Shown here: positions 1 through 64,000 of the stretch, in pieces
Layout of the letters: the number at the start of each line of letters is the position of its first letter
Position numbering within the stretch: position 1 is the first letter of the stretch
IMG/VR virus record: IMGVR_UViG_3300022752_000015
Coordinates: 148,805 to 212,804 of that record
Strand: one strand, 5' to 3'
Source of the DNA: a virus
Length of the DNA: 64,000 nt
Notes under the pieces: generated by a model
Database searches by the model: none
What the model was told of the DNA's origin: nothing
The model's input: the letters and a program-made list of their open reading frames with translations, nothing else
Program-made: the position numbers and the translations under genes

Positions 1-295
1 ATTCAATTATGTAAAGATATTTGTAATCTCTACTCATTAACGTTTGATAATTTTTCAAACACCAATGTATTGCACTCCAAAGTCCTACGTTTAGTTTAGA
101 TTGATAAACATTATTAAAGTTGTCTGTCAGCAATTTTACGCTACCTGTATAAGAAGAAGCGTTGTCAAATACCAACATGTTATGTAACGTTTTTTTATCA
201 AATACATTACACAAATTATTAACAACTTGATTCAAAATTTCAAATCTTGTAATATCTTTCGTACAAGTAACCAAAAGAAATAAAGTATCTTTCAT
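1..295 (-). CDS. Glycosyltransferase-like protein, N-terminal part (3' end outside window)
   Basis: Reading leftward from the ATG at 295, an open frame of 98 codons continues past the window edge. The N-terminus (MKDTLFLLVTCTKDITRFEI) is followed by a LVFDNASS stretch that resembles the nucleotide-binding first half of GT-A (family 2-like) glycosyltransferases, where an acidic residue follows a beta strand. The start overlaps the TGA of the upstream gene by four bases (ATGA), so it belongs to the same translationally coupled operon. The catalytic DxD region is not in the window, so the family call is tentative. Confidence 0.6.
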   Translation of the reverse strand, partial: MKDTLFLLVTCTKDITRFEILNQVVNNLCNVFDKKTLHNMLVFDNASSYTGSVKLLTDNFNNVYQSKLNVGLWSAIHWCLKNYQTLMSRDYKYLYIIE

Positions 296-1425
296 GTTAG
301 TTCTCCAATAAAATTTTCCCAATTTTCCCAATAAGAATTATTAAGAATCTCTTTTTGAAGTTCTAACATCCCATTTCTTAATTTTTTAACGTAAGAATCA
401 TCAAATAACAATTTTTCAATCGAGTTTGTTGCTTTAATTGCATCATCAACAAGAATACAATTAATGTTATCTATAAGATATTTTGAAGCATTTGAAGAAT
501 TAACGTATCTATTAGTCGTAATAATAGGAGTTCCAGAATTTAAGCAGTAATAAAAAACTCCTCCGCCCCAATCAGTCTGTTTAAAATGAACAGCCGCTTT
601 TAATCCAGAAGTAATCTTATAAGATTGCCTAGGCGTGATTGTAGGAAATTTACCAGTTACGCCATTTTCTTTTGAATATCTGATGTCAGCTCCTGCGCTA
701 CGGACGTTTCCGCCAAAGTTTATTACTTCTGGAAGATTGATTTCCTTAAGTAAGGAATTCATTTTTTTGAAAATCTTATAGTCGTCTGGTTGTCTTACTT
801 CAAAGTTGTGATTAAACGAAGCAAAAGAAACGTTTTCGTAACCTGAAATAGAGACATTCGTGATATCTAGTAATGACTTTTCGAATGGTAGGCAAAAGAC
901 ATTAACGTTGTTTACGTCTACATTTTTATTTTCATAGTTTGCAGGAATAAATTTGGCGGCATTTCTTGTTTTATAATTTCCAGGCGAACTATCCCAAGCA
1001 TTCATCGTTGAAGATACCCATTTTGCATTTGGGAAATATTCTGAAGCTATTTTGAAATATTGGTATAAAGAACTCTCGCCGCCTCGTAAAGTGTGGAATA
1101 CATCAATTGAACATTTTTGTTTTGTCAAATCTATGATTTGACAAGAGATGTCTTCTTCATAAAGATTATGAGATTTAAAATCTTTCAAAAAGTAATCTTC
1201 TCCAAAAAAAGAAAAATTTTCTTCAAATGGATAAATTTCTAAATTTCTTTTTGTTTTGTCTTCAAAAGATTTACAAAGCATAGCAGGCCAAGTTGCTATT
1301 CTTTGCCAGTTTAGACCAAGAGTTCCTTTTTTAGGAACAAAAACCTTATGTCCCAATTTTGAATAGTGGTAGATCATAGAAGCTAGTCCACTTCTATCAT
1401 CTGTAGGAAATATTAAGACGTTCAT
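292..1425 (-). CDS. GT-B type glycosyltransferase-like protein
   Basis: This 377-residue protein starts like a GT-B fold enzyme (NVLIFPTDDRSG, then a second strand GHKVFVP). Near the C-terminus it has a GGGVFYYCLNSGTPIITTN segment, the usual place where family 4 enzymes bind the sugar nucleotide and where Gly/Pro-rich turns precede the last strands. A TTG three bases upstream could also start it, but the ATG at 1425 overlaps the previous TGA as TGATG, which favours coupled initiation there. It sits in a run of glycosyltransferases. Donor and acceptor cannot be told; conserved family 4 EX7E residues are not obvious, so it is divergent. Confidence 0.6.
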   Translation of the reverse strand: MNVLIFPTDDRSGLASMIYHYSKLGHKVFVPKKGTLGLNWQRIATWPAMLCKSFEDKTKRNLEIYPFEENFSFFGEDYFLKDFKSHNLYEEDISCQIIDLTKQKCSIDVFHTLRGGESSLYQYFKIASEYFPNAKWVSSTMNAWDSSPGNYKTRNAAKFIPANYENKNVDVNNVNVFCLPFEKSLLDITNVSISGYENVSFASFNHNFEVRQPDDYKIFKKMNSLLKEINLPEVINFGGNVRSAGADIRYSKENGVTGKFPTITPRQSYKITSGLKAAVHFKQTDWGGGVFYYCLNSGTPIITTNRYVNSSNASKYLIDNINCILVDDAIKATNSIEKLLFDDSYVKKLRNGMLELQKEILNNSYWENWENFIGELT

Positions 1426-2339
1426 CAAAATTCCTCTTCAGGTCCTTCTAAAAGAATTTTATTTTGTGGATATTTTACCTGGTCTTTATTAACCACTTTG
1501 TATTCCCACCCGTCTGATTTACAGACATCAGTAAACCCTAATGGAATCCTAGAATTTTGCTTTTGTTGATATTGTTCATCAGACAATCTTTCATAGTACA
1601 TACCAGAAGCAGATGGAGCATCTAAATAATAACCATATCTCTTATTGCCTCTAATGAAAGCGTATCCTCCTCTAGGATCATTCCATACTGGGGCGAACAG
1701 TGGAACCCAGCTAGAATAGTTCGTTTGATCTTTTAACTTCAATTTTACTTCATTGTCGTACCAGTCTTCTGATCTTCCCCAATAATCTTGAGTCTGAGGC
1801 CAATCGACTGGGTACTTTCCGATTAAGTCAAAGACTTCTTTTTTGAAAAATCCCATCGTAGGGAAATGATTATCTGTTGGTTTGTAATATTTGTAATTTT
1901 CAAGCTTAAAAACTTCACATCTATCAGCATCATACCTGTTTGATACAGTCGAGTTTCTAACAGCATTTACTTCTAATGCTTTCGCCTCATCAAAGTTGAC
2001 AAAATCTTGAACTGTTTTTTCAAAAACTTCATTATTAACAATCAATTGCAAATCATCTTGTAAGAATAAAATCACATCATTTTTTGCGGTCTCGATGATC
2101 ATGTTCTTAGCGACGTATTCATCATTTACCCAATTTCTTTCTTTGGGATCTCTCAAAAATAAATCGTCTATCAAATTAGATTTTTTAAGATTAAAAAGAT
2201 AATCTTGCAAACCTTTTTCAGTGCTACAATTATCAATAACAATAATTTGATTGTTGCTTTTTACATTTTCTAAAGACTTTAAAAGAGACTTAGCATACTT
2301 TAGTCTATTAAAAGTTGTAACTGCAATAGTAATTGACAT
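1425..2339 (-). CDS. Family 2-like (GT-A) glycosyltransferase
   Basis: 304 residues. The N-terminus ITIAVTTFNR and VIDNCS (about residues 34-39) are the first two Rossmann strands of GT-A glycosyltransferases. LFLQDD at about 91-96 is in the position of the DxD metal and nucleotide-binding motif. The C-terminal half is rich in Trp and Tyr and may define the acceptor pocket. It is followed after 1 base of overlap by another glycosyltransferase and preceded by a 21-base gap, so it is in the same operon. The shared direction and tight packing suggest joint assembly of one glycan; the target (DNA base, virion or cell surface) is unknown. Confidence 0.75.
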   Translation of the reverse strand: MSITIAVTTFNRLKYAKSLLKSLENVKSNNQIIVIDNCSTEKGLQDYLFNLKKSNLIDDLFLRDPKERNWVNDEYVAKNMIIETAKNDVILFLQDDLQLIVNNEVFEKTVQDFVNFDEAKALEVNAVRNSTVSNRYDADRCEVFKLENYKYYKPTDNHFPTMGFFKKEVFDLIGKYPVDWPQTQDYWGRSEDWYDNEVKLKLKDQTNYSSWVPLFAPVWNDPRGGYAFIRGNKRYGYYLDAPSASGMYYERLSDEQYQQKQNSRIPLGFTDVCKSDGWEYKVVNKDQVKYPQNKILLEGPEEEF

Positions 2340-2360
2340 ATTTGCCTCCTTATCTACTCT

Positions 2361-3263
2361 TCAAATAATGGATATTAAATTTCTATATCCTTGATATCCT
2401 TGTGGTAATTTCCAGGATTCAACGTTGGGGATTGAAGGAATAGCTAAGCTAACATCGTCTTGAATAGAATGAAGAGGAAGAACTTGAGTAGCTATTCCTA
2501 TGTTTCTTGAAACTACTGGAACATTTAATAATCCACATTCTATCAAAGATTGAGGACCTCCTTCACACCTTGCTGTCACAGGATATAAATCAAGAGTTTG
2601 ATATAACTCGTTTATTACATCGTGAGGTGGTCGTTCGACATATGTGAATGGTATTCCAGATTTTTTTAGTCTAGAGATTATATACTGTCTTCTCCATCCA
2701 GCCAAAACAACATGCAAGTCAGGATTCTTTTTAACGACTTTTTCTAGATAATCGGCCAGCAAATCTGGACCTTTTTCTAATTTAGGACTTATCAAATCAG
2801 ATCCTTCTGTGTCTCTTTGAAAAGATCCTATCAAGTATGAATTCAACGGCAAATTATATTTTTTTCTTAAATCGTTTTTACTTCCAGTTGCTTTCCATAT
2901 CTTTTGATTTGCCCAATATGGTACCACGAATACTTCTTTTTTTGTTAATCTACTTATAAAGTCTTTAGTCTGTTCATTGTAAACGTGATACGCTGTCGTT
3001 AACTTATCTCTAAACATAAATTCTTGATAAGCTAAAGAATTAAATTTTTCAGGAACAATGTGGTGAACGGTGGTCAAAACTTTTTTCCCGTTTAACCAAC
3101 CTGATTGATACAGATTTTGCCAAGCCCAATCAGCTAATAACCAAACTACATTTGCGTCTTTTGGGTGATTAACACTTATGTCTGAATTATCTTCATTCCA
3201 TTCTTTGACAAATCTATCGACTATCCAATCCTCAGATGGAGGTAAGACAAACACCTTATTCAT
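2361..3263 (-). CDS. Family 4-like (GT-B) glycosyltransferase
   Basis: 300 residues from the ATG at 3263, which overlaps the upstream TGA as ATGA; an upstream extension of 14 residues is possible but would run inside the neighbouring gene. VLTTVHHIVP and VFVVPYWAN are typical N-domain strands. KGPDLLADYLEKV and LHVVLAGW are the characteristic start of the family 4 nucleotide-binding domain. The ARCEGGPQSLIECGLLNVPVV region holds the E-x7-E-like motif (E of CEGG and E of IEC) that contacts the donor sugar. This is one of the clearest glycosyltransferase calls in the cluster. Confidence 0.8.
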   Translation of the reverse strand: MNKVFVLPPSEDWIVDRFVKEWNEDNSDISVNHPKDANVVWLLADWAWQNLYQSGWLNGKKVLTTVHHIVPEKFNSLAYQEFMFRDKLTTAYHVYNEQTKDFISRLTKKEVFVVPYWANQKIWKATGSKNDLRKKYNLPLNSYLIGSFQRDTEGSDLISPKLEKGPDLLADYLEKVVKKNPDLHVVLAGWRRQYIISRLKKSGIPFTYVERPPHDVINELYQTLDLYPVTARCEGGPQSLIECGLLNVPVVSRNIGIATQVLPLHSIQDDVSLAIPSIPNVESWKLPQGYQGYRNLISII

Positions 3264-4159
3264 TGAAAAATTATATTCCAAAAATGTTTCATTGAATCGG
3301 ACCATCTTAAAATATCATAAGAATTATTCTTCAAATCTCTGCTAAGCAACAACTTTTCAATTTCAAAAAAATTCTTATAGACATGATCTATGCCTGCGAA
3401 TTCTACAGATCCGCCACCTTCAACATGAACGTATGTTGGCAAACCTACAGCAATAGATTCTAAAACATGATTAGGTCCTGGGTCATGTCTTGATCCACTT
3501 ATATAAACATCATGTTTTGCTAACTCTTTTGCTAACTCTTCTCCGTGAATTGGAGGAATTATTTTTGTATTGTTAAAGGTACCTCTTTCTCTTCCGATGT
3601 AAGTAAATTCAATATTTCTTTCTTTCGTGGTCAAATAATCAATAAACTCGTATACGTCAAATCCCTTTAAAGAATTGTTAGACCAATGATGAGTTACTAC
3701 TTTGAGTTTATTATCTGAACGAGTATATGAGTTGTTCTTTCTATTTTCAATGAAAGTGTCATCTACTCCGTTGTGCACAACGTATTGTTTCTTACAATTC
3801 CACCCTTTTTTATTGAAGTAATCTTTCATCCAGTTACTAACAAAAATTGTTTTTGTATTTAAGATGCTACATTGTAAGAGCAAACTATCCATGTGTTCAG
3901 TACCTTTTCTAGCATCACATTCATTGATTCTTTGAACAACTGGAATTTTTTTAACAGAAGACACAAATTTGTAGACGTCATTTGCGTCAAACATTCCATT
4001 TTCTTTTCTAGGATCCATTAGAAATATGGAATCAACATCTTCTGACAGATTATTAGTAATGGTTATGCCAGAAGGAACAGTTGCATATACTGCTCTAACA
4101 AAATTGTTTCCGCCGCCCCAAGGTCCGTCTATTGGCTTTCTATTTATGGCTATTTTCAT
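3260..4159 (-). CDS. Family 4-like (GT-B) glycosyltransferase
   Basis: 299 residues. The opening KIAINRKPIDGPWGGGNNFV is the glycine-rich loop after the first strand that binds nucleotide sugar. YVVHNGVDD marks the domain linker, and KLKVVTHHWSNNSLKGFDVY starts the second Rossmann domain. SRHDPGPNHVLESIAVGLPTY near residue 235 carries the donor-binding Glu. Its N-terminus resembles that of the next gene upstream, which suggests that the two are old duplicates. Overlaps of four bases at both ends show operon coupling. Confidence 0.78.
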   Translation of the reverse strand: MKIAINRKPIDGPWGGGNNFVRAVYATVPSGITITNNLSEDVDSIFLMDPRKENGMFDANDVYKFVSSVKKIPVVQRINECDARKGTEHMDSLLLQCSILNTKTIFVSNWMKDYFNKKGWNCKKQYVVHNGVDDTFIENRKNNSYTRSDNKLKVVTHHWSNNSLKGFDVYEFIDYLTTKERNIEFTYIGRERGTFNNTKIIPPIHGEELAKELAKHDVYISGSRHDPGPNHVLESIAVGLPTYVHVEGGGSVEFAGIDHVYKNFFEIEKLLLSRDLKNNSYDILRWSDSMKHFWNIIFQ

Positions 4160-5085
4160 AATAGTTCTTTAAAAAATGTTAGATAATCATTCATGACTCT
4201 ATTCATTGAGACGTCTGTGTCAGGCTTTTTGTCTTTTAGGTCTGGAAGTTTTTCTTTTATTTGGCTCACGTCTATTTTTGGAGGATTATCATAGTTGACT
4301 AGTTCGTAATCATATGGTTGATTCTCTTTTAAAATCACTCCAAAATTCTTAACTAGTTCTTTTGTGCCTCCTTGCTCCGAACAAATAACAGGAGTAAATT
4401 GAGATAAAGATTCTACCACCGTATTAGGACAATGATCTAACCAAGCAAGGTGAATCATCCAATTTGAAGCAGAGAATACTTCTAGACAAACTTCATGAGG
4501 TTGAGGTCCTGTGTAGAATATGTCTACATCAGGAATCATTTTTGGATTTGAACCCATCACTATGAGCGCGGCTGAACTATAAAAACTTTGTAAATGCTTG
4601 AATAACTCAACGTTAGATTCAAGCCTTTTTTGTGAGTGCCAATTTGCTGAACAGACAAAAAGCATTTCATACTTTTGTCTAATTTGTTCTAATGAAGAAA
4701 TTTTAAACTGTTTAACGGGTTCAGCATTTATGCCATTCAATATGATCTTTCCATTTTTTGGAATTCCCCACCATTTCGACGCCATATTCTTATCAAATTC
4801 AGATTGCCAGATCACGCCATCAGCTTTTTGATATAATGATTTTATATTGAAGTTTTTTACGTGAAATTCAGATGGAGAAAACCAAATTCCATCAAGTCTT
4901 TGAACGACTTTCTTTGCCAAGGGTCTACCGCTAGGTTCAATAAAAACCAAAGAAACATCTGAATTTCTTCCATCATAAATTTCTACCTCATGCCCAGATT
5001 CTATAAGACCTTTTGCAAATCTCTTTGCAAAAGAATTTGGACCTGAATTAGATCCCATATTCACATTGTCTAAATGTATTTTCAC
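4156..5085 (-). CDS. Family 4-like (GT-B) glycosyltransferase
   Basis: 309 residues. KIHLDNVNMGSNSGPNSFAK resembles the N-terminus of the downstream neighbour (glycine/asparagine-rich loop after the first strand). GIWFSPSEFH and VIWQSEFDKN are N-domain strands, and KIILNGIN is the linker. FVCSANWHSQKRLESNVELF begins the C-domain. LAWLDHCPNTVVESLSQFTPV carries the E-x7-E-like donor site. Start and stop overlap neighbours by four bases (ATGA type). Confidence 0.78.
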   Translation of the reverse strand: MKIHLDNVNMGSNSGPNSFAKRFAKGLIESGHEVEIYDGRNSDVSLVFIEPSGRPLAKKVVQRLDGIWFSPSEFHVKNFNIKSLYQKADGVIWQSEFDKNMASKWWGIPKNGKIILNGINAEPVKQFKISSLEQIRQKYEMLFVCSANWHSQKRLESNVELFKHLQSFYSSAALIVMGSNPKMIPDVDIFYTGPQPHEVCLEVFSASNWMIHLAWLDHCPNTVVESLSQFTPVICSEQGGTKELVKNFGVILKENQPYDYELVNYDNPPKIDVSQIKEKLPDLKDKKPDTDVSMNRVMNDYLTFFKELL

Positions 5086-5444
5086 GATCTTCGTTTTACC
5101 TCTGAAATAAAAGGTGTGGCAAATTCAGTACCATTTAGCATAACGGCCATTAAAGCAATTTCTTTAGTTTCAATATTTTTTAAACTAGCTCTTTGCGTAA
5201 AGATGTTGGGATCTAATTCTTGGGTCTCGTTTATGTTTATAGAATCATAGTACATTTGAGCTAGAAAATTAACTGATTCATTTGATAGAGGGGTTGCAGC
5301 CGTTTTTATCACTTCAGACAATGTAAAAAATACATCGTTATAAATCTCTATGCAAGTTGCTTTATTTAAAATTTGATTCTTTCTTTTTGAAAGTCTTTCC
5401 ACTAACAGCTTAGTAATAGAATCATGAAAATTTTGCTTTTTCAT
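5082..5444 (-). CDS. Hypothetical protein inside glycosyltransferase operon
   Basis: 120 residues, largely alpha-helical by composition, with no signal peptide, membrane segment or motif that I recognise. It opens with a basic stretch (KLLVERLSKRKNQILNKA) and ends in ...FISEVKRRS. It is locked into the operon by four-base overlaps on both sides, so it is expressed with the glycosyltransferases and may be an accessory or a regulator. No function can be assigned. Confidence 0.7.
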   Translation of the reverse strand: MKKQNFHDSITKLLVERLSKRKNQILNKATCIEIYNDVFFTLSEVIKTAATPLSNESVNFLAQMYYDSININETQELDPNIFTQRASLKNIETKEIALMAVMLNGTEFATPFISEVKRRS

Positions 5445-6175
5445 TTTACAAACCCACGTTTTCTTAAAAATACAGCTTCATCTCTTTGAAATTTAGCGTC
5501 ATCTGTTTGATACGTCTCAGGAACATCTTTAATGGTATAATGATACATTATACGAGGCAAAAATAGCCTTTTTTTAGACTTATGAAGAACTGGTAAGTAA
5601 ATCGCTTGATCTCCTGCTCTTCTTATATAGTTGCCGTCCTCTCCTCTAAAGTTTTCATCTTTTACTTCATTTATTAAAATTTTTCTAAACGTTTTTAGAT
5701 GACTTGAAACCCAAGGATAAGCGTAAACATCTGCGTCGTTAGGCATAGTGTTGCTAATATTTTTATCAGAAAAACTCCATCGATGAGCTGTCCAAAGAGC
5801 TTCGCAACCTGTTTCAACATACGCATGGTTAATGATAGATAACGCATCAAGATCTGTCAACCAATCATCTGCATCTATTCTACAAACAATATCATTGTCA
5901 TCGCACTTAGATATTCCTGTTAATACATTAGCTACTTCCCATTTTTTTTCAACATTCCATACAAAATCAATTTTTTTCTTGTAAGCTTGATCTAACATGT
6001 TAGAAAAATCATTTTCTATTTTTTTACATTTTCTAACATGTTCGTCTGAAGATACGTCATCGATCAAAATTACTCGCCAATTTTCATATGATTGACCACA
6101 AATAGAATGAAGCATCCGAGGCAAGGTCTCGGATGCGTTATACATTGGAGCAACAAAAACGAATCTATTTTGCAT
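5441..6175 (-). CDS. Family 2 glycosyltransferase
   Basis: 244 residues and a classical GT-A layout. FVFVAPMYNASETLPRMLHS is the first strand and helix. VILIDDVSSDEH at about 35-46 is the nucleotide-binding strand. IVCRIDADDW at about 97-106 contains the DxD metal site (DADD, 101-104). The acceptor-side HRWSF and GDQAIY segments follow. The stop and the next start overlap by four bases. Only four bases separate its start from the upstream fused glycosyltransferase. It lacks membrane segments, so it is probably soluble. Confidence 0.85.
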   Translation of the reverse strand: MQNRFVFVAPMYNASETLPRMLHSICGQSYENWRVILIDDVSSDEHVRKCKKIENDFSNMLDQAYKKKIDFVWNVEKKWEVANVLTGISKCDDNDIVCRIDADDWLTDLDALSIINHAYVETGCEALWTAHRWSFSDKNISNTMPNDADVYAYPWVSSHLKTFRKILINEVKDENFRGEDGNYIRRAGDQAIYLPVLHKSKKRLFLPRIMYHYTIKDVPETYQTDDAKFQRDEAVFLRKRGFVK

Positions 6176-6179
6176 TAGA

Positions 6180-8102
6180 TTATAACATAATTTTGGGCTG
6201 AGATTTGTTCACAACAATATGATAAGTTTTTGTCTTACCATCCCATTTTTTATGCCAAATCCAACCGCCTAAACTTTCCGAAAGTTCAGTAGCTTTAGAA
6301 GCTATCATTTCATCTGTTACTTGCGACCAAGGGACATCAAACATCATATTTGATTCTGCTGTGTCTTCATAAGATTTTCCTGACAAAGATTCCCAATGTT
6401 TGGTCCAATATTTTTTGTAAAGCTTAATCTTTCTATTCAAATCAAACCAACTATAATGAAACACACCAGGTAAATTATCAACGACTTTATTGAACCACTC
6501 TTGATAATTTTTTATTGCGTCAGGATCTCCTAAAACAGCTTTATTACGAACATCATCAACTTCAGAAGTGTAAAAAGTTACGTGAGGTATTCTTTCGTAA
6601 GATGATGAATCTATCATGTCACATCCATCTCCATAAGCCGCATAAAGATTTCCATTTTCATCAGTTCGACGAGCATCTAAAGGTATTCCGTGAGTGATAT
6701 TTTTCTTATTTTTACTTAATCTCCACTTCCAAGGAAGAACATCGGCTCTAACTTTCTCAGGGCCTCCCCAATATTCAACAACTGGCAATGATATAATATC
6801 TACGCTAGTTGGGAACTTAGCACATAAATTTAATATTTTTTCACAATCTTCTTCATGCACTATTTCGTCTGAATCCATTTGCCAACAAAAATCTCCTGTG
6901 CACATGGATCTTGCTTCGGCTTTTTGCATTCCGTCAAAAACAGCAAATCTAGGATGACTCCAATCTCTTATCACTTGTTTCAGTTTGATCTTTGTTTCAG
7001 TAGATGACAATTCTTGAAGCTTCTCCCAAGTGCCGTCTGTAGAACCTCCATCAACAATACAAACCTCCTCACAAAAAGGAAGCATAGACTTAACACACTG
7101 TATAAATGGATATTCTTGAGACAATGCATTATAAACCGTCACATATCCGCTGATATTAGGACGATATTCCATCATCTTTTTTATGTAATTCCAAAATAGA
7201 GTTGGCGCTCCAAATAAGTACTCTTCAATCTCTTCAACGTTATTTGTAGAGAACCAATCTTCATTTTTATGTTGTACGTTTTCATTCAAATGAAGTTTGC
7301 ATCCCAGAAGCTTCGCTTCTATGACCATTCTTGGGCAGGTATCAGCGCCTGCTGGAAGATATACAAAACCTTCTGCATTAGCTAACTTTTCCAACATGAC
7401 TTCGTAAGCTACATTCCAGACAACTTCATATTCTACTTTGTTGTCTAAGCACCACTTTTCTGCAGCTTGAGCTCCTTTTACCCATGATTCTGATCCTAAG
7501 ACTATCCACCTTTTTCGATCTGATGTTGATAAAGAAACAGCTTCTCTGAGCCACTTGATGGTACCTAGAGTTTTTTTCGAAAATACGCTTGATAAGACAA
7601 CATTATCTTTTTCAGATAAAAATGGGAACATTCTATGATAACGATCTTTTTGCGCCTCTGACATCCACCATAGAACTTTTGCTCCATAATAAAAAGCAGA
7701 AATTAATTTTCCATTGAATTGGTTGTGACAATCACATGGAGATCCGGTTTTCTCAGAATGTTTTTCAGGAGATCTGTACTTGCAATATTTGTAATCATAT
7801 TCTAAAATAGAATAATTCAAATTTCCAATTATGCTTGGAACTAGTTCCATGTTCATTTGAGCAAAATTGCCAAAGATCCAAAACTTATTGGTTCCTTGAG
7901 CTAACAAATGCATAGTCAGCTCTTTTGAACGAATTTTCATGTAAGGCAAAGGACATTCATCAATCAAAGCCTGCGTGGTTAGTTCTGCTCCGCCGACATA
8001 ATCTTCTGAAAAAAGATCAGCTACAAAAATAACCTTAACTTCATCAGGGATGATGAGAGGTCTAGAACTATTTTCGAATACGCTTTTATTGAATGTTTGC
8101 AA
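6180..8102 (-). CDS. Two-domain glycosyltransferase (GT-B-like N-domain fused to GT-A/family 2 domain)
   Basis: 640 residues, the first gene of the operon. The N-terminal half has VKVIFVADLFSEDYVGGAEL (glycine-rich donor loop) and, near residues 200-300, RWIVLGSESWVKG and a GFVYLPAGADTCPRMVIEAK segment typical of the GT-B donor site. From about residue 315 a second catalytic domain begins: SGYVTVYNALSQEYPFIQCV, then VCIVDGGSTDGTW and QMDSDEIV, which are the family 2 first strand, nucleotide strand and DxD motif. Two catalytic domains in one chain would let successive sugar additions be coupled. The start faces the divergent gene at 8242 across an AT-rich gap. Confidence 0.78.
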   Translation of the reverse strand: MQTFNKSVFENSSRPLIIPDEVKVIFVADLFSEDYVGGAELTTQALIDECPLPYMKIRSKELTMHLLAQGTNKFWIFGNFAQMNMELVPSIIGNLNYSILEYDYKYCKYRSPEKHSEKTGSPCDCHNQFNGKLISAFYYGAKVLWWMSEAQKDRYHRMFPFLSEKDNVVLSSVFSKKTLGTIKWLREAVSLSTSDRKRWIVLGSESWVKGAQAAEKWCLDNKVEYEVVWNVAYEVMLEKLANAEGFVYLPAGADTCPRMVIEAKLLGCKLHLNENVQHKNEDWFSTNNVEEIEEYLFGAPTLFWNYIKKMMEYRPNISGYVTVYNALSQEYPFIQCVKSMLPFCEEVCIVDGGSTDGTWEKLQELSSTETKIKLKQVIRDWSHPRFAVFDGMQKAEARSMCTGDFCWQMDSDEIVHEEDCEKILNLCAKFPTSVDIISLPVVEYWGGPEKVRADVLPWKWRLSKNKKNITHGIPLDARRTDENGNLYAAYGDGCDMIDSSSYERIPHVTFYTSEVDDVRNKAVLGDPDAIKNYQEWFNKVVDNLPGVFHYSWFDLNRKIKLYKKYWTKHWESLSGKSYEDTAESNMMFDVPWSQVTDEMIASKATELSESLGGWIWHKKWDGKTKTYHIVVNKSQPKIML

Positions 8103-8241
8103 GATTTACCTCTTTAAATTCTCTGAAGAATTATAATTAATTCTATAAGTAAATTGATCTAAATTTATAGATTTAGAACTAAGATTTAGTAAATTATAAA
8201 TCTTAATCTTAGAAAAAATAATAACGTTTAGGAGGATGTAT
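8103..8241. promoter_or_regulatory. Divergent AT-rich intergenic region with putative -10 elements
   Basis: This gap separates the leftward glycosyltransferase operon from the rightward gene at 8242, so it must drive both. It is almost pure A/T, with a TTATAAATC at about 8194-8202 that resembles the T4 late promoter core TATAAATA on the plus strand, and several TATAATT-like strings on the minus strand. No convincing -35 box is seen. The GATTTAG string occurs twice around 8170-8190. Promoter use is inferred from gene orientation. Confidence 0.35.
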
Positions 8242-8844
8242 ATGTCGAGAAAAAAATCTAACACTCAAGTAAGTTCTCCAAATTTTCCTGATAAACATCT
8301 TGACATCAAAGATTCTCCTGACAGCATTGAAACAAAAAAGACGTTGGATGCTATTGAAAGCAATAGACAGCAGATTTTAGAGATGCAAAAAAGAATCTTA
8401 TCGGCTCCTGCTATGAATGGTGGCTTCTCTAATTTAATGTACAAAATTGAAAAAATAGAGCAATCGCAAACGCAGTTGGTTGTGAAAGTCGATGAGATAA
8501 GAGAAGTCTTATATGATCCTGATAATGGTTTATACGCAAGAATAAAAAACGTTGAAAATAGTTCAGCTGAAATTGAAAGAGTTGAAGAGTTGGAAGAACA
8601 ACTACATTCCATACAAAGCTGGAAAATTCATGAAGAAAAATTAGCTCAAAAAGAAGAGCTCAATGATGAAAATCTTGCAAAGATTATAAATCAACATTCT
8701 GAGGTAATTAAAGAATTACAGTCTTGGTACCAAAAACAAGCAGCTTTTACTAGATGGCTTTCAATTGCAGTAGGTACAGCAATCTTAGGTGCTATTGGTA
8801 AGATAATACATGCTTACATCAATTCTCATGTTCAAATTATTTGA
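8242..8844 (+). CDS. Coiled-coil protein with C-terminal membrane anchor
   Basis: 200 residues from the ATG at 8242. AGGAGG at 8230-8235 is six bases upstream, so this ATG is preferred over the ATG at 8236, which touches the ribosome site. The middle (about residues 40-165) is charged with heptad-like spacing and is probably a coiled coil. The tail WLSIAVGTAILGAIGKIIHA is a single hydrophobic segment followed by a short polar end, suggesting an inner-membrane anchor. The TGA overlaps the TTG start of the next gene. Function unknown; a holin-associated or membrane-tether role is possible but not shown. Confidence 0.7.
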   Translation: MSRKKSNTQVSSPNFPDKHLDIKDSPDSIETKKTLDAIESNRQQILEMQKRILSAPAMNGGFSNLMYKIEKIEQSQTQLVVKVDEIREVLYDPDNGLYARIKNVENSSAEIERVEELEEQLHSIQSWKIHEEKLAQKEELNDENLAKIINQHSEVIKELQSWYQKQAAFTRWLSIAVGTAILGAIGKIIHAYINSHVQII

Positions 8845-10070
8845 ACATTAAACAAATAATTGGCTACATTGATTTTGTGGCAATTTTTCTAAAAAAAGAA
8901 ATACTTGAATCATTTAAAGAAGTCTGTAATGATTTAAGAAATTTTTCAAATACAGAAAAAGTATTATTCCTTGAAAAAGATCAAGTTTTGATTAAAACTT
9001 CATTTCAAGGAATTTTTAATTTAAAATATTCTAATCAGCTAAAATTAGCTATTCATAGGTTGATAGTAGAACACTGCATTTTATCAGAAAAAATATCTCC
9101 TGGAGGGTTTGACTTAACATTACATAAAATTGTAAGTTCTGATTTAAACAATCTAGATAAAGCTTCAAATAAAGCTACTTTGAATGATTTAAAAAATATA
9201 ATTGTTTCTCAAACTAAAGACGATGACTTTCTGAACAAAATGTTATTTGATGCCGTGCTTTTAGCTGGATTTGGCGGTAGAATATCTGTAGAAAAATCCA
9301 GTAATAATTTTGCTTCGATTGAAGTGATTGATGGTTTCACATTTAAAGTAAAAACTTTTGAAGAAAAACCTATCAAAATAGCAAATCCTAAAATCATTGT
9401 TATTGATGGATTTGTTGAATCTGTTTCTGAAATTAATTTATTGCTTGAAGGTGCAAGTGTAACAAAGCATCCTGTAGTCTTAATAACTAGAGGACTTCAT
9501 GAAGAAGTACTAAATACGATAAAAGTTAATAAAATTAGAGGAGTTATTGAAGTTTATCCTATCGTAGTAGAGTTTAATCTAGAAGGTATAAATAAGCTTA
9601 ACGACATCTCAATAGCTTGTTCTACATCTTTGTTTTCTAGCAATTTAGGCCAGCTAATTTCTAACATTTCTATAGATGATGCAAAAAAAATAGATGAAAT
9701 TTCTATTTATGTTAATTCAATTTGCATAAAGAATCAAGCATCAAAATCTGATGTTAATTCTCATATAAAATTCTTATTGTCTAAAAGAGAAGAATCAAAA
9801 AATGTAGAAGAAATTTACGAAGATAGAATAAGATCTTTATCTTCCAATAATGTACTCATTAGACTTCCAGATACTAACGATTTTGTTGTAAAAAGACAAT
9901 CAATTGACTATTGTCTTAGGTCGATAAAATCTATGATAGAATTTGGAGTATTAAATGATTCTAAACCTTATGGATCTTATGTCTCTTCTAATTTATATTC
10001 TAAATTGTTTTTTGAAAAATTAAGTTCATTAGGTGCAGTAATACATAACTCTGCCATTATGTCATACTAG
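8841..10070 (+). CDS. GroEL-like (apical domain) divergent chaperonin-related protein
   Basis: 409 residues, starting at a TTG that overlaps the previous TGA. From about residue 145 it follows the order of a GroEL apical domain: GGRISVEKS (GroEL has GVITVEEG), EVIDGFTFK (VVEGMQFD), PKIIVIDG (PFILLADK), VSEINLLLEG (IREMLPVLEA), HPVVLITRGLHEEVLNTIKV ([20 protein letters not shown]), NKIRGVIEVYPI (NTMRGIVKVAAV). It is shorter than GroEL (about 548 residues), and the equatorial ATP motif DGTTT is not apparent. It may be a substrate-binding chaperonin derivative that helps fold capsid or tail proteins. The match is by eye and remote. Confidence 0.55.
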   Translation: MNIKQIIGYIDFVAIFLKKEILESFKEVCNDLRNFSNTEKVLFLEKDQVLIKTSFQGIFNLKYSNQLKLAIHRLIVEHCILSEKISPGGFDLTLHKIVSSDLNNLDKASNKATLNDLKNIIVSQTKDDDFLNKMLFDAVLLAGFGGRISVEKSSNNFASIEVIDGFTFKVKTFEEKPIKIANPKIIVIDGFVESVSEINLLLEGASVTKHPVVLITRGLHEEVLNTIKVNKIRGVIEVYPIVVEFNLEGINKLNDISIACSTSLFSSNLGQLISNISIDDAKKIDEISIYVNSICIKNQASKSDVNSHIKFLLSKREESKNVEEIYEDRIRSLSSNNVLIRLPDTNDFVVKRQSIDYCLRSIKSMIEFGVLNDSKPYGSYVSSNLYSKLFFEKLSSLGAVIHNSAIMSY

Positions 10071-10872
10071 CAAGTATTGCAGCTAGATCATCTTTATCAG
10101 AAAGTTCAAACCCAAATTTTTCTTTGAATTTTTCATTAAACTTTCTTATATCTTGTTCGTTTGCTCCCTTAAAGATATCTTTAATCTTTACATCAGGTGT
10201 GGCAGGTGTTGGTGGACCACCAGGGGGTGTTGGTGGAGCTGGCGGTTCACTTTCTTGTACTTTTCCTGCAAAAGCGTTTAATGACTTAACTGGCATGTTT
10301 ACAAACTCATCAACTAGACGAGTTATATCAAAAGGAATTTCTAGCTTTTCAGGATTAAGAACTTTAATTTCAGAATTAAAAGAAGAAGTTAAAGCAGATT
10401 TGAACTTTTTATATTCATTAGGAAAAAGTTCTGTCATCTTTTTGCTAACTCTGTTACCGGTTTTACTGTCTTCTAATTCTTTTTTTAGAATATCTTCATA
10501 ATCTCTTATAGATGCTCCTGCCTCTGAAATATCTTTTATTACATTATGAAATCCCACAAAAATTCTTTGTAGTTTTTTTATGCCTTCTATTGCTGCCGCT
10601 TCATCCTTAGGTTTTAAAGAACCTGATTGAATTTTTTCTAGATACTCAAATTGTTTGTCTCGAGCTTTTTCTAAAAAACCTTTGATGGCAGTAGAACTTA
10701 TACCTTCGCTGGTTAAAGCATCCAGATATATTTTTGATTGTTTATTAACAGCTCCAGCGAATTTTATAAATTGTTTTTTTTCTTTTTCAGATATCTCTTT
10801 TAGAACCTTAGATTCTAATAAAGCGATTTTTAACGCTACGATATCTTCATTAACTTTGTTTACTTCACTCAT
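10057..10872 (-). CDS. Hypothetical protein with proline-rich linker
   Basis: 271 residues, helical and charged over the first 190. A Pro/Thr/Gly-rich linker (PPAPPTPPGGPPTPATP) at about 205-225 follows, then a small C-terminal domain ending KEKFGFELSDKDDLAAILAS. The layout looks like two folded parts joined by a flexible hinge. It converges with the GroEL-like gene and their 3' ends overlap by 14 bases. The start at 10872 is 21 bases from the plus-strand gene at 10894, so the two are divergent. Function unknown. Confidence 0.65.
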   Translation of the reverse strand: MSEVNKVNEDIVALKIALLESKVLKEISEKEKKQFIKFAGAVNKQSKIYLDALTSEGISSTAIKGFLEKARDKQFEYLEKIQSGSLKPKDEAAAIEGIKKLQRIFVGFHNVIKDISEAGASIRDYEDILKKELEDSKTGNRVSKKMTELFPNEYKKFKSALTSSFNSEIKVLNPEKLEIPFDITRLVDEFVNMPVKSLNAFAGKVQESEPPAPPTPPGGPPTPATPDVKIKDIFKGANEQDIRKFNEKFKEKFGFELSDKDDLAAILASMT

Positions 10873-10893
10873 GTAATAAATTATATCTTACTT

Positions 10894-11136
10894 ATGTTAA
10901 ACAAGAATAAAGTAAGCAAATTAACTTGGGATTTTTTTGAAGTTACAAAAGAAATCGCCAAGAGAAATTTAGTCACGGCTGTCAACACAAAGCAAATTGA
11001 CGTAAATGAAAGCTTACTACCTGCTATTTTAGGGCTTATTGATGCGTCAGTTAATGAAGGATTCAATAAAGGCCACAATAATTTCTTAAATGCTTTATCA
11101 AACATGACTGAAGAACAGCCAAAGAAAAAAAAATAG
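10894..11136 (+). CDS. Small helical hypothetical protein
   Basis: 80 residues with a basic C-terminus (EEQPKKKK). No motif is recognised. It starts shortly after the divergent gene at 10872 and is followed after six bases by the next gene, so it probably leads a small operon of unknown proteins that ends with the ClpP-like protease. Confidence 0.6.
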   Translation: MLNKNKVSKLTWDFFEVTKEIAKRNLVTAVNTKQIDVNESLLPAILGLIDASVNEGFNKGHNNFLNALSNMTEEQPKKKK

Positions 11137-11142
11137 TAGATC

Positions 11143-11658
11143 ATGAAGAAAAGAAAAGCCCAAATCCAGGATTCTGGAACAAGCTTAAAAGAATCTTTTG
11201 GACAAAAGCATCTAATAAAATGTAGATGCATTTTGCCGCAAATGAAAAACACTGCAAATCCTGCTCCTCATTGTTTTGTGGTTTTTTCTGAAGTATTTGA
11301 AGGTCAAATAAAACCTAAATTTTCTCAATGTAATAACTGCGGAGTGGTTCACAAGGTTGTTGACATATGCTCTTCGGAAATAATGAGTGGAAAAGATGCA
11401 ATGAGTTCTATTATGACTATAGACGACATTAGATCTTCCATGAACAAAAGCTTATCTTCGATATTAGATAGACACAATTGTGATTTACCTACTTGGGAGT
11501 TTGCTCAATACGTTGTTGAGAATAAAAGATGGGGAGAAATTGTCGTATTATCTACTGACGTAGAAAAAGAAGATAAAATTATAAAATACGTTAGAATTTT
11601 AGGCGATTCATTGTTCAAAGTAGATTCTCACATAAGAAAAGAAACATTAGGTGAGTAA
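11143..11658 (+). CDS. Putative zinc-ribbon protein
   Basis: 171 residues. Two cysteine/histidine clusters are visible: HLIKCRC near residue 24-30 and QCNNCGVVHKV near residue 65-75, the latter a CxxC turn as in zinc ribbons. Between them HCFVVFSEVFEG looks like a beta strand pair. The rest is helical. The combination suggests a small metal-stabilised domain that could bind nucleic acid or protein. The gene overlaps the next start slightly, so coupling is likely. Specific function unknown. Confidence 0.65.
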   Translation: MKKRKAQIQDSGTSLKESFGQKHLIKCRCILPQMKNTANPAPHCFVVFSEVFEGQIKPKFSQCNNCGVVHKVVDICSSEIMSGKDAMSSIMTIDDIRSSMNKSLSSILDRHNCDLPTWEFAQYVVENKRWGEIVVLSTDVEKEDKIIKYVRILGDSLFKVDSHIRKETLGE

Positions 11659-11659
11659 T

Positions 11660-11899
11660 ATGCAAACTTTTGGTAAGCTTTCTTCTGAAAAATTAGCAGA
11701 GGAAAATGAAGAATGTCGAAAGATCGTAAAAGAAATTTTGAATGTAGGTCTTACGCAAAGGCAACAAATGTTCCTTATTTATTTACTTTCTCTTGAATTA
11801 GAGAATATAGAATATGTAAAAGACCTGACAGAAGTGATTAAAGAAATTGCAGGAGACGATATTTTTGTCTCAAGGAGCGATGATGGGAAGATCAATTAA
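11660..11899 (+). CDS. Small hypothetical protein
   Basis: 79 residues from the ATG at 11660, chosen because AGGTG lies seven bases upstream; a GTG at 11651 is an alternative. It is acidic and helical (ECRKIVKEIL, FLIYLLSLELENIEYVKDL). It overlaps the start of the ClpP-like gene by 17 bases, which points to translational coupling and perhaps a partner role for the protease. No family recognised. Confidence 0.6.
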   Translation: MQTFGKLSSEKLAEENEECRKIVKEILNVGLTQRQQMFLIYLLSLELENIEYVKDLTEVIKEIAGDDIFVSRSDDGKIN

Positions 11900-12497
11900 C
11901 GTAAAAACTCCGTTTACAACAAAAAATAAAACCGGCGATCATGATGAAGCTGAATTAGCAGCTTTGCTCCCTCATCCAAAACATGGAGAAGATTCTAGAA
12001 TCGTAGTATTATACGGAGGGGTCAGCGAACAATCAATTTCCGCAGTAATCTATCAGCTCTTGTATTTAGCAAATCAAAACCACAAACCAATTCATCTAGT
12101 GGTTTCTACTTACGGAGGATCTGTAGATGAAATGTTTTCGCTTTATGATACCATCAGATTTTTGCCATGTCCTGTCCATACCATAGCGTTGGGCAAAGTA
12201 ATGTCAGCAGGCGTGCTACTATTAGCTTCTGGTGTGAAAGGTAAACGTTTAATCGGGTCATCAGCAAGACTTATGATGCATCCTATATCAGGTGGTTTTT
12301 ACGGTAACGTTTTTGAATCTATGAGTGAAACTAACGAATTCAAAAGGTTGCAAGAATTGATGGTTTCATCTCTTCAAAAAGAATCCAACATGACAAAGGA
12401 GCAAGTCGAAAAAATCATGAAATCTGGACATGATTTTTATGTGACTCCTGAAGAAGCAATCAAATTAGGCATCGTGGATAAAATTATTGGTGCATAA
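11883..12497 (+). CDS. clpP: ClpP-like serine protease
   Basis: 204 residues from the ATG at 11883, five bases after AAGGAG; the ATG at 11880 is also possible. The ClpP fold is plain: PIHLVVSTYGGSVDEMFSLY, then GKVMSAGVLLLASG with the nucleophilic Ser in MSAG, RLMMHPISGG with the catalytic His, and a C-terminal VTPEEAIKLGIVDKI as in bacterial ClpP. Length matches the family. No ClpX/ClpA homologue is seen nearby, so it may use host unfoldases or act alone in virion or host protein processing. The capsid protease is a separate gene at 42.7 kb. Confidence 0.9.
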   Translation: MGRSINVKTPFTTKNKTGDHDEAELAALLPHPKHGEDSRIVVLYGGVSEQSISAVIYQLLYLANQNHKPIHLVVSTYGGSVDEMFSLYDTIRFLPCPVHTIALGKVMSAGVLLLASGVKGKRLIGSSARLMMHPISGGFYGNVFESMSETNEFKRLQELMVSSLQKESNMTKEQVEKIMKSGHDFYVTPEEAIKLGIVDKIIGA

Positions 12498-12530
12498 ATT
12501 TTGTAATTGATCGATAGTTTGCTTTATGAT

Positions 12531-12557
12531 CGTCTGGGGAGAATAAATCCTCAGACG
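12531..12557 (+). promoter_or_regulatory. Hairpin just upstream of helicase start
   Basis: CGTCTGGGGA and TCCTCAGACG pair over ten positions (one G-T) around a GAATAAA loop. The 3' arm ends ten bases before the ATG of the helicase gene. No U tract follows, so it is a poor terminator. The helicase start has no clear ribosome site, so the hairpin may control its translation or stabilise the mRNA end. Inferred from sequence only. Confidence 0.4.
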
Positions 12558-12567
12558 ATTATCATTT

Positions 12568-14223
12568 ATGAAAAAAATCTCTATTGAAGATTGGAAAATG
12601 TATTTTCCATTCGATAAGATTCGCAAAGAGCAAGAAGTCGCAATTAACTTTGCTTTAAACTCTTTCTTAAACGAAAATAAGAAGTATGTAATCTTAGAGC
12701 TAGGCACTGGCGTGGGTAAATCCGCAACAGGAATTACAATTGCTAGATACATGGAAAATCATGCTCCGATTTCAATTGGAGAGAATGGTGATCGTTTGGT
12801 TGGTTCTTACGTGGTTACAACGCAAAAAATTCTTCAAGAGCAGTATCTAAGAGACTTTGGCCCAAGTTGTGGGAAGAACCTTGTCAAATCTATAAAATCT
12901 TCCAGCAACTATATGTGTTCTTTTTATTCAGATCAAACGTGCGCTGAATCTAAAAGAATCTTGATGAATTTAGGAAAACAGTTAAATGGAACTGATTTTC
13001 AAAAAAACTGTAAAACTAATTGCAAGTATTCTATAGAAAAGCAAGAATTTATAGATTCTTCTATCGCTGTTACTAATTTTCCTTATCTTCTTGCAGAATC
13101 TACTTATGCAGGGAAATTAGAACCTAGAGCTATGCTTATCGTAGACGAAGCTCACAATGCTGAAACTGAGCTCGGAAAATTCATTGAGATTACTTTTTCA
13201 GAAAAATTTGCTAGAGACATTCTAAAGTGTAAGTCTCCAAAATCAGAATCTCAATCTGCTATTTTTGAATGGATTAATTCAACTTACAAAAAAGCTTTGT
13301 TGAAACATATTAAAGAAGTAGAAAAGGCTCTAGAAAAACTTAGTAATGATATTGAAGGATATGGCAATTTTTCAAAGCAATATGAGATTTTAGATAAACA
13401 TGTGTGTAAAATCAATCGATTTACAGAAGTCTATAAACCTGAAAATTGGATCATGAACGTAGCTTTACCTTCATACGATAACAAGAAGGCAGGTAAAAAA
13501 TTCGAATTTAAACCAATTGATGTTTCACCTTATGCATATTCAAGTTTTTTTAGATTAGGAAATAGAGTGTTGCTAATGTCTGCAACAATTGTCAACAAAG
13601 AGATTTTTTCTCGATCTATAGGCATCGAAGAGAAAGATGTTTCTTATCTTTCTATACCTTCTCCATTTCCTGTAGAAAACAGACCTGTTCATTTTTTGCC
13701 TGTAGGATCTATGTCAAAATCGACGATTGATTCTACGCTACCAAAAATGGTAGAAGTTGTAAAATTGTTGCTAGAAAAGCATCCTCAAGAAAAAGGAATC
13801 ATTCATTGTACTAATTTCAAAGTAGCAAAATACATCAAAGAGAATGTAGATTCTAATAGGTTAGTGCTTCATGATTCAAGCAATAGAGAAGAAATGCTAA
13901 AGTTTCATGTCAATAGCAAAGATCCAACTGTATTAGTCAGCCCTTCTATGATGGAAGGAGTAGACTTACATGATGATTTAAGTCGTTTTCAAATTATATG
14001 CAAGATTCCTTTCCCTTATCTAGGAGACTTGGTCGTAAAAAAGAGAATGGAAAAAAACAAGTTTTGGTATCCTTATATGACAGCCAAATCAATAATCCAA
14101 TCTTTAGGTAGATCAATTAGGAATGAAAGTGACCATGCAATCTCTTACATATTAGATTCTGATTGGGAAAAGTTTTTTCGAATGAACAGAACGTTATTTG
14201 ACGAGACATTTAAAATTTTTTAA
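12568..14223 (+). CDS. DinG/XPD-like DNA helicase (superfamily 2, probable Fe-S)
   Basis: 551 residues. The Walker A motif GTGVGKS lies at 46-52, the DEAH box (VDEAHNAE) at about 192-199, and the C-terminal helicase motifs include IIHCTNFKVA, VLVSPSMMEGVDL and SIIQSLGRSIRNE (arginine-finger motif VI). Four cysteines at about 117, 125, 148 and 152 lie between Walker A and the DEAH box, the position of the 4Fe-4S cluster in XPD/DinG helicases. It would unwind DNA 5' to 3' in repair or recombination. It is shorter than E. coli DinG (about 716 residues). A hairpin precedes the start. Confidence 0.85.
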   Translation: MKKISIEDWKMYFPFDKIRKEQEVAINFALNSFLNENKKYVILELGTGVGKSATGITIARYMENHAPISIGENGDRLVGSYVVTTQKILQEQYLRDFGPSCGKNLVKSIKSSSNYMCSFYSDQTCAESKRILMNLGKQLNGTDFQKNCKTNCKYSIEKQEFIDSSIAVTNFPYLLAESTYAGKLEPRAMLIVDEAHNAETELGKFIEITFSEKFARDILKCKSPKSESQSAIFEWINSTYKKALLKHIKEVEKALEKLSNDIEGYGNFSKQYEILDKHVCKINRFTEVYKPENWIMNVALPSYDNKKAGKKFEFKPIDVSPYAYSSFFRLGNRVLLMSATIVNKEIFSRSIGIEEKDVSYLSIPSPFPVENRPVHFLPVGSMSKSTIDSTLPKMVEVVKLLLEKHPQEKGIIHCTNFKVAKYIKENVDSNRLVLHDSSNREEMLKFHVNSKDPTVLVSPSMMEGVDLHDDLSRFQIICKIPFPYLGDLVVKKRMEKNKFWYPYMTAKSIIQSLGRSIRNESDHAISYILDSDWEKFFRMNRTLFDETFKIF

Positions 14224-14276
14224 GATATTTACCTGCAAACGTGATTCCGTATATTAATTCTGGAGGTAACAATCAA

Positions 14277-14480
14277 ATGTCCGATAATGAAGTTTTAGCA
14301 AAATGGAATGAAGTTAAATCTTTAGTTGAATCTCTTGAACATGACGTTGCAAAGTCAGCTAGAGGCGTCGCGGCGGCAGGCGTCAGAGTTAGAAAAGGAT
14401 TAAGAGAATTAAAGACAAAAGCATCCGACATGGTGAAAACAACGATTGCTTTTGAAAAAAGTTCAAAAGATTCAAAGTGA
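14277..14480 (+). CDS. Histone Hc1-like small basic protein
   Basis: 67 residues from the ATG at 14277, ten bases after GGAGG. The core SARGVAAAGVRVRKGLRELK resembles the first helices of chlamydial-type histone H1 homologues (KAARGNKAAAQRVR-like pattern), rich in Ala, Lys and Arg. It lacks the long Lys/Ala tail of true Hc1. It could bind DNA non-specifically or just be helical. A terminator follows immediately. The family call is tentative. Confidence 0.5.
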   Translation: MSDNEVLAKWNEVKSLVESLEHDVAKSARGVAAAGVRVRKGLRELKTKASDMVKTTIAFEKSSKDSK

Positions 14481-14489
14481 ATAATTATT

Positions 14490-14516
14490 AAACGGGTGCT
14501 GAAGCACCCGTTTGAA
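14490..14516 (+). terminator. Hairpin terminator after histone-like gene
   Basis: AAACGGGTGC and GCACCCGTTT form a perfect ten-base stem closed by a TGAA loop, ten bases after the stop codon. The tail TTTGAATTAATATT is A/T-rich but the T run is short, so termination may be partial. Confidence 0.7.
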
Positions 14517-14551
14517 TTAATATTCAAATTTTAATTGAATAAGAGGAAAAA

Positions 14552-14965
14552 ATGCCAGCACCTAGAGCAGTCCTAGCAGATATCTTAAACTTGGGATTAG
14601 ATCCAAAAAAATCCCATAGATCTTTGTCTAAAGATGGAAAGCTTAAGAATGCTTCTTTAGAAAAGAAGAAAGATCTTAAACCAGGTTTTGTTTTTGTACC
14701 GACGCAAGAAGAATCCGCCAAGGTGGAAACTCTAAAGCAAGAAAAGCATACCGAAATTATGGACGTTAGTCCTAACGTTGAAAACGAAAAAGTTACCATT
14801 ACTACTGATGCTTCCTTAAAAGAAAAAGAAGCTGACACTACATCCACAATTATTAAAGAAAAAGTGGAAGTTAATTTTTCAACTGATAAAAGTGTTGATG
14901 AACAGTCAGAAAAGCAAAAGAAAAAGCAATTATTTCAAAAGAAATCATTATCAAACAACAGCTGA
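14552..14965 (+). CDS. Lys/Glu-rich hypothetical protein
   Basis: 137 residues. The N-terminus PAPRAVLADILNLGLDPKKS is the only part that looks folded; the remainder is low-complexity and rich in Lys, Glu, Thr and Ser, probably disordered. AAGAGGA is a plausible ribosome site. It converges with the minus-strand region 4-like gene and overlaps its 3' end by 31 bases. Function unknown. Confidence 0.55.
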   Translation: MPAPRAVLADILNLGLDPKKSHRSLSKDGKLKNASLEKKKDLKPGFVFVPTQEESAKVETLKQEKHTEIMDVSPNVENEKVTITTDASLKEKEADTTSTIIKEKVEVNFSTDKSVDEQSEKQKKKQLFQKKSLSNNS

Positions 14966-15213
14966 AACTTTAACTTTTGAATGATGTTTTTTTCTATTTG
15001 ACAAATTCTCATTCTTGTCAATCCATATATTTTTCCTATATTTTGTAGGGTATATGGTCCTTTTTGAGCTGCAATGATTACACAGTTTTGATTATTTTTA
15101 TCATTCATGTAATTTTTGCAGCTGTCTTTATTGCAGTTGACGTTGTATTTAGCATGCGTCTCAAAGCAAGTAGCTGATTGTTTTAGTATTGGTAAACTTT
15201 TGCCTTTTGTCAT
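14935..15213 (-). CDS. Sigma region 4.2-like helix-turn-helix protein
   Basis: 92 residues. The C-terminal half reads GPYTLQNIGKIYGLTRMRIC then QIEKNIIQKLK, which follows the region 4.2 helix-turn-helix of sigma-70 factors (TLEEVGxxFxVTRERIRQIE). The N-terminal half carries several Cys (CFETHAKYNVNCNKDSCKNY), possibly a metal site. No sigma region 2 is present. The phage sigma factor at 54459-55292 lacks exactly this region, so the two may act as a pair that recognises -10 and -35 elements separately, analogous in logic to T4 gp55 and gp33. It is alone on the minus strand among plus-strand genes. Confidence 0.65.
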   Translation of the reverse strand: MTKGKSLPILKQSATCFETHAKYNVNCNKDSCKNYMNDKNNQNCVIIAAQKGPYTLQNIGKIYGLTRMRICQIEKNIIQKLKFQLLFDNDFF

Positions 15214-15249
15214 TAGAATTTGTTTATACTTTAGGCAAAAAAAGGTACA

Positions 15250-16668
15250 TTGTTCAAAGAAGATATTGAAATCAACATGAAAAAAACATACGTCCTTGAC
15301 ACGAACGTTCTTTTAAGCGATCCTAATGCTATATTTTCATTTCAAGATAATGATGTCATTATTCCAATGGTGGTTTTAGAGGAATTAGACCACCATAAAA
15401 GCAGAATGGATGAAGTAGGACACAACGCCAGAAGCGTGAGCAGAACGTTGGATGGTATGAGATCATCTAATGATAGTTTGATAGACGGAGTTGCATTGCC
15501 TGAAGGCGGAATTTTACGAGTAGTATCAGTTGATTCTACAGTTGTAAAAGAAAAACTACCAGTAGAACTAGATCCAACGAAGGCAGACAACGTAATCATA
15601 AGCTTAATGTTAGGATTACCAAGAGATTACATACTGGTTTCTAAAGATATTAACGTAAGAATTAAGTGTGATGCTTTAGGAATAGTATCTGAAGATTATT
15701 TGAAATTAAGAATTACTAATGATCCAAAAACTTTTTACAAAGGAGTAGAAGTTGTAGAGCTATCTGAAGATGAAATAGACAATTTTTATCATCAGGAAAA
15801 ATTAGTAATCGATGTTCCTCAAGTCAGATATCCAAACCAAGTCGTCATAATCAAGCACGTAGAGAACGAAAAGACAGTAAAATCAGCAATAACGAAGTTA
15901 AAAGTTGTTGACGGAGTTAAAACACTTGTTCCAATCGAGAAGTTTGAAAGTGTTTTTGGGTTAAAACCTAGAAACAAAGAACAAGCATTTTCTTTAGATT
16001 TGCTTTTTGATCCTGACGTTAAACTTTTAACCTTGGTCGGGTTAAGTGGAAGTGGAAAAACCCTATTAGCGTTAGCCGCAGCATTAGAACAGCTAAAAGG
16101 AATAGGAAGTCCAGAAGTAGCCAGATATTCAAAGTTGATAGTAACTAAGCCAGTTCAACCCGTAGGAAAAGATATCGGATTTTTGCCTGGAACTTTACAG
16201 GAAAAAATGGAACCCTGGATATCTCCTATCAAAGACAATTTAAATTTCTTAATGGGAAGTAAGAGAGGCAACGCAGCAAAAGTCAGAGGCGGAACAAAAG
16301 CAGATAGCGGGTGGAACAAGACCGATAGCAACGCGTATTTGTCTTTAATGCAAGAAAAAGGGTTAATTGAGATTGAAGCGATCACCTTCATCAGAGGAAG
16401 ATCTATACCTAATTCTTTTATAGTCATTGATGAAGCGCAAAATCTTACTATGCATGAATTAAAGACGATTATAACCAGAGTAGGAGACGGAACAAAAATA
16501 GTTCTTACTGGAGATATTGAGCAGATCGACAATGTGCATGTTGATGCATACACATGCGGTTTAACATACGCAATTGAAAAATTTAAAGAGTATGATATAG
16601 CTGGACACGTTACTATGCTAAAAGGAGAAAGAAGCGAACTTGCTACATTGGCTTCTCAAATATTGTAA
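15250..16668 (+). CDS. PIN domain-PhoH family ATPase
   Basis: 472 residues from a TTG with AAAGG about five bases upstream; the in-frame ATG at 15277, where the conserved KKTYVLDTNVLL begins, is an equally good start. Residues about 10-150 are a PIN nuclease domain (YVLDTNVLL, VVLEELDHHK, with acidic metal ligands). The C-terminal half is the PhoH ATPase: Walker A GLSGSGKT at about 264-271 and FIVIDEAQNLT near 391-401. PIN-PhoH proteins are linked to RNA cleavage and unwinding and are common in T4-like and marine phages. Two activities in one chain are predicted. Confidence 0.85.
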   Translation: MFKEDIEINMKKTYVLDTNVLLSDPNAIFSFQDNDVIIPMVVLEELDHHKSRMDEVGHNARSVSRTLDGMRSSNDSLIDGVALPEGGILRVVSVDSTVVKEKLPVELDPTKADNVIISLMLGLPRDYILVSKDINVRIKCDALGIVSEDYLKLRITNDPKTFYKGVEVVELSEDEIDNFYHQEKLVIDVPQVRYPNQVVIIKHVENEKTVKSAITKLKVVDGVKTLVPIEKFESVFGLKPRNKEQAFSLDLLFDPDVKLLTLVGLSGSGKTLLALAAALEQLKGIGSPEVARYSKLIVTKPVQPVGKDIGFLPGTLQEKMEPWISPIKDNLNFLMGSKRGNAAKVRGGTKADSGWNKTDSNAYLSLMQEKGLIEIEAITFIRGRSIPNSFIVIDEAQNLTMHELKTIITRVGDGTKIVLTGDIEQIDNVHVDAYTCGLTYAIEKFKEYDIAGHVTMLKGERSELATLASQIL

Positions 16669-16711
16669 ATTGTTTGGTTGCATATAATGACATCAAACAT
16701 AATTTATTGCT

Positions 16712-17695
16712 ATGAGTGGTATATTAGACAGCCGAAAACGTATCATGGATACCATCGTTACGTTGGAAGGCAGGAAGCAAATTGCTGATGGAAAATTAAA
16801 GATAGAATACATCAGCTTTACTGATAGTTCCACTTTTTATAGTGCGGATGTCGTTAGCGGATCTGCTGATGTAACCAAAAGATTGTATTTTGAGCAATGT
16901 CATTTACCTCAAGATCAAATCACTTTTGAAGCAGATGATTCAGGAAAATTAAAACCGTTCAAAAACGCTAACGAAATTGACGTATTGAATGGAAAATTAT
17001 CCAAAAAAGTCATTAATCAAGTCTTTGAAGGTTCTTCTAGAGAAGAGACTGTTTATTTGACAGGCTCTCAGTTTGCTTCAACAGCAGAGAGCTTGTTGAA
17101 CTCTTCAATAGATAACTACAAAAAGCTTTATGTCTTAGGAACTAGAGATTATTTGTTTGAAGATGATGGATTTGGTATTGGAAATAACGAGATAGAATTT
17201 AAGATATTGAAAGACAATCCAATTTCTAGCCCGCAATTTTATGAAAAAAACTTGAATGACATACCAAGTTTATTCAACGATAAGCTACTAAGTAATGTAT
17301 TAAATTTCAAATTTTTGCCGCCAATAAACAAGGTGCAAAACGATTTGGTGGACAAATCTTCAAAAGAAATAATCGAATCTAACAAGATCGGCGATTATCA
17401 ACCTTTAAATCAAGCTGAAAAGTATAATTTTGTTCAACTAGAAGACGATTTAGCAAACTTTGAAAAATTAGGATACAAAAAAACTATAGTTTTTGATCCG
17501 ACGTCTTTAAATAACAAATTAGTTTCTCAATTCTTTGAAGTGAACGAAGAAGAAATGAAAAAACTAGACGTGATAGATTACGGATCTTATCGTTACAAAA
17601 ATAAGATGAAACAAGCATTTTTCGTAGGAAAAGTGTTGTTGGATGATAATGGTACTAACACGTTCGTTAGACTTTTTACAGTGGTTTTTGAATAG
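16712..17695 (+). CDS. Phage virion protein (tail or baseplate), shared N-terminal module
   Basis: 327 residues. The first 60 positions (ILDSRKRIMDTIVTLEGRKQ followed by a GKLKIEYISFTDSS strand) share a pattern with the gene at 26138: hydrophobic-D-x3-T-x2-GR, then G-x-hydrophobic repeats and an acidic turn before Tyr. This suggests a common assembly or docking domain. The rest is mixed with no known motif. It opens a run of seven co-directional large proteins of structural character. A virion role is inferred from context. Confidence 0.55.
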   Translation: MSGILDSRKRIMDTIVTLEGRKQIADGKLKIEYISFTDSSTFYSADVVSGSADVTKRLYFEQCHLPQDQITFEADDSGKLKPFKNANEIDVLNGKLSKKVINQVFEGSSREETVYLTGSQFASTAESLLNSSIDNYKKLYVLGTRDYLFEDDGFGIGNNEIEFKILKDNPISSPQFYEKNLNDIPSLFNDKLLSNVLNFKFLPPINKVQNDLVDKSSKEIIESNKIGDYQPLNQAEKYNFVQLEDDLANFEKLGYKKTIVFDPTSLNNKLVSQFFEVNEEEMKKLDVIDYGSYRYKNKMKQAFFVGKVLLDDNGTNTFVRLFTVVFE

Positions 17696-17713
17696 CAAAG
17701 GTAAATAACTGTT

Positions 17714-20203
17714 ATGTACTTTAATCCAGCAAATAACGTAAAAGGATTATTAGAAATAGATGATAATTTTGCCGAGTTGGTAGAAATTACAGGACCACCA
17801 GCTTCTTCTAGTTCTGATTTTAAAAGCCAACGTATTGATTCATGTTTAAAGTTTAAATTTACTTACAAGGTTTCTCAAATAAAAGTCACGCAAGAGAATG
17901 CGTTGTTAGTTAGAATCACAGTAAAAAAGAAAAACAAAACAAAAAATAGCATTACTCAATCTACTAAAGTAGGATCAGTTGATACTAAAAAGTTAGTAGA
18001 AAATATCTTAATGCAAAAGATAAACATTGTCAATTCAAACAAAGAAGAGAAAGATTCTATAATACTGGTCAAAGAATCTGATATTGGTTCAAGAGTAAAC
18101 AACCAAATCTTAAATGCTCTAAAAAATGGTGACGACATAAGCGAGCTTAAAGGATTAAAAAAATCCAAGCTAGTGTTCTTAGCAAAAAACGAAATAAATA
18201 ATTTTTCAAAGAACTCCATTTTAGAAGCTCAAGTAGGGCATAACTCTGTAGAAATAAAAGACAATGATACATTGTTGAAAAACAATCTTTCTACATTCGT
18301 TAATGTCAAGAATGAAAGACTAAAGCTAATCTTCAATAAAGAAAATTCGCCATCTCAGATAACTCAACTCTCAGATAGATCTTTATCAATTCATAATGCA
18401 TCTTCAGGAACTTCTAGAAAACAAAAAACAGAAGAATATGCAGGAGACATAAAAACAAAATTACTTAATGCTCATCTTTTTGAGGGTCAAAGAAATCTTG
18501 AAACAAAAAAAGATTTTTTTGCATCTATTCAAGATATTTTTGACGATAAAATTTTGATAGATACTGAAATTAACATAAAAGAATCAGTTGCAAAAGATCA
18601 GTCTACGGTTTTGGTCAGCTTCGAACTTCTAAAGTCAACAACAAAAAAATCTGGCGTTAAAGAAGTCAAGGTTATCGAAAAAATAGAAAAAGATCTAAAC
18701 ATACAGTCTTACATTTCGAATCTTTTTCGTCCTACGACTCCGCCTCTTGTTAGATTTTCAAAGACAAATCAAAACATCACTTTCAAAATAAAACAATTGG
18801 ATGCAAACGCTAATTTTGTTTCGGTGTATAAACGAACAATAAACAATGGAAATTTAAGAGAGAAATATGTAAAACTAGCTTCTGTTCCTGTTACAACGAA
18901 AGAAGGAGAAGCTAGTTTCAACATTATTAATTTAAAAGACAACATAGCGATTTTTCGATTTGTGCCTTTTAACGGGATAACAAAAATTCAATCTTATGAA
19001 TTTACTGATGTGGTGATAAGAGATAATCCTAGAGTAAATGAAAGAAAATTAATCATTATTCCTTCCTTATCGAAACAAGGAGGAGAAGGAATAGAGATAA
19101 CAGCACATAACGATTATTTGCCAGACGTCGTCGCCGCTAAACTCTTAGTAAGAAACGCAACCACTGGAAAGAAAAACTTTGAAGTTGTAAATAATTTTAA
19201 TTTTTCTGATAAACAAAACAGCTCTAGATTAATTGTAAAAAATTTAATCCCATATAACCTTTACGAATTTAAGACGATTTTAATTACCGAAATGGGAGAT
19301 GAAATACCATCAAATTATTCTGCTTGTCTAGAGTATATTCCGCCCGTTGGAACTCCGCTAAACGTTGTTATATCTAAACCGTTAACTGTTTCTAACAGTG
19401 GAAATACCATAGACGTTCAATTTTCTGTGGCTGCTAACGTAGTTGATGATCAAACCAAGATGCTGAGGACTATGTTGGATCAATTGCAGATTTCAGATCC
19501 CGTAGGTAGAAGCACGCTTTCTGAATTAATAGCATTCAGCATAACCAGATACAACACGTTAACGGGCGATGTCGATGACATGGGAATCATTTCCAATGAT
19601 TCTACTTTTTCTGATTCTATAGAATCAGGTAAAAGAGGAATAAAGACAGTAGAAATCGGCCAATCTTACAAGTACATAATATATCCGTTGGTCAGAGATC
19701 CAAATACCGTCGTTGACAAAGTCATCGACATGGTTGATACTGAAACAAAGAAAAGTTACAAAATAACCCCACAAAAACACCACCATCCAGCGACCTTGTT
19801 AAAAGGAAATGTTGTATCAGATCACTTTATAAAAAACGACCCAAGACCAGAGATGATGAAAGGTATGCTTGGAATTAGTTATGAAGTTCCTATCTCATTT
19901 GCCAATAAAAATCCGCGGATAAATGGTCTTTCAATTAGACAAACGAATAGCAAAAATTATCTAACTTGGAAAATTGATGGAGATCCTAATTTAATTGATC
20001 ATATACTTGTAATGAAAACAACTGATGACGTTAGAACCTTGGTGGGCAAGTCGGCTAGCTTTTCTGATTTGCATAATTTTATTCATAACTTAACAAAAGA
20101 TGATATAGGACTTGTTTCTTACCTTTTGACGCCCGTTTATTTAGATTATACTTCAGGTAATACTGTAGAATCTTCTAAGATTTTAATAGAACAGGCAAAT
20201 TAA
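17714..20203 (+). CDS. Large virion protein with fibronectin III-like repeats
   Basis: 829 residues. From about residue 340 onward it contains repeated beta-rich segments, for example NANFVSVYKRTINNG..., LIVKNLIPYNLYEFKTILIT and GIKTVEIGQSYKYIIYPLV, whose endings (LIPYNLYEF, IGQSYKYI) match the F/G strands of fibronectin type III folds. The N-terminal 300 residues are polar and helical. It sits 18 bases after the previous gene in the structural run. Likely part of a tail, baseplate or fibre; the exact part is unknown. Confidence 0.6.
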   Translation: MYFNPANNVKGLLEIDDNFAELVEITGPPASSSSDFKSQRIDSCLKFKFTYKVSQIKVTQENALLVRITVKKKNKTKNSITQSTKVGSVDTKKLVENILMQKINIVNSNKEEKDSIILVKESDIGSRVNNQILNALKNGDDISELKGLKKSKLVFLAKNEINNFSKNSILEAQVGHNSVEIKDNDTLLKNNLSTFVNVKNERLKLIFNKENSPSQITQLSDRSLSIHNASSGTSRKQKTEEYAGDIKTKLLNAHLFEGQRNLETKKDFFASIQDIFDDKILIDTEINIKESVAKDQSTVLVSFELLKSTTKKSGVKEVKVIEKIEKDLNIQSYISNLFRPTTPPLVRFSKTNQNITFKIKQLDANANFVSVYKRTINNGNLREKYVKLASVPVTTKEGEASFNIINLKDNIAIFRFVPFNGITKIQSYEFTDVVIRDNPRVNERKLIIIPSLSKQGGEGIEITAHNDYLPDVVAAKLLVRNATTGKKNFEVVNNFNFSDKQNSSRLIVKNLIPYNLYEFKTILITEMGDEIPSNYSACLEYIPPVGTPLNVVISKPLTVSNSGNTIDVQFSVAANVVDDQTKMLRTMLDQLQISDPVGRSTLSELIAFSITRYNTLTGDVDDMGIISNDSTFSDSIESGKRGIKTVEIGQSYKYIIYPLVRDPNTVVDKVIDMVDTETKKSYKITPQKHHHPATLLKGNVVSDHFIKNDPRPEMMKGMLGISYEVPISFANKNPRINGLSIRQTNSKNYLTWKIDGDPNLIDHILVMKTTDDVRTLVGKSASFSDLHNFIHNLTKDDIGLVSYLLTPVYLDYTSGNTVESSKILIEQAN

Positions 20204-20232
20204 AAGCGCAATAAATTAAAGAAGGATCAAAG

Positions 20233-23200
20233 ATGTTTAGATTCCCTAAGTCAAGCAATGGAACGTTTCTTAAGTCAGGAAACATGCAAACAAGAGTTGT
20301 TAGTTCTGATTCAAACAACTCTAGAAAAACATCTACCGTTTATATACCAAAAAAAGACCTAGATCCGTCTTCTGATCCGTCTGCAACTTCTACAAATTCT
20401 CATAAACGTAAGTTAACAAAATATGAAGAACTAGCAAATCTTTCAGAAGACAGACCTGAAATGATTGCGCTAACTAATTTTTCTCCTATCTTGACTGATT
20501 CTCAAACAAAGACTGCATATGGAGAATTATTCGATCTATACGTAGAAACATTAAGGCAGATTGATGCTTCAACTCAATCTGCCATGAACTCAGAAAAAAA
20601 TAAGAAGTTAATAAAAGACAACAACAAACAGTTCAAACAACAAATTTCCATTTTGAGAAACAGATTGAGCGAACTCAATAACATTCTTAAAATGTTAGCA
20701 ACAGCCAACAAGAACATTAATTCTCACAACTCAATATACAGATTTTCTCCAACTGAGTTTGTTTCTAGAATGTTTGAAGGCTCGCAAAGAAAAACTAAAA
20801 AAGAAGATTTAGATGCCATAGCAGAAAAGCTACCTGAAACATTAACCCTAGAAACATCTCTGGCAGATGCTATCATCTCTACGCCTTCAACTGCAAAAAA
20901 TTATTCTTCTACAAAGCTATGGTTGATGTGTGTAGGTGAATTAGCAAAATTAATAAAAACTCACTCAAAGAAGTCTTTGAATGTAAATCCGCTTGAAGAA
21001 AAGCAGTCATCTATTAAAGGGCAGATTCCTCCTCTCGATGGTGGAAAAAACAGGATATCATTAAGTAGTATTCAAAAAAATGCTAATGTACCTTCAAATT
21101 TAGTGATTGCTCCCACTTTTCAAACTTCTCTTACTGATTCAGAACAAAAAAAATTAGAGCAAGCACAAAAAGACTTAAAAAATCTTGGAGTTTCTTTCGA
21201 AATTCCAACAGGAGTAAAAGATCAAAAAGTAAATCAACAGAAGTTAAATTCCGACTTAACATCTCTTGCTTCTAATTTAAAAGTATCTATGTTAGAAATA
21301 GATACAGCTCTTAACAATAATTTAAAAAGCGAAAATTATATAGCTCCTGTATTGATTCACTTGTTGTCAAAAGAGTTGAGACATTCTGCTTGTTTCGATC
21401 AAAACTTCCAATTTTTAAGAAATTTTCGTTCAACTGGGACAGGAGTCGTTAACTCTACAAATTACATTGAAAAAATATTTGGACAAGACCCAGGCGGTTT
21501 TGATGTTTTTCAGGCACCCAGTAAAAATGTTAACGTAAATTCATTTTCTTTATTTGATCTTACTTACTCTAGACATGTAGAAGATAGCTCTAAAATAGTG
21601 TTAACTCTTGAAGAGAATGAATCTTCTAACATGTCTACAACATTGGTTCCTGGAGGTCGTTATTTTTTTGATTCACAAGCGCTATTCAATAACATATCTC
21701 AAAATAGCATAAATCTATCTAGAATGTTTGAAATTTCTAGAGAAATTGAAAGATTAGATTCTGGCTTTTTTGAAATTATTTCAAACTTTGGATTTTTGCC
21801 GATAGATGACAGCATGTTTGAGACCATGAAAAATGACAGTTCTCAAAAACCTTCATTTACATCCTTTAATCCAGCAACTTTTGCTAAAAATATTCTTAAT
21901 GTTCTTGTCGATGGAGAAGGAAACTCTAAAACGTATGATTTTGCCGATAGAGAATCAGATCTTGAGATATTTGCTCAAAAAGACAGGGGAATAGTTGCTA
22001 TTTTAGCAAAAGCTGGAGAAAACAGTGATTTTGGTAGAGAACTAAGAGCTTCTCTATTAATTTCTTTGATTGAATTAGTGGAAGATTCTGTTAACGCAGG
22101 TAATAATGATGAAAATCTAAAGATGCTCTTGATTAATGAATCCAAAAACGTTCCTCCTGAGTTATTATCTCAAATAATCGCCGACCGCGCCGCATTTTCA
22201 GCTTTTTTTGGCGTGAGCAATTATAATGATATCTTTCAAAAGACTGCAGAAGTTCTTAAAACATCATTGACAGCTAATTACGAAAGCAAAAATATAATCA
22301 ATAGAATTCCTTGCAAATATGATAACACTGCAGATTTAGGAAATTCTCTAAGAAGTAACAAGTTATTTCTTTCAATTGTTAACATAATAAAAGATATCAA
22401 GGCTGCATTCTCTAACTATGCGACTTCAAGTTCTACCAATAACACTATTTTCTCTGAATTAAACATTAATACAATAATTGTGCTAGCTTTTACTGTTATT
22501 TGCTCGTTAGTCAAGAAATTCTCAGACAACAATTTTGCTGCTACTAATGCATTTCAAGATTTTTTAACGCCATACTCAAATGGCATAAATCTTTCAACGG
22601 CCAATGGAAATTTTTCATTAACCCCTGAAGACAAAAAATTTCTCGTAAGCGTAGGAGCTTCCTTTTACGAACTTGTCGTATATGTTGATTCTAATCCAAC
22701 AAATCATTCTATAGGCCAACAAGAAATTATCTCCATAATTGAAGACGAAATGAAAACTTTGACTTCAATGATATTTTCTGTAACCAATTTTTTGGATACC
22801 TTGAATGGAAAAATTCAAACGATATACAACACGATTAACAAATTCAATAAAGAAGCAATAGCTTATTTGCTAGGATATCTGGAAACTACTGAAAAGTTGT
22901 CAATTTTGATGAGAGAGCAACAACTTATGATGTTGCTCTCATCAGTAGAAGATGTGTATCAAAATTTTCAAACTTTTACTGAAAACTTTTCGACGGAAGA
23001 AACTGATCCTGATATGATCTTAGCGACCAAGTATCTTAAAAGCTTGCATTATTCTCCACAAATGGTATCAGTTTTACAAAGATTCTTTTCAGACTCAGAA
23101 TTCACTGAGACAAAAGGATACAATAAAAAAATTGCCACAATTGGAATTCCGCAAGGGTTGCTTAAAGGTTTGTTAAAAAATCCCTTGATGGCTGACAGTA

Positions 23201-24213
23201 ATAAACATAATGATATTATAAAGATCTTAATCTATAAGATAGACGTCTTTAATAGTGATATTGTGTATAAACCAAAGGAATTTTTGTTTGAAGCTTCTAG
23301 ATTTCCAACTCGTGTTTATTCATCAGTAAAGCCAATCAACACAGACGTGAGAGGAATCAGTGACATAGCTAATGCAATTCCAACTAGAAATTACTCTTTA
23401 TTTACAAGCTTGAACTTGATAGACACAGGAGCATCTACGTATTGGGACGATAAAACCAGCTCTTTTGGAGAAGAATATAATTTTCTAACATCAAGAGAAA
23501 AAAATGAAATTATAGAAAATCACATAACTAGTTTTCTTTTGGAAAATTACATAAAAATCTTGACAGGTTTTGATGTTGGAGATGTTCAATTTAATCTATC
23601 GAATATAGAAGCAGATGCTCTTGCTGAAGCTGGTAATTCAACTAACGATGACGTAACTAAGAATTTGCAAAGTTCTACTTCGACCACTAAAGATTCTAAA
23701 TCTTCTAACTCTTTATCTAAAGGATTAGGAAATGCAGGAAAATCTGTTTTAAATTCTTCTGGTCTCAATAAGATACCGAAGATAAAGAATGAAGCTTTAA
23801 AAAATTTGATAGTTGCAGATGTTTTGATTCCAAGACAAGATTTGTATATTAAGAACTTGGTTCAGCCTAAAAAATTTGATAGAGTCTTTAACATTATATT
23901 CGATCCTGAGTTTGAAATAGATTATGAAAAATCAACATCAACCCAAAGTAGTTCTTCTAAATTAGAATTTTTAATAAAAACTGCAAAATCTATTAAACAA
24001 AAAAGTAATCCCAATGTCTATGTTGATGTAGATAAATCTTTTGAAAATCCATCCCTAGACGCTTTTTTTGCGGTCGTAGAAACTCATGCAGAGCCTTTTG
24101 TTGCGGATCCAAAATTGTTAACTTCAATTCAAAAGAGCGAAAATGCGCAGGAATCAGCAAGAAAGCAACAAGACAAAAAATCCATAACGAAAAAAAGCGT
24201 TGGTAAGCTATAA
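20233..24213 (+). CDS. Very large structural protein (1326 residues)
   Basis: The longest gene in the window. The protein is mostly helical and polar, rich in Asn, Ser and Lys, with a Ser/Asn/Thr-rich low-complexity stretch near 1135-1165 (NLQSSTSTTKDSKSSNSLSK). No transmembrane segment or enzymatic motif is recognised. AAAGAAGGA upstream of the ATG is a good ribosome site. Place and size suggest a tail, baseplate or tape-measure-like component, but long hydrophobic heptads typical of tape measures are not obvious. It may belong to the virion interior. Confidence 0.55.
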   Translation: MFRFPKSSNGTFLKSGNMQTRVVSSDSNNSRKTSTVYIPKKDLDPSSDPSATSTNSHKRKLTKYEELANLSEDRPEMIALTNFSPILTDSQTKTAYGELFDLYVETLRQIDASTQSAMNSEKNKKLIKDNNKQFKQQISILRNRLSELNNILKMLATANKNINSHNSIYRFSPTEFVSRMFEGSQRKTKKEDLDAIAEKLPETLTLETSLADAIISTPSTAKNYSSTKLWLMCVGELAKLIKTHSKKSLNVNPLEEKQSSIKGQIPPLDGGKNRISLSSIQKNANVPSNLVIAPTFQTSLTDSEQKKLEQAQKDLKNLGVSFEIPTGVKDQKVNQQKLNSDLTSLASNLKVSMLEIDTALNNNLKSENYIAPVLIHLLSKELRHSACFDQNFQFLRNFRSTGTGVVNSTNYIEKIFGQDPGGFDVFQAPSKNVNVNSFSLFDLTYSRHVEDSSKIVLTLEENESSNMSTTLVPGGRYFFDSQALFNNISQNSINLSRMFEISREIERLDSGFFEIISNFGFLPIDDSMFETMKNDSSQKPSFTSFNPATFAKNILNVLVDGEGNSKTYDFADRESDLEIFAQKDRGIVAILAKAGENSDFGRELRASLLISLIELVEDSVNAGNNDENLKMLLINESKNVPPELLSQIIADRAAFSAFFGVSNYNDIFQKTAEVLKTSLTANYESKNIINRIPCKYDNTADLGNSLRSNKLFLSIVNIIKDIKAAFSNYATSSSTNNTIFSELNINTIIVLAFTVICSLVKKFSDNNFAATNAFQDFLTPYSNGINLSTANGNFSLTPEDKKFLVSVGASFYELVVYVDSNPTNHSIGQQEIISIIEDEMKTLTSMIFSVTNFLDTLNGKIQTIYNTINKFNKEAIAYLLGYLETTEKLSILMREQQLMMLLSSVEDVYQNFQTFTENFSTEETDPDMILATKYLKSLHYSPQMVSVLQRFFSDSEFTETKGYNKKIATIGIPQGLLKGLLKNPLMADSNKHNDIIKILIYKIDVFNSDIVYKPKEFLFEASRFPTRVYSSVKPINTDVRGISDIANAIPTRNYSLFTSLNLIDTGASTYWDDKTSSFGEEYNFLTSREKNEIIENHITSFLLENYIKILTGFDVGDVQFNLSNIEADALAEAGNSTNDDVTKNLQSSTSTTKDSKSSNSLSKGLGNAGKSVLNSSGLNKIPKIKNEALKNLIVADVLIPRQDLYIKNLVQPKKFDRVFNIIFDPEFEIDYEKSTSTQSSSSKLEFLIKTAKSIKQKSNPNVYVDVDKSFENPSLDAFFAVVETHAEPFVADPKLLTSIQKSENAQESARKQQDKKSITKKSVGKL

Positions 24214-24225
24214 AGAGAAACGAAC

Positions 24226-26055
24226 ATGGGAATAAAATCAATACCGACAAGAATCATCTATTCAGTAGACGTACCTGAAGTCACTGAGTTGAAGACAGAA
24301 TTTGTTTACAATTATTATGTTCCTAATGAAGCTGTCAGAGACAAAGATATCTTAACCGATGACGCGATAAAAAATATGAATTTATCGCAAAATATCATCT
24401 CTAAACCACGTACTGAGTTAGCAGAATCTTATTTGGATTATGGTAGCAGAAAATTCCCAAGGTACGTAAAAATTACATTCAAAGGTCCTAAAAAGATACC
24501 TTACATAGAATCTGGAGAAGAGAACGACATAATTGCTCAAAATTTTGACAAGATTGTGTCAGAAAGTCAGTTTGCTACCAGCTATTACACTGCTGTAAAT
24601 TTAAAAAATAATGAAATAGACAAACAGACTGCTTCGATTTTTAAAAATGCTTCAATGCTGCTTCATGATACTGAAGAAATTGATTCTTCAAAGTCTGTAC
24701 AGTCTGTAAAAAATTTGGTAGGAAGTTCTAATGAAAAAGTAGTAGGAAATGTGCTAAGCCAGCAAGAATACATTTCTAACACTATCTATAAAAAAAATGA
24801 TGGTAAAAAAACAATAAACAACTACTTGAATAGTTTAAAGAATGTTTCGACCAACATGCAGATTAGTAATAATTTGCTATACGACTTGGTTCAAAGAGCA
24901 TCCAATGATTCATTGAATTTAAACAAGGACTCTTTTAAAAAATTAAAAAATTCGGTTGGTAATAAAAGAAATAGCAACAGCAATTTTGACCTGACCGAAG
25001 ATGAATTTAAGACGAACGTACAATATATCAATGTAGTATCTTCAGCGGATGATGCGAATGTTCCAACCACCTACAAGCTTGTTGGTTATGTTATAGAAAA
25101 AACAGAAATCTTCCCCGATGGAACCCAAAGAGATTTTAATCCAATTATTATAGAGGATCCAAGATCAACTAGCTATGCAGATTTTGATGTACGGTATGGT
25201 ACTGTCTACATTTACCAAGTTAAATCAATAATGGAAGCAACCTTTGCCGCTGTCGATAACGTCGGACTAGGAATATCGATGATCAGCTCTTTGATCAGTT
25301 CAAAACCTGTGATTTCTTATGTAGAAACGACAGAGGATATAGCTCCTCCTCCGCCTACAGGATTAAAGTTTGTTTGGGATTTTGACAGGATAAATCCTGT
25401 AACCGCAGAATTTGATCATATCTCGAACAGCATTATACCCGGAACTGGTGTTAGAGGAAGTTTATTAATTTGCTGGTCATTCCCAGTAAATTCGCAAATG
25501 GACATCAAAAAATTTCAAGTATTTAGAAGAAAAAATCTGGAACACCCATTTGAGTTATTAAAAGTTTTTGACTTTAACGATGCATCTATCAAATTCCCAG
25601 ATGATGAAAAAAAGATTGATCAAAAGTTGGTAGAAATAGTTACACCAAATCCAGAATCTTCTTATTATGATGATGATTTTTTTAAGAATTCAGAGTACAT
25701 TTACGCAGTTGCGTCTGTAGATGCTCACGGAATTAGCTCCAATTACTCTGAACAGTTTCAAGTGAAATTTGATCAATATGCAAATAAACTAATAATAAGA
25801 TTAGTTTCTACTCAAAATGCTCCTAAGAGTTATCCTAACATGTATCTTGAAAAAGATCTATTCTTGGATTCAGTAAAAACAAGCAACAAAAATACGATGC
25901 ATGTTTATTTCACACCAACCTGTTATTCCGTCAACAACGATAACGTCAAAACTGATGTAGTCGTGACAGAAAATGGAAGATACAAGATAAATTTTATAAA
26001 CATAGAGAATCAAGCTTCTACGCAACTCACTATTAACTTGAAAGATTTTCGATAG
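24226..26055 (+). CDS. Virion protein with two fibronectin III-like domains
   Basis: 609 residues. The C-terminal half has two beta-sandwich-like units. One ends SYADFDVRYGTVYIYQVKSI, and a second starts after a proline run (APPPPTGLKF) and includes LICWSFP, FQVFRRK and YIYAVASVDAHGISSNYSE, which are the classic B, C and G strand signatures of fibronectin III. Such domains decorate phage tails and fibres and bind cell surfaces. The N-terminal 270 residues are polar and helical. Gap to the upstream gene is twelve bases. Confidence 0.65.
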   Translation: MGIKSIPTRIIYSVDVPEVTELKTEFVYNYYVPNEAVRDKDILTDDAIKNMNLSQNIISKPRTELAESYLDYGSRKFPRYVKITFKGPKKIPYIESGEENDIIAQNFDKIVSESQFATSYYTAVNLKNNEIDKQTASIFKNASMLLHDTEEIDSSKSVQSVKNLVGSSNEKVVGNVLSQQEYISNTIYKKNDGKKTINNYLNSLKNVSTNMQISNNLLYDLVQRASNDSLNLNKDSFKKLKNSVGNKRNSNSNFDLTEDEFKTNVQYINVVSSADDANVPTTYKLVGYVIEKTEIFPDGTQRDFNPIIIEDPRSTSYADFDVRYGTVYIYQVKSIMEATFAAVDNVGLGISMISSLISSKPVISYVETTEDIAPPPPTGLKFVWDFDRINPVTAEFDHISNSIIPGTGVRGSLLICWSFPVNSQMDIKKFQVFRRKNLEHPFELLKVFDFNDASIKFPDDEKKIDQKLVEIVTPNPESSYYDDDFFKNSEYIYAVASVDAHGISSNYSEQFQVKFDQYANKLIIRLVSTQNAPKSYPNMYLEKDLFLDSVKTSNKNTMHVYFTPTCYSVNNDNVKTDVVVTENGRYKINFINIENQASTQLTINLKDFR

Positions 26056-26137
26056 GCGTTAATCAATTCTTGGCAAATAAAGGAAAGCAATATTTAACTA
26101 ACTAATACTTACGTGTAGATTTAAGAGTAGAGGAATT

Positions 26138-26857
26138 ATGGGTTTTCTTGATCATTCGACCAATAACATCATCCTTGATGCTGTTTTAACGGACACGGGC
26201 CGACAATTTTTGTCAAGAAATAATGGCGATTTTACTTTGACTAAGTTCGCTCTGGGAGATGATGAAGTAAACTACAGCATTATACAAAAATACGGTAGAA
26301 CGGTAGGCAGAGAAAAAATCGAAAAAAACACTCCTATTTTTGAAGCATTAACGAATCAAGCTCATTCTCAGAAATATAGGCTCATAAGTGTATCTAATCC
26401 TAATTTAGTTAGATTACCGAGCTTCACATACACTGGAGATGCAGCTTCATCTGGAAGTGTTATAACCTTATACACCGTGTCTACTTCTGGAAAAGCTACA
26501 TCTTCTAAGATTAATTTAGAACAGACAGTGCTGAATGAAACGTTGATTGATGTCGAATTAAGAGATCAAACTTTTATTGTTGACGTACCAAATTTGTTCT
26601 TGTTGGTAGATTCTGGTAACAAATCTCCAAACAATATAGACAATCAGCAAAGAGCGTATTATACTCTTACCAAATCAGGAACTAATAGCATAGCTGGATC
26701 TACTTTAATGTTTACTGTTAATGCAAAATCTTTAACGCAAACTGTATTTGATGTGTACGGAACAGGTACACAAAAAAATACAATAAAGACCTATGTTCGC
26801 GTGACAGGTATGCAATCAGGCGCTGTGAAAGACATAGCCGTTGAACTCAAACGTTGA
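26138..26857 (+). CDS. Phage virion protein with conserved N-terminal module
   Basis: 239 residues. The start MGFLDHSTNNIILDAVLTDT and the following GRQFLSRNNGDFTLTKFALG and DDEVNYS strings resemble proteins often seen in tail modules of uncultured marine phages, and the same pattern opens the gene at 16712. The C-terminal part is beta-rich (VRVTGMQSGAVKDIAVELKR). The 82-base leader before it is A/T-rich and may hold a promoter. AGAGGA is the ribosome site. Likely an adaptor or small fibre protein. Confidence 0.6.
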   Translation: MGFLDHSTNNIILDAVLTDTGRQFLSRNNGDFTLTKFALGDDEVNYSIIQKYGRTVGREKIEKNTPIFEALTNQAHSQKYRLISVSNPNLVRLPSFTYTGDAASSGSVITLYTVSTSGKATSSKINLEQTVLNETLIDVELRDQTFIVDVPNLFLLVDSGNKSPNNIDNQQRAYYTLTKSGTNSIAGSTLMFTVNAKSLTQTVFDVYGTGTQKNTIKTYVRVTGMQSGAVKDIAVELKR

Positions 26858-26869
26858 AAAAAGAAATAT

Positions 26870-28078
26870 ATGGCCACCTATAAAAACTTAGATCCATCAG
26901 ACGTAAAAACTGCTCGTTCTTTTTTAAGTCAATTGATTGACGTAATTCAAGAAGACATCAGCGGATCAACTTCAAGAAGAAAATATCAAGTTTTCGTAAC
27001 TGGAGGTGTTGGTCCCGGAATTACGTCTTCATTATTTCAAACCGTCTATGATCAAGATTTTACGTTACAAACGGCTAACCCTGTTTTTGACTGTACTGTT
27101 GGAATTTATCCCAACTCGGATATTACTTCATCTTCTTTATCATCAGTAGATTCCGCAGGAAAAGAAATTTTTCCTTCATCTTCATTGATGATGAGAGAAA
27201 AGCTTGACAACTATCGTCAGTTTGCGCAACTTTTGTTAGGAGATGCTAATTCTCAATTTGTCGCTCCATATGGATCAGTTAGCGCAAATGATAAAATTGA
27301 TGCCGCGTTCTTTATAGCATTTAAGAGATTATTCGCTCGTGATGCGATAAAGAGAGAATCATTTGCAATGAGATTCTTTCAATCAGCTTCTCTTTGCAGA
27401 TACGACGGAGCTCCTAACATTCCTAATCTTTATAAAACATCAGAGATTGGAATGTCGATTTACACTGATATCGGAGCTTCCACCAACAAACTAACTGAGT
27501 TTGGTGGTCAATTAGGCAACATAGTTGATGCCGCTGACACGAATAGAACTGTCGGTCTGCTGTTCTATGACAGAGGAATTGCCGTGATGGATCTAGAAAA
27601 GATCACATCAGCTAGCCAATTCGTGTCTGGAAATATTGATGCCATGTCTCCAACAGGATTGGCTGTGTTAGGTGGACCTGGGACCGAAACTTCAGGAATC
27701 TCTAAATTTATTCCTGACTTTATAGTTTCAGCTTCTATTGACAATGTAGTAGATCACATTTGTGCCACCAGATTTAGTTCGGGATCGCAGACGGCAATTA
27801 CTTTTCAAAACACGACAAATATTAACAGCACGTTAGTCTTTTGCAGAGCAGCGGCTGATGAGTTCAACTATTCTTCGAATCCTACTTTTACAGATTCACA
27901 AAACAGAATAGTTGTAATTGATTCGGGGCAAGAAGACACGCAACAGACTTTCACTTTCGTGACGTCGGTTGGGCTTTATGATCCGAATGATAACTTGCTC
28001 GCAGTTGCTAAGTTAAGTAGACCAGTAGAGAAGAGTCCAGAAAGAGACTTGACCTTTAGAGTACGTCTAGATTTCTGA
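26870..28078 (+). CDS. Phage structural protein
   Basis: 402 residues, ending in a pattern (LTFRVRLDF) shared with the next gene (AFRVKYDW), so the two may interact or share a C-terminal strand. The body has an Ala/Ser/Thr-rich mixed fold with SQFVAPYGSVSANDKIDAAF in the middle and no catalytic motif. It starts twelve bases after the previous stop. A tail, sheath or neck role is possible; I cannot separate these. Confidence 0.55.
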   Translation: MATYKNLDPSDVKTARSFLSQLIDVIQEDISGSTSRRKYQVFVTGGVGPGITSSLFQTVYDQDFTLQTANPVFDCTVGIYPNSDITSSSLSSVDSAGKEIFPSSSLMMREKLDNYRQFAQLLLGDANSQFVAPYGSVSANDKIDAAFFIAFKRLFARDAIKRESFAMRFFQSASLCRYDGAPNIPNLYKTSEIGMSIYTDIGASTNKLTEFGGQLGNIVDAADTNRTVGLLFYDRGIAVMDLEKITSASQFVSGNIDAMSPTGLAVLGGPGTETSGISKFIPDFIVSASIDNVVDHICATRFSSGSQTAITFQNTTNINSTLVFCRAAADEFNYSSNPTFTDSQNRIVVIDSGQEDTQQTFTFVTSVGLYDPNDNLLAVAKLSRPVEKSPERDLTFRVRLDF

Positions 28079-28100
28079 TCCTTAACGAGTTGAAGCGTGA

Positions 28101-30596
28101 ATGTCAATATACAAAGTAAACCCGACCGACTTTCAAAGCATCACTGTCGCCACTAATCCTAGTAGATATTATTCTTCAAGCTCAAGTGGCGTCACGGGAT
28201 CCGTTCACGTTTTTGCGCGCAGATCAAAAATAGAAAAAGAGACAGCGCCTTTATCTTCCTTCATTGAAGCGACACACAATGACGTTGACATCGCTTCGAC
28301 GATACAGGGAATAAAGCAACAGATAAAAAGTAAAAAGAATTCGACGACAGGCTCAATAGATGTAAAAAATGCAGTCGAATCTTTTTTAAATTTTGTAAAT
28401 GATCAGGGAGTATCTGCAAAGAAGAAAAAAGTTCTTGACGTAATAAGATTCACACCTTCTTTTAACTTCACTTCGAATACAGTGCGAAAGATGGTGATAA
28501 AAGAGAACTTATCTTCTTATTACAGAGGTGCATACCCATCATCTCACTGGGCTTATGTTAACTATAATTCTTTAAATTTTTTTTCTTCTTCCGATATCCC
28601 ATCTTCATCGGTCCTGTTGTATCCTAACTATGACAATGGGACAATCCACGAAGGTTACTCCTACGGCGCTTACATGCCAAGTGGAGCCATCAGTTTTGAT
28701 TTTTACATAAATCCCAGATATAACAATATAGATGAAGGATTTAAAGCAGGAACCATTTTTCATCTTTCATCAACGTATGCGTTATCTTTGGTGTCAGGTA
28801 GCTTAAAAGATGGTCGAGGACGACCCCTGGGGTTTAAGATGCTGTTACAGCTAAGTCACAGCGCCGATATTCCTCCATCAATTGCTACGCAAGGTTCTTA
28901 CCCAAATAATTTAGTATTTGAGTCTCAGGACAATGCATTGACATTTAATAAATGGCATCATGTTGTCGTCAGGTGGGGTACAAGTGAAATTAATGCAGGT
29001 ACCGGTTCATTCAATGTTGACGGAGTTGACAAAGGTTACTTTGTAGTTCCTTCCGGAACAATAGCTCCGTTGGTATTTCCAGACAACGGAACCGATCCAA
29101 CAAATCCAGATGTTTTGTGCATCGGAAATTATTACGAAGGCAGTAATAGTGGGTTTAATACTCTTAAAAGTTTTTTTGCAAGAGACACGTCTAACAGAGA
29201 AGGTCTGTTAGAACTAGATCCAGCGACGGGCGTAGATGAACCTGACAAATATGCTTTTAATCACCCTCTTAGAGCAGAGGTCCATGATTTATCAATAAAA
29301 AACTACTATATGTCAGAAGCCGACTTACAAGTTTCTAGCTCGATAGGTCCTTCAAGCATTGATTCTAGAGTGGCTTTTTATGTTCCTCCTTTCTTTGTCG
29401 AAGCAACGCCTGTTAGAAAATTCGTAAATACGTGGGGAGGAATACTACAAACTCCTTTTATTGAAGTCGATGGAACCACGGCTGATCCATTCAACATTGC
29501 AATGGCATTTGGTGTGGCAGGCCATTACATCAACACTGAAAACTTTTTAAAAGATTTTGCCACCAACAACTTTCCTAGGCAACATCACCTTTCAGCATCA
29601 GCATTAAACAGCACAACGACAGCTAGATCAGCGAATGAATTTCTTTACGATCAACCTATGGTCAGAAAAAGAAACTTGTTGATCATGCCATGTGATGATG
29701 GAAATTTCTATCCTGATTACGATTTGCTTAAGAATGAAGAATTGCAAAACCTCTATTCAGATGATTTAGATAACTTCACTCCTGGATTTATCAGCCTTAA
29801 TAACATGCTTTTGACATCTTCATTAGTGTTTAACACCTCTTTTGAAGATTCTGAATCTACTAATAAAGCAGAAAAAGACCCAGATTTCTTCATAAAAGAG
29901 ACGATCGGCGTCACGCCTGAAAATCCCGCTTCATCTGGTGGGCCTGCTTACAAGAATTATTTGAGAAATACCAACAAAGCAATTTATGCAGGACAATCAG
30001 GACAAGGTCTTCAAGAAAATGCTCCATTGACGATATATCAAAGAACAGGAGATTCTAGCTCTAATCAAGTAACTTTCTTTGATATCAGCAATCTGTACTA
30101 TGGGATGAGTATTTTACCCGGCAGTTTCATGATAAAAGATGTTTCTCTTTCAGGCTCTAACGGAGAAATGAAGATTACCATTAGAGACAACGGCAACGGA
30201 GGGTTGTATAGAGCAGATAGCGATTCGCCTACTTGCAAGTGGAACACTGTAGGAACAATCTATTACAATGAAGGAATCATTGCAATAAAGAGTCCGCATC
30301 TGTACTTCTTTGGTAAGGAAAACTTTGAAGTTTCATTTAAAGGTGAACAAAACATTCACGTTTTGAAGTTAGACATGTCAGCACCAGTCAATCATCTAAA
30401 TTCATCTTCAAATCCCACATTCGTGAAGGTTCCATCCACGCTGAATCCTAATGAATATGACTCTGACTTCGTGTATATTTCAGGCATAAATTTTCATGAT
30501 GATAATCTAAACGTGATCATGAAAACTCAGCTTGCACAGCCCATCATGAAACGACACTCTGATAAGATAGCTTTCAGAGTGAAATACGATTGGTAA
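28101..30596 (+). CDS. Large virion protein with LamG/concanavalin-like domain
   Basis: 831 residues. In about residues 195-310 AISFDFYINPRYN, TIFHLSS, NALTFNKWHHVVVRWG and GSFNVDGVDKGYFVVPS follow the strand order of LamG/pentraxin-like lectin domains, where the KWHHVxVxW string is diagnostic. This points to glycan binding, as in receptor-binding fibres or adhesins. The C-terminal end AFRVKYDW mirrors the preceding gene. It closes the structural run before the nuclease gene at 30609. Confidence 0.65.
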   Translation: MSIYKVNPTDFQSITVATNPSRYYSSSSSGVTGSVHVFARRSKIEKETAPLSSFIEATHNDVDIASTIQGIKQQIKSKKNSTTGSIDVKNAVESFLNFVNDQGVSAKKKKVLDVIRFTPSFNFTSNTVRKMVIKENLSSYYRGAYPSSHWAYVNYNSLNFFSSSDIPSSSVLLYPNYDNGTIHEGYSYGAYMPSGAISFDFYINPRYNNIDEGFKAGTIFHLSSTYALSLVSGSLKDGRGRPLGFKMLLQLSHSADIPPSIATQGSYPNNLVFESQDNALTFNKWHHVVVRWGTSEINAGTGSFNVDGVDKGYFVVPSGTIAPLVFPDNGTDPTNPDVLCIGNYYEGSNSGFNTLKSFFARDTSNREGLLELDPATGVDEPDKYAFNHPLRAEVHDLSIKNYYMSEADLQVSSSIGPSSIDSRVAFYVPPFFVEATPVRKFVNTWGGILQTPFIEVDGTTADPFNIAMAFGVAGHYINTENFLKDFATNNFPRQHHLSASALNSTTTARSANEFLYDQPMVRKRNLLIMPCDDGNFYPDYDLLKNEELQNLYSDDLDNFTPGFISLNNMLLTSSLVFNTSFEDSESTNKAEKDPDFFIKETIGVTPENPASSGGPAYKNYLRNTNKAIYAGQSGQGLQENAPLTIYQRTGDSSSNQVTFFDISNLYYGMSILPGSFMIKDVSLSGSNGEMKITIRDNGNGGLYRADSDSPTCKWNTVGTIYYNEGIIAIKSPHLYFFGKENFEVSFKGEQNIHVLKLDMSAPVNHLNSSSNPTFVKVPSTLNPNEYDSDFVYISGINFHDDNLNVIMKTQLAQPIMKRHSDKIAFRVKYDW

Positions 30597-30608
30597 CAGA
30601 TCTAGTTC

Positions 30609-31001
30609 ATGACAGTAAAAAAGAGAAAGAAAAAAGGAAGGTATCATAGAGGTACTCATAATTCTCCTCTGGCTGGCGAGTGTAAATTTCGTTCAGGATG
30701 GGAGCAAAAGTACATGGAGTATTTAGATGCTGACCCGAACGTAGAATCTTGGTCTTACGAAAAGATCGTTATCAAATACATCTCTAATAAGTCTTCAGGA
30801 AAAATTCGAAAGTACTATCCTGATTTTTTTGTGAAGATGAAAAATGGCGATCTACTCGTCGTGGAGATCAAACAAAAAAGGAAGTTAGATTCCTCGGCCG
30901 TCAAGAAAAAATCGGCAGCGGCACAACAGTGGTGCATGATCAACAATGCCTCTTTCTTAATTCTTACTGAATTAGAATTAAAAGATATGGGAATCTTATA
31001 A
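30609..31001 (+). CDS. TnsA-like/head-completion-type endonuclease
   Basis: 130 residues. A Lys/Arg-rich N-terminus is followed by RSGWEQKYMEYLD, YYPDFFVKM and LLVVEIKQK, which give the E...D...ExK pattern of restriction-fold nucleases of the TnsA or T4 gp4/gp50 head-completion kind. The final ILTELELKDMG resembles the end of TnsA-type N-domains. No transposon partner is near, and it follows virion genes, so a DNA-trimming or head-completion role is more likely than transposition. Confidence 0.65.
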   Translation: MTVKKRKKKGRYHRGTHNSPLAGECKFRSGWEQKYMEYLDADPNVESWSYEKIVIKYISNKSSGKIRKYYPDFFVKMKNGDLLVVEIKQKRKLDSSAVKKKSAAAQQWCMINNASFLILTELELKDMGIL

Positions 31002-31041
31002 AAAGATTTTACCTGATGTCACCTGATGATGATAATCAGAT

Positions 31042-31599
31042 GTGTCAAAAATTGTTTTAGGTCTTGACGTTTCAACTTCAGTGACAGGTGTTTGCGTTAT
31101 AGATAAAGATGTTCAACCTGATGACAAGGGTTCTCACATCCTTCTCCTCGACAAAGTAGAGTTCAAGAAGTGTAAAACATTTTGGGAGAAGTCTGATGTT
31201 ATTGAATCAGTTTTATCAGACATATTCCATCGACAGAAACTAGCACCAGTCGTATTCGCTCTTGAGGAACCGTTGTTGGGATTTCAAAAAGGAATGTCAT
31301 CAGCAACAACCATCACCACCCTCATGAGGTTTAATGGTATAGTTTCTTATATCGGTAGAAGAATATTTCAGGTGGACCCAACCTACATCTCATCCTCGCA
31401 CGCCAGAAAACTATGCGGAATAAAGATGCAACGAACATCTATCGCCGGAATGAATGGTAAGGAGCAGGTCTTCAAACACATGTCTGAAAACGACCTGAAG
31501 CATGTGGATTGGCCGAAGAAGAAAAATGGTCAACCCGTCGATTGGAGCCGTGATGCTACAGATGCATATGTAATAGCTCGAGCTGCATGTCTCTTATAA
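31042..31599 (+). CDS. RuvC-like Holliday junction resolvase
   Basis: 185 residues from a GTG. IVLGLDVSTSVTGVCVID is the first strand with the catalytic Asp, FALEEPL holds the second acidic residue, and WSRDATDAYVIARAA holds the C-terminal DxxDA pair, all as in RuvC/RNase H-fold resolvases. It would cut branched DNA before packaging. A small imperfect inverted repeat (CACCTGAT...ATCAGATGTG) ends over the start codon, so initiation may be modulated. Confidence 0.8.
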   Translation: MSKIVLGLDVSTSVTGVCVIDKDVQPDDKGSHILLLDKVEFKKCKTFWEKSDVIESVLSDIFHRQKLAPVVFALEEPLLGFQKGMSSATTITTLMRFNGIVSYIGRRIFQVDPTYISSSHARKLCGIKMQRTSIAGMNGKEQVFKHMSENDLKHVDWPKKKNGQPVDWSRDATDAYVIARAACLL

Positions 31600-31661
31600 T
31601 TTTTGTAAATGATATTTCTTAACTATAATATAATTAGTTACATCCCAAAGGAGTATTTCAC

Positions 31662-31961
31662 ATGAAGATTACCCCTTCGCAATTACGTAAAATCATAAAA
31701 GAAGAAGTCAAAAGATTGTCAGAAGGTCCTGAAGAGGAACAAAAGGTTTTTTATGACGCTTTACGTCAAGCAGAAGATGCCTTAATGAAAGTCGTAGAGA
31801 TCGTAGAAAAATCCGGAAAGGGAAGCCCTGAAAAATTTGGAGGACAAGGTTCTCAACAGGTTAATCTAAAGGCGGTCCTTGCACAGATTTCCAACCAAAG
31901 AGAAATTGAACAAGACGCACCAGATTATGGCGGCGGTTTATTCGATCTGCCTGGCAAATAA
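31662..31961 (+). CDS. Small protein with prohead-cargo-type N-terminal tag
   Basis: 99 residues. The N-terminus MKITPSQLRKIIKEEVKRLS is one of six copies in the window of the pattern M-K-x-T-x3-L-(K/R)-x-I-I-x-E-E. Residues 19-22 read L-S-E-G, which fits the T4 gp21 prohead protease rule [L/I]-x-E before a small residue. The remainder is helical, then Gly/Gln-rich. AAAGGAG is a strong ribosome site, and a TATAATATAAT string lies about 40 bases upstream. A role as internal capsid cargo is inferred. Confidence 0.65.
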   Translation: MKITPSQLRKIIKEEVKRLSEGPEEEQKVFYDALRQAEDALMKVVEIVEKSGKGSPEKFGGQGSQQVNLKAVLAQISNQREIEQDAPDYGGGLFDLPGK

Positions 31962-31997
31962 TTGAACATATAACTCTACAAGTATTACGATGCTATC

Positions 31998-32981
31998 GTG
32001 GCCATTCGTTCGGTCTCCGATAGCATTAATTTTTTTGAATCTGTTTTTGGTAAGGGGCGTATATCTTCCAACGGTATCAACTTTGACGTTCGTTGTCCAA
32101 TATGCGCCTCGGCAGATCCAACGAAAAAGAAACTTTCTATTCGCACTGACACCACCGCAAATCATTGTTGGGTTTGTGGGTGGAAGTCTCGTACCATAGT
32201 TCCTCTAATAAGAAAATTTGGAACTCAAAATCAACTAGCAGAATTCAAAGAGTTGTTTGGACTGTTCGATAACTCTTTTCATCTGGTTACTGGTGAAAAA
32301 GAAGAAAAACAAAAGCTCGAACTTCCAAAAGATTTTAGGCTTTTGACGTTAGCAAATAGTATGGATCCTGACGTAAAGGCCGCCTGGCGCTATGTGTACT
32401 CTCGAGGACTTACTGACAGAGATGCTTGGTACTTCAAACTAGGAGTTTCTGATGAGCCTAGATGGAAGAGAAGAATCATCATGCCTTCATTTGATGCGCA
32501 AGGAAATTTAAATTTTTTTGTAGCTAGAGCGATCGATAAGGACAAAAAGCCAAAGTATGATAGCCCAGACGTAGATAAAAATCCTATCGTCTTTAACGAT
32601 CTAAACATAGATTGGTCAAAGAGATTGGTGCTAGTAGAAGGTTCATTCGATCTAGTAAAGTGCCCAGAAAACTCTACTGCAATATTAGGATCGGATCTTG
32701 ACGAGAGACACGAAATCTTTAATAAAATCTTACTACACAACACACCAATTGCGTTATCTTTAGATGGAGACATGTGGGACAAAAAGACTCCTAAAATAGC
32801 GAAAAAGTTGCAGGAATATAATGTAGACGTCATCGTAGTTGATGTTCGTCCGTGGGGAGACCCAGGTAGCATGTCTAAAATCGAATTTGAAGAAGCGTTA
32901 AAAGAAGCAAAGCAAATTAGCTGGGACGATAACTTTAGTAGAAAGTTAAAAAAAGCTACTGCAGTAAGTTTTGCATTTTAG
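31998..32981 (+). CDS. DnaG-type DNA primase (zinc finger plus TOPRIM)
   Basis: 327 residues from a GTG. The zinc site is VRCPICAS (C33, C36) and NHCWVCGW (H56/C57, C60). The TOPRIM core has LVLVEGSFDLVKC near 208-220 (catalytic Glu) and ALSLDGDMWDKK near 252 (DxD-type). The length is shorter than bacterial DnaG, as in phages, where the helicase-binding domain is missing. A replicative helicase is not seen in this window. It synthesises RNA primers for lagging-strand synthesis. Confidence 0.85.
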   Translation: MAIRSVSDSINFFESVFGKGRISSNGINFDVRCPICASADPTKKKLSIRTDTTANHCWVCGWKSRTIVPLIRKFGTQNQLAEFKELFGLFDNSFHLVTGEKEEKQKLELPKDFRLLTLANSMDPDVKAAWRYVYSRGLTDRDAWYFKLGVSDEPRWKRRIIMPSFDAQGNLNFFVARAIDKDKKPKYDSPDVDKNPIVFNDLNIDWSKRLVLVEGSFDLVKCPENSTAILGSDLDERHEIFNKILLHNTPIALSLDGDMWDKKTPKIAKKLQEYNVDVIVVDVRPWGDPGSMSKIEFEEALKEAKQISWDDNFSRKLKKATAVSFAF

Positions 32982-32996
32982 TGATAATTAGTTATT

Positions 32997-33911
32997 GTGA
33001 GAAAGCACGTAATTACAGAAGCCAGGATTAGAGAAATAATCCAAGAAGAAATAGCAATTCAACAGCTCCTTGAAGAAGGATTTTTAGATTCTGCTAAAGA
33101 TGCAATAAAAAAATTGTCAGTTGCAGTTACTAATAGATTTAAGGAAGCAGCAGACAAGTGGGCAAACGTTATCTCTGAAAAGATAAACATGATGCAGACG
33201 ATCCCTCCAGAGATATTGACAATCGTCAATGCACTCGAAGAAGGAAAGAAGTCGACAGGAGAATCAATAGAGTTAGATGAAACGTTAAAGCTAGCTCAGT
33301 CTCTCAGTAAAGAAAATCCTCTTGCTTCTGCTGAAGAAGAATTATCTGGTCCTATCTACGCAAAAGCAAAAGAATTAAAAGAAATGTATGTTGTATTGTC
33401 CGATAATTCTTACGTCAAACAAAGAAAAAACTTACACGAAGCAGGAATAATAACTGGAGCAGGTATTGGATTAGCGATCATCGGAGGTTTACCTTTGTTA
33501 TTTAAAGGGTTAACTAAGCTGGCTGTCTATTTGAAAGCTGAAAAATTAGCTTCAATCTTTGAAAAAGCTGAACATGTTACTCACGCTTTTGAGCAAAAAT
33601 TTATAAAATTTGTAATCCCTAGCAAACTTTCATATTTCGTATATAAGTTTTTAGCTGAAAAAGGATTTCATACGGCTGGTGAAAAAGAAGTTTTATCTTA
33701 CGAAAGATATAAATCTTCGAAATCAGAGCAAAAAACAGCAGAATTAATCTATAAGGCTTTATTGATATATTTTGCTTTTCAAGGACTAGCAGGCGCTCTC
33801 AAGGCTGGTGCATCCTTGTTAGGATTTGTTGAAGGAACTGCAACAACAGTGAAAGGCATCGAACTAGCAAAAGGATTTGCTGACGTTCGAAAAATTGTCA
33901 GCGGAGCATGA
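32997..33911 (+). CDS. Tagged protein with hydrophobic helices
   Basis: 304 residues from a GTG. It has the N-terminal tag (VITEARIREIIQEEIAIQQL) and L25-E26-E27-G28, which fits the prohead protease cleavage rule. The centre has a hydrophobic Gly-rich stretch (GIITGAGIGLAIIGGLPLLF) and there is another at the C-terminus (AFQGLAGALKAGASLLGFV), so it can insert in a membrane or pack as a helical bundle. An internal head protein ejected with DNA would fit, but this is inference. Confidence 0.55.
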   Translation: MRKHVITEARIREIIQEEIAIQQLLEEGFLDSAKDAIKKLSVAVTNRFKEAADKWANVISEKINMMQTIPPEILTIVNALEEGKKSTGESIELDETLKLAQSLSKENPLASAEEELSGPIYAKAKELKEMYVVLSDNSYVKQRKNLHEAGIITGAGIGLAIIGGLPLLFKGLTKLAVYLKAEKLASIFEKAEHVTHAFEQKFIKFVIPSKLSYFVYKFLAEKGFHTAGEKEVLSYERYKSSKSEQKTAELIYKALLIYFAFQGLAGALKAGASLLGFVEGTATTVKGIELAKGFADVRKIVSGA

Positions 33912-33949
33912 GATATGAACATACGCATTATCTACGTTACATTTAGATA

Positions 33950-36900
33950 ATGCTACGAATTGCGCATACAGCAGACGTGCACTGGCGTGGGCTTAGTCGA
34001 CATGATGAATATCGAGAGATATTTTCTGCTTTTATAAATGACTGTAAGAAGAGCCGCGTCGACCACATCTTCATTGGTGGTGATATCTTTCATACAAAAA
34101 CATCAGGAATTTCTCCTGAATACATCAACCAACTAACGTGGTGGCTAAATGCCATGTCTGAAGTTGCAGTGGTGCACATCATATTGGGTAACCATGATGG
34201 TAACCTAACTAATCTTTCTAGGCAAGACGCAGTTTCTCCGATTGTTGATGCAATGAAAAATGATCGGATAAAGCTCTACAAGAAAAGTGGTACTTACGAA
34301 TTTTCTCCTGGATACAATTGGTGTGTTTTTAGTCTCTTTGACGAAGAAGGTTGGAAAGATGTAAAACCAGTCCCAGGAATGATCAACATCGCGTGTTTCC
34401 ATGGATCAGTAAGAGGATGCGTAACGGAAACAGGATGGGACATAACAGAAGGCATCAGCACTGATTTTTTCAATGAATATGACTTTGTATTTCTAGGTGA
34501 CATACACAAACGACAAATGTTAGCCTACAGAGATGGAAAGCCTTGGATAGGATTTCCAGGTACACCCATTCAGCAAAACTACGCAGAAGAGTTAGATCAT
34601 GGATATTTGCTTTGGGATATTGGTTCAGCATCCAACTGGGATGTTAAGTTTTGTCAACTTCCTAATGTTAAGCCTTACGTAACGATTGATTGGCAAGAGA
34701 ATCATGAAAAGTTAATCAACGAAGCTTTGCTTTATCCAAAGCAGTCAAGATTTCGTATTAGATCTAACGTACCAATGTCACAAGGTGACATTCAGACGAT
34801 TTCTAATCAACTGAAAACTACATTTCAAGCAACGGAAGTTACTTTTAAAACAGACTGTAAAGTAGAGACGAAAAAAATCTCAACGTCAGATGTTGTAATA
34901 GAGAAATCTGATATTAGATCTAATGAAGTGATCTTATCTCTTTTGCGTTCTTATGCAAAAGAAAACAAATATTCTAACGTAAACTGGGAAGCGGTAGAAA
35001 ATGATGTAAAAAAGTATCTTTCTTTGGTCACAACGACGGATGATTTAGCTAGAGGATCTTCATGGTCTCTTAAACAGTTGAAATGGGATAACATTTTTGC
35101 TTATGGCGAAGGCAATGAGATAGATTTTTCAAACTTGAATGGAATAGTAGGAATTTTTGGTCCCAACAGGATTGGAAAATCTTCGATTATAGGCACAATC
35201 ATGTATTCTTTATTCAACACGACCGATAGAGGATCCATGAAGAACATTTACGTTTGTAACGTAAGAAAGCCTTACTGTTCATCCAGGGCAATATTTGAAC
35301 ACAACGGTAAATCTTATGTTGTAGAAAGGCAAACGACAAAACAGCTGAATAAAAAAGGCGGAGTAAGTGCTTCAACAGCTCTTAACCTTTTTAAGATTAA
35401 TGACGATGAAGCAGAAGATCTAGGCGGCGAGCAAAGAACAGACACTGAAAAGATCATTAGATCGTTGTTAGGATCTCCTGATGACTTCTTGCTGACTTCT
35501 TTTTCTGCACAAGGAGAAACCAACGCATTCATTGCATTATCATCAGCCAAAAGAAGATCATTGTTGTCTAGATTTCTAGATTTAGATGTCTTTGATAAAA
35601 TGTACGAAAATTGCAACAAAGAGCTAAATGGATTTAAAGCAAGGTTAAAGAATTACCCAGAAAAAGATTGGGATGCCTTGAAGAAACAAGGAGAAGATCT
35701 TTGTATAGACCTTCAAAAAAAGATTGAAGATCTGCAGATCAAAATATCTGATACTCAAAATTTGCTAACGGACGTCAAGTACAAGCTGTCTTTGCATAAA
35801 GATCTAAAGCCAGTAACAAAAATTCAGCTTGAAGCTCAAGAGAAAAAAGTTTCTTCGCTAGAAAAGCAAGCGCAAGAATGTTCTTCTTATATCGATTCAT
35901 TAAAAGCAGAAATATCATCTTTAACTTCAAAACTTGAAACTGTCAATTCTTTTATTGAAAGTGAAGACATTGATGAACTTAAAACCAAACTTACCGCAAT
36001 AGATTCTATCGAAAAATCTATCACAAGTCTAAAACATTCTTACGAGTTAGAAACTGCTACTTTAAAACAACAACAAAAATCTCTTGCGTTGTTGGATGAA
36101 GTCCCTTGTGGTGATGAATACCCCACTTGCAAATTCATCAAAGATGCTCACTTAGATAAGTCAAAATTTCAAAATCAAAAAGAAAAAGAAGCCAATATAA
36201 AAGCATCTCTTGACAAGGCAATCAACTCTTTAAATTTGTTAGATAAAAATTCCATAATTTCAAAAATCTCTAAATATGAAAAAGCTGTTGGTTTATTGTC
36301 TAACATCAAATTGGAAATCTCTAAGAAAGAAACAGAAATTGAAAAGTGCAAATCTTCCTGCGAGATTTGTTTAGAGAACTTAAAAGAAGCAAAGACCAAG
36401 TTAGTTGACATTCAAAAGGCTTTAAAAAATAATGAAAATTATGAGGTTGTTGCCTTACGTTCAAAATTAGAAGAATTATCTAGTATTGCTAGAGATCATG
36501 ACGATGAAAAGATACGATTAGCGACTCAGCATGGAAGAGCTTTATCTGATCTAGAAAAATTGAAATCTGAAAAAGATTCTAGAGAGAGTTTGATTCGTGA
36601 GATGAAATCGACGGAAATGATATGCGATGCCTTTTCAAAAAAAGGTCTTCCTTTAATGATCACGAAAACTCAGCTTCCTGTCATCAATCAAGAGATTTCA
36701 AAAATTTTACAAGGTATCGTAGATTTTACAGTAGAACTTGAAAATGATGATGAAACAGACTCTACGGAAATATACATCAACTATGGAGACAGCAGGAGGA
36801 TAATTGAGCTATGTTCAGGAATGGAAAAAACTATCTCATCAATTGCAATTAGAGTAGCCTTAGTTAATATTTCAACTCTTCCAAAATTGGATATGTTTAT

Positions 36901-37087
36901 AATCGACGAAGGATTTGGAACGTTAGACGAATCTGGAGTGGAAGCATGTAGTAGATTGCTCAATAGCCTGAAGAGGTATTTTAAGACAATTTTGATGATT
37001 ACCCATGTGGATGGAATAAAAGATATGGCAGATCATATTATCGAAATAACCAAGCAAGAAAAAGATTCTAAGGTGGTTGTCACATGA
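33950..37087 (+). CDS. SbcD-SbcC (gp47-gp46) fusion nuclease-ATPase
   Basis: 1045 residues. The first 300 residues are an Mre11/SbcD metallophosphatase: AHTADVH, GGDIFH, GNHDGN, CFHGS and LGDIHKRQ in order. From about residue 375 the SbcC/Rad50 ATPase begins, with Walker A GPNRIGKSS near 404 and long coiled coils. A hook CGDEYPTC near 720 holds two Cys, spaced C-x6-C instead of CxxC. The signature ELCSGMEKT lies near 952 and Walker B MFIIDEGFG near 980. T4 and bacteria encode the two halves as separate genes; here there is one frame. It resects double-strand ends during recombination-dependent replication. Confidence 0.92.
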   Translation: MLRIAHTADVHWRGLSRHDEYREIFSAFINDCKKSRVDHIFIGGDIFHTKTSGISPEYINQLTWWLNAMSEVAVVHIILGNHDGNLTNLSRQDAVSPIVDAMKNDRIKLYKKSGTYEFSPGYNWCVFSLFDEEGWKDVKPVPGMINIACFHGSVRGCVTETGWDITEGISTDFFNEYDFVFLGDIHKRQMLAYRDGKPWIGFPGTPIQQNYAEELDHGYLLWDIGSASNWDVKFCQLPNVKPYVTIDWQENHEKLINEALLYPKQSRFRIRSNVPMSQGDIQTISNQLKTTFQATEVTFKTDCKVETKKISTSDVVIEKSDIRSNEVILSLLRSYAKENKYSNVNWEAVENDVKKYLSLVTTTDDLARGSSWSLKQLKWDNIFAYGEGNEIDFSNLNGIVGIFGPNRIGKSSIIGTIMYSLFNTTDRGSMKNIYVCNVRKPYCSSRAIFEHNGKSYVVERQTTKQLNKKGGVSASTALNLFKINDDEAEDLGGEQRTDTEKIIRSLLGSPDDFLLTSFSAQGETNAFIALSSAKRRSLLSRFLDLDVFDKMYENCNKELNGFKARLKNYPEKDWDALKKQGEDLCIDLQKKIEDLQIKISDTQNLLTDVKYKLSLHKDLKPVTKIQLEAQEKKVSSLEKQAQECSSYIDSLKAEISSLTSKLETVNSFIESEDIDELKTKLTAIDSIEKSITSLKHSYELETATLKQQQKSLALLDEVPCGDEYPTCKFIKDAHLDKSKFQNQKEKEANIKASLDKAINSLNLLDKNSIISKISKYEKAVGLLSNIKLEISKKETEIEKCKSSCEICLENLKEAKTKLVDIQKALKNNENYEVVALRSKLEELSSIARDHDDEKIRLATQHGRALSDLEKLKSEKDSRESLIREMKSTEMICDAFSKKGLPLMITKTQLPVINQEISKILQGIVDFTVELENDDETDSTEIYINYGDSRRIIELCSGMEKTISSIAIRVALVNISTLPKLDMFIIDEGFGTLDESGVEACSRLLNSLKRYFKTILMITHVDGIKDMADHIIEITKQEKDSKVVVT

Positions 37088-37377
37088 CGTGGAAAGATTA
37101 TTCGCACGAAAGATTGATTAAAGAATGTTCAGGTTACTACGTGATCAAACCAAAAATTGCAAGAGAAATTGTACCATTGATTTGTCCAGTCTGCGAATGT
37201 ATTTTTAGATCTTCAGAAGATGAAAAATCTTATAAAAGCTTTGGATGCTGTGAAAGCTGTGAGACGTTATGGGCAAGACCCAACCAAGAAAAATGGAAAA
37301 ATGGGTGGAGACCTGAAAAAGAGATTGTTCTTTTGAAAGCAGAACAAAAAAAGTTAGATATTCATTTAGAATTTTAA
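37084..37377 (+). CDS. Small zinc-ribbon protein
   Basis: 97 residues, overlapping the SbcDC stop by four bases. LICPVCECIF and FGCCESCETLW give two CxxC pairs about 30 residues apart, as in zinc ribbons. The tail RPEKEIVLLKAEQKKLDI is helical. Coupling with the nuclease suggests a helper in DNA repair or recombination, but a transcription or translation role is equally open. Confidence 0.65.
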   Translation: MTWKDYSHERLIKECSGYYVIKPKIAREIVPLICPVCECIFRSSEDEKSYKSFGCCESCETLWARPNQEKWKNGWRPEKEIVLLKAEQKKLDIHLEF

Positions 37378-37419
37378 ATGTGATGATACATAGTTATCTT
37401 TGTTTTTGAAGAGGAAAAA

Positions 37420-37800
37420 ATGGCTGATATTGATCTTAGTTCTCTTGGAGAAGCAATCGATACATCATGGGGTAGATCTTCCATGCCTTTGACTTCAGGT
37501 TTTTCAGCAAAAATGTCGCTTGCTGGTCAAAATCAACTTCACTTGGTTTATCAGACTGTGATTAACTTTGCTTCAGAGCGAGAAATGCTTAGAGTAAAAT
37601 TATTTGAGTCTGAGCAAGCTGTAAAAAATGTGAAATCGATAGTTGATAACGTTAAAAGCAAATATAAAGATCTGTCTGGACAGTCTTTAAAAGTTAAAGA
37701 AGTTTCTTCAGGCGAATCTGTTGAAATAATTGGTCTTAATGTTCACAATCCAAAAAGAACTGCTTTGTACAGAAGAAAGTGTATATTTGAACTAGCATAA
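37420..37800 (+). CDS. Hypothetical protein upstream of large terminase
   Basis: 126 residues with a central helix (INFASEREMLRVKLFESEQA and on) that could form a coiled coil. The TAA overlaps the terminase ATG by one base, so it is coupled. In T4 the gene before gp17 is the small terminase gp16; this protein has a comparable size and helical content but no recognisable DNA-binding motif. A small-terminase role is a guess from position only. Confidence 0.6.
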   Translation: MADIDLSSLGEAIDTSWGRSSMPLTSGFSAKMSLAGQNQLHLVYQTVINFASEREMLRVKLFESEQAVKNVKSIVDNVKSKYKDLSGQSLKVKEVSSGESVEIIGLNVHNPKRTALYRRKCIFELA

Positions 37801-39443
37801 TGTCTGAAAAAACGTTAACAAAACAGCAACAAGTCAACGAGATAATTCGTTGTGGCAAAGATCCGTCGTATTTTATAAAGCACTACGCAAGAATCCAGCA
37901 TCCATTAAAAGGTACGATTCCATTTGAGTTGTATCCTTTTCAAGATGAATGCTTAGAAAACTTTCAAAAGCATAGATTTAACATTGTGCTAAAATCCAGA
38001 CAGCTGGGTTTATCAACGGTTTCAGCTGCATATGCCACTTGGTTAGCTATTTTTTACAAAGATAAAAACGTATTAGTTATTGCAACAAAACTTGCTACTG
38101 CTCAGAACTTTATTAAGAAAGTAGCTGTTTTACTACAATCTTTGCCAAAATGGCTTTTGATGCCCAAGTTTGAGCCATCAAAGCAACAAATATCTTTTAG
38201 CAATGGATCTCAGATAAAGGCTGTACCTACGTCGGAAGATGCAGGCCGTTCTGAAGCTCTATCTTTGCTAATTGTAGACGAGTGTGCATTTATTAGAGAT
38301 TTTGACACGATATGGACAGGTCTCTATCCCACGCTTACGACAGGTGGTAACGCTATTCTAATTTCTTCTCCTAATGGAGTAGGTGGTTTATATTACAGAT
38401 TATGGGTTGAAGCAGAAGCTGGGGCTAACGAATTTAATCCGATAAGACTTCCGTGGACTGTTCACCCAGAGCACGATGAAATTTGGTTTGCAAAAGAAAC
38501 TAGAAATCTACCAAAAAGAAAAGTTAGTCAAGAATATCTTTGCGATTTTATCACGTCTGGAGATACGTTCTTACAGTCAGAAGATCTAGAAGATTTAAGA
38601 TCCAAAATATCTCCTCCTATTGAAAAATCAGGATTTGATAGAAACGTTTGGATATGGGATCACCCTTCACCAGAAAAATCATATGTAATTTCTGCAGATG
38701 TTGCTAGAGGCGATGCATCAGATTATTCTGCGTTTCATGTAATAGATCAATCTGCTTGTGAGATTGTAGCAGAATACATGGGTAAAATACCTCCAGAAAA
38801 GTTTGCAGAGTTATTGGCTGAATGGGGTAAAAAATATAATAATGCTTTCATCTGTCCAGAGAATAACACATTTGGATATTTCGTGAATGTTAAGCTTAGA
38901 GACTCCGGATATCCACGATTGTATTACCACAACAATAAAGGTGATCCGTTTTCTTACTCTTCAGTAGATCCTTCAGAACTACCAGGGTTCCCAACGAATC
39001 AAAAAACGAGAGTTCAAGTTTTAACAAAGCTTGAAGAACTTATAAGAAATAAGGTTTTAAGGTGCCATTCTCAACGCCTGTACGATCAACTTCAGGCTTT
39101 TATTTGGAATGGTAATAAGCCTATGGCTTCTAAAGATAGTCATGATGATTTAATCATGAGTCTTGCTATTGGTGCGTGGCTAGTTGAAGACGGAAGTGGT
39201 GCTAATGAATCTGCTATGGCTATGGCATATGCTATGCTAAAAGCGACGGGTATCTCTAGAAGAGAATTAAATGAAATTCCTAATGGCCCTAATTCAGCTA
39301 GTCCATACATCAGTCCTTCATTAAGAGCTTCAACTGGAATTAATCCTCAAAATGTGTATAAATTGCGAGAACCAACCGACGTTAAACATGTCAACGCTAA
39401 TTCTGATCCACTAATTGCAGATTTATCTTGGTTGTATCGTTGA
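37800..39443 (+). CDS. Terminase large subunit (gp17-like)
   Basis: 547 residues, close to the T4-family size (610). The ATPase domain has a deviant Walker A SRQLGLST near 66-73, Walker B LLIVDECAF near 156-164 and an ISSPNG coupling motif. The RNase H-like nuclease has SADVARGDASDYS near 299, CPENNTFG near 353 and SHDDLIM near 446 as acidic metal ligands. It pumps DNA into the prohead through the portal at 39857 and cuts it. Its place before portal and protease is the classic order. Confidence 0.95.
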   Translation: MSEKTLTKQQQVNEIIRCGKDPSYFIKHYARIQHPLKGTIPFELYPFQDECLENFQKHRFNIVLKSRQLGLSTVSAAYATWLAIFYKDKNVLVIATKLATAQNFIKKVAVLLQSLPKWLLMPKFEPSKQQISFSNGSQIKAVPTSEDAGRSEALSLLIVDECAFIRDFDTIWTGLYPTLTTGGNAILISSPNGVGGLYYRLWVEAEAGANEFNPIRLPWTVHPEHDEIWFAKETRNLPKRKVSQEYLCDFITSGDTFLQSEDLEDLRSKISPPIEKSGFDRNVWIWDHPSPEKSYVISADVARGDASDYSAFHVIDQSACEIVAEYMGKIPPEKFAELLAEWGKKYNNAFICPENNTFGYFVNVKLRDSGYPRLYYHNNKGDPFSYSSVDPSELPGFPTNQKTRVQVLTKLEELIRNKVLRCHSQRLYDQLQAFIWNGNKPMASKDSHDDLIMSLAIGAWLVEDGSGANESAMAMAYAMLKATGISRRELNEIPNGPNSASPYISPSLRASTGINPQNVYKLREPTDVKHVNANSDPLIADLSWLYR

Positions 39444-39489
39444 AGCGTAATAAATATTTGACATTACTGTTACGATAAAAGAGACTAAT

Positions 39490-39798
39490 ATGCCAAAAAA
39501 GTTAAATTCTGTTGAACTTCATGCAAAAATTTTGCTACAAAAAGAAGCACTAATGGAAGGAGTGGATTCTTCAGGGGTAAAATCTTTAATTTCTTCTGCA
39601 GCAGATTTATATGAAGAAATCATAGATTTCGAACAGAATGCAACCGCCGATGCTATTAATGCATTGACTCCTCATTTAAAAAACGTGAAGGACACTCTTG
39701 AAAAAATGATAGAGAATCCTACAAGCTACGTGCCACAATCAACAACAATGGCCGAAAAGCAAAGAGTAACTTTTAAACCAACTAAAGATGTTGATTGA
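39490..39798 (+). CDS. Small helical hypothetical protein in head module
   Basis: 102 residues, all helical, with no motif. It lies between terminase and portal, so it may be a packaging or neck accessory. The leader before it contains AATAAATATTTGAC, a possible -10-like element. The start at 39490 has AGAGAC only as a weak ribosome site. Confidence 0.55.
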   Translation: MPKKLNSVELHAKILLQKEALMEGVDSSGVKSLISSAADLYEEIIDFEQNATADAINALTPHLKNVKDTLEKMIENPTSYVPQSTTMAEKQRVTFKPTKDVD

Positions 39799-39856
39799 AG
39801 AATTTATTACCCAAGATAACTCTATAGTAATATATTCATACGTAGGGTTATAGAAC

Positions 39857-41827
39857 GTGGCAAAAGAAGAAAAAAATTTATTTCAGCGTCTTACTCGCTT
39901 ATTTAAAAGCGGTCCTGTAGTCAAGAGAAAGATTCGGACATTAGACACTACAATAGCGGTTGCTGACAAAGCTAAATCGTCAGCGGCCTTGTTGTTTCAG
40001 CGTTCAATGTCTCCCACTTATTCTACTATAACTGCAAATTCTTATAACTTGTCAGAACGTTTGATGAGATATCAAGATTTTGCAGAGATGGAATATACGC
40101 CTGAAATTGCTGCGGCGCTCGATATCTACGCCGACGAAACATGCGCGCAAGATGAAAAGGGCAGAGTACTTCACATTTATTCAGATAACGAAAAAATAAA
40201 ACAGATATTAGAAGATCTATTCTACAACACTCTAAATGTAGAATTTAACTTACGTTCATGGGCTAGAAATTTGGTTAAGTATGGAGACTTCTTTCTCTAT
40301 AATGATGTATCTCCCACACAAGGAGTTATCAACGCATTCCCAATTCCAGTAAACGAAATTGAAAGAGAAGAAAATTACGATAGAGAAGATCCATTTGCAG
40401 TAAGATATCGTTGGACGACTATGGGAAATAGAACATTAGAAAATTGGGAAATTTCTCATTTTAGGTACATCGGAAATGACATGTTTCTACCTTATGGATC
40501 TTCCGTCATAGAAGCCGCCAGAAGAATCTGGCGTCAACTAATTCTTCTTGAAGACGCTATGCTTGTGTATAGAGTTGTCCGCGCACCAGAACGTCGTGTA
40601 TTTTACGTAGACGTTGCGAATATTCCGGCCGAGAACGTTCCAATGTACGTTGAAGAACAAAGAAAGAACCTTAGAACTAATCAAGTTGTTGATAGGAACA
40701 CAGGTAGGGTCGATCTAAGATATTCTCCTTTGAGTGTAGAAGATGATTATTTCATTCCAGTGAGAGGCGGAGAAAGCGGAACAAAGATTGACACCTTGGC
40801 AGGTGGTCAAAATGCAGCTTCGGTTGAAGATGTAGCTTACATTCAAAAAAAGCTATTTGCCGCATTAAAAATTCCAAGAGCTTATTTGGGATATGATGAA
40901 ATGTTGTCTTCAAAAGCTACATTAGCTCAAGAAGATATCAGATTTTCTAGAACGATAAATGTGGTTCAAAAGACGATTGTTTCTGAACTTAATAAGTTGG
41001 CGATTATACATCTTTATGCAAATGGATTTGACAACGAAGATTTACAAAACTTTACTTTACGTCTTTCTAACCCTTCGACTGTTGCCCAACAACAGAAGCT
41101 AGAACTCTGGAGATCAAAGTTTGAAATAGGTGGTGCTTTACCTGAAGGAATGGGAAGCAAAAGATTTATTCAAAAAGAAATTTGGGGATTGAATGACGAA
41201 CAAATTCTTGCAATCAATGAACAAAGAAAGCAAGAAAAGATCATTGATGCTGAAGTAGAAGCTGCTAAACCTGAAGGTGAAGAAGAAGCGCCTGCTGGTG
41301 GCGAAGAAGAAGCGCCTGCTGGAGAAGAAGCAGGAGGCGAAGAAGAAGAAGAAGCAGGCGGCGGAGGAGGCGGATTATTTGCAGGAGATAAACCTTCAGA
41401 TGATGCATCTCCTGATGCAAAGTTGCTATTATCGGTAGATGAACCCGAACAAATGCCAAATTTATACGAAAAAGACAAGCTACCCATAAAGAAATCAAAT
41501 AAGACTAAATACAGCAATAAAAAAGCGCAGTATGATAGTTCTAGAAGAAAAAAATGGCAACTACATGAACCAGATTTCGTAAAAATGACGTCAACTCATC
41601 AAGCGTTGAATGACCCGTATGATACGAAGTGGTTAAAAAACCAATTTAAAGATCCATTAGGATTATCAGAGTCGATAAACGAAACTTATCACGTGACAAG
41701 TCTTCCTCCTGATGTAATGTCTTCTCTAAAAAAGATGACAGTAGCTTTGAAGATTCAAAAAAATAAAGAAGGATTATTAACAGAATCTAACGAGGAAGCG
41801 GCTTTAGATCTTGACATCGAAGACTGA
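39857..41827 (+). CDS. Portal protein (gp20-like)
   Basis: 656 residues from a GTG. RLMRYQDFAEMEYTPEIAAA, LDIYADETC, VRAPERRVFYVDVAN, IPRAYLGYDE and KATLAQEDIRF are hallmark segments of T4-type portals, which form a dodecameric ring at one capsid vertex. After about residue 470 a repetitive EEAPAGGE/EEAGGGGGG low-complexity stretch, encoded by repeated GAAGAAGAAG/GCGCCTGCTGG units, connects to a C-terminal extension of about 130 residues not usual in T4 gp20. That acidic linker may be flexible or face the scaffold. Confidence 0.92.
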   Translation: MAKEEKNLFQRLTRLFKSGPVVKRKIRTLDTTIAVADKAKSSAALLFQRSMSPTYSTITANSYNLSERLMRYQDFAEMEYTPEIAAALDIYADETCAQDEKGRVLHIYSDNEKIKQILEDLFYNTLNVEFNLRSWARNLVKYGDFFLYNDVSPTQGVINAFPIPVNEIEREENYDREDPFAVRYRWTTMGNRTLENWEISHFRYIGNDMFLPYGSSVIEAARRIWRQLILLEDAMLVYRVVRAPERRVFYVDVANIPAENVPMYVEEQRKNLRTNQVVDRNTGRVDLRYSPLSVEDDYFIPVRGGESGTKIDTLAGGQNAASVEDVAYIQKKLFAALKIPRAYLGYDEMLSSKATLAQEDIRFSRTINVVQKTIVSELNKLAIIHLYANGFDNEDLQNFTLRLSNPSTVAQQQKLELWRSKFEIGGALPEGMGSKRFIQKEIWGLNDEQILAINEQRKQEKIIDAEVEAAKPEGEEEAPAGGEEEAPAGEEAGGEEEEEAGGGGGGLFAGDKPSDDASPDAKLLLSVDEPEQMPNLYEKDKLPIKKSNKTKYSNKKAQYDSSRRKKWQLHEPDFVKMTSTHQALNDPYDTKWLKNQFKDPLGLSESINETYHVTSLPPDVMSSLKKMTVALKIQKNKEGLLTESNEEAALDLDIED

Positions 41828-41878
41828 AAGTATATCTATTCATTAGAGTAATTCAACTGTTGAAAGGAATTGACCAGA

Positions 41879-42739
41879 ATGTCATCCTCACATAATAAAA
41901 AAAGAAATACTGGATTAATTTACGAGTTTCTAATTAAAACCATATCAAAAGCGCTCGTAGAAAATAACAAACCTCAATCATCAAAAGCGCTTAAAATCAT
42001 TAAGCAAAATTTCAAATCTGGTACTGAGTTATATAGAGAATTTAGACTCATAAATGCTTTAATGAAAACTACAGTTGGATCAGAATCAATTGCTGCTTCA
42101 ATAATTTTTGAAGCAAAAAACGCTGCTAGAAGTCATGATATGCATGAATTAGACAGAGAAAAATCAATTTTAATTAGGAGTATAAACCACCAATTAAAAG
42201 ACGATAATTTTTATGACCAGCATATCAATGAATACAAGATGTTTGCAACAATACAGAATTTGCTCAACAGTTGGAGGAACCCTAATTCTGACTTGCAAAA
42301 AACAGCTGAATATGAAGAAGCATTGATGAAGTGGCTTGTTTCTCCAAAGAGTCAGTTGCAAGAAGAAAAGGTCAACGAAAACTCAGTAGGAACGAATCGT
42401 CTTCTTATGAAAGTCATGATGAAGAAGTTAAGCGAAAAATACGATGGAGCTCTTACGTCTGATCAAAAATCTCTTATCAAAGCTTATGCTTTTGCTACAG
42501 CCAATGACGACAGCTCTACGATCTTAAAAAAATTGAGTGAAATAAGAGAAAGATTATTGGAATCTATCAATGATTATCTGGAGTCAAAAGAATCTTCAAA
42601 GTATTTGAACACTAAATTATTAGAAGTAAAGAATAAGTTGTTCGAACCGTTAAATGAAGTTAACGATTCCACTATTTCTGAATACATGTTATACGCAAAG
42701 TTAGTTGATGAACTAACTTCAGGAGGGTCAGATGTCTGA
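41879..42739 (+). CDS. Hypothetical head-module protein
   Basis: 286 residues from the ATG at 41879, ten bases after AGGA; the TTG at 41870 would be too close to that site. It is helical and charged, with no motif. It overlaps the protease start by eight bases, so it is translated with it. Position between portal and prohead protease is where T4 has gp67 and gp68, small prohead-core proteins, but no sequence link is claimed. Confidence 0.6.
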   Translation: MSSSHNKKRNTGLIYEFLIKTISKALVENNKPQSSKALKIIKQNFKSGTELYREFRLINALMKTTVGSESIAASIIFEAKNAARSHDMHELDREKSILIRSINHQLKDDNFYDQHINEYKMFATIQNLLNSWRNPNSDLQKTAEYEEALMKWLVSPKSQLQEEKVNENSVGTNRLLMKVMMKKLSEKYDGALTSDQKSLIKAYAFATANDDSSTILKKLSEIRERLLESINDYLESKESSKYLNTKLLEVKNKLFEPLNEVNDSTISEYMLYAKLVDELTSGGSDV

Positions 42740-43340
42740 CTTGAAACTCTTAAATTCTTATGAAATATTTGATTATTCTTCTGAAACTATAAAAGAGTCC
42801 AGAGAAAAGAACGATGGAAAAATCTTGATGAAAGGTATTCTGCAAAAAGCAGATACCTTGAATCAAAATGGCAGAATCTACCCGAAAAATATTCTAGAAA
42901 GAGAAATAAGAAACTATCAAAAGTTTATAGCTGAAAATAGAGCTTTAGGAGAGTTAGATCATCCTGATTCTTCAGTGGTAAATTTAAAAAATGTTTCTCA
43001 TATAGTTCGTGAAGCATACTTAGACGGAGATGTCGTCTATGGAAGCGTGGAAATTCTAGACACCCCTTCTGGTAAGATACTACAATCCTTAGTCGAAAGC
43101 GGAGTAAAATTAGGAATATCATCTAGAGGAGTTGGTTCTACAAAAAAGCAAGGCGATTACCAGATAGTTCAAGATGATTTTCAATTGATCTGTTGGGACT
43201 ATGTTTCTGAACCATCAACACCAGGTGCGTTCATGATGGCAGAAGGAAAAACAATAAATCCCTCTGAGGTAAGAGGAATTTTTAATCGTTCTGACAGAAT
43301 CAATAGAATTATTAATGATATTTTATCTACAAAGAAGTAA
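42732..43340 (+). CDS. Prohead core protease (gp21-like)
   Basis: 202 residues. The motifs are RIYPKNILEREI, then GELDHPDSS with the catalytic His at 77, VYGSVEIL, and GVKLGISSRG with the catalytic Ser at 130 or 131. These follow the T4 gp21 and herpes-like assemblin fold. It matures the capsid by cleaving after Glu in [L/I]-x-E sites. Such sites occur in the capsid protein (L58-K59-E60) and in several tagged small proteins in this window. Confidence 0.9.
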   Translation: MSDLKLLNSYEIFDYSSETIKESREKNDGKILMKGILQKADTLNQNGRIYPKNILEREIRNYQKFIAENRALGELDHPDSSVVNLKNVSHIVREAYLDGDVVYGSVEILDTPSGKILQSLVESGVKLGISSRGVGSTKKQGDYQIVQDDFQLICWDYVSEPSTPGAFMMAEGKTINPSEVRGIFNRSDRINRIINDILSTKK

Positions 43341-43370
43341 TATTGTAAGGGTCAAAAAGGAAGCAGCCAT

Positions 43371-43796
43371 ATGAAAATGACTCGTAATGAACTGAAAGAT
43401 CTAGTGAAAGAATGTCTTGTGGAAATTTTATCCGAAGGCATGGGAAATTCCACAAAATTAAAAGAGTCATTCGCTTTTCAAGAAAAAAAAGTGCATAAAA
43501 AACCTGCTGATATGATTTCTTATGGCCAAAGAAATCAGATAATGGATAAGAAAAGAATAAGCGAAGTCATAAAGACAGAGTCTAAAGGTGATCCTATTCT
43601 TGCTGCAATTTTAGCTGACACAGCTTCAACTACACTACCAAACATGTTAATGAATGAAGGTCACAATCACACACCACAACCGGTTGGTTCTGTAGAAAGA
43701 ATCGTAGCTTCTACAAATCCAGAAGAACTATTTGGGGATGAAGCAGCGTCGAAATGGGCAGCGTTAGCGTTTATGGACACATCAAAGAAATTTTGA
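43371..43796 (+). CDS. Tagged small protein in head module
   Basis: 141 residues. The N-terminus MKMTRNELKDLVKECLVEIL carries the shared tag, and L20-S21-E22-G23 fits the prohead protease cleavage rule exactly. The remaining 119 residues would be the mature part. It lies between the protease and the scaffold, which is where internal head proteins are expected. AAAAGGAAGC provides a ribosome site. Best guess: prohead core or internal protein. Confidence 0.65.
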   Translation: MKMTRNELKDLVKECLVEILSEGMGNSTKLKESFAFQEKKVHKKPADMISYGQRNQIMDKKRISEVIKTESKGDPILAAILADTASTTLPNMLMNEGHNHTPQPVGSVERIVASTNPEELFGDEAASKWAALAFMDTSKKF

Positions 43797-43853
43797 TGTT
43801 TTAAAATAGATTAGAATACTTAGCCTATATATTTGCACGAAAGGTGTCTTTTT

Positions 43854-44090
43854 ATGAAACTAACATCGAATTTGTTGAAGAGAATCATCATGCAAGAGGT
43901 CGCAAAATTTAAGGCAGAACGTAGCACAGAAGATGCAGCAAAAGATGCCGAAGAAGTAGATGCTGATGAATTTGCAGATACTATTGAGAATCCTCATAAT
44001 TATTACAAGGCACTTGGTCTTGAAGAAGCTAGACTAGTGAAACGTTTAGAGAAAATTCGTGAAGCAAAAAGAGCTCTTCGAAACAAGTGA
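43854..44090 (+). CDS. Tagged small acidic/basic protein in head module
   Basis: 78 residues from the ATG at 43854, nine bases after AAAGG; a TTG 21 bases upstream is less likely. The N-terminus MKLTSNLLKRIIMQEVAKFK carries the shared tag but without a clean [L/I]-x-E site after it. An acidic centre (EDAAKDAEEVDADEFAD) and a basic end (EKIREAKRALRNK) resemble prohead core (gp67/68-like) proteins in charge pattern. Confidence 0.6.
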   Translation: MKLTSNLLKRIIMQEVAKFKAERSTEDAAKDAEEVDADEFADTIENPHNYYKALGLEEARLVKRLEKIREAKRALRNK

Positions 44091-44117
44091 CCTTACTTAA
44101 TCTTTAAGGAGGAAATT

Positions 44118-44612
44118 ATGCCTGGACAAGGGAAATACACGGTGTACGCACCGGAATCGAACGCAAAAAATAATTTAATGAGCAAGCTGTATCCAGAATC
44201 CCCGACAGCAAATTTTGTTGGAAAAGAAAATGAGTATAGAGCAGCTGTCGTTAGCACAGGCAATGCATATCTAGCTCCTTCTTCAACGACAGGCGACGCA
44301 TTCTTTGGTCCCAAGGTAAGTCTTAACTACGAAAATTCTCCAGATATATTAGCAGGTGCTGACGGCGCTTGGAAAAATCCTGGAGACCCTGCTAATTCTT
44401 TTACACCAGATCTCTCATCACCTGGACCTGGAAAGACGGATGGTGTCGACAAGTCCGCAGATCCTGGAATAAAGGCAGTCGATGTTAAACCAAACTATGT
44501 CCCTGGAGGTCCTGCAACTGGCACTCGTTCACCAGCACAATACGCTAAGAAAATTGGATCTTTGATGCTGAATGGTGCCACCAAAATGGGAACCTCTGAT
44601 TCATCAACATGA
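44118..44612 (+). CDS. Gly/Pro/Ser-rich head-module protein
   Basis: 164 residues following a strong GGAGG site. The composition is Gly, Pro, Ser and Asn-rich with little helix (KFPGPG-type turns, PGGPATGTRSPAQ), so it is probably extended or beta. It stands right before the scaffold. Candidate for a decoration or minor capsid protein; no homology recognised. Confidence 0.55.
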   Translation: MPGQGKYTVYAPESNAKNNLMSKLYPESPTANFVGKENEYRAAVVSTGNAYLAPSSTTGDAFFGPKVSLNYENSPDILAGADGAWKNPGDPANSFTPDLSSPGPGKTDGVDKSADPGIKAVDVKPNYVPGGPATGTRSPAQYAKKIGSLMLNGATKMGTSDSST

Positions 44613-44640
44613 CAATAATTGAAATGGAGAATTTTTGAAA

Positions 44641-46575
44641 ATGTCTAAACAGCTCTACGAAGAAGCAATAGCAGACGTAAAAAAACTAAAAGAAATAGCT
44701 GAAGATAACGCTAAAAGAGCAGTTATCGAGGCAGTTGCTCCACGAATTCGTGAGCTGATAGAAAAAGAGTTATTGGAAGAATCCTCCGCAGACATGTCTG
44801 CGGAGGATGATCATGATGATAAAAATCATGATAAAATATTGACAGATGATCCTACTAAAAAAGGACCTGAAGCTAAAAATAACGAAATGTCCATGTCAAT
44901 TGGCGAATTAACCTCAGAAGAAGATGAGAAAAAAGTTGAAGAGGACCAAACCGCTTCCGAGGTAACGCTTGAAGATGTCATGGAGATAATCGCGTCGAAG
45001 AGCAAGAACGAAACGCTCCGCGAATTTGAAGAAAAGTTACGCTATGTCGAAAAGATGATCGATTCGTTATCATCAATTGAACAAAGCATGAAAGAATCAA
45101 AAAGCTTTGAAAACAAAGTCTCTTCTCTTGAAGAAACGATCTCAGAGCTTTATGAACATGCAAACACGCGTATCGTAAGTTCAACTCAAAAGTTGAGCTG
45201 TAACCTTAAAATACAAAATTGCTTAAAAAAACTAGAAAAGCTTCAGGAGATTAAAATGAAGAAGAGAAATGGTCGTTTGGATGAAGAAACAATTAGCATT
45301 GAATTAACAGGAGTTCCTGACGACGTCGACCTCGAGAGCCTTGGAGTCAATTTGGTCTCCGGAGGCGGCGAAGAGGAAGACGAAGAAGCAGGCGAAGACA
45401 TGGAAGACCTCGGCGGCGAGGAAGAGGGTGGCGAAGACATGGAAGATCTCGGCGGAGATGACGAAGAAGGCGATGAGGACGAAGAAGACATGGAAGAAAT
45501 GTCTATGCCTAATACGCCGCAGACAGAATCTCGTCGTCTCAACGACAATTTGATTGTCGAGATTGACGAAGGTATGTTACGTCGTGAAATTGCACGCATG
45601 AAGGCTATTCGTGAAGAGGCAGTTCCTTCAACCAAGGGAGAAGCCCCAGGATCAGATGAGTTTGACGACTTTGGCGACGCCGAAGAAGAAGGCGAGCCTC
45701 TTGAGATGACATTGAGTGAAGTCGACGAAGTTGATGAAGTCGATGAAGCTGCTATGACAGATGAGACCTACGAAGCCTATGGCGTAGAAGGTGAAGCAGC
45801 CGACAGAACCGATTCATCACCTGCCGCAGTGAATCGCCGCGAACAATACGCACAAACAAAAAAGCAAGGTGATTCTCCAGTCAATGAAGCTGACAAAGAT
45901 GAAGAGGACGAGGAAGCTGAAAAGTCTGCCGATGAAGCAGCTAAGTGTGAGTCAATCCGTCGTCAGATGGTCGCAGAGCTCAAGCTTCAAGAGTCTCTCC
46001 GTGCAAGAGCCCGTGGTGCAGCGCGCCTTTATGAGGCATCTAAAGCAAAGTTCAATAAGACCCGTACGCTTTCTGAACGCAAGGAAATTGCTCGTCATGG
46101 AGATGCTCACAAGGCAGCCTACACGGGATTCGCAAAGCGTTACAACGAATCTGTTAAACGATTCAACAAACTTTCAGAGGCGCTTGCTGAAGCAAAGCGT
46201 CCAAGCAACGTTCGCTCTAATAGCAACGTGAAACCTGGTGCGAGCGCAGGCGATGTTCAGCTCCGCAACAAGTTGGCAGAAACGAATCTGCTCAACGCCA
46301 AGCTCATGTTCACGAACAAGCTTCTTCAATCAGAAGCCTTAACCTCGCGCCAGAAATCGCAGGTTATTGCGCAGCTCGATGAAGCAGCCACGCTCCGCGA
46401 AGTGAAGCTTGTATATGAGAGCCTCGCCAAGACATTGGCAGCTCCGCGTAAGCCTGTAACAGAAGGTCGCGTTCTTGGATCTTCTTCTCAGGCAACACGT
46501 TCGGCTTCGGCACAATCCCTCAACGAGGGTTATGAAGCAGAGCGTTGGGCAAAGCTCGCAGGCATAGCTAAGTGA
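44641..46575 (+). CDS. Prohead scaffold/core protein (gp22-like)
   Basis: 644 residues from the ATG at 44641 (a TTG at 44635 is nearer to GGAG and also possible). It is extremely acidic in the centre (repeated GEDMEDLGG and EEGD runs at about 220-285) and helical elsewhere. The C-terminal NLLNAKLMFTNKLLQSEAL and QKSQVIAQLDEA are typical of T4-like prohead core proteins. It precedes the capsid gene as gp22 precedes gp23. Base use changes inside the gene: the 5' third uses A/T-ending codons, while the 3' half uses C/G-ending codons like the capsid gene. Confidence 0.8.
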   Translation: MSKQLYEEAIADVKKLKEIAEDNAKRAVIEAVAPRIRELIEKELLEESSADMSAEDDHDDKNHDKILTDDPTKKGPEAKNNEMSMSIGELTSEEDEKKVEEDQTASEVTLEDVMEIIASKSKNETLREFEEKLRYVEKMIDSLSSIEQSMKESKSFENKVSSLEETISELYEHANTRIVSSTQKLSCNLKIQNCLKKLEKLQEIKMKKRNGRLDEETISIELTGVPDDVDLESLGVNLVSGGGEEEDEEAGEDMEDLGGEEEGGEDMEDLGGDDEEGDEDEEDMEEMSMPNTPQTESRRLNDNLIVEIDEGMLRREIARMKAIREEAVPSTKGEAPGSDEFDDFGDAEEEGEPLEMTLSEVDEVDEVDEAAMTDETYEAYGVEGEAADRTDSSPAAVNRREQYAQTKKQGDSPVNEADKDEEDEEAEKSADEAAKCESIRRQMVAELKLQESLRARARGAARLYEASKAKFNKTRTLSERKEIARHGDAHKAAYTGFAKRYNESVKRFNKLSEALAEAKRPSNVRSNSNVKPGASAGDVQLRNKLAETNLLNAKLMFTNKLLQSEALTSRQKSQVIAQLDEAATLREVKLVYESLAKTLAAPRKPVTEGRVLGSSSQATRSASAQSLNEGYEAERWAKLAGIAK

Positions 46576-46628
46576 TGCTTGAGGGCATGTAGATTAATCT
46601 TTCAATTTGTTTATAGGAGAATATAAGA

Positions 46629-48509
46629 ATGAAATCTTTTACAATTGATCAGCTTGCACAGGGCATCAAAGAGCGTCACGTCGGCGCCGAGCGTGCCCGT
46701 CTTACAGAGAAGTGGAGCCGCACAGGTCTCCTCCGTGGCCTCGATGGCACACGTCGCGAAGTGATGGCACAGCTCCTTGAGAACCAGGCAGCACAGGTCC
46801 TCAAAGAGAGCAACAGCCTCTCAACAGGCGGTGGCAACGTGACATCAAGCGGACAGATCCAGGGCTTCACAAACATCGCGTTCCCAATCGTCCGTCGCGT
46901 CTTCGGCGGTCTCGTTTCAAACGAGCTTGTTTCAATCCAACCAATGAGCCTCCCCTCAGGTCTCATCTTCTACCTTGATTACACATATGGTACGAACGTT
47001 GGACAGGCAGCAGGCGACACAACAAACTCGACATACACACGCGGTCAGTCTATCTATAACAACCCCACGGGCAAGGGAGTCCAGAGCGGATCTCTCGCAA
47101 CGGGCGGTATGTATGACCTCGTAGGATCAGGTTACTCAAAGGTGACCGGTTCTCTCCAGGCATTCAACGTTGCAGGAGCAGGCGTTGCAGAGCTCGGTAT
47201 GTGGGTCGGTGCAGACGGTCAAGGTAGCTTCTACAACGGTATGCTTTCAAGCTCGTTGGATTTCAGCGGAAGCAACGCTCGTCTCATGGACTTCGATGGT
47301 CAGGTCGAGACAGCTCTCAGCCTCAACCAACTTGATGCATGCTTCCTCTACGTTTCGTCATCTGTCTTCACGACAGCAAACGCAGCAGCAGATCTCCTCG
47401 CAGTCGATCAGATCGCACTCTTCGGTGGTGTAACGGGAGCAACAGCATGGGGCAGCAGCTACCAAGGTGGAACGGGCGTTCTCAACCTCCGTCGCCTCAA
47501 TAAGCGTGGTAACTGGTCTACGACAGGGTTCACACCTGATGCACTTAACGGTACTCACGTACAGTTCGTCGTCAAGGGCGCAAATGCAGCTAATCTCGTC
47601 AAGACCTCAGGTGCTAATCTCGCGTTCTCTCTCAAGGCAGGCCTCACAGTTGACAGCTCAAGCGGCGCGACCCTAACGGTTCCCTCGTTCGAGTCTGACT
47701 TCGGAGCAACACCAGCACCAGCAATCCCAGAGATCGACATCAAGATCGAGTCGATTGCAATCACAGCAACAACCCGCAAGCTCCGTGCTCGCTGGTCACC
47801 AGAGCTCGCACAGGACCTCAACGCCTACCACAGCATGGACGCAGAGGTTGAGCTCACCTCGATCCTCTCAGAGCAGATCGCCCTTGAGATCGATCGCGAG
47901 ATTCTCAACGACCTCGTCACACAGGCCAACGGCGCCAATTACTACTGGTCACGCGCTCCTGGCAAGTTTGTCAACAAGACAACAGGCCAGCCTGTAACAC
48001 TCGCATCAAGCCTCTCAATCGGACCACAATTCACCGGTACGGTTCGCGAGTGGTACGAGACTCTCGTCGAGACAGTCATCGACGTTGCCAACACGATCCA
48101 CCGTAAGACACTCCGCGGATCAGCAAACTTCATGGTCACAGGACCAGACGTTGCAACAATCCTCGAGAGCTCGGTCCTCTACAAGCCCAAGTTCTCGATC
48201 GATGGCGAAGGTCAGGTCGGCAGCCCCTTCACAATCGGTGCAGAGGCAATCGGTACAGTCAGCAACCGCTTCACAGTCTACAAGGATCCTTACTTCCCAC
48301 GTAACAAGATCCTCGTCGGCTACAAGGGCGGAAGCTACCTCGAGACAGGATACGTATACGCACCATACGTTCCACTCATCGTGACGCCAACAATCTTCGC
48401 ACCTGAGGACTTCACACCACGTAAGGGCGTGATGACCCGCTACGGTAAGAAGATGGTCCGTTCGGACTTCTACGGCACCGTCACGGTACTCGACATGAAC
48501 ATCATCTGA
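46629..48509 (+). CDS. Major capsid protein (gp23-like)
   Basis: 626 residues. QIQGFTNIAFPIVRRVFGGL, VSIQPMSLPSGLIFYLDY, KARWSPELAQDLNAYHSMDA-type (here RARWSPELAQDLNAYHSMDA) and ELTSILSEQIALEIDREI are diagnostic for T4-type major capsid proteins with the HK97 fold. The N-terminal 60 residues form the propeptide, with L58-K59-E60 before Ser61 as the predicted cleavage site, near T4's position 65. Codons are strongly biased to C-ending forms (CTC, ATC, AAC, GTC), unlike the AT-rich late genes upstream. A strong terminator follows. Confidence 0.95.
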   Translation: MKSFTIDQLAQGIKERHVGAERARLTEKWSRTGLLRGLDGTRREVMAQLLENQAAQVLKESNSLSTGGGNVTSSGQIQGFTNIAFPIVRRVFGGLVSNELVSIQPMSLPSGLIFYLDYTYGTNVGQAAGDTTNSTYTRGQSIYNNPTGKGVQSGSLATGGMYDLVGSGYSKVTGSLQAFNVAGAGVAELGMWVGADGQGSFYNGMLSSSLDFSGSNARLMDFDGQVETALSLNQLDACFLYVSSSVFTTANAAADLLAVDQIALFGGVTGATAWGSSYQGGTGVLNLRRLNKRGNWSTTGFTPDALNGTHVQFVVKGANAANLVKTSGANLAFSLKAGLTVDSSSGATLTVPSFESDFGATPAPAIPEIDIKIESIAITATTRKLRARWSPELAQDLNAYHSMDAEVELTSILSEQIALEIDREILNDLVTQANGANYYWSRAPGKFVNKTTGQPVTLASSLSIGPQFTGTVREWYETLVETVIDVANTIHRKTLRGSANFMVTGPDVATILESSVLYKPKFSIDGEGQVGSPFTIGAEAIGTVSNRFTVYKDPYFPRNKILVGYKGGSYLETGYVYAPYVPLIVTPTIFAPEDFTPRKGVMTRYGKKMVRSDFYGTVTVLDMNII

Positions 48510-48535
48510 TAGTCGGAAACGACCATCTTTGATGG

Positions 48536-48569
48536 AAAAGGCCTTCGAAAGAAGGCCTTTTTCTTTTTG
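48536..48569 (+). terminator. Rho-independent terminator after capsid gene
   Basis: AAAAGGCCTTC pairs with GAAGGCCTTTT over eleven bases, closed by a GAAA tetraloop and followed by TTCTTTTTG. It lies 27 bases after the capsid stop and ends the head operon. The stem is symmetrical enough to work partly in both directions. Confidence 0.92.
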
Positions 48570-48763
48570 TAATCGACACTTTTATAACAGAAAAATCATA
48601 ACGACGTCGTACTATTGGACATTGGCAACGTCTCTTAAGAACTTAAAAAGTAAAATCAAGATTCTAATGCAAGTTTTCGAAATCTTAAAAGAGGCTTTTG
48701 AAGTATATCATAATGTGAGAATGACATGTGATAATCTATGAATAATTCTTATAATTATTGGTC

Positions 48764-49165
48764 ATGCAAGATTGGATAATTATTCTAGGGGTTGTTCCCT
48801 TCATCATAGGGATGTGTGGGCAGGTCGCCCGTAACATCGTTCTTGGGAACAAGAGAAGAGAATCAGATGGGCACGTCGGGTGGAGAAGGATCTATTGGGC
48901 AACTCTACCTCTTCATGCCCTAGCTGTGGGAGCAGGAGTTGGACTGATCGGATATGAGTATGGTTTGCCTGTGCCAATCGCATTTGGAAAGACATTAGCA
49001 GGATCGATCCTAGCCTACACACTTTCAGGTGGGGTCTCTGTGGTCGGATACGATGCTATAGTTAAAACGTTACGTAGGATGTTGGAAACGTACAAAGGAC
49101 CTGTTACCGAACTGCAACGACGAACATCAGACCCACAGAACTCGTTGAATGACAGAACAGGATAA
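48764..49165 (+). CDS. Small membrane protein
   Basis: 133 residues from the ATG at 48764 (TTG at 48758 is an alternative). Three hydrophobic stretches are seen: WIIILGVVPFIIGMCG (about 3-18), WATLPLHALAVGAGVGLIGY (about 44-63) and FGKTLAGSILAYTLSGGVSV (about 72-91), with a polar charged tail (KTLRRMLETYKGPVTEL...). This fits a multi-pass inner-membrane protein; size and layout are compatible with a holin, but nothing proves lysis function and no endolysin is adjacent. Confidence 0.6.
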   Translation: MQDWIIILGVVPFIIGMCGQVARNIVLGNKRRESDGHVGWRRIYWATLPLHALAVGAGVGLIGYEYGLPVPIAFGKTLAGSILAYTLSGGVSVVGYDAIVKTLRRMLETYKGPVTELQRRTSDPQNSLNDRTG

Positions 49166-49195
49166 GAGTTCTACGTTCTTTTATATAATATCCTG

Positions 49196-49540
49196 ATGAT
49201 CTATCGTCGGTTTAGAAATCAAACAAAGTTAAAGAAAAAAGAGTGTGAGATTTGCAAATATGACAATCCTGCGGCTCTCAACATTCATCACATAATTCCG
49301 CGACGAGATCCTAGATCAACGAACAACAACTACAATCTCAGCATTGTGTGTCATGTCTGTCACGATTTAATTCACGCAGGACAAATAACGATCATCGGTG
49401 TTTATGACTCGACAGAAGGACGCAAACTGATGTGGTTCAAGGAAGGACAAGAACCACCATTAGAAAAACAATTTTGGAAAATAAAAGATAACCCGTTGGT
49501 CGTTATGAAGATTAAATCAAGGTCTTCAGATGCATCCTGA
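49196..49540 (+). CDS. HNH endonuclease
   Basis: 114 residues. CEICKYDNPAALNIHHIIPR, NYNLSIVCHVCHDLIHAG give the HNH layout: CxxC, catalytic HH, Asn, CxxC and the second His. It may be a homing or repair nuclease; no intron is seen near it. Free-standing HNH genes often mark mobile insertion. The 3' end overlaps the minus-strand gene at 49512 by 29 bases (tail to tail). Confidence 0.85.
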   Translation: MIYRRFRNQTKLKKKECEICKYDNPAALNIHHIIPRRDPRSTNNNYNLSIVCHVCHDLIHAGQITIIGVYDSTEGRKLMWFKEGQEPPLEKQFWKIKDNPLVVMKIKSRSSDAS

Positions 49541-50747
49541 TAAGGTTTCTGAGCTGAGATTGCCCTGCTGATTCTTGCAACGTCAAGATCCCGTCCAATC
49601 CGTCGAGAAGAGAATCTTTCAAGGAAGCGTCTGAGATTTTTTCAATGAGTCCAACGATCTTGTCATACTGATCTCTCAATGTTTTAGAAGCAGAACGTAT
49701 TTCAAACTTTGATAATCCCTTGTCAGGATCATAGGAAAAGACAGCACGAGGAAGAGGTTCAACCAATCCTCTCACATAGAGAAGCAAGGCTGTTTCTTCA
49801 GGATAGGATGACAGTTGTAGAGCGTCCTTGGCAAACTCTTCATTTTGAGAACGTCTGGATTCGACAGAAGAAGATCTAGATGATTCTTTTTCGGCTTTGG
49901 CCTGTTCGGCTTGTTCAGATCCAGCGAACAGTAGGCCTCCGCCTGTGCTCTTATAATAGCTCTTGCTAATCGATTTTGTCAACCCGGCATCCAGTAATTT
50001 GATGCTATCACCACTCACTCCCCAAGAGTCAGGTTTGTAAAGATCTCCTGTATTTATTTCAGAATACCTCGTGACAAGCTTTGCAAAAGATCCAAGGAAT
50101 TCATCAGTCAACATTTTGTCCAACCCAGTCGATTGAAGTTGAGAAGTCACATTGGCTGCTTGCTTCGCTGCGGCTCCTTGAGGAACTGCAACCTTAGTGG
50201 CATCAGGATCAACCTGCACGTTAGGAGTCTTTTTAGTTGTGGCGGCCAAGGCTGCGGGTGGAGGTGGAGCCTTAGGCGTTTTTCCCGAAGCTGCATCGCT
50301 TGCTGCTTGCTTCAACGCTGACCTAACCATCTGCCATTCTTTAGAAAATCCTGGGATTGTTAAGGGTTTGACCTTCTGCGAAACTATCCATAAAAATCCG
50401 TCATGATCCGTGAAATCGCTGGCGCTAAGAACAGGAACGACTATATCGCTCACTTCAGAGTCATTTCCTGCCGTCGCCTCAATCCCATTCTGCGCAAAAC
50501 CTGCTTCATTGAGTGCAACCTTAATGACCTCATCTCCATGAATAACTGCCAACCTTGAAGAACCCATATCAGGAGAACCCCCAGCGGTATATGCCATGAC
50601 TTGATCTATGAAATCATCAAGAGCTCTCTTCTTATCACCACCAGAATCTTTTAAAATGTCTTCGTATAAAGAATCGAATAACTTCCCTAGTCCAGAAGCC
50701 TTCTTCATTTCTACGAGCGGACGACGATTGGTTCTCTTGTTTTTCAT
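49512..50747 (-). CDS. Protein with kinase-like N-lobe motif and proline/alanine-rich linker
   Basis: 411 residues. Residues about 55-110 (SSRLAVIHGDEVIKVALN, then a QNGIEA segment and a VVPVL strand, then GFLWIVSQKV) have the order of a protein-kinase-like N-lobe: glycine-type loop, VIK with the ATP-site Lys, a Glu-containing helix, and a hinge strand. After that a Pro/Ala-rich stretch (KTPKAPPPPAALAATTKKTP) and helical parts follow; HxD and DFG motifs are not apparent. It may be a pseudokinase or a remote relative. Function unknown; unusual enough to test. Confidence 0.55.
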   Translation of the reverse strand: MKNKRTNRRPLVEMKKASGLGKLFDSLYEDILKDSGGDKKRALDDFIDQVMAYTAGGSPDMGSSRLAVIHGDEVIKVALNEAGFAQNGIEATAGNDSEVSDIVVPVLSASDFTDHDGFLWIVSQKVKPLTIPGFSKEWQMVRSALKQAASDAASGKTPKAPPPPAALAATTKKTPNVQVDPDATKVAVPQGAAAKQAANVTSQLQSTGLDKMLTDEFLGSFAKLVTRYSEINTGDLYKPDSWGVSGDSIKLLDAGLTKSISKSYYKSTGGGLLFAGSEQAEQAKAEKESSRSSSVESRRSQNEEFAKDALQLSSYPEETALLLYVRGLVEPLPRAVFSYDPDKGLSKFEIRSASKTLRDQYDKIVGLIEKISDASLKDSLLDGLDGILTLQESAGQSQLRNLIRMHLKTLI

Positions 50748-50827
50748 TTCGAATCTTAAATATAATCTTTTTTTGCAAATAAAACTATCGTGGTTAATTA
50801 CATAGATATATTACAGAAGGACCCAAC

Positions 50828-51175
50828 ATGAAACTAACAGAACGTCAGTTGCGCAAGATCATACTAGAAGAATTAAACAACATTCATGAAGCAGGAGAAG
50901 AAGCTGCTGCAACAGGAAAAGTAGAAGGCCCAATAGAACAGCTAAGAATGAAGCTACAAAAATTAGCTCCAGAAGCTAATGCAACGAAGTTAGCTTCAGC
51001 AATAAAAGACGTAGCAAAATCTAAAGATGCAGCTGCTGCTATAAGCGACGAAAAACTTATCGACAAGATGGAAAGACAAGCGTTAGGAACAGCTTTCTTA
51101 AAGATTATAATATCTGATCCAGGAGATATCCAGTCTATCATTGGGTTAATAAAACAGATTAAAACAGGTTCTTGA
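50828..51175 (+). CDS. Tagged small protein
   Basis: 115 residues. MKLTERQLRKIILEELNNIH is the shared tag, and I19-H20-E21 before Ala22 satisfies the prohead protease rule. The remainder is Ala/Lys-rich and helical (ANATKLASAIKDVAKSKDAA). AGAAGGA gives a good ribosome site. Away from the head module, but the tag suggests that it too could go into the prohead. Confidence 0.65.
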   Translation: MKLTERQLRKIILEELNNIHEAGEEAAATGKVEGPIEQLRMKLQKLAPEANATKLASAIKDVAKSKDAAAAISDEKLIDKMERQALGTAFLKIIISDPGDIQSIIGLIKQIKTGS

Positions 51176-51176
51176 T

Positions 51177-51371
51177 TTAATTGACCTTTGAAAATCTATA
51201 CCAGGTCTTGTTCTCATCGTGCAATCTAACTTTAGATTGTCCGTGAAATCCCCAATCAAGATTGATGATCCAATCAAAAGAGGTAGCATCCCAACAAACA
51301 GATGCTACCTTTGCTTCTTGTAGCATTCCATAAACGACGATTCTTTCGCCAATTTCAGGTAAAGAGTTCAT
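51177..51371 (-). CDS. Small hypothetical protein
   Basis: 64 residues. GERIVVYGMLQEAKVASVCW followed by FDWIINLDWG and KVRLHDENKTWYRF reads like a small beta barrel (SH3-like) with alternating hydrophobic strands. It has no motif for a specific role. It lies directly downstream of the tRNA and its terminator, with only one base to the converging gene at 50828-51175. The beta-barrel idea is inference. Confidence 0.55.
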   Translation of the reverse strand: MNSLPEIGERIVVYGMLQEAKVASVCWDATSFDWIINLDWGFHGQSKVRLHDENKTWYRFSKVN

Positions 51372-51375
51372 AATA

Positions 51376-51403
51376 AAAAAGCCATCTATTATAGATGGCT
51401 TTC
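51376..51403 (-). terminator. Terminator after tRNA-Glu
   Basis: On the minus strand AAAGCCATCT and AGATGGCTTT form a ten-base stem around ATAAT and are followed by TTTATTATG. It begins two bases after the tRNA, so it defines the precursor's 3' end. Confidence 0.85.
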
Positions 51404-51405
51404 AG

Positions 51406-51477
51406 CGATCCCAGGGGGAATTGAACCCCCGCAAGCGCCTTGAAAGGGCACTGTCCTAACCTCTAGACGATGGGACC
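51406..51477 (-). tRNA. tRNA-Glu (anticodon TTC)
   Basis: The minus strand folds into a 72-nt cloverleaf: acceptor GGTCCCA/TGGGATC, D-arm with TAGAGGTTAGG, anticodon stem GTGCC/GGCGC closing the loop CTTTCAA (anticodon TTC), and T-arm GGGGG-TTCAATT-CCCCC. The discriminator is G and no CCA is encoded. It closely resembles bacterial tRNA-Glu. GAA codons dominate in the AT-rich late genes, so extra UUC tRNA may support them. Confidence 0.95.
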
Positions 51478-51481
51478 ATTA

Positions 51482-51510
51482 TGGGACTACTTATAATACA
51501 AGCAGTCCCA
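51482..51510 (-). promoter_or_regulatory. Hairpin/promoter region between lipoprotein gene and tRNA
   Basis: TGGGACTGCTT and AAGTAGTCCCA pair over eleven positions (one G-T) with a GTATTAT loop, ending just upstream of the tRNA 5' end. TTGAAC with TTATAA 17 bases downstream on the minus strand overlaps the hairpin and may be the tRNA promoter. The hairpin could also end the lipoprotein transcript, though no T run follows. Confidence 0.45.
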
Positions 51511-51520
51511 TTTGTTCAAA

Positions 51521-51742
51521 TCACTTTGCAGCTGGTGTTGCACTGACTGCGGCGCTTGGAGCAACCACAGGTGCAGCTGACTCGACAACAGTTGCCGCCG
51601 TTGCAGGAGCTGCAGAAGCAGCAGGCTCTGCCGAAACTGCAACATCAGCCGTGGCTGTAGCGGATGCAGCTGGTGCTGGTGCGTCGGTTGATGCACATGC
51701 GACGAGACAAACTGAAGCGATAACGAATACAAACTTTGACAT
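51521..51742 (-). CDS. Small Ala/Pro/Val-rich lipoprotein
   Basis: 73 residues from the ATG at 51742, ten bases after AGGAG; the longer frame upstream is not needed. MSKFVFVIASVCLVACASTD is a short signal peptide with the lipobox LVAC, so Cys would be lipidated and the protein anchored in a membrane. The mature part is a low-complexity Ala/Pro/Ser/Thr/Val sequence. Phage lipoproteins of this kind can block superinfection or be spanin parts. Function inferred only from type. Confidence 0.75.
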   Translation of the reverse strand: MSKFVFVIASVCLVACASTDAPAPAASATATADVAVSAEPAASAAPATAATVVESAAPVVAPSAAVSATPAAK

Positions 51743-51811
51743 TTTATATAATCTCCTGTAAGAGGCTGTGTTCAATTGTGATACAACCCGTGACATAACT
51801 ATAAGGTAAAT

Positions 51812-53149
51812 TCAAACTATGTTTAAGAATTTTTGACCGACCTCAGCAATTTTAGGATCGACATCGTTGATGCTTCTCTCGCGGATAAAGACAGGAAATC
51901 TGACTTTTCCGTCCTTCGTCAATCCATTCGACGTGGAAGGTTCAGGTTGACCTTCTAGCTCAACCACTTTTCCAATCCATGAGTCAGGATCCATTCCGAT
52001 CTCAGCTTTTAATGCGTCGGTGAAACCTCCACCCACACGTGTGATGATCCCGTTTGGCATCATGACCTCAAATCCACCCCACAGACCTTCTCTCTTTGAA
52101 CCTCTATTTCCCATGTAGTGACCGACAATCATACCTTCATAGGTGGCAATCGGCTTCATCTTTTTAACTGAGTTAGATCTCTTAAACGAATAAAGAGCCG
52201 AGAGATCCTTGATCATGATTCCTTCGAATCCGCCTTCTAGATTTTTTGAATAAAAATCCAATAGTTCACCTGAATCATTAACGGTGATGCCTTTAACATG
52301 TGCTACCGAAGAGTTATTGACCTGCGAAACTAGTTCTTCGGTCAGTTCAATTCGAGTCAGCAGCTCCATCGAACTTTCTTGATCGTGCCAATCAGAAAAA
52401 GGCATGGAATCGAACACATGAAACATGATGTTAGAATCATCCTTGCCTCGTTTATGAGACATCATCACAGACGCAGACTCGTTCCAATCGGAACCCATTG
52501 CCTCACCATCCAAGACAAAGTTGTCCCATGGTGCGTCTTCGATCACTTTCTTAATCTTCGGAAGCGTCTCTAGAACCGTACCACTTCTGGTAAACATGGT
52601 GGCTAGACCATCTTTCTTCACGATGATGCATCGCAATCCGTCCAACTTAGGTTCAACGCGGACAGGATAACTGATGCTGTCGTTGATGATGATTCCTGAA
52701 TTAAGATCGAATCTTGTCTGCAAGCTCTCAGCTAACTGCACTGAAAACCCGACGATAGAATTCGGCCAAATCTTATTGACCGTGGTGGACTGCACGCCAC
52801 ATCGCAAATTTTTCAATAGAATTCTTAGACACCACTTCTGCTGGCTTGCCGTCAAACGCGAGAAAAAAGAAACAACGGCATCTTTTGCAGCATTTCCTGT
52901 GATGTTTCGTTGAGCCAACGAATGATTTACAAAATCTAGAAAACTATCAATGACTTCATCATCATCTTCTCCAACATCACGAGAAGAAGGCATCTTAAAC
53001 TTGTTAACAAAAAAGTTTGTATAAGGATCACCAACAGATACAAAAATCCTTTGCAAGAGTTGATTGTTGCTATGAGTGTCCAACAGTTCTTCTTTAAAGA
53101 TTCGAGAATTGTTAGACTCTAGAGATTCTAGAATATCGATGACTGTCAT
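51812..53149 (-). CDS. ATP-dependent DNA ligase (gp30-like)
   Basis: 445 residues. VEPKLDGLRCI at 166-176 holds the nucleotidyl-accepting Lys168 (KxDG). Further motifs are TRSG, FVLDGEAMG (motif III), HVFDSMP, GFEGIMIKD (motif IV) and VKKMKPI (motif V). The C-terminal oligonucleotide-binding domain follows (GLWGGFEVM, GKVVELEGQ). It seals nicks in replication and repair. Size fits T4-type ligases. Confidence 0.93.
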   Translation of the reverse strand: MTVIDILESLESNNSRIFKEELLDTHSNNQLLQRIFVSVGDPYTNFFVNKFKMPSSRDVGEDDDEVIDSFLDFVNHSLAQRNITGNAAKDAVVSFFSRLTASQQKWCLRILLKNLRCGVQSTTVNKIWPNSIVGFSVQLAESLQTRFDLNSGIIINDSISYPVRVEPKLDGLRCIIVKKDGLATMFTRSGTVLETLPKIKKVIEDAPWDNFVLDGEAMGSDWNESASVMMSHKRGKDDSNIMFHVFDSMPFSDWHDQESSMELLTRIELTEELVSQVNNSSVAHVKGITVNDSGELLDFYSKNLEGGFEGIMIKDLSALYSFKRSNSVKKMKPIATYEGMIVGHYMGNRGSKREGLWGGFEVMMPNGIITRVGGGFTDALKAEIGMDPDSWIGKVVELEGQPEPSTSNGLTKDGKVRFPVFIRERSINDVDPKIAEVGQKFLNIV

Positions 53150-53230
53150 TATGAGGTTATATTAACCAACCTTATTCAAAGATTTCACGGTTTTCTCGAC
53201 ATGAATCTAATTCAGATTCATTCAAGCTTC

Positions 53231-53497
53231 TCAAAACTTGTAGTTTTTCCTGAAATCTACCTTTAATTCTTCGATCACTCCGTCAATCTTAGCGATGGCA
53301 ACTTTCAAATCCGAATCTGGATTCTTTTCTAGAACGTTCCTGCAAGCCTGAACTGCGTCGGTCAAAATTGAAGCATTATTAATCAACTTAAAAGCAATTT
53401 TTTGCTTTTCAAATGACCAATCATTTTGCTTTTCGTTTACCTTATTACTATTGATCTTTTCTACTTCGTATACGATTCGTCTCATCTTTATTTCCAC
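53231..53497 (-). CDS. Small helical hypothetical protein
   Basis: 88 residues, Lys/Glu/Asn-rich and helical. It starts immediately after the stop of the previous gene (one base apart), so it is the last gene of the sigma-factor operon. No motif recognised. Confidence 0.6.
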   Translation of the reverse strand: MEIKMRRIVYEVEKINSNKVNEKQNDWSFEKQKIAFKLINNASILTDAVQACRNVLEKNPDSDLKVAIAKIDGVIEELKVDFRKNYKF

Positions 53498-53926
53498 CTA
53501 CTTTTTTAGCTTCTTCTTCTGGTAATTCCTTGTTTCTGATGTTGGATCTAGCTTGGATGCATCGCTATCTTCATCTTCAACAAGGGAAAGATTTTCCTGA
53601 GACAGAACGTCTTCATACGCGGTAGTTGGAGGAATAGCTGCAAAAACCTCGTGCAGATTTTCTTTCTCACCAGTCGCCTCTGCAACGACATCTAACGGAG
53701 GAACAACAACGACACCTGCCGTTGGATCAGAAACGTACGAAGGAATGCATAAATTGAATGCTTCGAAACCAGGAGTCACAACACCCAATCTATTGCAAGT
53801 CTCTTCAAGAACGCTATAGGTGGTGATACCTCTCTCAATCAAAAACTTTTTTAACGTGGTCTTTCTGCGACGAAGAAGATCTTCTAGTCTGATCAAAGAC
53901 TTCTTTTGATACTTAGTTGCTTTCAT
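53498..53926 (-). CDS. Hypothetical protein of sigma operon
   Basis: 142 residues. The N-terminus KYQKKSLIRLEDLLRRRKTT and LKKFLIERGITTYSVLEETC is basic and helical and looks nucleic-acid binding. The C-terminal half is acidic and probably disordered (VEDEDSDASKLDPTSETRN), ending in KKKLKK. It overlaps the upstream gene by 14 bases. Function unknown; coupling with a sigma factor suggests a transcription-related role. Confidence 0.6.
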   Translation of the reverse strand: MKATKYQKKSLIRLEDLLRRRKTTLKKFLIERGITTYSVLEETCNRLGVVTPGFEAFNLCIPSYVSDPTAGVVVVPPLDVVAEATGEKENLHEVFAAIPPTTAYEDVLSQENLSLVEDEDSDASKLDPTSETRNYQKKKLKK

Positions 53927-54227
53927 TTTTCACCAATTTTCTATGAGACTCTAGATCTTGTAACAAGTCAGAGATTCCACTTTGGAACAACGGAGATTTC
54001 GAAATCATCTCAGCTGATTCAGAATCGACGTGAATGTTATGCTGATCTGCTATTGCATCAACAAACTTGCGCATGACTCGAAGTACGTAATTCCTCGCTG
54101 AGGAATGGTTCATTTTATACCCAAGCTCTGTCATTGTATCCGCAATATCACGATAATTAACACCATTATCGTCAATTGTTGCGTAACCACCAACAAATTT
54201 GCTACCTTTTTTCATTGTCATTGTCAT
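53913..54227 (-). CDS. Helix-turn-helix protein of sigma operon
   Basis: 104 residues. NYRDIADTMTELGYKMNHSS followed by ARNYVLRVMRKF matches the turn and recognition helices of sigma region 4-like or similar helix-turn-helix folds. Three ATGs are close together; the first has AGGA at four bases. It overlaps both neighbours and follows the sigma factor, so it may be a second DNA-binding partner or a regulator of that factor. Confidence 0.6.
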   Translation of the reverse strand: MTMTMKKGSKFVGGYATIDDNGVNYRDIADTMTELGYKMNHSSARNYVLRVMRKFVDAIADQHNIHVDSESAEMISKSPLFQSGISDLLQDLESHRKLVKNESN

Positions 54228-54462
54228 TTTTCCTATGAAATGTCTCGCCCCTAGAATGAGGTACCATTGATGGACCGAATCTGGTCGTCTGCAAGTATCG
54301 CAATCGTGAATTTAAGTTCCGTTCGACCAGCAGATCTTCTTTTACGTCTTCTTCCTCCTCAATTTCATCAGATTTTTTGTCACGGATCAACGTGTACAAA
54401 CTAACAAAAGAAGTGATCAGATTGATCGAACATAGGACAAGAATCAGACTTTCGCTGGTCAC
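54202..54462 (-). CDS. Small membrane-anchored protein
   Basis: 86 residues. ESLILVLCSINLITSFVSLY is one N-terminal membrane helix, then an acidic run (DEIEEEEDVKED) and a basic tail. It overlaps the sigma gene by four bases. The layout (helix, acidic, basic) suggests an inner-membrane protein with a cytoplasmic tail. Function unknown. Confidence 0.6.
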   Translation of the reverse strand: MTSESLILVLCSINLITSFVSLYTLIRDKKSDEIEEEEDVKEDLLVERNLNSRLRYLQTTRFGPSMVPHSRGETFHRKNDNDNEKR

Positions 54463-55292
54463 GTGAGACCTTCTCCCGTTGAGATCTTCTCAACTTGCTC
54501 TTGAGTGATCTTATAAGATTCATCGCTCAACACATCGTCGACCAGCCCGAACCGCAACCTCAAAATCGCAGCTTCCTTTGGAGAAAGGCCCACGATGACT
54601 CGTTGAGCCAACTCTAACATTTGCTTGGAAGAAAAAATCTCGAGTGGATCTGACGTAGGATCCGCCTCAATCTTATCTTCAATCGTGTCAGCATCTGGAT
54701 CTGAGGACAGAGGTTGATCAAGCGAAATAATCGATCGACCACTGATCCTCATCGCATTGAAGATTGCATCTGAAGTGCCTGTCAACTCCTTCAACTCTTC
54801 AGGAGTTGGCTCACATCCCATCGCGTTCCTGTATTCTTCGGCGGCTGTCAACAACTTCTTTTGAGTATTCACGGCATGCGCGGACATTCTGATGACCCGC
54901 TTCTGCTTCAGGATGTGTTGACCAATCGCTTGCCTAACCCACCAGGTCGCGTAGGTCGAGAACCTAAATCCCTTCTTCCAATCAAACTTCTCAATCGCTC
55001 GCATCAACCCCATGTTGCCTTCTTGAATGATGTCTTCGAGAGGCATGCTGTGGTTCTTGTACTGCTTCGCCACGTAAACGACCAAACGTAGATTGGCCTC
55101 GATCAACTTTTTCTTCGCAATTGCCGCGTCAGATCCTCCTGCTTCGAGAATCTTAAAGAGCTCCATCATCTGTTCGTGCGAAAGCTGCTGGTGATTCTTT
55201 AGAGAAGAAAAGTAGCGATTCATTGAATCGCCGCCGAAGGCTGACTCTCGAGAGTTTTCTCGAGAAATTGTGCCTTGAGAACTCAAATTCAA
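54459..55292 (-). CDS. Sigma-70-type factor lacking region 4.2
   Basis: 277 residues. Region 2 is complete: EANLRLVVYVAKQYKN, LEDIIQEGNMGLMRAIEKFD and FSTYATWWVRQAIGQHI. Region 3 (PTPEELKELTG..., SLDQPLS) and 4.1 (LSPKEAAILRLRFGL) follow. After that the protein ends within 30 residues, with no region 4.2 helix-turn-helix, the part that reads the -35 box. It is therefore intermediate between RpoD/RpoS-like factors and T4 gp55. A region 4.2-like protein is encoded separately at 14935-15213. Likely directs transcription of late genes. Confidence 0.88.
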   Translation of the reverse strand: MNLSSQGTISRENSRESAFGGDSMNRYFSSLKNHQQLSHEQMMELFKILEAGGSDAAIAKKKLIEANLRLVVYVAKQYKNHSMPLEDIIQEGNMGLMRAIEKFDWKKGFRFSTYATWWVRQAIGQHILKQKRVIRMSAHAVNTQKKLLTAAEEYRNAMGCEPTPEELKELTGTSDAIFNAMRISGRSIISLDQPLSSDPDADTIEDKIEADPTSDPLEIFSSKQMLELAQRVIVGLSPKEAAILRLRFGLVDDVLSDESYKITQEQVEKISTGEGLT

Positions 55293-55570
55293 TCCTCCTC
55301 CGTGACGGAAACAGCCGAAACATACTTTGCGTGGGCCTCACGACGAGCTGTTCGAATCTGCAGCTCTCGTTGTACATAACACATCTCAACCTCCCATGCG
55401 GAAGGATTCAACCCATGACTATTCACCCTAGCGATGGAATCCGTCAGCGATCGCTGCATATTGTTCAATGAATCGTCGTCGATGATAGCCAGCTCATCAA
55501 ACGTGTGCACCTGAGGAAAAGGAATCGGGGAATCAACGTTGATCTTGTTTGTCTTTGCTTTCTTTGCCAT
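55289..55570 (-). CDS. Hypothetical protein, first gene of sigma operon
   Basis: 93 residues, helical and charged, with VHTFDELAIIDDDSLNNMQR and a Cys in MCYVQREL. It overlaps the sigma start by four bases, so its translation likely gates sigma production. No motif. The 82-base gap before it probably holds the operon promoter or a leader. Confidence 0.6.
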   Translation of the reverse strand: MAKKAKTNKINVDSPIPFPQVHTFDELAIIDDDSLNNMQRSLTDSIARVNSHGLNPSAWEVEMCYVQRELQIRTARREAHAKYVSAVSVTEED

Positions 55571-55652
55571 TTTTTTCTCACTTTCGTGCGTTCATCAAAT
55601 CCAGGGAACAAATTCTTTTTATACCATGCAACATTAACATTGCACTGGAAGA

Positions 55653-56588
55653 TTAAAGGGGCACATCAAATTTCTTAGGCATCTCGAGGACAGCGAGATT
55701 TTTCATCTTCGCCTCCACCTCTAGATCCACTGCATCGCGCCGCAGGCGCTCGAGCTGCACCGCAGGAATATAATGGATCATGTCGCTGTGCTTGCGCCGC
55801 TCGGTGAAAGATCCACCCTCCATGCCTGGCTCAGTGTTGCTGATGTGTTGCAGGGGTTTCACACCTTTAGGCCACGTCTCATCGGCTGCGTCCGCAGCCT
55901 CTGCGCCGTCCAATCCATCGTCGTTGAAAACATGATGATGCGAATCCCACACGATCGGCACACCCGTCTCCATCGACACCGGCAACAGATCCACCAACGA
56001 ATAGCACGTCTCGCAATTCTCCAGCGTCAATCGCGATCGACTAGCCTCAGGCAATGACCGAATCGCGTCGATCAGCCTCGTCTGCCGATCCGCCTTACCA
56101 CCATGCACGTTGATCGCGGCGTACGGACTCCGCGGCATCCCCATCGAATCAAACATCCACGCGTGATGCTCGAGCTCGACGATCGACTTCTCAACCACCG
56201 AGTCAGAATCCGACGACAACACGCAGAACTGACCCGGATGCGTCGTCAACCGAACGCCATGCTTCCTCGCCACCTCACCACACATCGCCAGCTCTCGCTT
56301 GAGAACATCGTTGTCCCACAATCCCCGAGGCACGCGATCATTCAACGGAAACATGGCGCTCGACACGCGAAACAACCGCACGCCACTCGCTGCCACCTTC
56401 CGTAACACGTCTCGCAACATTCGAGCATTGTGAAGGTACAACGATCGAATCGCATCCTCAGAGTATGCACCCCGCTCATATCGACCCAATTGCAACGTCT
56501 TCTCCTCCAACTCGTTGATGACCTGCAACTTGCCGCTCCGCGGCGCATTCTCGTGCCTAATCCAATGACAACAGACACCTAGTGCCAT
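55653..56588 (-). CDS. uvdE: UV-damage endonuclease (UvdE/UvsE family)
   Basis: 311 residues. The N-terminus GVCCHWI, HNARMLRDVLRKV, FRVSSAMFPL, LTTHPGQFCVLSSDS, NVHGGKADR, LTLENCETCYS and VPIVWDSHHHVFN are the conserved metal-binding and TIM-barrel motifs of this family. It nicks DNA 5' to UV photoproducts independent of the host excision system. Length matches the family. It protects phage DNA under light exposure, which suggests a sunlit or aquatic habitat. Confidence 0.92.
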   Translation of the reverse strand: MALGVCCHWIRHENAPRSGKLQVINELEEKTLQLGRYERGAYSEDAIRSLYLHNARMLRDVLRKVAASGVRLFRVSSAMFPLNDRVPRGLWDNDVLKRELAMCGEVARKHGVRLTTHPGQFCVLSSDSDSVVEKSIVELEHHAWMFDSMGMPRSPYAAINVHGGKADRQTRLIDAIRSLPEASRSRLTLENCETCYSLVDLLPVSMETGVPIVWDSHHHVFNDDGLDGAEAADAADETWPKGVKPLQHISNTEPGMEGGSFTERRKHSDMIHYIPAVQLERLRRDAVDLEVEAKMKNLAVLEMPKKFDVPL

Positions 56589-56654
56589 AAGCTTGTGTAT
56601 ACCTTAATCCCTTAAGGCCACTTGTACAACAAACCACGTCCTCTATGCACCACG

Positions 56655-56690
56655 GGCCACATGAATTATTCCTGGATAATTCATGTGGCC
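56655..56690. repeat. Perfect 15-bp inverted repeat
   Basis: GGCCACATGAATTAT and ATAATTCATGTGGCC pair without mismatch around TCCTGG. It lies between the minus-strand genes at 55653 and 56719, about 29 bases after the stop of the latter. No T run follows on either side, so it may be a factor-dependent terminator, a mRNA end stabiliser or a protein-binding site. Confidence 0.7.
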
Positions 56691-56718
56691 TTCTACACAG
56701 ACGATTATTACAGTTTAT

Positions 56719-57093
56719 TCAGGTGCCACCGAAGGCGTCATCCACCACGTCCATCATGGTGCGATCGTCTCGAGAATCTCCCTTCAAGACGTCAATCTTC
56801 GTACGTGCCGCGGCGGCGGCCCAGCGCACGACCACCTCTCCTGGCTCTCTGAGAGACAACTCGACGAATGCCCCCGTCTCAGGATCGCTCAACCTCGCAA
56901 TGGTTCCATCACGCATCCCATCTAGATCAGGACCCATGTCGTACACGAGATCAGGATTGGTCGCGGCCTCGTCTGCCAATATCTCCATCACCGGCTCAGC
57001 CACAAGCCTCCACTGAATCTCTTCGGCCCCTCCGGTCAACGACTCAAACTCTTCTCTAATGATCTGTTTCAATCTCGGCAACGTCAACTTCAT
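56719..57093 (-). CDS. Tagged small protein
   Basis: 124 residues from the ATG at 57093, about six bases after TGGAG; an upstream extension of 12 residues has no site. MKLTLPRLKQIIREEFESLT carries the shared tag, though the [L/I]-x-E site with a small residue after it is missing (only I-R-E before E). The rest is acidic with a GDSRDDRTMMDVVDDAF end. Its GC-rich codons show that the tag family crosses the base-composition boundary. Confidence 0.65.
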   Translation of the reverse strand: MKLTLPRLKQIIREEFESLTGGAEEIQWRLVAEPVMEILADEAATNPDLVYDMGPDLDGMRDGTIARLSDPETGAFVELSLREPGEVVVRWAAAAARTKIDVLKGDSRDDRTMMDVVDDAFGGT

Positions 57094-57132
57094 ACTAACT
57101 CCAGTACATATATATATCACGCTATACATCGT

Positions 57133-57237
57133 CTACCGGAGAAGTCGACGAAACGGTGCCAACAATGCCCCAATGATCAATCGAAACACCGAAGCCACGA
57201 ACATCCTCTCAAACATCCGACCATATTTCATCCGCAT
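57133..57237 (-). CDS. Possible 34-residue membrane peptide
   Basis: A short frame from the ATG at 57237 has AGGTG five bases upstream. It encodes a basic peptide (MRMKYGRMFERMFVASVFRL then IIGALLAPFRRLLR) with one hydrophobic core flanked by Arg, as in small membrane-active peptides. It fits the gap between two minus-strand genes. Expression is unproven. Confidence 0.4.
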   Translation of the reverse strand: MRMKYGRMFERMFVASVFRLIIGALLAPFRRLLR

Positions 57238-57368
57238 CTCATCACCTCAGCACCCATGGTACGTCGCTCCAGCTGCGAAGAACAACGGTCATTTCGACGC
57301 AAAAAATTTCCCGAGAAATTTTCGAGCACCACAACAGCTCCAGAAAATCCGCGGAGCCGGAACTCAGT

Positions 57369-57551
57369 TCACAACCTTTTTAGAAAGGCTATGTACTCGA
57401 AGTCAACCGTCCCGTCGTTGCACAGGAAGATTCCCTCATCCGGCTGTTCATCGAGATGATACAGGAACACCAAGACTCGATCCAAGATCTCTCTCGGTGC
57501 CACGCCATCATCTTCGTAGACGCACAGATCTCCGGGGCTGAGCTTTAACAT
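57369..57551 (-). CDS. Small hypothetical protein
   Basis: 60 residues. LKLSPGDLCVYEDDGVAPRE followed by ILDRVLVFLYHLDEQPDEGI reads as a small beta-rich domain like the 64-residue protein at 51177 (strands separated by acidic turns). No ribosome site is visible before the ATG, and the region upstream is the GC-rich junction. Function unknown. Confidence 0.5.
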   Translation of the reverse strand: MLKLSPGDLCVYEDDGVAPREILDRVLVFLYHLDEQPDEGIFLCNDGTVDFEYIAFLKRL

Positions 57552-57633
57552 GCTTATAAATAGGCATGTGCCCCCACGAGTGTGGGTAATGACCGTTTCA
57601 ATCTCAAAATTTCTCGAGATTTGCGCGCGGGTT

Positions 57634-57790
57634 TAGCGCTCCCCGGAGGCCCCAAAAACCCCACAGAAAATGCCCCTTTTGGGGGCGGGGCCGGGGCCCC
57701 ATTTTAGGGGCCTAAAGAGGGGCCCTTCGAGGGGCCCTTGCAAGGGGGCTGCCCCTCCGCCCGATTGCTGTCTCCTCGGGCCCCCTTGTA
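57634..57790. repeat. GC-rich nested inverted repeats at composition boundary
   Basis: Runs of GGGGCC/GGCCCC, GGGGCCCC, GAGGGGCCCTTCGAGGGGCCC and TTGCAAGGGGGC overlap and can fold into several alternative hairpins. The stretch marks the start of the very GC-rich array and has no plausible gene. It contains a terminator (57667-57686) for leftward transcripts. It may also be a recombination join or be prone to assembly error. Confidence 0.6.
57667..57686 (-). terminator. Terminator at end of the GC-rich array
   Basis: On the minus strand GCCCC, a CAAAA loop and GGGGC are followed by ATTTTCTG. This is a short GC-rich stem with a U tract downstream of the last array gene, so leftward transcription probably ends here. 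Confidence 0.55.
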
Positions 57791-57792
57791 TT

Positions 57793-57885
57793 TCAACCTT
57801 GCAGCAGGCCCCACCGCAGAACCCAGCCGATCGCTGCTCCGATGATTGCTCCTTCGGCGAAGGCCGCCGCGTGATCCTTCAGCAG
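57793..57885 (-). CDS. Possible CTG-start small membrane peptide
   Basis: A 30-codon frame overlaps the stop of the gene at 57879 and is preceded by AAGGAGGG. It encodes DHAAAFAEGAIIGAAIGWVL and ends RWGLLQG, a Gly-zipper membrane helix like the 28-residue array protein at 59649. Only CTG can start it, so it is uncertain; coupling to the upstream stop is the best argument. Confidence 0.25.
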   Translation of the reverse strand: MLKDHAAAFAEGAIIGAAIGWVLRWGLLQG

Positions 57886-58244
57886 CCCTCCTTGAGGAGT
57901 CGGAAGAACTTCTTCGGAGCCGACGGCCCGATACCGAGCTTGAGGAGGAGGGGGAAGGCCGCAAGCTTCTCGTTGAGCTGCGCCGTCTTCTCCGAGATCT
58001 CGCTGATGAGCGAGCCGTTCGTCGGAGGAGACATGTGCGACCCACCGTCCCTGACGTAGGTGGCGAAGGAGGTGCAGCTCTTGGCGAGCCTCTCGGCGCA
58101 GTCGGCAAGATCCTCGCGCAGCTGGTCGATCTTGCAGGCCGCCTCACGGACCTCCAGGAAGGCGGCCGTGCTCGCGAGGTACATCAGGCCGAGCGACTTG
58201 ATGGTAGCTTCCAGGGTGGACTCGTACTTGCCGGGGTTCTTCAT
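57879..58244 (-). CDS. Array gene 1: hypothetical protein
   Basis: 121 residues from the ATG at 58244, exactly six bases after a TATACT box; the longer frame upstream is translation through the promoter and is rejected. The protein is helical (EVREAACKIDQLREDLADCA and so on), ending FFRLLKEGC. No family recognised. It is the last unit of the minus-strand array before the GC-rich terminator region. Confidence 0.7.
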   Translation of the reverse strand: MKNPGKYESTLEATIKSLGLMYLASTAAFLEVREAACKIDQLREDLADCAERLAKSCTSFATYVRDGGSHMSPPTNGSLISEISEKTAQLNEKLAAFPLLLKLGIGPSAPKKFFRLLKEGC

Positions 58245-58250
58245 GGTCCT

Positions 58251-58279
58251 AGTATACCCTTTCTCAAATGAACTTTGCA
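58251..58279 (-). promoter_or_regulatory. Array promoter P1
   Basis: -35 TGCAAA, 17-base spacer (ending GAAAGGG), -10 TATACT, then AGGACC before ATG. Predicted transcript starts at the AUG. Confidence 0.75.
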
Positions 58280-58297
58280 CCGACGGGACGAACTTTT

Positions 58298-58483
58298 TCA
58301 GCCCCACTGTTTGGGGATGGCGAGCCGCAGCTTCTCGAGGATGTCACCGTAGGCGGTCAGTTCCTCGGCATCGAATTCGCTCAAGGCCGCGCGGATCCGT
58401 TTCGCCTCCTCGAGGGAGAGGTAGAGGTTGATGCCGTCTTCCTTGGTGCCGGTGGGGGAGGTGGCGGTCCGGGTGATCTTCAT
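58298..58483 (-). CDS. Array gene 2: small hypothetical protein
   Basis: 61 residues, mostly one helical hairpin (LSLEEAKRIRAALSEFDAEE). It begins six bases after a TAAGGT box. Its TGA is followed by AAAAAGTTC, an A tract that lies about 16 bases upstream of the next -35 box. No function recognised. Confidence 0.65.
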   Translation of the reverse strand: MKITRTATSPTGTKEDGINLYLSLEEAKRIRAALSEFDAEELTAYGDILEKLRLAIPKQWG

Positions 58484-58489
58484 GGTTCT

Positions 58490-58518
58490 ACCTTATCCTG
58501 TTCTGGGGTGACTTTGCA
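58490..58518 (-). promoter_or_regulatory. Array promoter P2
   Basis: -35 TGCAAA, 17-base spacer (GTCACCCC...), -10-position TAAGGT, then AGAACC before ATG. The AAGG could also act as a ribosome site, seven bases from the start. Confidence 0.65.
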
Positions 58519-58523
58519 CCGGA

Positions 58524-58700
58524 TCAGAGGATGGGATCGACCCCTTCGATCAAGGGGTAGTAGGAGACCTGGATTCCGTGGTAGCCGGCGTCGTAGAGCT
58601 TTTGGGCTTCCTTGACGATTCGCGACTGGCGGACTTGTTTCCGCCCGGGCTTGCCCTTGGGGGTGAAGTAGGCGATCTCGTAGATGGCTTCGTTCTTCAT
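58524..58700 (-). CDS. Array gene 3: small hypothetical protein
   Basis: 58 residues from the ATG at 58700. EIAYFTPKGKPGRKQVRQSR followed by IVKEAQKLYDAGYHGIQVSY suggests a small alpha/beta domain with a basic turn, perhaps nucleic-acid binding. Start fixed by the promoter position. Unknown function. Confidence 0.65.
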   Translation of the reverse strand: MKNEAIYEIAYFTPKGKPGRKQVRQSRIVKEAQKLYDAGYHGIQVSYYPLIEGVDPIL

Positions 58701-58706
58701 GGTCCC

Positions 58707-58735
58707 AGTATATCCTTTCCTCGTTGAACTTTGCA
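58707..58735 (-). promoter_or_regulatory. Array promoter P3
   Basis: -35 TGCAAA, 17-base spacer (GTTCAACGAGGAAAGGA), -10 TATACT, then GGGACC before ATG. Confidence 0.75.
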
Positions 58736-58751
58736 CCGATCCGCGAACTTT

Positions 58752-58937
58752 TTACACACCCATCTCTTCGAGGGCGTCCTGGCGCAGGATGTCGGTCACC
58801 TCCTCGCGGAGGTCCTTCCGGGCCGCCAGCTCCCAGAGGGAGGCGGTGAGGTTGGCCTGCATCTCGTGGTCGATCTTCCCCGCGGTGAGGAGATCGGTCA
58901 CCTGGGCGATGAGCTGGGCGATGTGTTTGGCGTCCAT
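58752..58937 (-). CDS. Array gene 4: small helical protein
   Basis: 61 residues from the ATG at 58937: HIAQLIAQVTDLLTAGKIDH then helices to ILRQDALEEMGV. Fully helical, acidic. Its stop TAA merges with an A tract (TAAAAAGTTC) ahead of the next promoter. Unknown function. Confidence 0.65.
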   Translation of the reverse strand: MDAKHIAQLIAQVTDLLTAGKIDHEMQANLTASLWELAARKDLREEVTDILRQDALEEMGV

Positions 58938-58943
58938 GGCCTC

Positions 58944-58972
58944 AGTATACCCTTTCGAGGAGGAACTTTGCA
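58944..58972 (-). promoter_or_regulatory. Array promoter P4
   Basis: -35 TGCAAA, 17-base spacer (ending CGAAAGGG), -10 TATACT, then GAGGCC before ATG. Confidence 0.75.
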
Positions 58973-58973
58973 C

Positions 58974-59147
58974 TCAGCCGTTGAGCTTTTCGCCGATCCG
59001 GGCCTTGAGTTCCTCGAGGGCGACCCGGTCCCGGAGATCCTTGAGGGCAACCAACTCCTCCTTCCAGTCGGGATCACCGTTGTAGGTCTCGATCTGGGTC
59101 ACGAGTGCCTCATAGAGGCGATTGAGGTCGATCTCGTCGAATTCCAT
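58974..59147 (-). CDS. Array gene 5: 57-residue helical protein
   Basis: Read from the ATG at 59147: MEFDEIDLNRLYEALVTQIE, then TYNGDPDWKEELVALKDLRD and an acidic/basic helix ending IGEKLNG. A helical pair with a GDPDW turn, as also seen in array gene 6 (RDDPDYRSLL), so genes 5 and 6 may be distant duplicates. It is shorter than 60 residues and easily missed; the promoter element supports it. Confidence 0.65.
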   Translation of the reverse strand: MEFDEIDLNRLYEALVTQIETYNGDPDWKEELVALKDLRDRVALEELKARIGEKLNG

Positions 59148-59153
59148 GGTTCT

Positions 59154-59182
59154 ACCTTACCTCGTTCAGGTGTGACTTTGCA
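59154..59182 (-). promoter_or_regulatory. Array promoter P5
   Basis: -35 TGCAAA, 17-base spacer (GTCACACCTGAACGAGG), -10-position TAAGGT, then AGAACC before ATG. Confidence 0.65.
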
Positions 59183-59183
59183 C

Positions 59184-59354
59184 TCAGTAGGGAAGATTCT
59201 CCAGGTGCTCGATGAGCTTCACCTGGAGCTTGAGGAGCGACCGGTAGTCAGGATCGTCGCGGAGGTCGATGGAGGTGTCCAGACGCATCCTCTCCCGGAC
59301 GGAGTCGAGGCCTTCGAGGATGAGCTTCGTTTCGGAGCGGGAGAGGTGTTCCAT
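59184..59354 (-). CDS. Array gene 6: 56-residue helical protein
   Basis: Read from the ATG at 59354: MEHLSRSETKLILEGLDSVR, then DTSIDLRDDPDYRSLLKLQV and KLIEHLENLPY. The helix-acidic turn-helix plan with DDPDY resembles array gene 5. Under 60 residues but with a perfect array promoter. Unknown function. Confidence 0.65.
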   Translation of the reverse strand: MEHLSRSETKLILEGLDSVRERMRLDTSIDLRDDPDYRSLLKLQVKLIEHLENLPY

Positions 59355-59360
59355 GGTTCT

Positions 59361-59389
59361 AGTATACCTCGTTCAGGGGTGACTTTGCA
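59361..59389 (-). promoter_or_regulatory. Array promoter P6
   Basis: -35 TGCAAA, 17-base spacer of the GTCA type, but -10 TATACT, then AGAACC before ATG: a hybrid of the two element subclasses. Confidence 0.72.
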
Positions 59390-59394
59390 CCGAC

Positions 59395-59607
59395 TCAGGC
59401 CCGGTTCAGGATCCGGTCGGCAGCCCGAGCTGTCATGATGTCCCGCCCACCGAGCCCGATTCGGTTGGCCTTGCGGACCGCGGCGGCGATGGAGGTCGAC
59501 CCGAAGTACCAGCCGACCGGGATGCAGTCTTCCTTGGAGAAGCCGTAGTAGGCCACGGCGGCGTAGAGGTAGGTGCGACGTGAGGGCTTCTTGGAGGTGG
59601 TCTTCAT
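59395..59607 (-). CDS. Array gene 7: small basic protein
   Basis: 70 residues. A basic N-terminus (KTTSKKPSRRTYLYAAVAYY) is followed by CIPVGWYFGSTSIAAAVRKA and a basic helix to ILNRA. The alternating basic/hydrophobic pattern could bind nucleic acid. Unknown function. Confidence 0.65.
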   Translation of the reverse strand: MKTTSKKPSRRTYLYAAVAYYGFSKEDCIPVGWYFGSTSIAAAVRKANRIGLGGRDIMTARAADRILNRA

Positions 59608-59613
59608 GGTTTT

Positions 59614-59642
59614 ACCTTATCCTGTTCGTGGTTGACTTTGCA
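59614..59642 (-). promoter_or_regulatory. Array promoter P7
   Basis: -35 TGCAAA, 17-base spacer (GTCAACCACGAACAGGA), -10-position TAAGGT, then AAAACC before ATG. Confidence 0.65.
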
Positions 59643-59648
59643 CCGGGT

Positions 59649-59735
59649 TCAGGCGGCCATCATCCACCAGGCCGCGAAGGCCGTGGAAGCGACGGTGACG
59701 ATGGCTCCGAGGATGTCAGCTGCGGCGTTCTTCAT
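59649..59735 (-). CDS. Array gene 8: 28-residue membrane peptide
   Basis: Read from the ATG at 59735: MKNAAADILGAIVTVASTAF then AAWWMMAA. It is almost wholly a single hydrophobic helix with two Trp near the end, as in small inner-membrane peptides. It fills the gap exactly between two array promoters, and its own promoter is one of the best. Too short for ordinary gene calling. Confidence 0.6.
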   Translation of the reverse strand: MKNAAADILGAIVTVASTAFAAWWMMAA

Positions 59736-59741
59736 GGTCCT

Positions 59742-59770
59742 AGTATATCCTATTCAGATGTGACTTTGCA
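59742..59770 (-). promoter_or_regulatory. Array promoter P8
   Basis: -35 TGCAAA, 17-base spacer (GTCACATCTGAATAGGA), -10 TATACT, then AGGACC before ATG. The coding end and TGA of array gene 9 (59754-59756) lie inside this promoter. Confidence 0.75.
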
Positions 59771-59930
59771 CCGACGCAGGAGGAACCAACTCCTCCGGCA
59801 CCACATTCTCTGGAGTCAAGACGTGACCACGGTAAAATGGCTGGAGCAACACGATGGCTCCCTCGACGGTCCGCGCCCGGACACACTCGCCGGTCTCGAC
59901 GTAGACCCACCACTTCGTCTTGGTCTTCAT
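59754..59930 (-). CDS. Array gene 9: small hypothetical protein
   Basis: 58 residues from the ATG at 59930. KTKTKWWVYVETGECVRART then EGAIVLLQPFYRGHVLTPEN reads as a small beta sheet. Its last codons (VQSHI) are encoded by the -35 box and spacer of the next promoter, so gene end and promoter share bases. First gene of the second block, right after hairpin A. Confidence 0.65.
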   Translation of the reverse strand: MKTKTKWWVYVETGECVRARTVEGAIVLLQPFYRGHVLTPENVVPEELVPPASVQSHI

Positions 59931-59936
59931 GCCACC

Positions 59937-59965
59937 AGTATATCCTTTCCCGGCGGAACTTTGCA
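59937..59965 (-). promoter_or_regulatory. Array promoter P9
   Basis: -35 TGCAAA, 17-base spacer (GTTCCGCCGGGAAAGGA), -10 TATACT, then GGTGGC before ATG. Lies just downstream (leftward) of hairpin A. Confidence 0.75.
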
Positions 59966-59992
59966 CCGACCTGGGAACTTTTTCTCAGATCA

Positions 59993-60081
59993 CCCAGGAT
60001 GCCCTTGGGGAGGCCGGAGGCAATTCGACCTAGGTTACCCCATTCCTAGATCCAAGAACCTCCCCAAGGGCATCCTAGGGG
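59993..60081. repeat. Hairpin A: 18-bp stem, 45-nt loop with conserved core
   Basis: AGGATGCCCTTGGGGAGG (59996-60013) pairs perfectly with CCTCCCCAAGGGCATCCT (60059-60076), extended past a one-base bulge by three GC pairs. The 45-base loop holds GACCTAGGTTACCCCAT at 60027-60043. Hairpin B at 63901 has a different stem but the same loop length, same bulge place and same core at the same offset. It lies between the stop of array gene 10 and promoter P9. No U tract, so not a usual terminator. Confidence 0.85.
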
Positions 60082-60093
60082 TTCAGGCGTGGG

Positions 60094-60837
60094 TCAGAAC
60101 TTCTCTGCCGGGACCCACTGGACGTTACCTGCCGAGTCCTTCACCCCTGCCCGGGCGTTCCACTTGCCGCGGTACTTGGAGACGCCGATCCAGAAGACCT
60201 TGCCGGTGAAGCCGTCGACTGTGACCGTGGTGCCCTTGGCAGGGATCCGGGCCAGCTGACCCTCAGCCACCGCCTTCTCGGCCTGGAGCTTGGCGTCACG
60301 CTTAGCCTGGCGGGCGTCCTTCTTCGCCTTCTCGGCGGCGGCGATGGCAGCCTGCTCAGCGCGTTTGGCCGCCCGTTCCGCCTCGATGCGGGCCATCCGG
60401 GCCGTGTGGAATGCCTCCCAGGCGGCACATCCGTCGAGCATCTCAGGACCACCGTGGAGGAGCTGCATGTCGAAGGGATCGACCGTGGCCGACAGCGAGT
60501 AGCCGTTGCGGTCGGAGAAGAGGTTGGTGCAGTCCACCCAGGCGAACTGTTCGTGGACCTCGAGATCGCGGACCTTGTCGGCATCCCACTTGAGGGCATC
60601 GATGTAGGCGAGGATCCGCTCACCGGCGTAGTGGTGCGGGCTGGGAGGGACGTTGCAGGTGCCGAGCCAGACGAGGGCCCAGGTGCACTCAGTCGAGCGG
60701 TGGTCCGAGTAGTCGAGGGTGTCCGACCAGTTGCGGGTCTCCGTCGTCTTCTCGATCCGCAGGACGCGGTGCTGGAAGAAGACCTCCGACGTGGAGGGGC
60801 CGGGACCGTAGGCGTAGCTCTTCTTGATGATCGGCAT
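60094..60837 (-). CDS. Array gene 10: hypothetical protein with Ala/Lys coiled region
   Basis: 247 residues, the largest array protein. The first 150 residues look globular (HRVLRIEKTTETRNWSDTLD, CTWALVWLGTC, FAWVDCTNLF). Residues about 150-200 are a charged Ala/Arg/Lys/Glu helix (ERAAKRAEQAAIAAAEKAKK). The C-terminal 45 residues (GTTVTVDGFTGKVFWIGVSK) resemble a small beta barrel of the KOW/SH3 kind. Last gene of the first block; hairpin A follows 13 bases after its stop. Confidence 0.65.
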   Translation of the reverse strand: MPIIKKSYAYGPGPSTSEVFFQHRVLRIEKTTETRNWSDTLDYSDHRSTECTWALVWLGTCNVPPSPHHYAGERILAYIDALKWDADKVRDLEVHEQFAWVDCTNLFSDRNGYSLSATVDPFDMQLLHGGPEMLDGCAAWEAFHTARMARIEAERAAKRAEQAAIAAAEKAKKDARQAKRDAKLQAEKAVAEGQLARIPAKGTTVTVDGFTGKVFWIGVSKYRGKWNARAGVKDSAGNVQWVPAEKF

Positions 60838-60843
60838 GGTTCT

Positions 60844-60872
60844 ACCCTATCCTGTTCAGGGTCGACTTTGCA
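60844..60872 (-). promoter_or_regulatory. Array promoter P10
   Basis: -35 TGCAAA, 17-base spacer (GTCGACCCTGAACAGGA), -10-position TAGGGT, then AGAACC before ATG. Confidence 0.65.
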
Positions 60873-60888
60873 CCACCGCCGCACTTTT

Positions 60889-61131
60889 TCAGTCGTCGTC
60901 CACCCCGAAGGTGGAGAGGGGCTCTTCCTCCTCTTCGTCCTCACCCAACTCTTCCTCCTCCTCGTCCTCGTCGATCTCTGCATCCTCCTCCTCGAGGAAC
61001 CCCTCACCCACTGCCATCTCGGCTACGTCGGCCTCCGACATGAAGGTCAGGCAGGCCCTCACGAGCACCTCGGCGTCCAAGGCACCCTCTTCCATCATCT
61101 CCAGCAGCTTGTTCGTAACTCGTCGCGTCAT
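60889..61131 (-). CDS. Array gene 11: small protein with acidic tail
   Basis: 80 residues. A helical N-terminal half (TNKLLEMMEEGALDAEVLVR) is followed by a run of Glu and Asp from about residue 47 to the end. Highly acidic small phage proteins can mimic DNA and inhibit host nucleases or transcription factors; that is an idea only. The TGA is followed by AAAAAGT. Confidence 0.65.
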   Translation of the reverse strand: MTRRVTNKLLEMMEEGALDAEVLVRACLTFMSEADVAEMAVGEGFLEEEDAEIDEDEEEEELGEDEEEEEPLSTFGVDDD

Positions 61132-61137
61132 GTTGTT

Positions 61138-61166
61138 ACCTTATCTTGTCGGGGGTTGACTTTACA
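61138..61166 (-). promoter_or_regulatory. Array promoter P11
   Basis: -35 TGTAAA, 17-base spacer (GTCAACCCCCGACAAGA), -10-position TAAGGT, then AACAAC before ATG. Confidence 0.62.
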
Positions 61167-61170
61167 CTGC

Positions 61171-61557
61171 TCAGGGGAGGGGCTTGAACTCGGGACCCTT
61201 GCCGAAGACCTCACGGTCTGCGTAGTGCCAGCTGTAGGTAGTCCCTCGCTCGTCCCCCGGCCGAAAGAGGTAGACGAACTCGTAACCACCGTCGTCGAAG
61301 CGGATGCTGCTCGCCTGGGTGTAGGTGGCGATGTCGAGTTCCTCACCACGGTCGCGGTGGTAGGCCTGCGTGTAATCCAGGTCCTCACCGAGCGACGACA
61401 AGCAACCGAGCGCCACGAGGTCGAGCACCTGACGGACCGTCGTGTAGTGTGCTTTGAGGGTGGCACCGACGCCTTTGAGGTAGCCGTCGTGGTGGCAGTA
61501 GACGCCGGTGACAGTGCCGTCGAGGTTCTGGATGCCGATGAAAGAGCGAGTGGACAT
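61171..61557 (-). CDS. Array gene 12: conserved hypothetical (SFIGIQNLDGTVTGVYCHHDG family)
   Basis: 128 residues from the ATG at 61557, six bases after AGGAG. It is the only array gene with a standard ribosome site, and it lies 64 bases downstream of its promoter-linked ATG, behind an eight-residue leader. RSFIGIQNLDGTVTGVYCHH, DGYLKGVGATL, YHRDRGEELD belong to a small protein family I recall from phages and actinobacteria with no known function. The 178-codon longer frame is rejected because it passes through the promoter. Confidence 0.7.
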   Translation of the reverse strand: MSTRSFIGIQNLDGTVTGVYCHHDGYLKGVGATLKAHYTTVRQVLDLVALGCLSSLGEDLDYTQAYHRDRGEELDIATYTQASSIRFDDGGYEFVYLFRPGDERGTTYSWHYADREVFGKGPEFKPLP

Positions 61558-61594
61558 GAGGTTCTCCTGGACGAGGGTTGGTGGCCGGATTGGT

Positions 61595-61621
61595 TCAGAT
61601 GCCGATCTTGATCGTTTCCAT
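61595..61621 (-). CDS. Eight-residue leader peptide upstream of array gene 12
   Basis: The ATG at the array-fixed position (61621) opens METIKIGI then TGA. The true gene starts 38 bases further on with its own ribosome site. A leader at a promoter-linked AUG could attenuate or couple translation, or be a relic of a lost array gene. Confidence 0.4.
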   Translation of the reverse strand: METIKIGI

Positions 61622-61627
61622 GGTTCT

Positions 61628-61656
61628 ACTCTATCAGGTCGTTGAGGAACTTTACA
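61628..61656 (-). promoter_or_regulatory. Array promoter P12
   Basis: -35 TGTAAA, 17-base spacer (GTTCCTCAACGACCTGA), -10-position TAGAGT, then AGAACC before ATG. The TAA stop of array gene 13 lies in the -35 box. Confidence 0.62.
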
Positions 61657-62383
61657 CTGCCTCTGTGCGACGAATTGCGACCGTCGGGGGAAGGGTACCA
61701 TCCCCACACCCGTACACCCGGATCGAATAGTTGGCGATTTCCTTGGGGTAACCCCTTCGGTCAGCCCGGCGGATGTGACGGAATCGATAGGTCCCAGGAT
61801 CCGGATACTTCCCAGTCATAGAAATGTAGGTCGGGGTGAGACGTAGAGTGCGGGAGCTTCCTCCGATGCGGAGACCCTTGAAGGCCGCATCGCCGAGCGT
61901 GTCATAGATCTGCTTACCAACGAGCTGCTCTGCAGTCCGTTGTGTCCTCTCGACCACCTGTGCGGGTGACTCCATGGTCAAAGTGATCTTCTGGGGCAAC
62001 ATTGTTGTCAGCATCTCCCCCAGCATGGCAACCATCGAGACCATGTTTTCCCGCCGCTTCAACGTCTCCAGGTCCATGTCGCCACCTGAGGTCGCCACTG
62101 CGATGCGGAGGTAGTTATCCAACACCATGGCACCTTCCTCATTGAGCTGTGCCCCCTTCGGGTCCGAGTTGTAGACGACGACCAGCGTGACGGAGGGGTT
62201 GGACTCGTGCCACGCGCTCCTCGTGGGATCCAGGTTGAAGTCGTACCGAATCCCCGTCGAGCCCTCCGTCACCTCCCGAGCGAGCACGTCTTGGTTGTAC
62301 TTGTTCATGTGCGCGACCACACCGTGAGAGCCGATGATGGCCTTGGCGGTGCGGAGGGCTTCGATCCGGGGTGTGGCGTCCAT
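61652..62383 (-). CDS. Array gene 13: hypothetical protein
   Basis: 243 residues. Beta-rich and helical parts alternate (VTLVVVYNSDPKGAQLNEEG, MVSMVAMLGEMLTTMLPQKI, YRFRHIRRADRRGYPKEIAN). No domain recognised. Its stop TAA is made by the TGTAAA -35 box of the next promoter, an economical overlap. Confidence 0.65.
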   Translation of the reverse strand: MDATPRIEALRTAKAIIGSHGVVAHMNKYNQDVLAREVTEGSTGIRYDFNLDPTRSAWHESNPSVTLVVVYNSDPKGAQLNEEGAMVLDNYLRIAVATSGGDMDLETLKRRENMVSMVAMLGEMLTTMLPQKITLTMESPAQVVERTQRTAEQLVGKQIYDTLGDAAFKGLRIGGSSRTLRLTPTYISMTGKYPDPGTYRFRHIRRADRRGYPKEIANYSIRVYGCGDGTLPPTVAIRRTEAV

Positions 62384-62389
62384 GGTTCT

Positions 62390-62418
62390 ACCTTACCTCA
62401 TTCGTCGTGCGCTTTGCA
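62390..62418 (-). promoter_or_regulatory. Array promoter P13
   Basis: -35 TGCAAA, 17-base spacer (GCGCACGACGAATGAGG), -10-position TAAGGT, then AGAACC before ATG. Confidence 0.65.
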
Positions 62419-62419
62419 C

Positions 62420-62638
62420 TCAGGTCACACCCCGCCGTGACAGTTCGATGCCGAGGAGCTTGTAGGCCGTGCGCCAGTTGCGGTGGCGGGCCCGGGCGAG
62501 GACTTGGGTGCCGGTGTCCACCTCGACGTGGAAGTCTCCCTTGACGCGGACGCTGCGGACCTCAAGGGGCGTGCCCTCACTGACGCAGAAGGAAGCAAGT
62601 TCGAGAACCTTTGCCTTGGGAGAGGAGTTGCGCTTCAT
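62420..62638 (-). CDS. Array gene 14: small basic protein
   Basis: 72 residues. KVLELASFCVSEGTPLEVRS, VKGDFHVEVD, RHRNWRTAYKLLGIELSRRG form a basic alpha/beta protein. The TGA is directly followed by the next -35 box. Possible nucleic-acid binding; unknown. Confidence 0.65.
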   Translation of the reverse strand: MKRNSSPKAKVLELASFCVSEGTPLEVRSVRVKGDFHVEVDTGTQVLARARHRNWRTAYKLLGIELSRRGVT

Positions 62639-62644
62639 GGTTCT

Positions 62645-62673
62645 AACTTACCTTGTTTGAGGTTGACTTTGCA
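62645..62673 (-). promoter_or_regulatory. Array promoter P14
   Basis: -35 TGCAAA, 17-base spacer (GTCAACCTCAAACAAGG), -10-position TAAGTT, then AGAACC before ATG. Confidence 0.65.
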
Positions 62674-62679
62674 CTGCCT

Positions 62680-62952
62680 TCAGCCAACCGCGAGAGAAAG
62701 TGCGCAGTAGCGGCCGTCGGGCAGAGTACCTTCGTAGTTGAGGCTGACGTTACCCTCGCCATCGTCGGCGATCTCGACGAAGTTGAAGGCGACAACCTTG
62801 CCCGTCCGGTGGCTGCGGACTGCGACCTTGGCCGGAGCACGACCACTTTGGGGGAAGTCAATGTGGTCGCTGACCGACCCCATACCGTGAGCGGCCTTGG
62901 CGTTGTACCAGTCGAACTTCGAACCGTCGAGGATGATCGGGAAGGTGTTCAT
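62680..62952 (-). CDS. Array gene 15: small hypothetical protein
   Basis: 90 residues from the ATG at 62952. NTFPIILDGSKFDWYNAKAA then PAKVAVRSHRTGKVVAFNFV and DGEGNVSLNYEG give a beta-rich fold. No match recognised. Confidence 0.65.
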   Translation of the reverse strand: MNTFPIILDGSKFDWYNAKAAHGMGSVSDHIDFPQSGRAPAKVAVRSHRTGKVVAFNFVEIADDGEGNVSLNYEGTLPDGRYCALSLAVG

Positions 62953-62958
62953 GGTCTC

Positions 62959-62987
62959 AGTATATCCTTTCGAGGTTGAACTTTGCA
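62959..62987 (-). promoter_or_regulatory. Array promoter P15
   Basis: -35 TGCAAA, 17-base spacer (GTTCAACCTCGAAAGGA), -10 TATACT, then GAGACC before ATG. Nearly the same spacer as P16. Confidence 0.75.
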
Positions 62988-63005
62988 CTGGATGGGTTGG
63001 GGTTT

Positions 63006-63344
63006 TCAGCCGCCGTCGGCCATGCGCATGGCGGCGTAGGCGTCGGCCGGTTTGGCGGGCTTCTTGCGCTTGGCCTTGCGTTGAGCTGCCCGATCCGCGG
63101 CCGCCGAGGCGGCCGGGTTGCAGACGGCCTTCTCCTTGCCGACGGAGTAGAGGATGTTGTCCCCTGGTTGGAATGGGCCGCTGAGGACCACGACGTCGCC
63201 GTCCTCGAGCTGTCCTGCTCGGGCGGCCATTGCGAGTTTGTCGAAGGCTGCGCGGGCTGCCGGCTCGCTGAGGAAGACGTGCTGGGCGGCGGAGCCTTCG
63301 TAGGAGACCAGGACCGAGACGACGTAGATTCCGATGTTCTTCAT
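63006..63344 (-). CDS. Array gene 16: protein with basic tail
   Basis: 112 residues from the ATG at 63344; a longer frame of 230 codons runs through other array genes and is rejected. KNIGIYVVSVLVSYEG is a first strand, AQHVFLSEPAARAAFDKLAM a helix, and GDVVVLSGPFQPGDNI a strand. A Lys/Arg/Ala-rich tail (AADRAAQRKAKRKKPAKPAD) follows and may bind DNA or RNA. Confidence 0.68.
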   Translation of the reverse strand: MKNIGIYVVSVLVSYEGSAAQHVFLSEPAARAAFDKLAMAARAGQLEDGDVVVLSGPFQPGDNILYSVGKEKAVCNPAASAAADRAAQRKAKRKKPAKPADAYAAMRMADGG

Positions 63345-63350
63345 GGTTGT

Positions 63351-63379
63351 AGTATACACTTTCGAGGTTGAACTTTGCA
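63351..63379 (-). promoter_or_regulatory. Array promoter P16
   Basis: -35 TGCAAA, 17-base spacer (GTTCAACCTCGAAAGTG), -10 TATACT, then ACAACC before ATG. Confidence 0.75.
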
Positions 63380-63384
63380 CGGAC

Positions 63385-63594
63385 TCAGTACAACTTTCGG
63401 CCGTGGGACAGGACCTCCGCCGCTCGAGCGAATGCCCTCGACAGAATCTCACATTCGGCACGGTTGAGGTACAGGGTGGCGGTGCCTCCGGAATCCTTGT
63501 CCGGACACCGGCCCTTGTGCTCGTCTCCCCGGACCGTCTGGACCAGGTCGAGGCGGAGGATGTCGTTGATGATGTCGAGGGGGTCGCGGTCCAT
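63385..63594 (-). CDS. Array gene 17: small hypothetical protein
   Basis: 69 residues from the ATG at 63594. DPLDIINDILRLDLVQTVRG then GGTATLYLNRAECEILSRAF reads helix-turn-strand-helix. No known motif. Its TGA is followed within a few bases by the next -35 box. Confidence 0.65.
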   Translation of the reverse strand: MDRDPLDIINDILRLDLVQTVRGDEHKGRCPDKDSGGTATLYLNRAECEILSRAFARAAEVLSHGRKLY

Positions 63595-63600
63595 GGTCCT

Positions 63601-63629
63601 AGTATACCCTTTCTGCTGGGAACTTTGCA
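63601..63629 (-). promoter_or_regulatory. Array promoter P17
   Basis: -35 TGCAAA, 17-base spacer (GTTCCCAGCAGAAAGGG), -10 TATACT, then AGGACC before ATG. A run of seven A lies about 16-20 bases upstream, as an UP element would. Confidence 0.78.
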
Positions 63630-63648
63630 CCGGGTGGAGAACTTTTTT

Positions 63649-63837
63649 TCAGACGTCCGAAGCGATCTGCGCCAGGAAGTGGGCGAGCGTCGAGGCATCG
63701 TCGTTCTGGAGGGTGATCGAGAAGCTCGGCCCGAACACGATCCGCGTCGTGTAAGGCAGCGGACCTTCCTCCACCTCGATGCGGTACTCGCGGGAGGTGT
63801 CTGCGTCGACGACCGTGAGCTTCTTGATGTGATCCAT
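63649..63837 (-). CDS. Array gene 18: small hypothetical protein
   Basis: 62 residues from the ATG at 63837. HIKKLTVVDADTSREYRIEV then TTRIVFGPSFSITLQNDDAS and a short helix: a compact beta sheet with a helix. First gene after hairpin B and the first array unit visible at the right edge. Its TGA starts an A run that serves the next promoter. Confidence 0.65.
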   Translation of the reverse strand: MDHIKKLTVVDADTSREYRIEVEEGPLPYTTRIVFGPSFSITLQNDDASTLAHFLAQIASDV

Positions 63838-63843
63838 GGTCCT

Positions 63844-63872
63844 AGTATACCCTTTCCACTGTGAACTTTGCA
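63844..63872 (-). promoter_or_regulatory. Array promoter P18
   Basis: -35 TGCAAA, 17-base spacer (GTTCACAGTGGAAAGGG), -10 TATACT, then AGGACC before ATG. Upstream lies an A run within GCGAAAAAAAGCGC, then hairpin B. Confidence 0.78.
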
Positions 63873-63900
63873 CTGACGGTCGCGCTTTTTTTCGCGATCC

Positions 63901-63988
63901 CCTGGGATGACCCAGGAGAGGTCGGGGAATGCCGGACCTAGGTTACCCCATCCGACCCCACGGTAGCCTCTCCTGGGTCATCCTCAGG
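63901..63988. repeat. Hairpin B: 17-bp stem, 45-nt loop with conserved core
   Basis: GGATGACCCAGGAGAGG (63905-63921) pairs perfectly with CCTCTCCTGGGTCATCC (63967-63983), extended past a one-base bulge by CCTG/CAGG. The 45-base loop has GACCTAGGTTACCCCAT at 63935-63951, at the same offset (13) as in hairpin A. The stems differ from A at several places but remain complementary, so the fold is conserved. It lies just upstream of array promoter P18. Confidence 0.85.
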
Positions 63989-64000
63989 CCCAGGACCTGG

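Follow-up and report, generated by a model that had tools for sequence, protein, structure and literature searches.

Organization of the GC-rich block

The analyzed window of 64,000 nucleotides is the end of a 212.8-kb record from a T4-like phage, a large bacterial virus. A GC-rich block on its minus strand (57879–63873) contains 18 gene starts preceded by TG(C/T)AAA, 17 bases, TANNNT, 6 bases and ATG, with zero deviations. Both exact spacings had been predicted and were confirmed for all 18 elements, as was the size range of the genes behind them, which span 9 to 248 codons including the stop (8–247 amino acids). The predicted tally of the -10 hexamers was also reproduced, with TATACT in ten elements and TAAGGT-like hexamers in eight (five TAAGGT and one each of TAAGTT, TAGAGT and TAGGGT). 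The hexamer was left open in the search pattern, and T-12, A-11 and T-7 were invariant in all 18 elements, placing TANNNT exactly at -12 from the start codon in each case. The only start codon behind the elements was ATG.

All features described here are on the minus strand, and the coordinates of each element include the ATG. The hexamer TATACT is present in element 1 (63835–63873; gene 63649–63837, 62 aa), element 2 (63592–63630; gene 63385–63594, 69 aa), element 3 (63342–63380; gene 63006–63344, 112 aa), element 4 (62950–62988; gene 62680–62952, 90 aa, with an orthologue in the related contig G036), element 10 (59928–59966; gene 59754–59930, 58 aa), element 11 (59733–59771; gene 59649–59735, 28 aa), which overlaps the end of the preceding gene, element 13 (59352–59390; gene 59184–59354, 56 aa), element 15 (58935–58973; gene 58752–58937, 61 aa), for which the orthologues in G001 and G036 have TAAGGT, element 16 (58698–58736; gene 58524–58700, 58 aa) and element 18 (58242–58280; gene 57879–58244, 121 aa). 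TAAGGT is found in element 6 (62381–62419; gene 61652–62383, 243 aa, with orthologues in G036 and G006), element 8 (61129–61167; gene 60889–61131, 80 aa), element 12 (59605–59643; gene 59395–59607, 70 aa), element 14 (59145–59183; gene 58974–59147, 57 aa) and element 17 (58481–58519; gene 58298–58483, 61 aa). Element 5 (62636–62674; gene 62420–62638, 72 aa) contains TAAGTT, replaced by TAAGGT in the G036 orthologue, and element 9 (60835–60873; gene 60094–60837, 247 aa, with orthologues in G036 and G006) contains TAGGGT.

Element 7 (61619–61657, TAGAGT) precedes a minigene at 61595–61621 that encodes the 8-aa peptide METIKIGI and is identical in four phages. It is followed by a second cistron, the ORF 61171–61557 (128 aa, phrog_1987), which has a Shine-Dalgarno (SD) site, AGGAG, and no element of its own. 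Thus, the claim that every minus-strand start in the block is preceded by the element holds for 18 starts and fails for this ORF. It is still likely that each gene is its own transcription unit, with the exception that element 7 would drive two ORFs.

The gaps between a stop codon and the next element cluster at 0–6 and 15–18 bp. The block had no match among deposited phages in a similarity search, and a Pfam search of the array proteins gave nothing above the cut-off. A TTC...GAA symmetry was noticed inside the spacer; it was rejected as an operator because its 3-bp arms are too short.

Two genes outside the block are of relevance for transcription. A phage sigma factor of 277 aa, encoded at 54459–55292, 3 kb downstream of the array, contains regions 2 and 3 and a 4.1-like end, and lacks region 4.2. 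A 92-aa protein encoded at 14935–15213 contains the helix-turn-helix part of sigma-70 region 4 and is a possible second half of the phage sigma.

Specificity and base composition of the element

A matrix built from the 18 elements was scanned over the 212.8-kb genome. All 18 scored 33–47 bits, whereas everything else scored at most 16 bits and the reversed-sequence control reached a maximum of 11 bits. The two best matches beyond the 18 likewise end on ATG at the same offset. When the spacer and gap lengths were varied over a grid in three phages, none of which was picked by the motif (G006 and G018 were picked by capsid similarity), the sole peak was the 17/6 cell (25, 36 and 21 sites), and no other cell in any of them exceeded 5. 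Replacing ATG by GTG in the 17/6 cell yielded 1 site.

Base frequencies were calculated over 75 sites, a set in which T-12, A-11 and T-7 were fixed by the search pattern (the relatives were searched with TANNNT fixed), and showed G-36 in 98%, G-14 in 91% and C-1 in 87% of the sites, with positions -10, -9 and -8 free. Diverged sites keep GTGCAA and sometimes lose the final A. With G preceding TGCAAA in 98% of the sites and GTGCAA kept in the diverged ones, the upstream box originally described as TG(C/T)AAA with a 17-bp spacer, although exact in the block, is more aptly defined as GTGCAA followed by 18 bp of spacer. The refined core is GTGCAA(A), 18 bp, TANNNT, 6 bases and ATG, with G at -14 and C at -1. 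The -35 box falls within the 16–18 bp spacer range (GTGCAA at 18 bp, TGCAAA at 17 bp), other spacers not being enriched, and it is identical to TTGACA at just 3 of 6 positions. An upstream A-tract starting at -57 to -50 was observed at 68 of 236 sites (about 29%). The starts of this tract, which falls outside every search pattern used, pile up at -55 to -52, with mostly 0–3 at each of the other positions.

Recurrence in related viruses

An over-strict pattern matched none of the viral contigs scanned, while a looser one identified 50 stretches. The same arrays were present in relatives found via the capsid protein, with 34 sites on one strand against 2 on the other in G006, and 21 against 4 in G018; the reversed-pattern control gave 0 in 27 records. 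Another 19 contigs carry the arrangement (control 0), which recurs in about 20 related environmental virus contigs. The element is present beyond this GC-rich block. Capsid relatives in genome assemblies, five MAG contigs from unrelated phyla, were uninformative as to the host.

Orthologues retain the -35 box, the -10 hexamer and the ATG, whereas the spacer and the middle bases vary and TATACT and TAAGGT interchange. Both hexamers are TANNNT, and the idea that they define two regulatory classes was dropped, as orthologues swap them. Outside the promoter positions the sites have diverged, which argues for functional selection rather than a recent spread by copying. The content of the array turns over by cassette units, as seen from the comparison of G000 with G036. 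Geometry, base conservation, recurrence and cassette turnover are seen directly in the sequences.

Judged by sequence, the parts of the element are those of a sigma-70-type promoter. The original prediction of such a promoter is supported by T-12, A-11 and T-7 with a free middle, G-14, the single spacer, the phased A-tract, C-1 followed by A+1, and the recurrence in relatives.

Shine-Dalgarno sites in the phage

SD sites were identified in 43 of 146 long ORFs of the phage, against 9 in a control stretch. A strict SD was present in 17 of 28 capsid genes, and TANNNT at -12 in none of the 28. Among the elements, an SD-like AAGG, AGGA, GGAG or GAGG within -15 to -5 was found in 65 of 236, often inside the -10 hexamer, and a strict SD 5-mer in 22 of 241 (mostly GAGGT among those shown, abutting or overlapping the hexamer), but these counts are confounded because the -10 hexamer may itself resemble an SD.

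The orthologues of ORF 61171–61557 provide a cleaner comparison. AGGAG is absent where the element abuts the ATG (six distinct upstream regions with the exact geometry), and present where the element lies 64–65 nt upstream and drives the METIKIGI minigene (four loci). That AGGAG occurs only when the ORF is displaced from the element supports a leaderless reading. The second ORFs that occupy longer gaps in other arrays gave a mixed result, several carrying diverged elements with a gap of 5 or 7 and a changed -35, and therefore only this case was used as an SD test.

A probable leaderless promoter at the start codon

A TANNNT motif some 12 bp before the start codon is characteristic of leaderless genes (PMC3160421), and its promoter activity has been demonstrated in Deinococcus (PMC12340547). 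In E. coli, AUG is strongly preferred for leaderless translation (PMC9031893). The 6-nt gap after the -10 hexamer would let transcription start at the first base of the ATG, from which we infer leaderless mRNAs; the exclusive use of ATG supports this. This consequence of the gap is absent from the original prediction. We consider it highly probable that the element is a leaderless promoter at which transcription would begin on the ATG. Its geometry is stricter than is usual for leaderless promoters and its -35 box departs from TTGACA, both of which count against this interpretation, and some elements could act as SD sites, given the SD-like tetramers in about a quarter of them.

In the mechanism that we infer, the A-tract (-55 to -50) would be an optional UP-like element, followed by the -35 box GTGCAA (-36 to -31), the 18-bp spacer, G-14 as an extended -10 and the -10 hexamer TANNNT (-12 to -7). 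C-1 would precede the transcription start, with the A of the ATG as A+1. Every small gene would yield a separate leaderless mRNA, on which ribosomes would start at the 5' AUG with no need of an SD. The promoters are likely to be read early in infection by the housekeeping RNA polymerase of the host. A promoter and its ORF would together make up a cassette a few hundred bp long, such that genes could be gained and lost without breaking regulation.

Alternative explanations

The element might instead work in translation, as a start-associated ribosome signal comparable to the SAS of cluster K mycobacteriophages, on longer transcripts running through the array. It always ends on the start codon, and hexamers such as TAAGGT and TAGGAT hold an SD-like AAGG or AGGA at normal SD spacing. 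However, 82 elements with TATA hexamers (TATACT, TATATT, TATAGT) are free of AGG and GGA close to the ATG, the invariant TA---T together with a box 18 bp upstream is not expected from any SD model, and a true AGGAG is gained in the orthologues of ORF 61171–61557 exactly when they are displaced from the element. We regard a role in translation as improbable. Even less credit is given to the idea that we are dealing mainly with a recombination or repeat sequence which spreads with the genes and whose likeness to a promoter is secondary. Such spreading would agree with the cassette turnover and the clustered stop-to-element gaps, but not with the divergence of the sites outside the promoter positions or with the lack of strong sites away from gene starts.

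For the leaderless promoters themselves, we lean towards a host sigma as the reader over a phage sigma, although the nearness of a phage sigma gene to the array speaks against it. T4 gp55/gp33 and Bacillus SigO-RsoA are split sigma systems, with regions 2 and 4 on separate proteins, and the phage sigma (regions 2–3) and the 92-aa region-4 protein resemble them, their joint action and any action on the elements being putative. If these two proteins read the same promoters, the array would be expressed as a regulon of the middle or late phase, with a -35 specificity of its own. This alternative, which differs from the preferred explanation in the reader alone, so that the confidence placed in the two is not exclusive, is possible but not the expected outcome. 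GTGCAA is unlike the usual TTGACA, the 92-aa protein supplies the region 4.2 that the 277-aa sigma lacks, and its recognition helix has altered residues, TRMRICQ, where E. coli has TRERIRQ. The sigma gene is also on the same strand as the array and 3–20 kb away in several contigs. On the other hand, the array-less relatives G008 and G019 (possibly incomplete contigs) also have the sigma and the region-4 protein, no sigma match was obtained in G006, which has 34 elements (the contig breaks off within the array), a sigma (gp55) is generally retained by T4-like phages for late genes, and small unknown genes suggest early expression. A still more tentative proposal is that of a T4-like lineage with a dedicated leaderless regulon of about 18–37 one-gene cassettes, in which GTGCAA would be read by the split phage sigma and promoter-plus-ORF would be the module of gene exchange. 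Searches for the AsiA and MotA families gave no match, but the controls matched nowhere either, so absence is not shown; upstream of the structural genes, a simple k-mer comparison revealed no clear T4-like late motif.

Comparison with known systems

Many promoters are also located in the small-early-gene region of T4, in the form of early (sigma-70) and middle (MotA/AsiA) promoters, presumably read by the host polymerase. The T4 promoters give ordinary leaders, and the MotA box, TGCTTtA, lies about 12–13 bp before the -10. The box of the array, GTGCAAAG at -36 to -29, of which GTGCAA lies 18 bp before the -10, is not a MotA box, and the elements thus differ from T4 middle promoters.

The likeness to the SAS/ESAS of cluster K mycobacteriophages, cited in the original prediction, is on the surface only. 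In both cases a conserved element lies just upstream of many non-structural gene starts, in one orientation, mostly before ATG and in front of unrelated genes (PMC3203893). However, SAS, GGGATAGGAGCCC, includes AGGAG, sits at the place of an SD, 3–7 bp before the start, has a proposed role in translation (PMC3203893) and lacks the -35/-10 geometry. No 13-bp match to GGGATAGGAGCCC within 2 mismatches was found 3–7 bp before the starts, with the elements inspected by eye.

The TA-led leaderless genes of Actinobacteria and Deinococcus-Thermus (PMC3160421, PMC3898074, PMC12340547) share with the array TANNNT at -12, a purine start after C (predicted for the array) and a presumed independence from an SD. 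In contrast to these genes, of which those of M. tuberculosis have no conserved -35 (PMC3160421, PMC3898074, PMC12340547), the array has a strong fixed -35 GTGCAA, one spacer, one gap, ATG only and a UP-like A-tract, and it comprises a whole series of consecutive genes in a phage. TANNNT-led leaderless genes are already known in bacteria, and the phage array seems to represent a new variant of them.

Implications

The arrangement shows how a phage can add or lose genes as self-contained units. In metagenomic phages, the element can be used to pinpoint the start codons of short genes (down to 8 codons) that otherwise escape annotation, and it offers direct access to what the host RNA polymerase or a phage sigma recognizes. 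Provided that the mRNAs are leaderless, a whole module of small, probably host-takeover genes would be expressed in a T4-like phage without SD sites, each gene from its own promoter, whereas the late genes use SD sites. Phage early genes could then be selected both at the polymerase and at the ribosome, and it would become understandable that unrelated small genes are exchanged without disturbing their neighbors.

An array of start-linked elements

By the similarity of its portal (Portal_T4), terminase and major head protein, the phage is a T4-like phage. Its capsid protein is 35–37% identical, at full coverage, to the best deposited relatives (an uncultured 484-kb phage and Microcystis phage Mel-JY01); among IMG/VR relatives, the best 80 share 65–85% identity with it. 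The window forms the final 64 kb of the 212,804-bp record, and its GC-rich block (57879–63873) reaches about 60% GC, against mostly 30–50% in the remainder. The major capsid gene region (46629–48509, plus strand) has approximately 53% GC within surroundings of 33–45%, as if its codons were adapted to a GC-rich host.

Eighteen minus-strand ORFs in the block start with an ATG preceded by TG(C/T)AAA, 17 nt, a hexamer and 6 nt, as the original prediction had stated. The hexamers all conform to TANNNT (TATACT in ten, TAAGGT in five, and TAAGTT, TAGAGT and TAGGGT in one each). The claim that every minus-strand gene start in the block carries the element held for these 18 ORFs but not for the ORF at 61171–61557, which lacks it. 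When the full genome was scanned with a matrix built from the 18 elements, as had been proposed, all 18 scored 33–47 bits, clearly separated from the rest of the genome; the next-best sites scored 16.1 and 13.4 bits and also end on an ATG, and the reversed control gave at most 11 bits. Diverged elements with GTGAAA upstream were seen at the record's other end, in a region of 45% GC (record positions 237, 8460, 9346 and 11090, minus strand), and the array may run on across the contig ends.

A long hairpin with arms of about 17–20 bp (z approximately -5) occurs twice on the minus strand, at 59985–60092 and 63881–63998. Its apex, TGGGGTAACCTAGGTC, is invariant, while the arms vary in step between copies. 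The hairpin also adjoins arrays in relatives (loci L152, L158, L161, L169 and L179). It had no match over threshold in Rfam, and is possibly a structured RNA.

Geometry and recurrence

All combinations of spacers of 13–21 and gaps of 0–20 were counted in the phage's own record, in the related environmental record G006 and in 100 kb of another, G018. Spacer 17 with gap 6 was the sole enriched combination (25, 36 and 21 sites, respectively), every other one giving 0–5. Pooling all loci gave 246 matches at this combination, six at gap 5 and four at gap 7, a count that is supportive only, as part of the loci were retrieved with the motif itself. Among 75 sites, numbered upstream from the A of ATG, G-36 (98%), G-14 (91%), A-3 (85%) and C-1 (87%) are conserved and hexamer positions -10, -9 and -8 are unconstrained. 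Sites overlooked by the initial pattern have GTGCAA or GTGAAA with 18 bp, the final A being dispensable.

A run of 4–7 A precedes 8 of the 18 block elements. Over 236 sites, 61 runs begin at -55 to -52, and 68 sites have a run beginning at -57 to -50, a stretch outside every search pattern used. The run is consistent with an UP element in both position and sequence, and gene packing may contribute, as it often follows a stop codon (TGAAAAA).

The proposed scan of related phages used TGNAAA-17-TANNNT-6-ATG and records selected solely by capsid similarity. It revealed arrays in G006 (211 kb; 34 forward and 2 reverse sites) and G018 (298 kb; 4 and 21); the phage's own record has 1 and 24. The reversed pattern gave no site in any of 27 records. 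Viral contigs scanned with part of the motif added 19 records, the richest having 44 sites (control 0); one of these 19 is G036 (278 kb), with 37 forward and 7 reverse sites. Sites are not all independent, since several contigs overlap or represent the same phage (e.g. G029/G037, probably G006/G040). Five deposited huge or cultured phages were not above control, with a single match in two and none in three. The element falls outside the definition of SAS repeats of cluster K mycobacteriophages (PMC3203893). Searches of open-licence papers turned up no description of a comparable array in T4-like phages; one may exist elsewhere.

Proposed leaderless translation and a natural test

Transcription usually starts at the seventh base after the -10 hexamer. 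With six bases between hexamer and ATG, the predicted start thus falls on the A of ATG, with C before it. In M. tuberculosis, transcription favours a purine start preceded by C (PMC3898074). A TANNNT lying near -12 relative to the start codon was taken as a leaderless sign by Zheng et al. (PMC3160421), and was tested as a promoter in Deinococcus by Zhong et al. (PMC12340547). Element genes use ATG exclusively, as would be expected from the preference of leaderless translation for AUG (PMC9031893); in the three records counted, GTG took the place of ATG at spacer 17 and gap 6 once. In their working, the arrays would resemble bacterial TA-led leaderless genes.

Homologues of the 128-aa protein encoded at 61171–61557 are present in other arrays. 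In six distinct upstream regions the element abuts the ATG with exact geometry and AGGAG is absent. At four loci, one of them in the window, what the element drives is instead METIKIGI, an ORF of 8 codons that does not vary among the four; the 128-aa gene follows 64–65 nt downstream, with CAGGAGAAC before its ATG. The G018 homologue (locus L139) has no element and its upstream sequence is TGAAAGGTACAC; locus L147 has an element whose gap is 8. The presence or absence of AGGAG according to element distance suggests that a real SD arises when the gene sits away from the promoter. In the window, the METIKIGI minigene (61595–61621, minus strand) stands before an SD-led gene, and is possibly a leader peptide or a device supplying the next gene with a leader. 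Elsewhere, an SD precedes 43 of 146 long ORFs of the phage (9 in the control stretch); among capsid genes, 17 of 28 have a strict SD and none has TANNNT at -12.

Candidate sigma factors

The window encodes a 277-aa phage sigma factor (54459–55292, minus strand) that has regions 2 and 3 and ends in a stretch resembling 4.1, but lacks 4.2. At a distance of 40 kb, it also encodes a 92-aa protein containing sigma region 4 (14935–15213, minus strand). Judged from these domains, a sigma factor is apparently split over two genes, regions 2–3 versus region 4, and kept in several relatives; both proteins are also found in G018, G036, G008 and G019. The last two have both proteins, yet no array was seen in their possibly incomplete contigs. 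Provided the elements are promoters, we lean towards the host sigma factor as their predicted reader, because the genes are small and unknown and the promoters strong and complete, while leaving the phage sigma factor a substantial chance.

Selection and turnover of units

In orthologous genes, GTGCAA, TANNNT and ATG are kept while the spacer and middle bases vary. The gene at 58752–58937 has TATACT in the window, and its orthologues in the related records G001 and G036, whose proteins are 97% and 98% identical to it, have TAAGGT. Adjoining DNA in G036 is 92% identical, and this record has matches to the 128-aa gene and to roughly half of the 18 genes; several window genes are missing from its array, with different genes carrying their own elements in place. 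Among partly overlapping contigs, 72 of 110 successive elements begin no more than 60 bp from the preceding stop. Stop-to-element distances are uneven, clustering at 0, 3–6 and 15–18 bp (arrays in the window and loci L134, L203 and L208). The pattern of array contents would fit the gain and loss of promoter-plus-ORF units.

Follow-up and report, generated by a model that had tools for sequence, protein, structure and literature searches.

IMG/VR virus record IMGVR_UViG_3300022752_000015 (212,804 bases, here G000) carries a long inverted repeat, copy A, among a run of small genes, and the question raised by this locus is what such a repeat does there, whether as a structured RNA or as a DNA site. 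The stretch analysed, referred to as the window, comprises positions 148,805 to 212,804 of the record (64,000 nt). A sequence-only reading had described copy A as an 18-bp perfect stem with an outer one-base bulge and a 45-nt loop, and all of these features were found: the arms lie at 59996-60013 and 60059-60076 with 45 nt between them, and beyond the bulge there are a few further pairs outward. RNA folding of copy A was 4.4-4.6 SD better than shuffles on either strand. The 17-base loop core that copy A was said to have in common with a second copy, B (GACCTAGGTTACCCCAT), has exactly two occurrences within the window, at 60027 and 63935, and when up to three mismatches were allowed, two matches appeared in only 1 of 100 shuffles.

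Element A (59997-60075, minus strand) is 79 bp long and is laid out as arm, spacer, central motif, spacer and arm of 17-19-7-19-17 bases, reading GGATGCCCTTGGGGAGG ... CCTCCCCAAGGGCATCC on the minus strand. Its arm GGATGCCCTTGGGGAGG (59997-60013, plus strand) pairs with an inverted partner (60059-60075, minus strand), the 18th pair being 59996/60076, and GGTTACC/GGTAACC (60033-60039) is placed exactly on the dyad centre at 60036. Element B (63905-63983, minus strand) has the same length and layout, with arms GGATGACCCAGGAGAGG and GGTTACC/GGTAACC (63941-63947) on its dyad centre at 63944, and its outer arm is 17 bases from the record end. The arms of A and B differ in sequence, yet each pair is perfect, as the earlier reading had it. 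A covariance model of the element family matched only these two places in the whole 212,804-base record.

Members and layout of the element family

IMG/VR contigs were searched by exact core, stem pattern and covariance model. Further copies, whose absence would have counted against the earlier reading, were present: 21 more in seven related phage records, so that with the window's record the family numbers 23 copies in eight. By position they were sorted into five types, A to E. G001 (38 kb), G002 (18 kb), G003 (58 kb), G004 (73 kb) and G023 (278 kb) each have three or four, G013 (211 kb) has two and G046 (31 kb) has one. Phages of this family of uncultured large phages have up to four or five copies in the early-gene region, 1.5-7.4 kb apart (mostly 3.5-4.8 kb). 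Other records with a related terminase gave no convincing copy (a single match, E=0.26), a DNA similarity search of 50,697 phage records gave no match at the element at the sensitivity used, and among the named phages of the searched collections none has the element. The pattern was likewise absent from 84,980 bacterial and archaeal species genomes, and no Rfam family reached its gathering score at the element; sub-threshold matches at relaxed thresholds were unrelated microRNA-precursor hairpins. Two 16-mer matches (L004 and L007) were set aside as chance, there being no hairpin surrounding the core, and single half sites were not found elsewhere above background.

Eleven distinct sequences of types A-D were compared, and ten had exactly the 17-19-7-19-17 layout; one side of type D is shorter by one base. 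Type E has a 35-7-35 arrangement (hand count), shortened equally on both sides, and in G013_A the right half is 11 bp shorter (hand count), with arms GGTTGGCCCAGGAAGGG and CCTTTCCTGGGCCAACC. In all but one of the 23 copies the GGNWACC core begins at position 38-40, and the 7-mer is on the dyad centre in nearly every one. Between types the spacers are 24-61% identical, which reaches down to the level of unrelated sequences, with almost no change in length. The picture of a variable stem around a conserved loop is therefore mostly reversed over the 23 copies: the arms (GGATGACCCAGGAGAGG) are conserved better, copy A, type E and G013 having a coordinated variant, and the loop is for the most part free in sequence. 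Arms are near-identical among the copies of one genome, and within types they vary far less than the spacers, except for A in G000; for example, the C copies of G002 and G003 differ at 0/34 arm positions and 7/38 spacer positions. Types A, B and D have GGGGTAACC on the strand of the promoter direction and type E has it on the opposite strand. From arm centre to core centre the distance is 31 bp, or about three helical turns, so that by B-DNA geometry all three parts would lie on one face of the helix. Fixed dimensions filled with free sequence would be the pattern expected of a protein-bound duplex with three contact regions.

Standard pairs make up 96.9% of the arm pair cells across the family, a value matched in 0/500 shuffles, so the observation that stems differ but stay complementary holds beyond A and B. 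Of the 17 arm pairs, 8 are invariant and 4 have changed on both sides, 3 of these linked in the same sequences. Covariation, which had been called the hallmark of a structured RNA or a folded DNA site, is thus real as paired arm change and amounts to only about two linked events; it supports the stem, and symmetric DNA sites would show the same. Between G000_A and G003_A both arms differ and the right loop half is still alike, indicating that the arms changed in step, while G013_C has one arm of each kind and looks recombinant. An inner RNA fold common to all types did not emerge: beyond the arms RNAalifold gave no more than two weak pairs, and the inner folds differ by type.

The early array and its promoters

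The region that holds the elements has a G+C of 0.5-0.6, against 0.31-0.50 for most of the record; along the window, G+C climbs from about 0.31 to 0.62 towards this region, unusually steep within one phage genome. The terminase is of T4 type. Judging by gene size and promoter type, the array of small genes here would be early. Nearly all of these genes share one promoter, consensus GTGCAAAGTTC-N6-GAAAGGNTATACTAGGACC, directly before the ATG; its -10 hexamer ends 6-7 nt upstream of the start codon, and the mRNAs are therefore probably mostly leaderless. At 57879-64000 of the window (minus strand), as in the matching arrays L101-L108, most small genes have a near-identical TGCAAAGT ... TATACT promoter. 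Among 21 records tested, the seven with the array promoter were exactly the seven with the element, many of the others being fragments. A phage-encoded sigma-70-like factor with regions 2 and 3 (54459-55292, minus strand) is encoded close to the array and might recognise its promoters. Also near the early region is a UV endonuclease gene of the UvdE family (55653-56588, minus strand), and early genes near elements in relatives include those for a Sir2-family protein (L105:12250-13092) and a DUF2201 metallopeptidase/VWA-like protein (L105:3-1310).

Behind every copy with flanking sequence, a promoter of the TGCAAAGT ... TATA ... ATG type begins 8-40 bp away (mostly 28-32, measured to the -35 hexamer), and only a subset of the start-associated promoters have an element upstream. 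The distance from element to ATG varies from 42 to 75 bp (64-67, 75, 57, 53, 42), and with so few independent spacings any helical phasing between element and promoter is suggestive only. Downstream of element A are an A-tract (59979-59983), the promoter (59931-59966, minus strand; TGCAAAGT ... TATACT ... ATG, probably leaderless) and a 58-aa gene (59754-59930, minus strand) whose place is held by unrelated genes in most relatives. Upstream is a 247-aa gene without a family match (60094-60837, minus strand), its stop codon 18 nt before the element, and orthologues of this gene precede element A in related phages. Element B is followed by an A-tract (63886-63892), a promoter (63838-63873, minus strand; probably leaderless) and a 62-aa gene (63649-63837, minus strand).

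The suggestion that copies punctuate gene arrays elsewhere was borne out in the related phages. In 15 of the 16 non-E copies tested, an upstream reading frame stops between 18 nt before the element and 7 nt within it; the contig end cuts the remaining copy, G000_B. Type E is situated between divergent promoters, and no gene reads into it in 4 of 5 phages; in the fifth, G001, an open frame ends 23 nt upstream, overlapping the gene on the other side, and is probably a spurious one. Since the type E core is on the opposite strand and divergent promoters are on either side, this type does not stand behind a gene end. At L105:9764-9860, a perfect palindrome (GAAAGTAACTTTC) adjoins type E between the divergent promoters, has a GTNAC centre in common with the element core, and is a possible second operator.

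A proposed duplex DNA site, a rival RNA hairpin and gene exchange

We consider it an even call that the element, with its dyad symmetry and three parts, is a site on double-stranded DNA through which a bound protein controls early promoters. The likeliest occupant of the two inverted 17-bp arms and the central near-palindromic GGTNACC is a DNA-binding protein encoded by phage or host, or a pair of bridging proteins, and the occupied element would regulate or insulate the subset of early promoters just downstream. The sequences themselves show the anatomy, the rigid spacing, the conserved position and the variation in presence; the protein binding, the action on neighbouring promoters and the leaderless mRNAs are what we infer. 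Several observations favour such a site: the near-fixed spacing despite divergent spacers, the centred core, arms that barely vary where spacers do, the core in both orientations, which is unexpected of an RNA loop, the lack of a U-tract, and the absence of half sites above background. In type E, moreover, a promoter follows even though no gene reads in (4/5 phages). On the other side, position tells little outside type E, since any intergenic element of a unidirectional array has to come before the following promoter; the promoter spacing is inconstant, the right half of G013_A is short, element B is missing in G023, and Pfam and PHROGs searches of the array genes gave no candidate for a DNA-binding regulator beyond a weak AT-hook match.

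The main rival places an RNA hairpin at the 3' ends of early mRNAs, where it would act as a terminator, processing site or stabiliser with the next promoter behind it, much like the stem-loop half of the promoter-early stem-loops discussed below; we hold this to be possible though rather unlikely. It would account for the stop codons at or near the non-E copies, the very stable 17-18-bp stem and the arms that change together. Some room for RNA is also left by the loops of types B, C and D, which fold better on the transcript strand than on its complement. The signature of an intrinsic terminator, a GC-rich hairpin followed by a U-tract, is missing: the stem has no U-tract behind it, most copies having an A-tract instead, the terminator scan reports nothing, and terminators do not usually have a loop as long as 45 nt. 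Neither the fixed length of a loop that is free in sequence around a centred core, nor the lack of an inner fold common to the types, is expected of such a hairpin. With the core present in either orientation, and with type E downstream of no gene, structured RNA is the weaker of the two possibilities first offered. The other, a folded DNA site, comes closer, but the fixed spacing with free spacer sequence suggests protein-bound duplex DNA rather than an extruded hairpin.

The presence of the element varies, and so do its neighbours. G023 has no element B, and its empty site (L105:17900-17960), with the junction at a TCCTGG/TCTTGG repeat, has the same upstream gene, promoter and downstream gene as the B flank of G002; the element is therefore dispensable at that locus. 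Orthologous elements often retain their upstream gene and their promoter but are followed by unrelated genes. For example, at the A loci of G003 and G023 the upstream sequence is 96-98% identical, the element 100% and the downstream sequence about 50%. As special hot spots of shuffling the elements did not stand out clearly: neighbours were replaced at 5 of 12 elements and at 24 of 97 plain promoters, which is no clear enrichment. Since plain promoters often undergo such replacement as well, it is probably the promoters that act as points of exchange.

It is improbable, in our estimate, that the element is a site of DNA replication, recombination or partition served by a recombinase, initiator or centromere-binding protein. 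The repeated spacing between copies, the gene replacement right behind the element in several phage pairs, the two different arms of G013_C and the contigs of G000 and G004, which both end within 30 bp of element B, would fit such a role, but shared promoters alone can explain the shuffling, and there is no clear GC-skew switch at type E. Least probable is a selfish mobile palindrome, REP- or MITE-like and without function for the phage, for although presence or absence at locus B with short repeats at the junction and the near-identical arms within a genome are in its favour, the copies are few, keep conserved places across phages, combine strict spacing with a centre that is conserved even though the spacers have diverged, and have no consistent target-site duplication.

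Related phage modules and implications

Promoter-early stem-loops (PeSLs) of T4-type phages have reportedly been described by Arbiol (2010) and Comeau (2014). In one account (PMC4503421), a PeSL is a terminator stem-loop directly followed by a strong sigma70-like early promoter, and it mediates modular shuffling. The present element is similar in its T4-type phage (by terminase) with a plastic early region of small genes, in its inverted repeat followed at once by a predicted sigma70-like early promoter, and in the gene replacement at its junctions. It differs in having a 45-nt spacer where the PeSL has a tight loop, in a central dyad motif with fixed geometry, and in lacking a U-tract and with it the terminator signature that defines PeSLs. 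In addition, type E is found between divergent promoters, elements accompany few of many promoters, and shuffling is not clearly enriched at them. The extended start-associated sequences (ESAS) of cluster K mycobacteriophages are imperfect 17-bp inverted repeats with a 4-14-bp spacer that overlap the promoter, upstream of a subset of genes with a start-associated motif, and their authors favour sites for a DNA-binding protein (PMC3203893, PMC11373665). Here too 17-bp inverted repeats are upstream of a subset of start-associated promoters, but the arms are close to perfect, 45 bp with a centred GGTNACC separate them, the promoter is downstream and the phages are unrelated. The element may thus work like ESAS or PeSLs while failing a defining feature of each (the 4-14-bp spacer and the terminator signature, respectively), and on this basis it belongs, as a variant, with the general kind of inverted-repeat module attached to a start-proximal phage promoter.

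More tentatively, the element may represent a previously undescribed kind of viral DNA site, three-part and on one helix face, through which a single protein coordinates several early promoters across a long small-gene array, for example by looping copies together. In any event, the element is an apparent RNA hairpin that is more likely a DNA site. How large phages express the dozens of small genes of unknown function that crowd their early regions is poorly understood, and a promoter for nearly every small gene together with a few rigid 79-bp dyads would constitute a defined, testable regulatory code.
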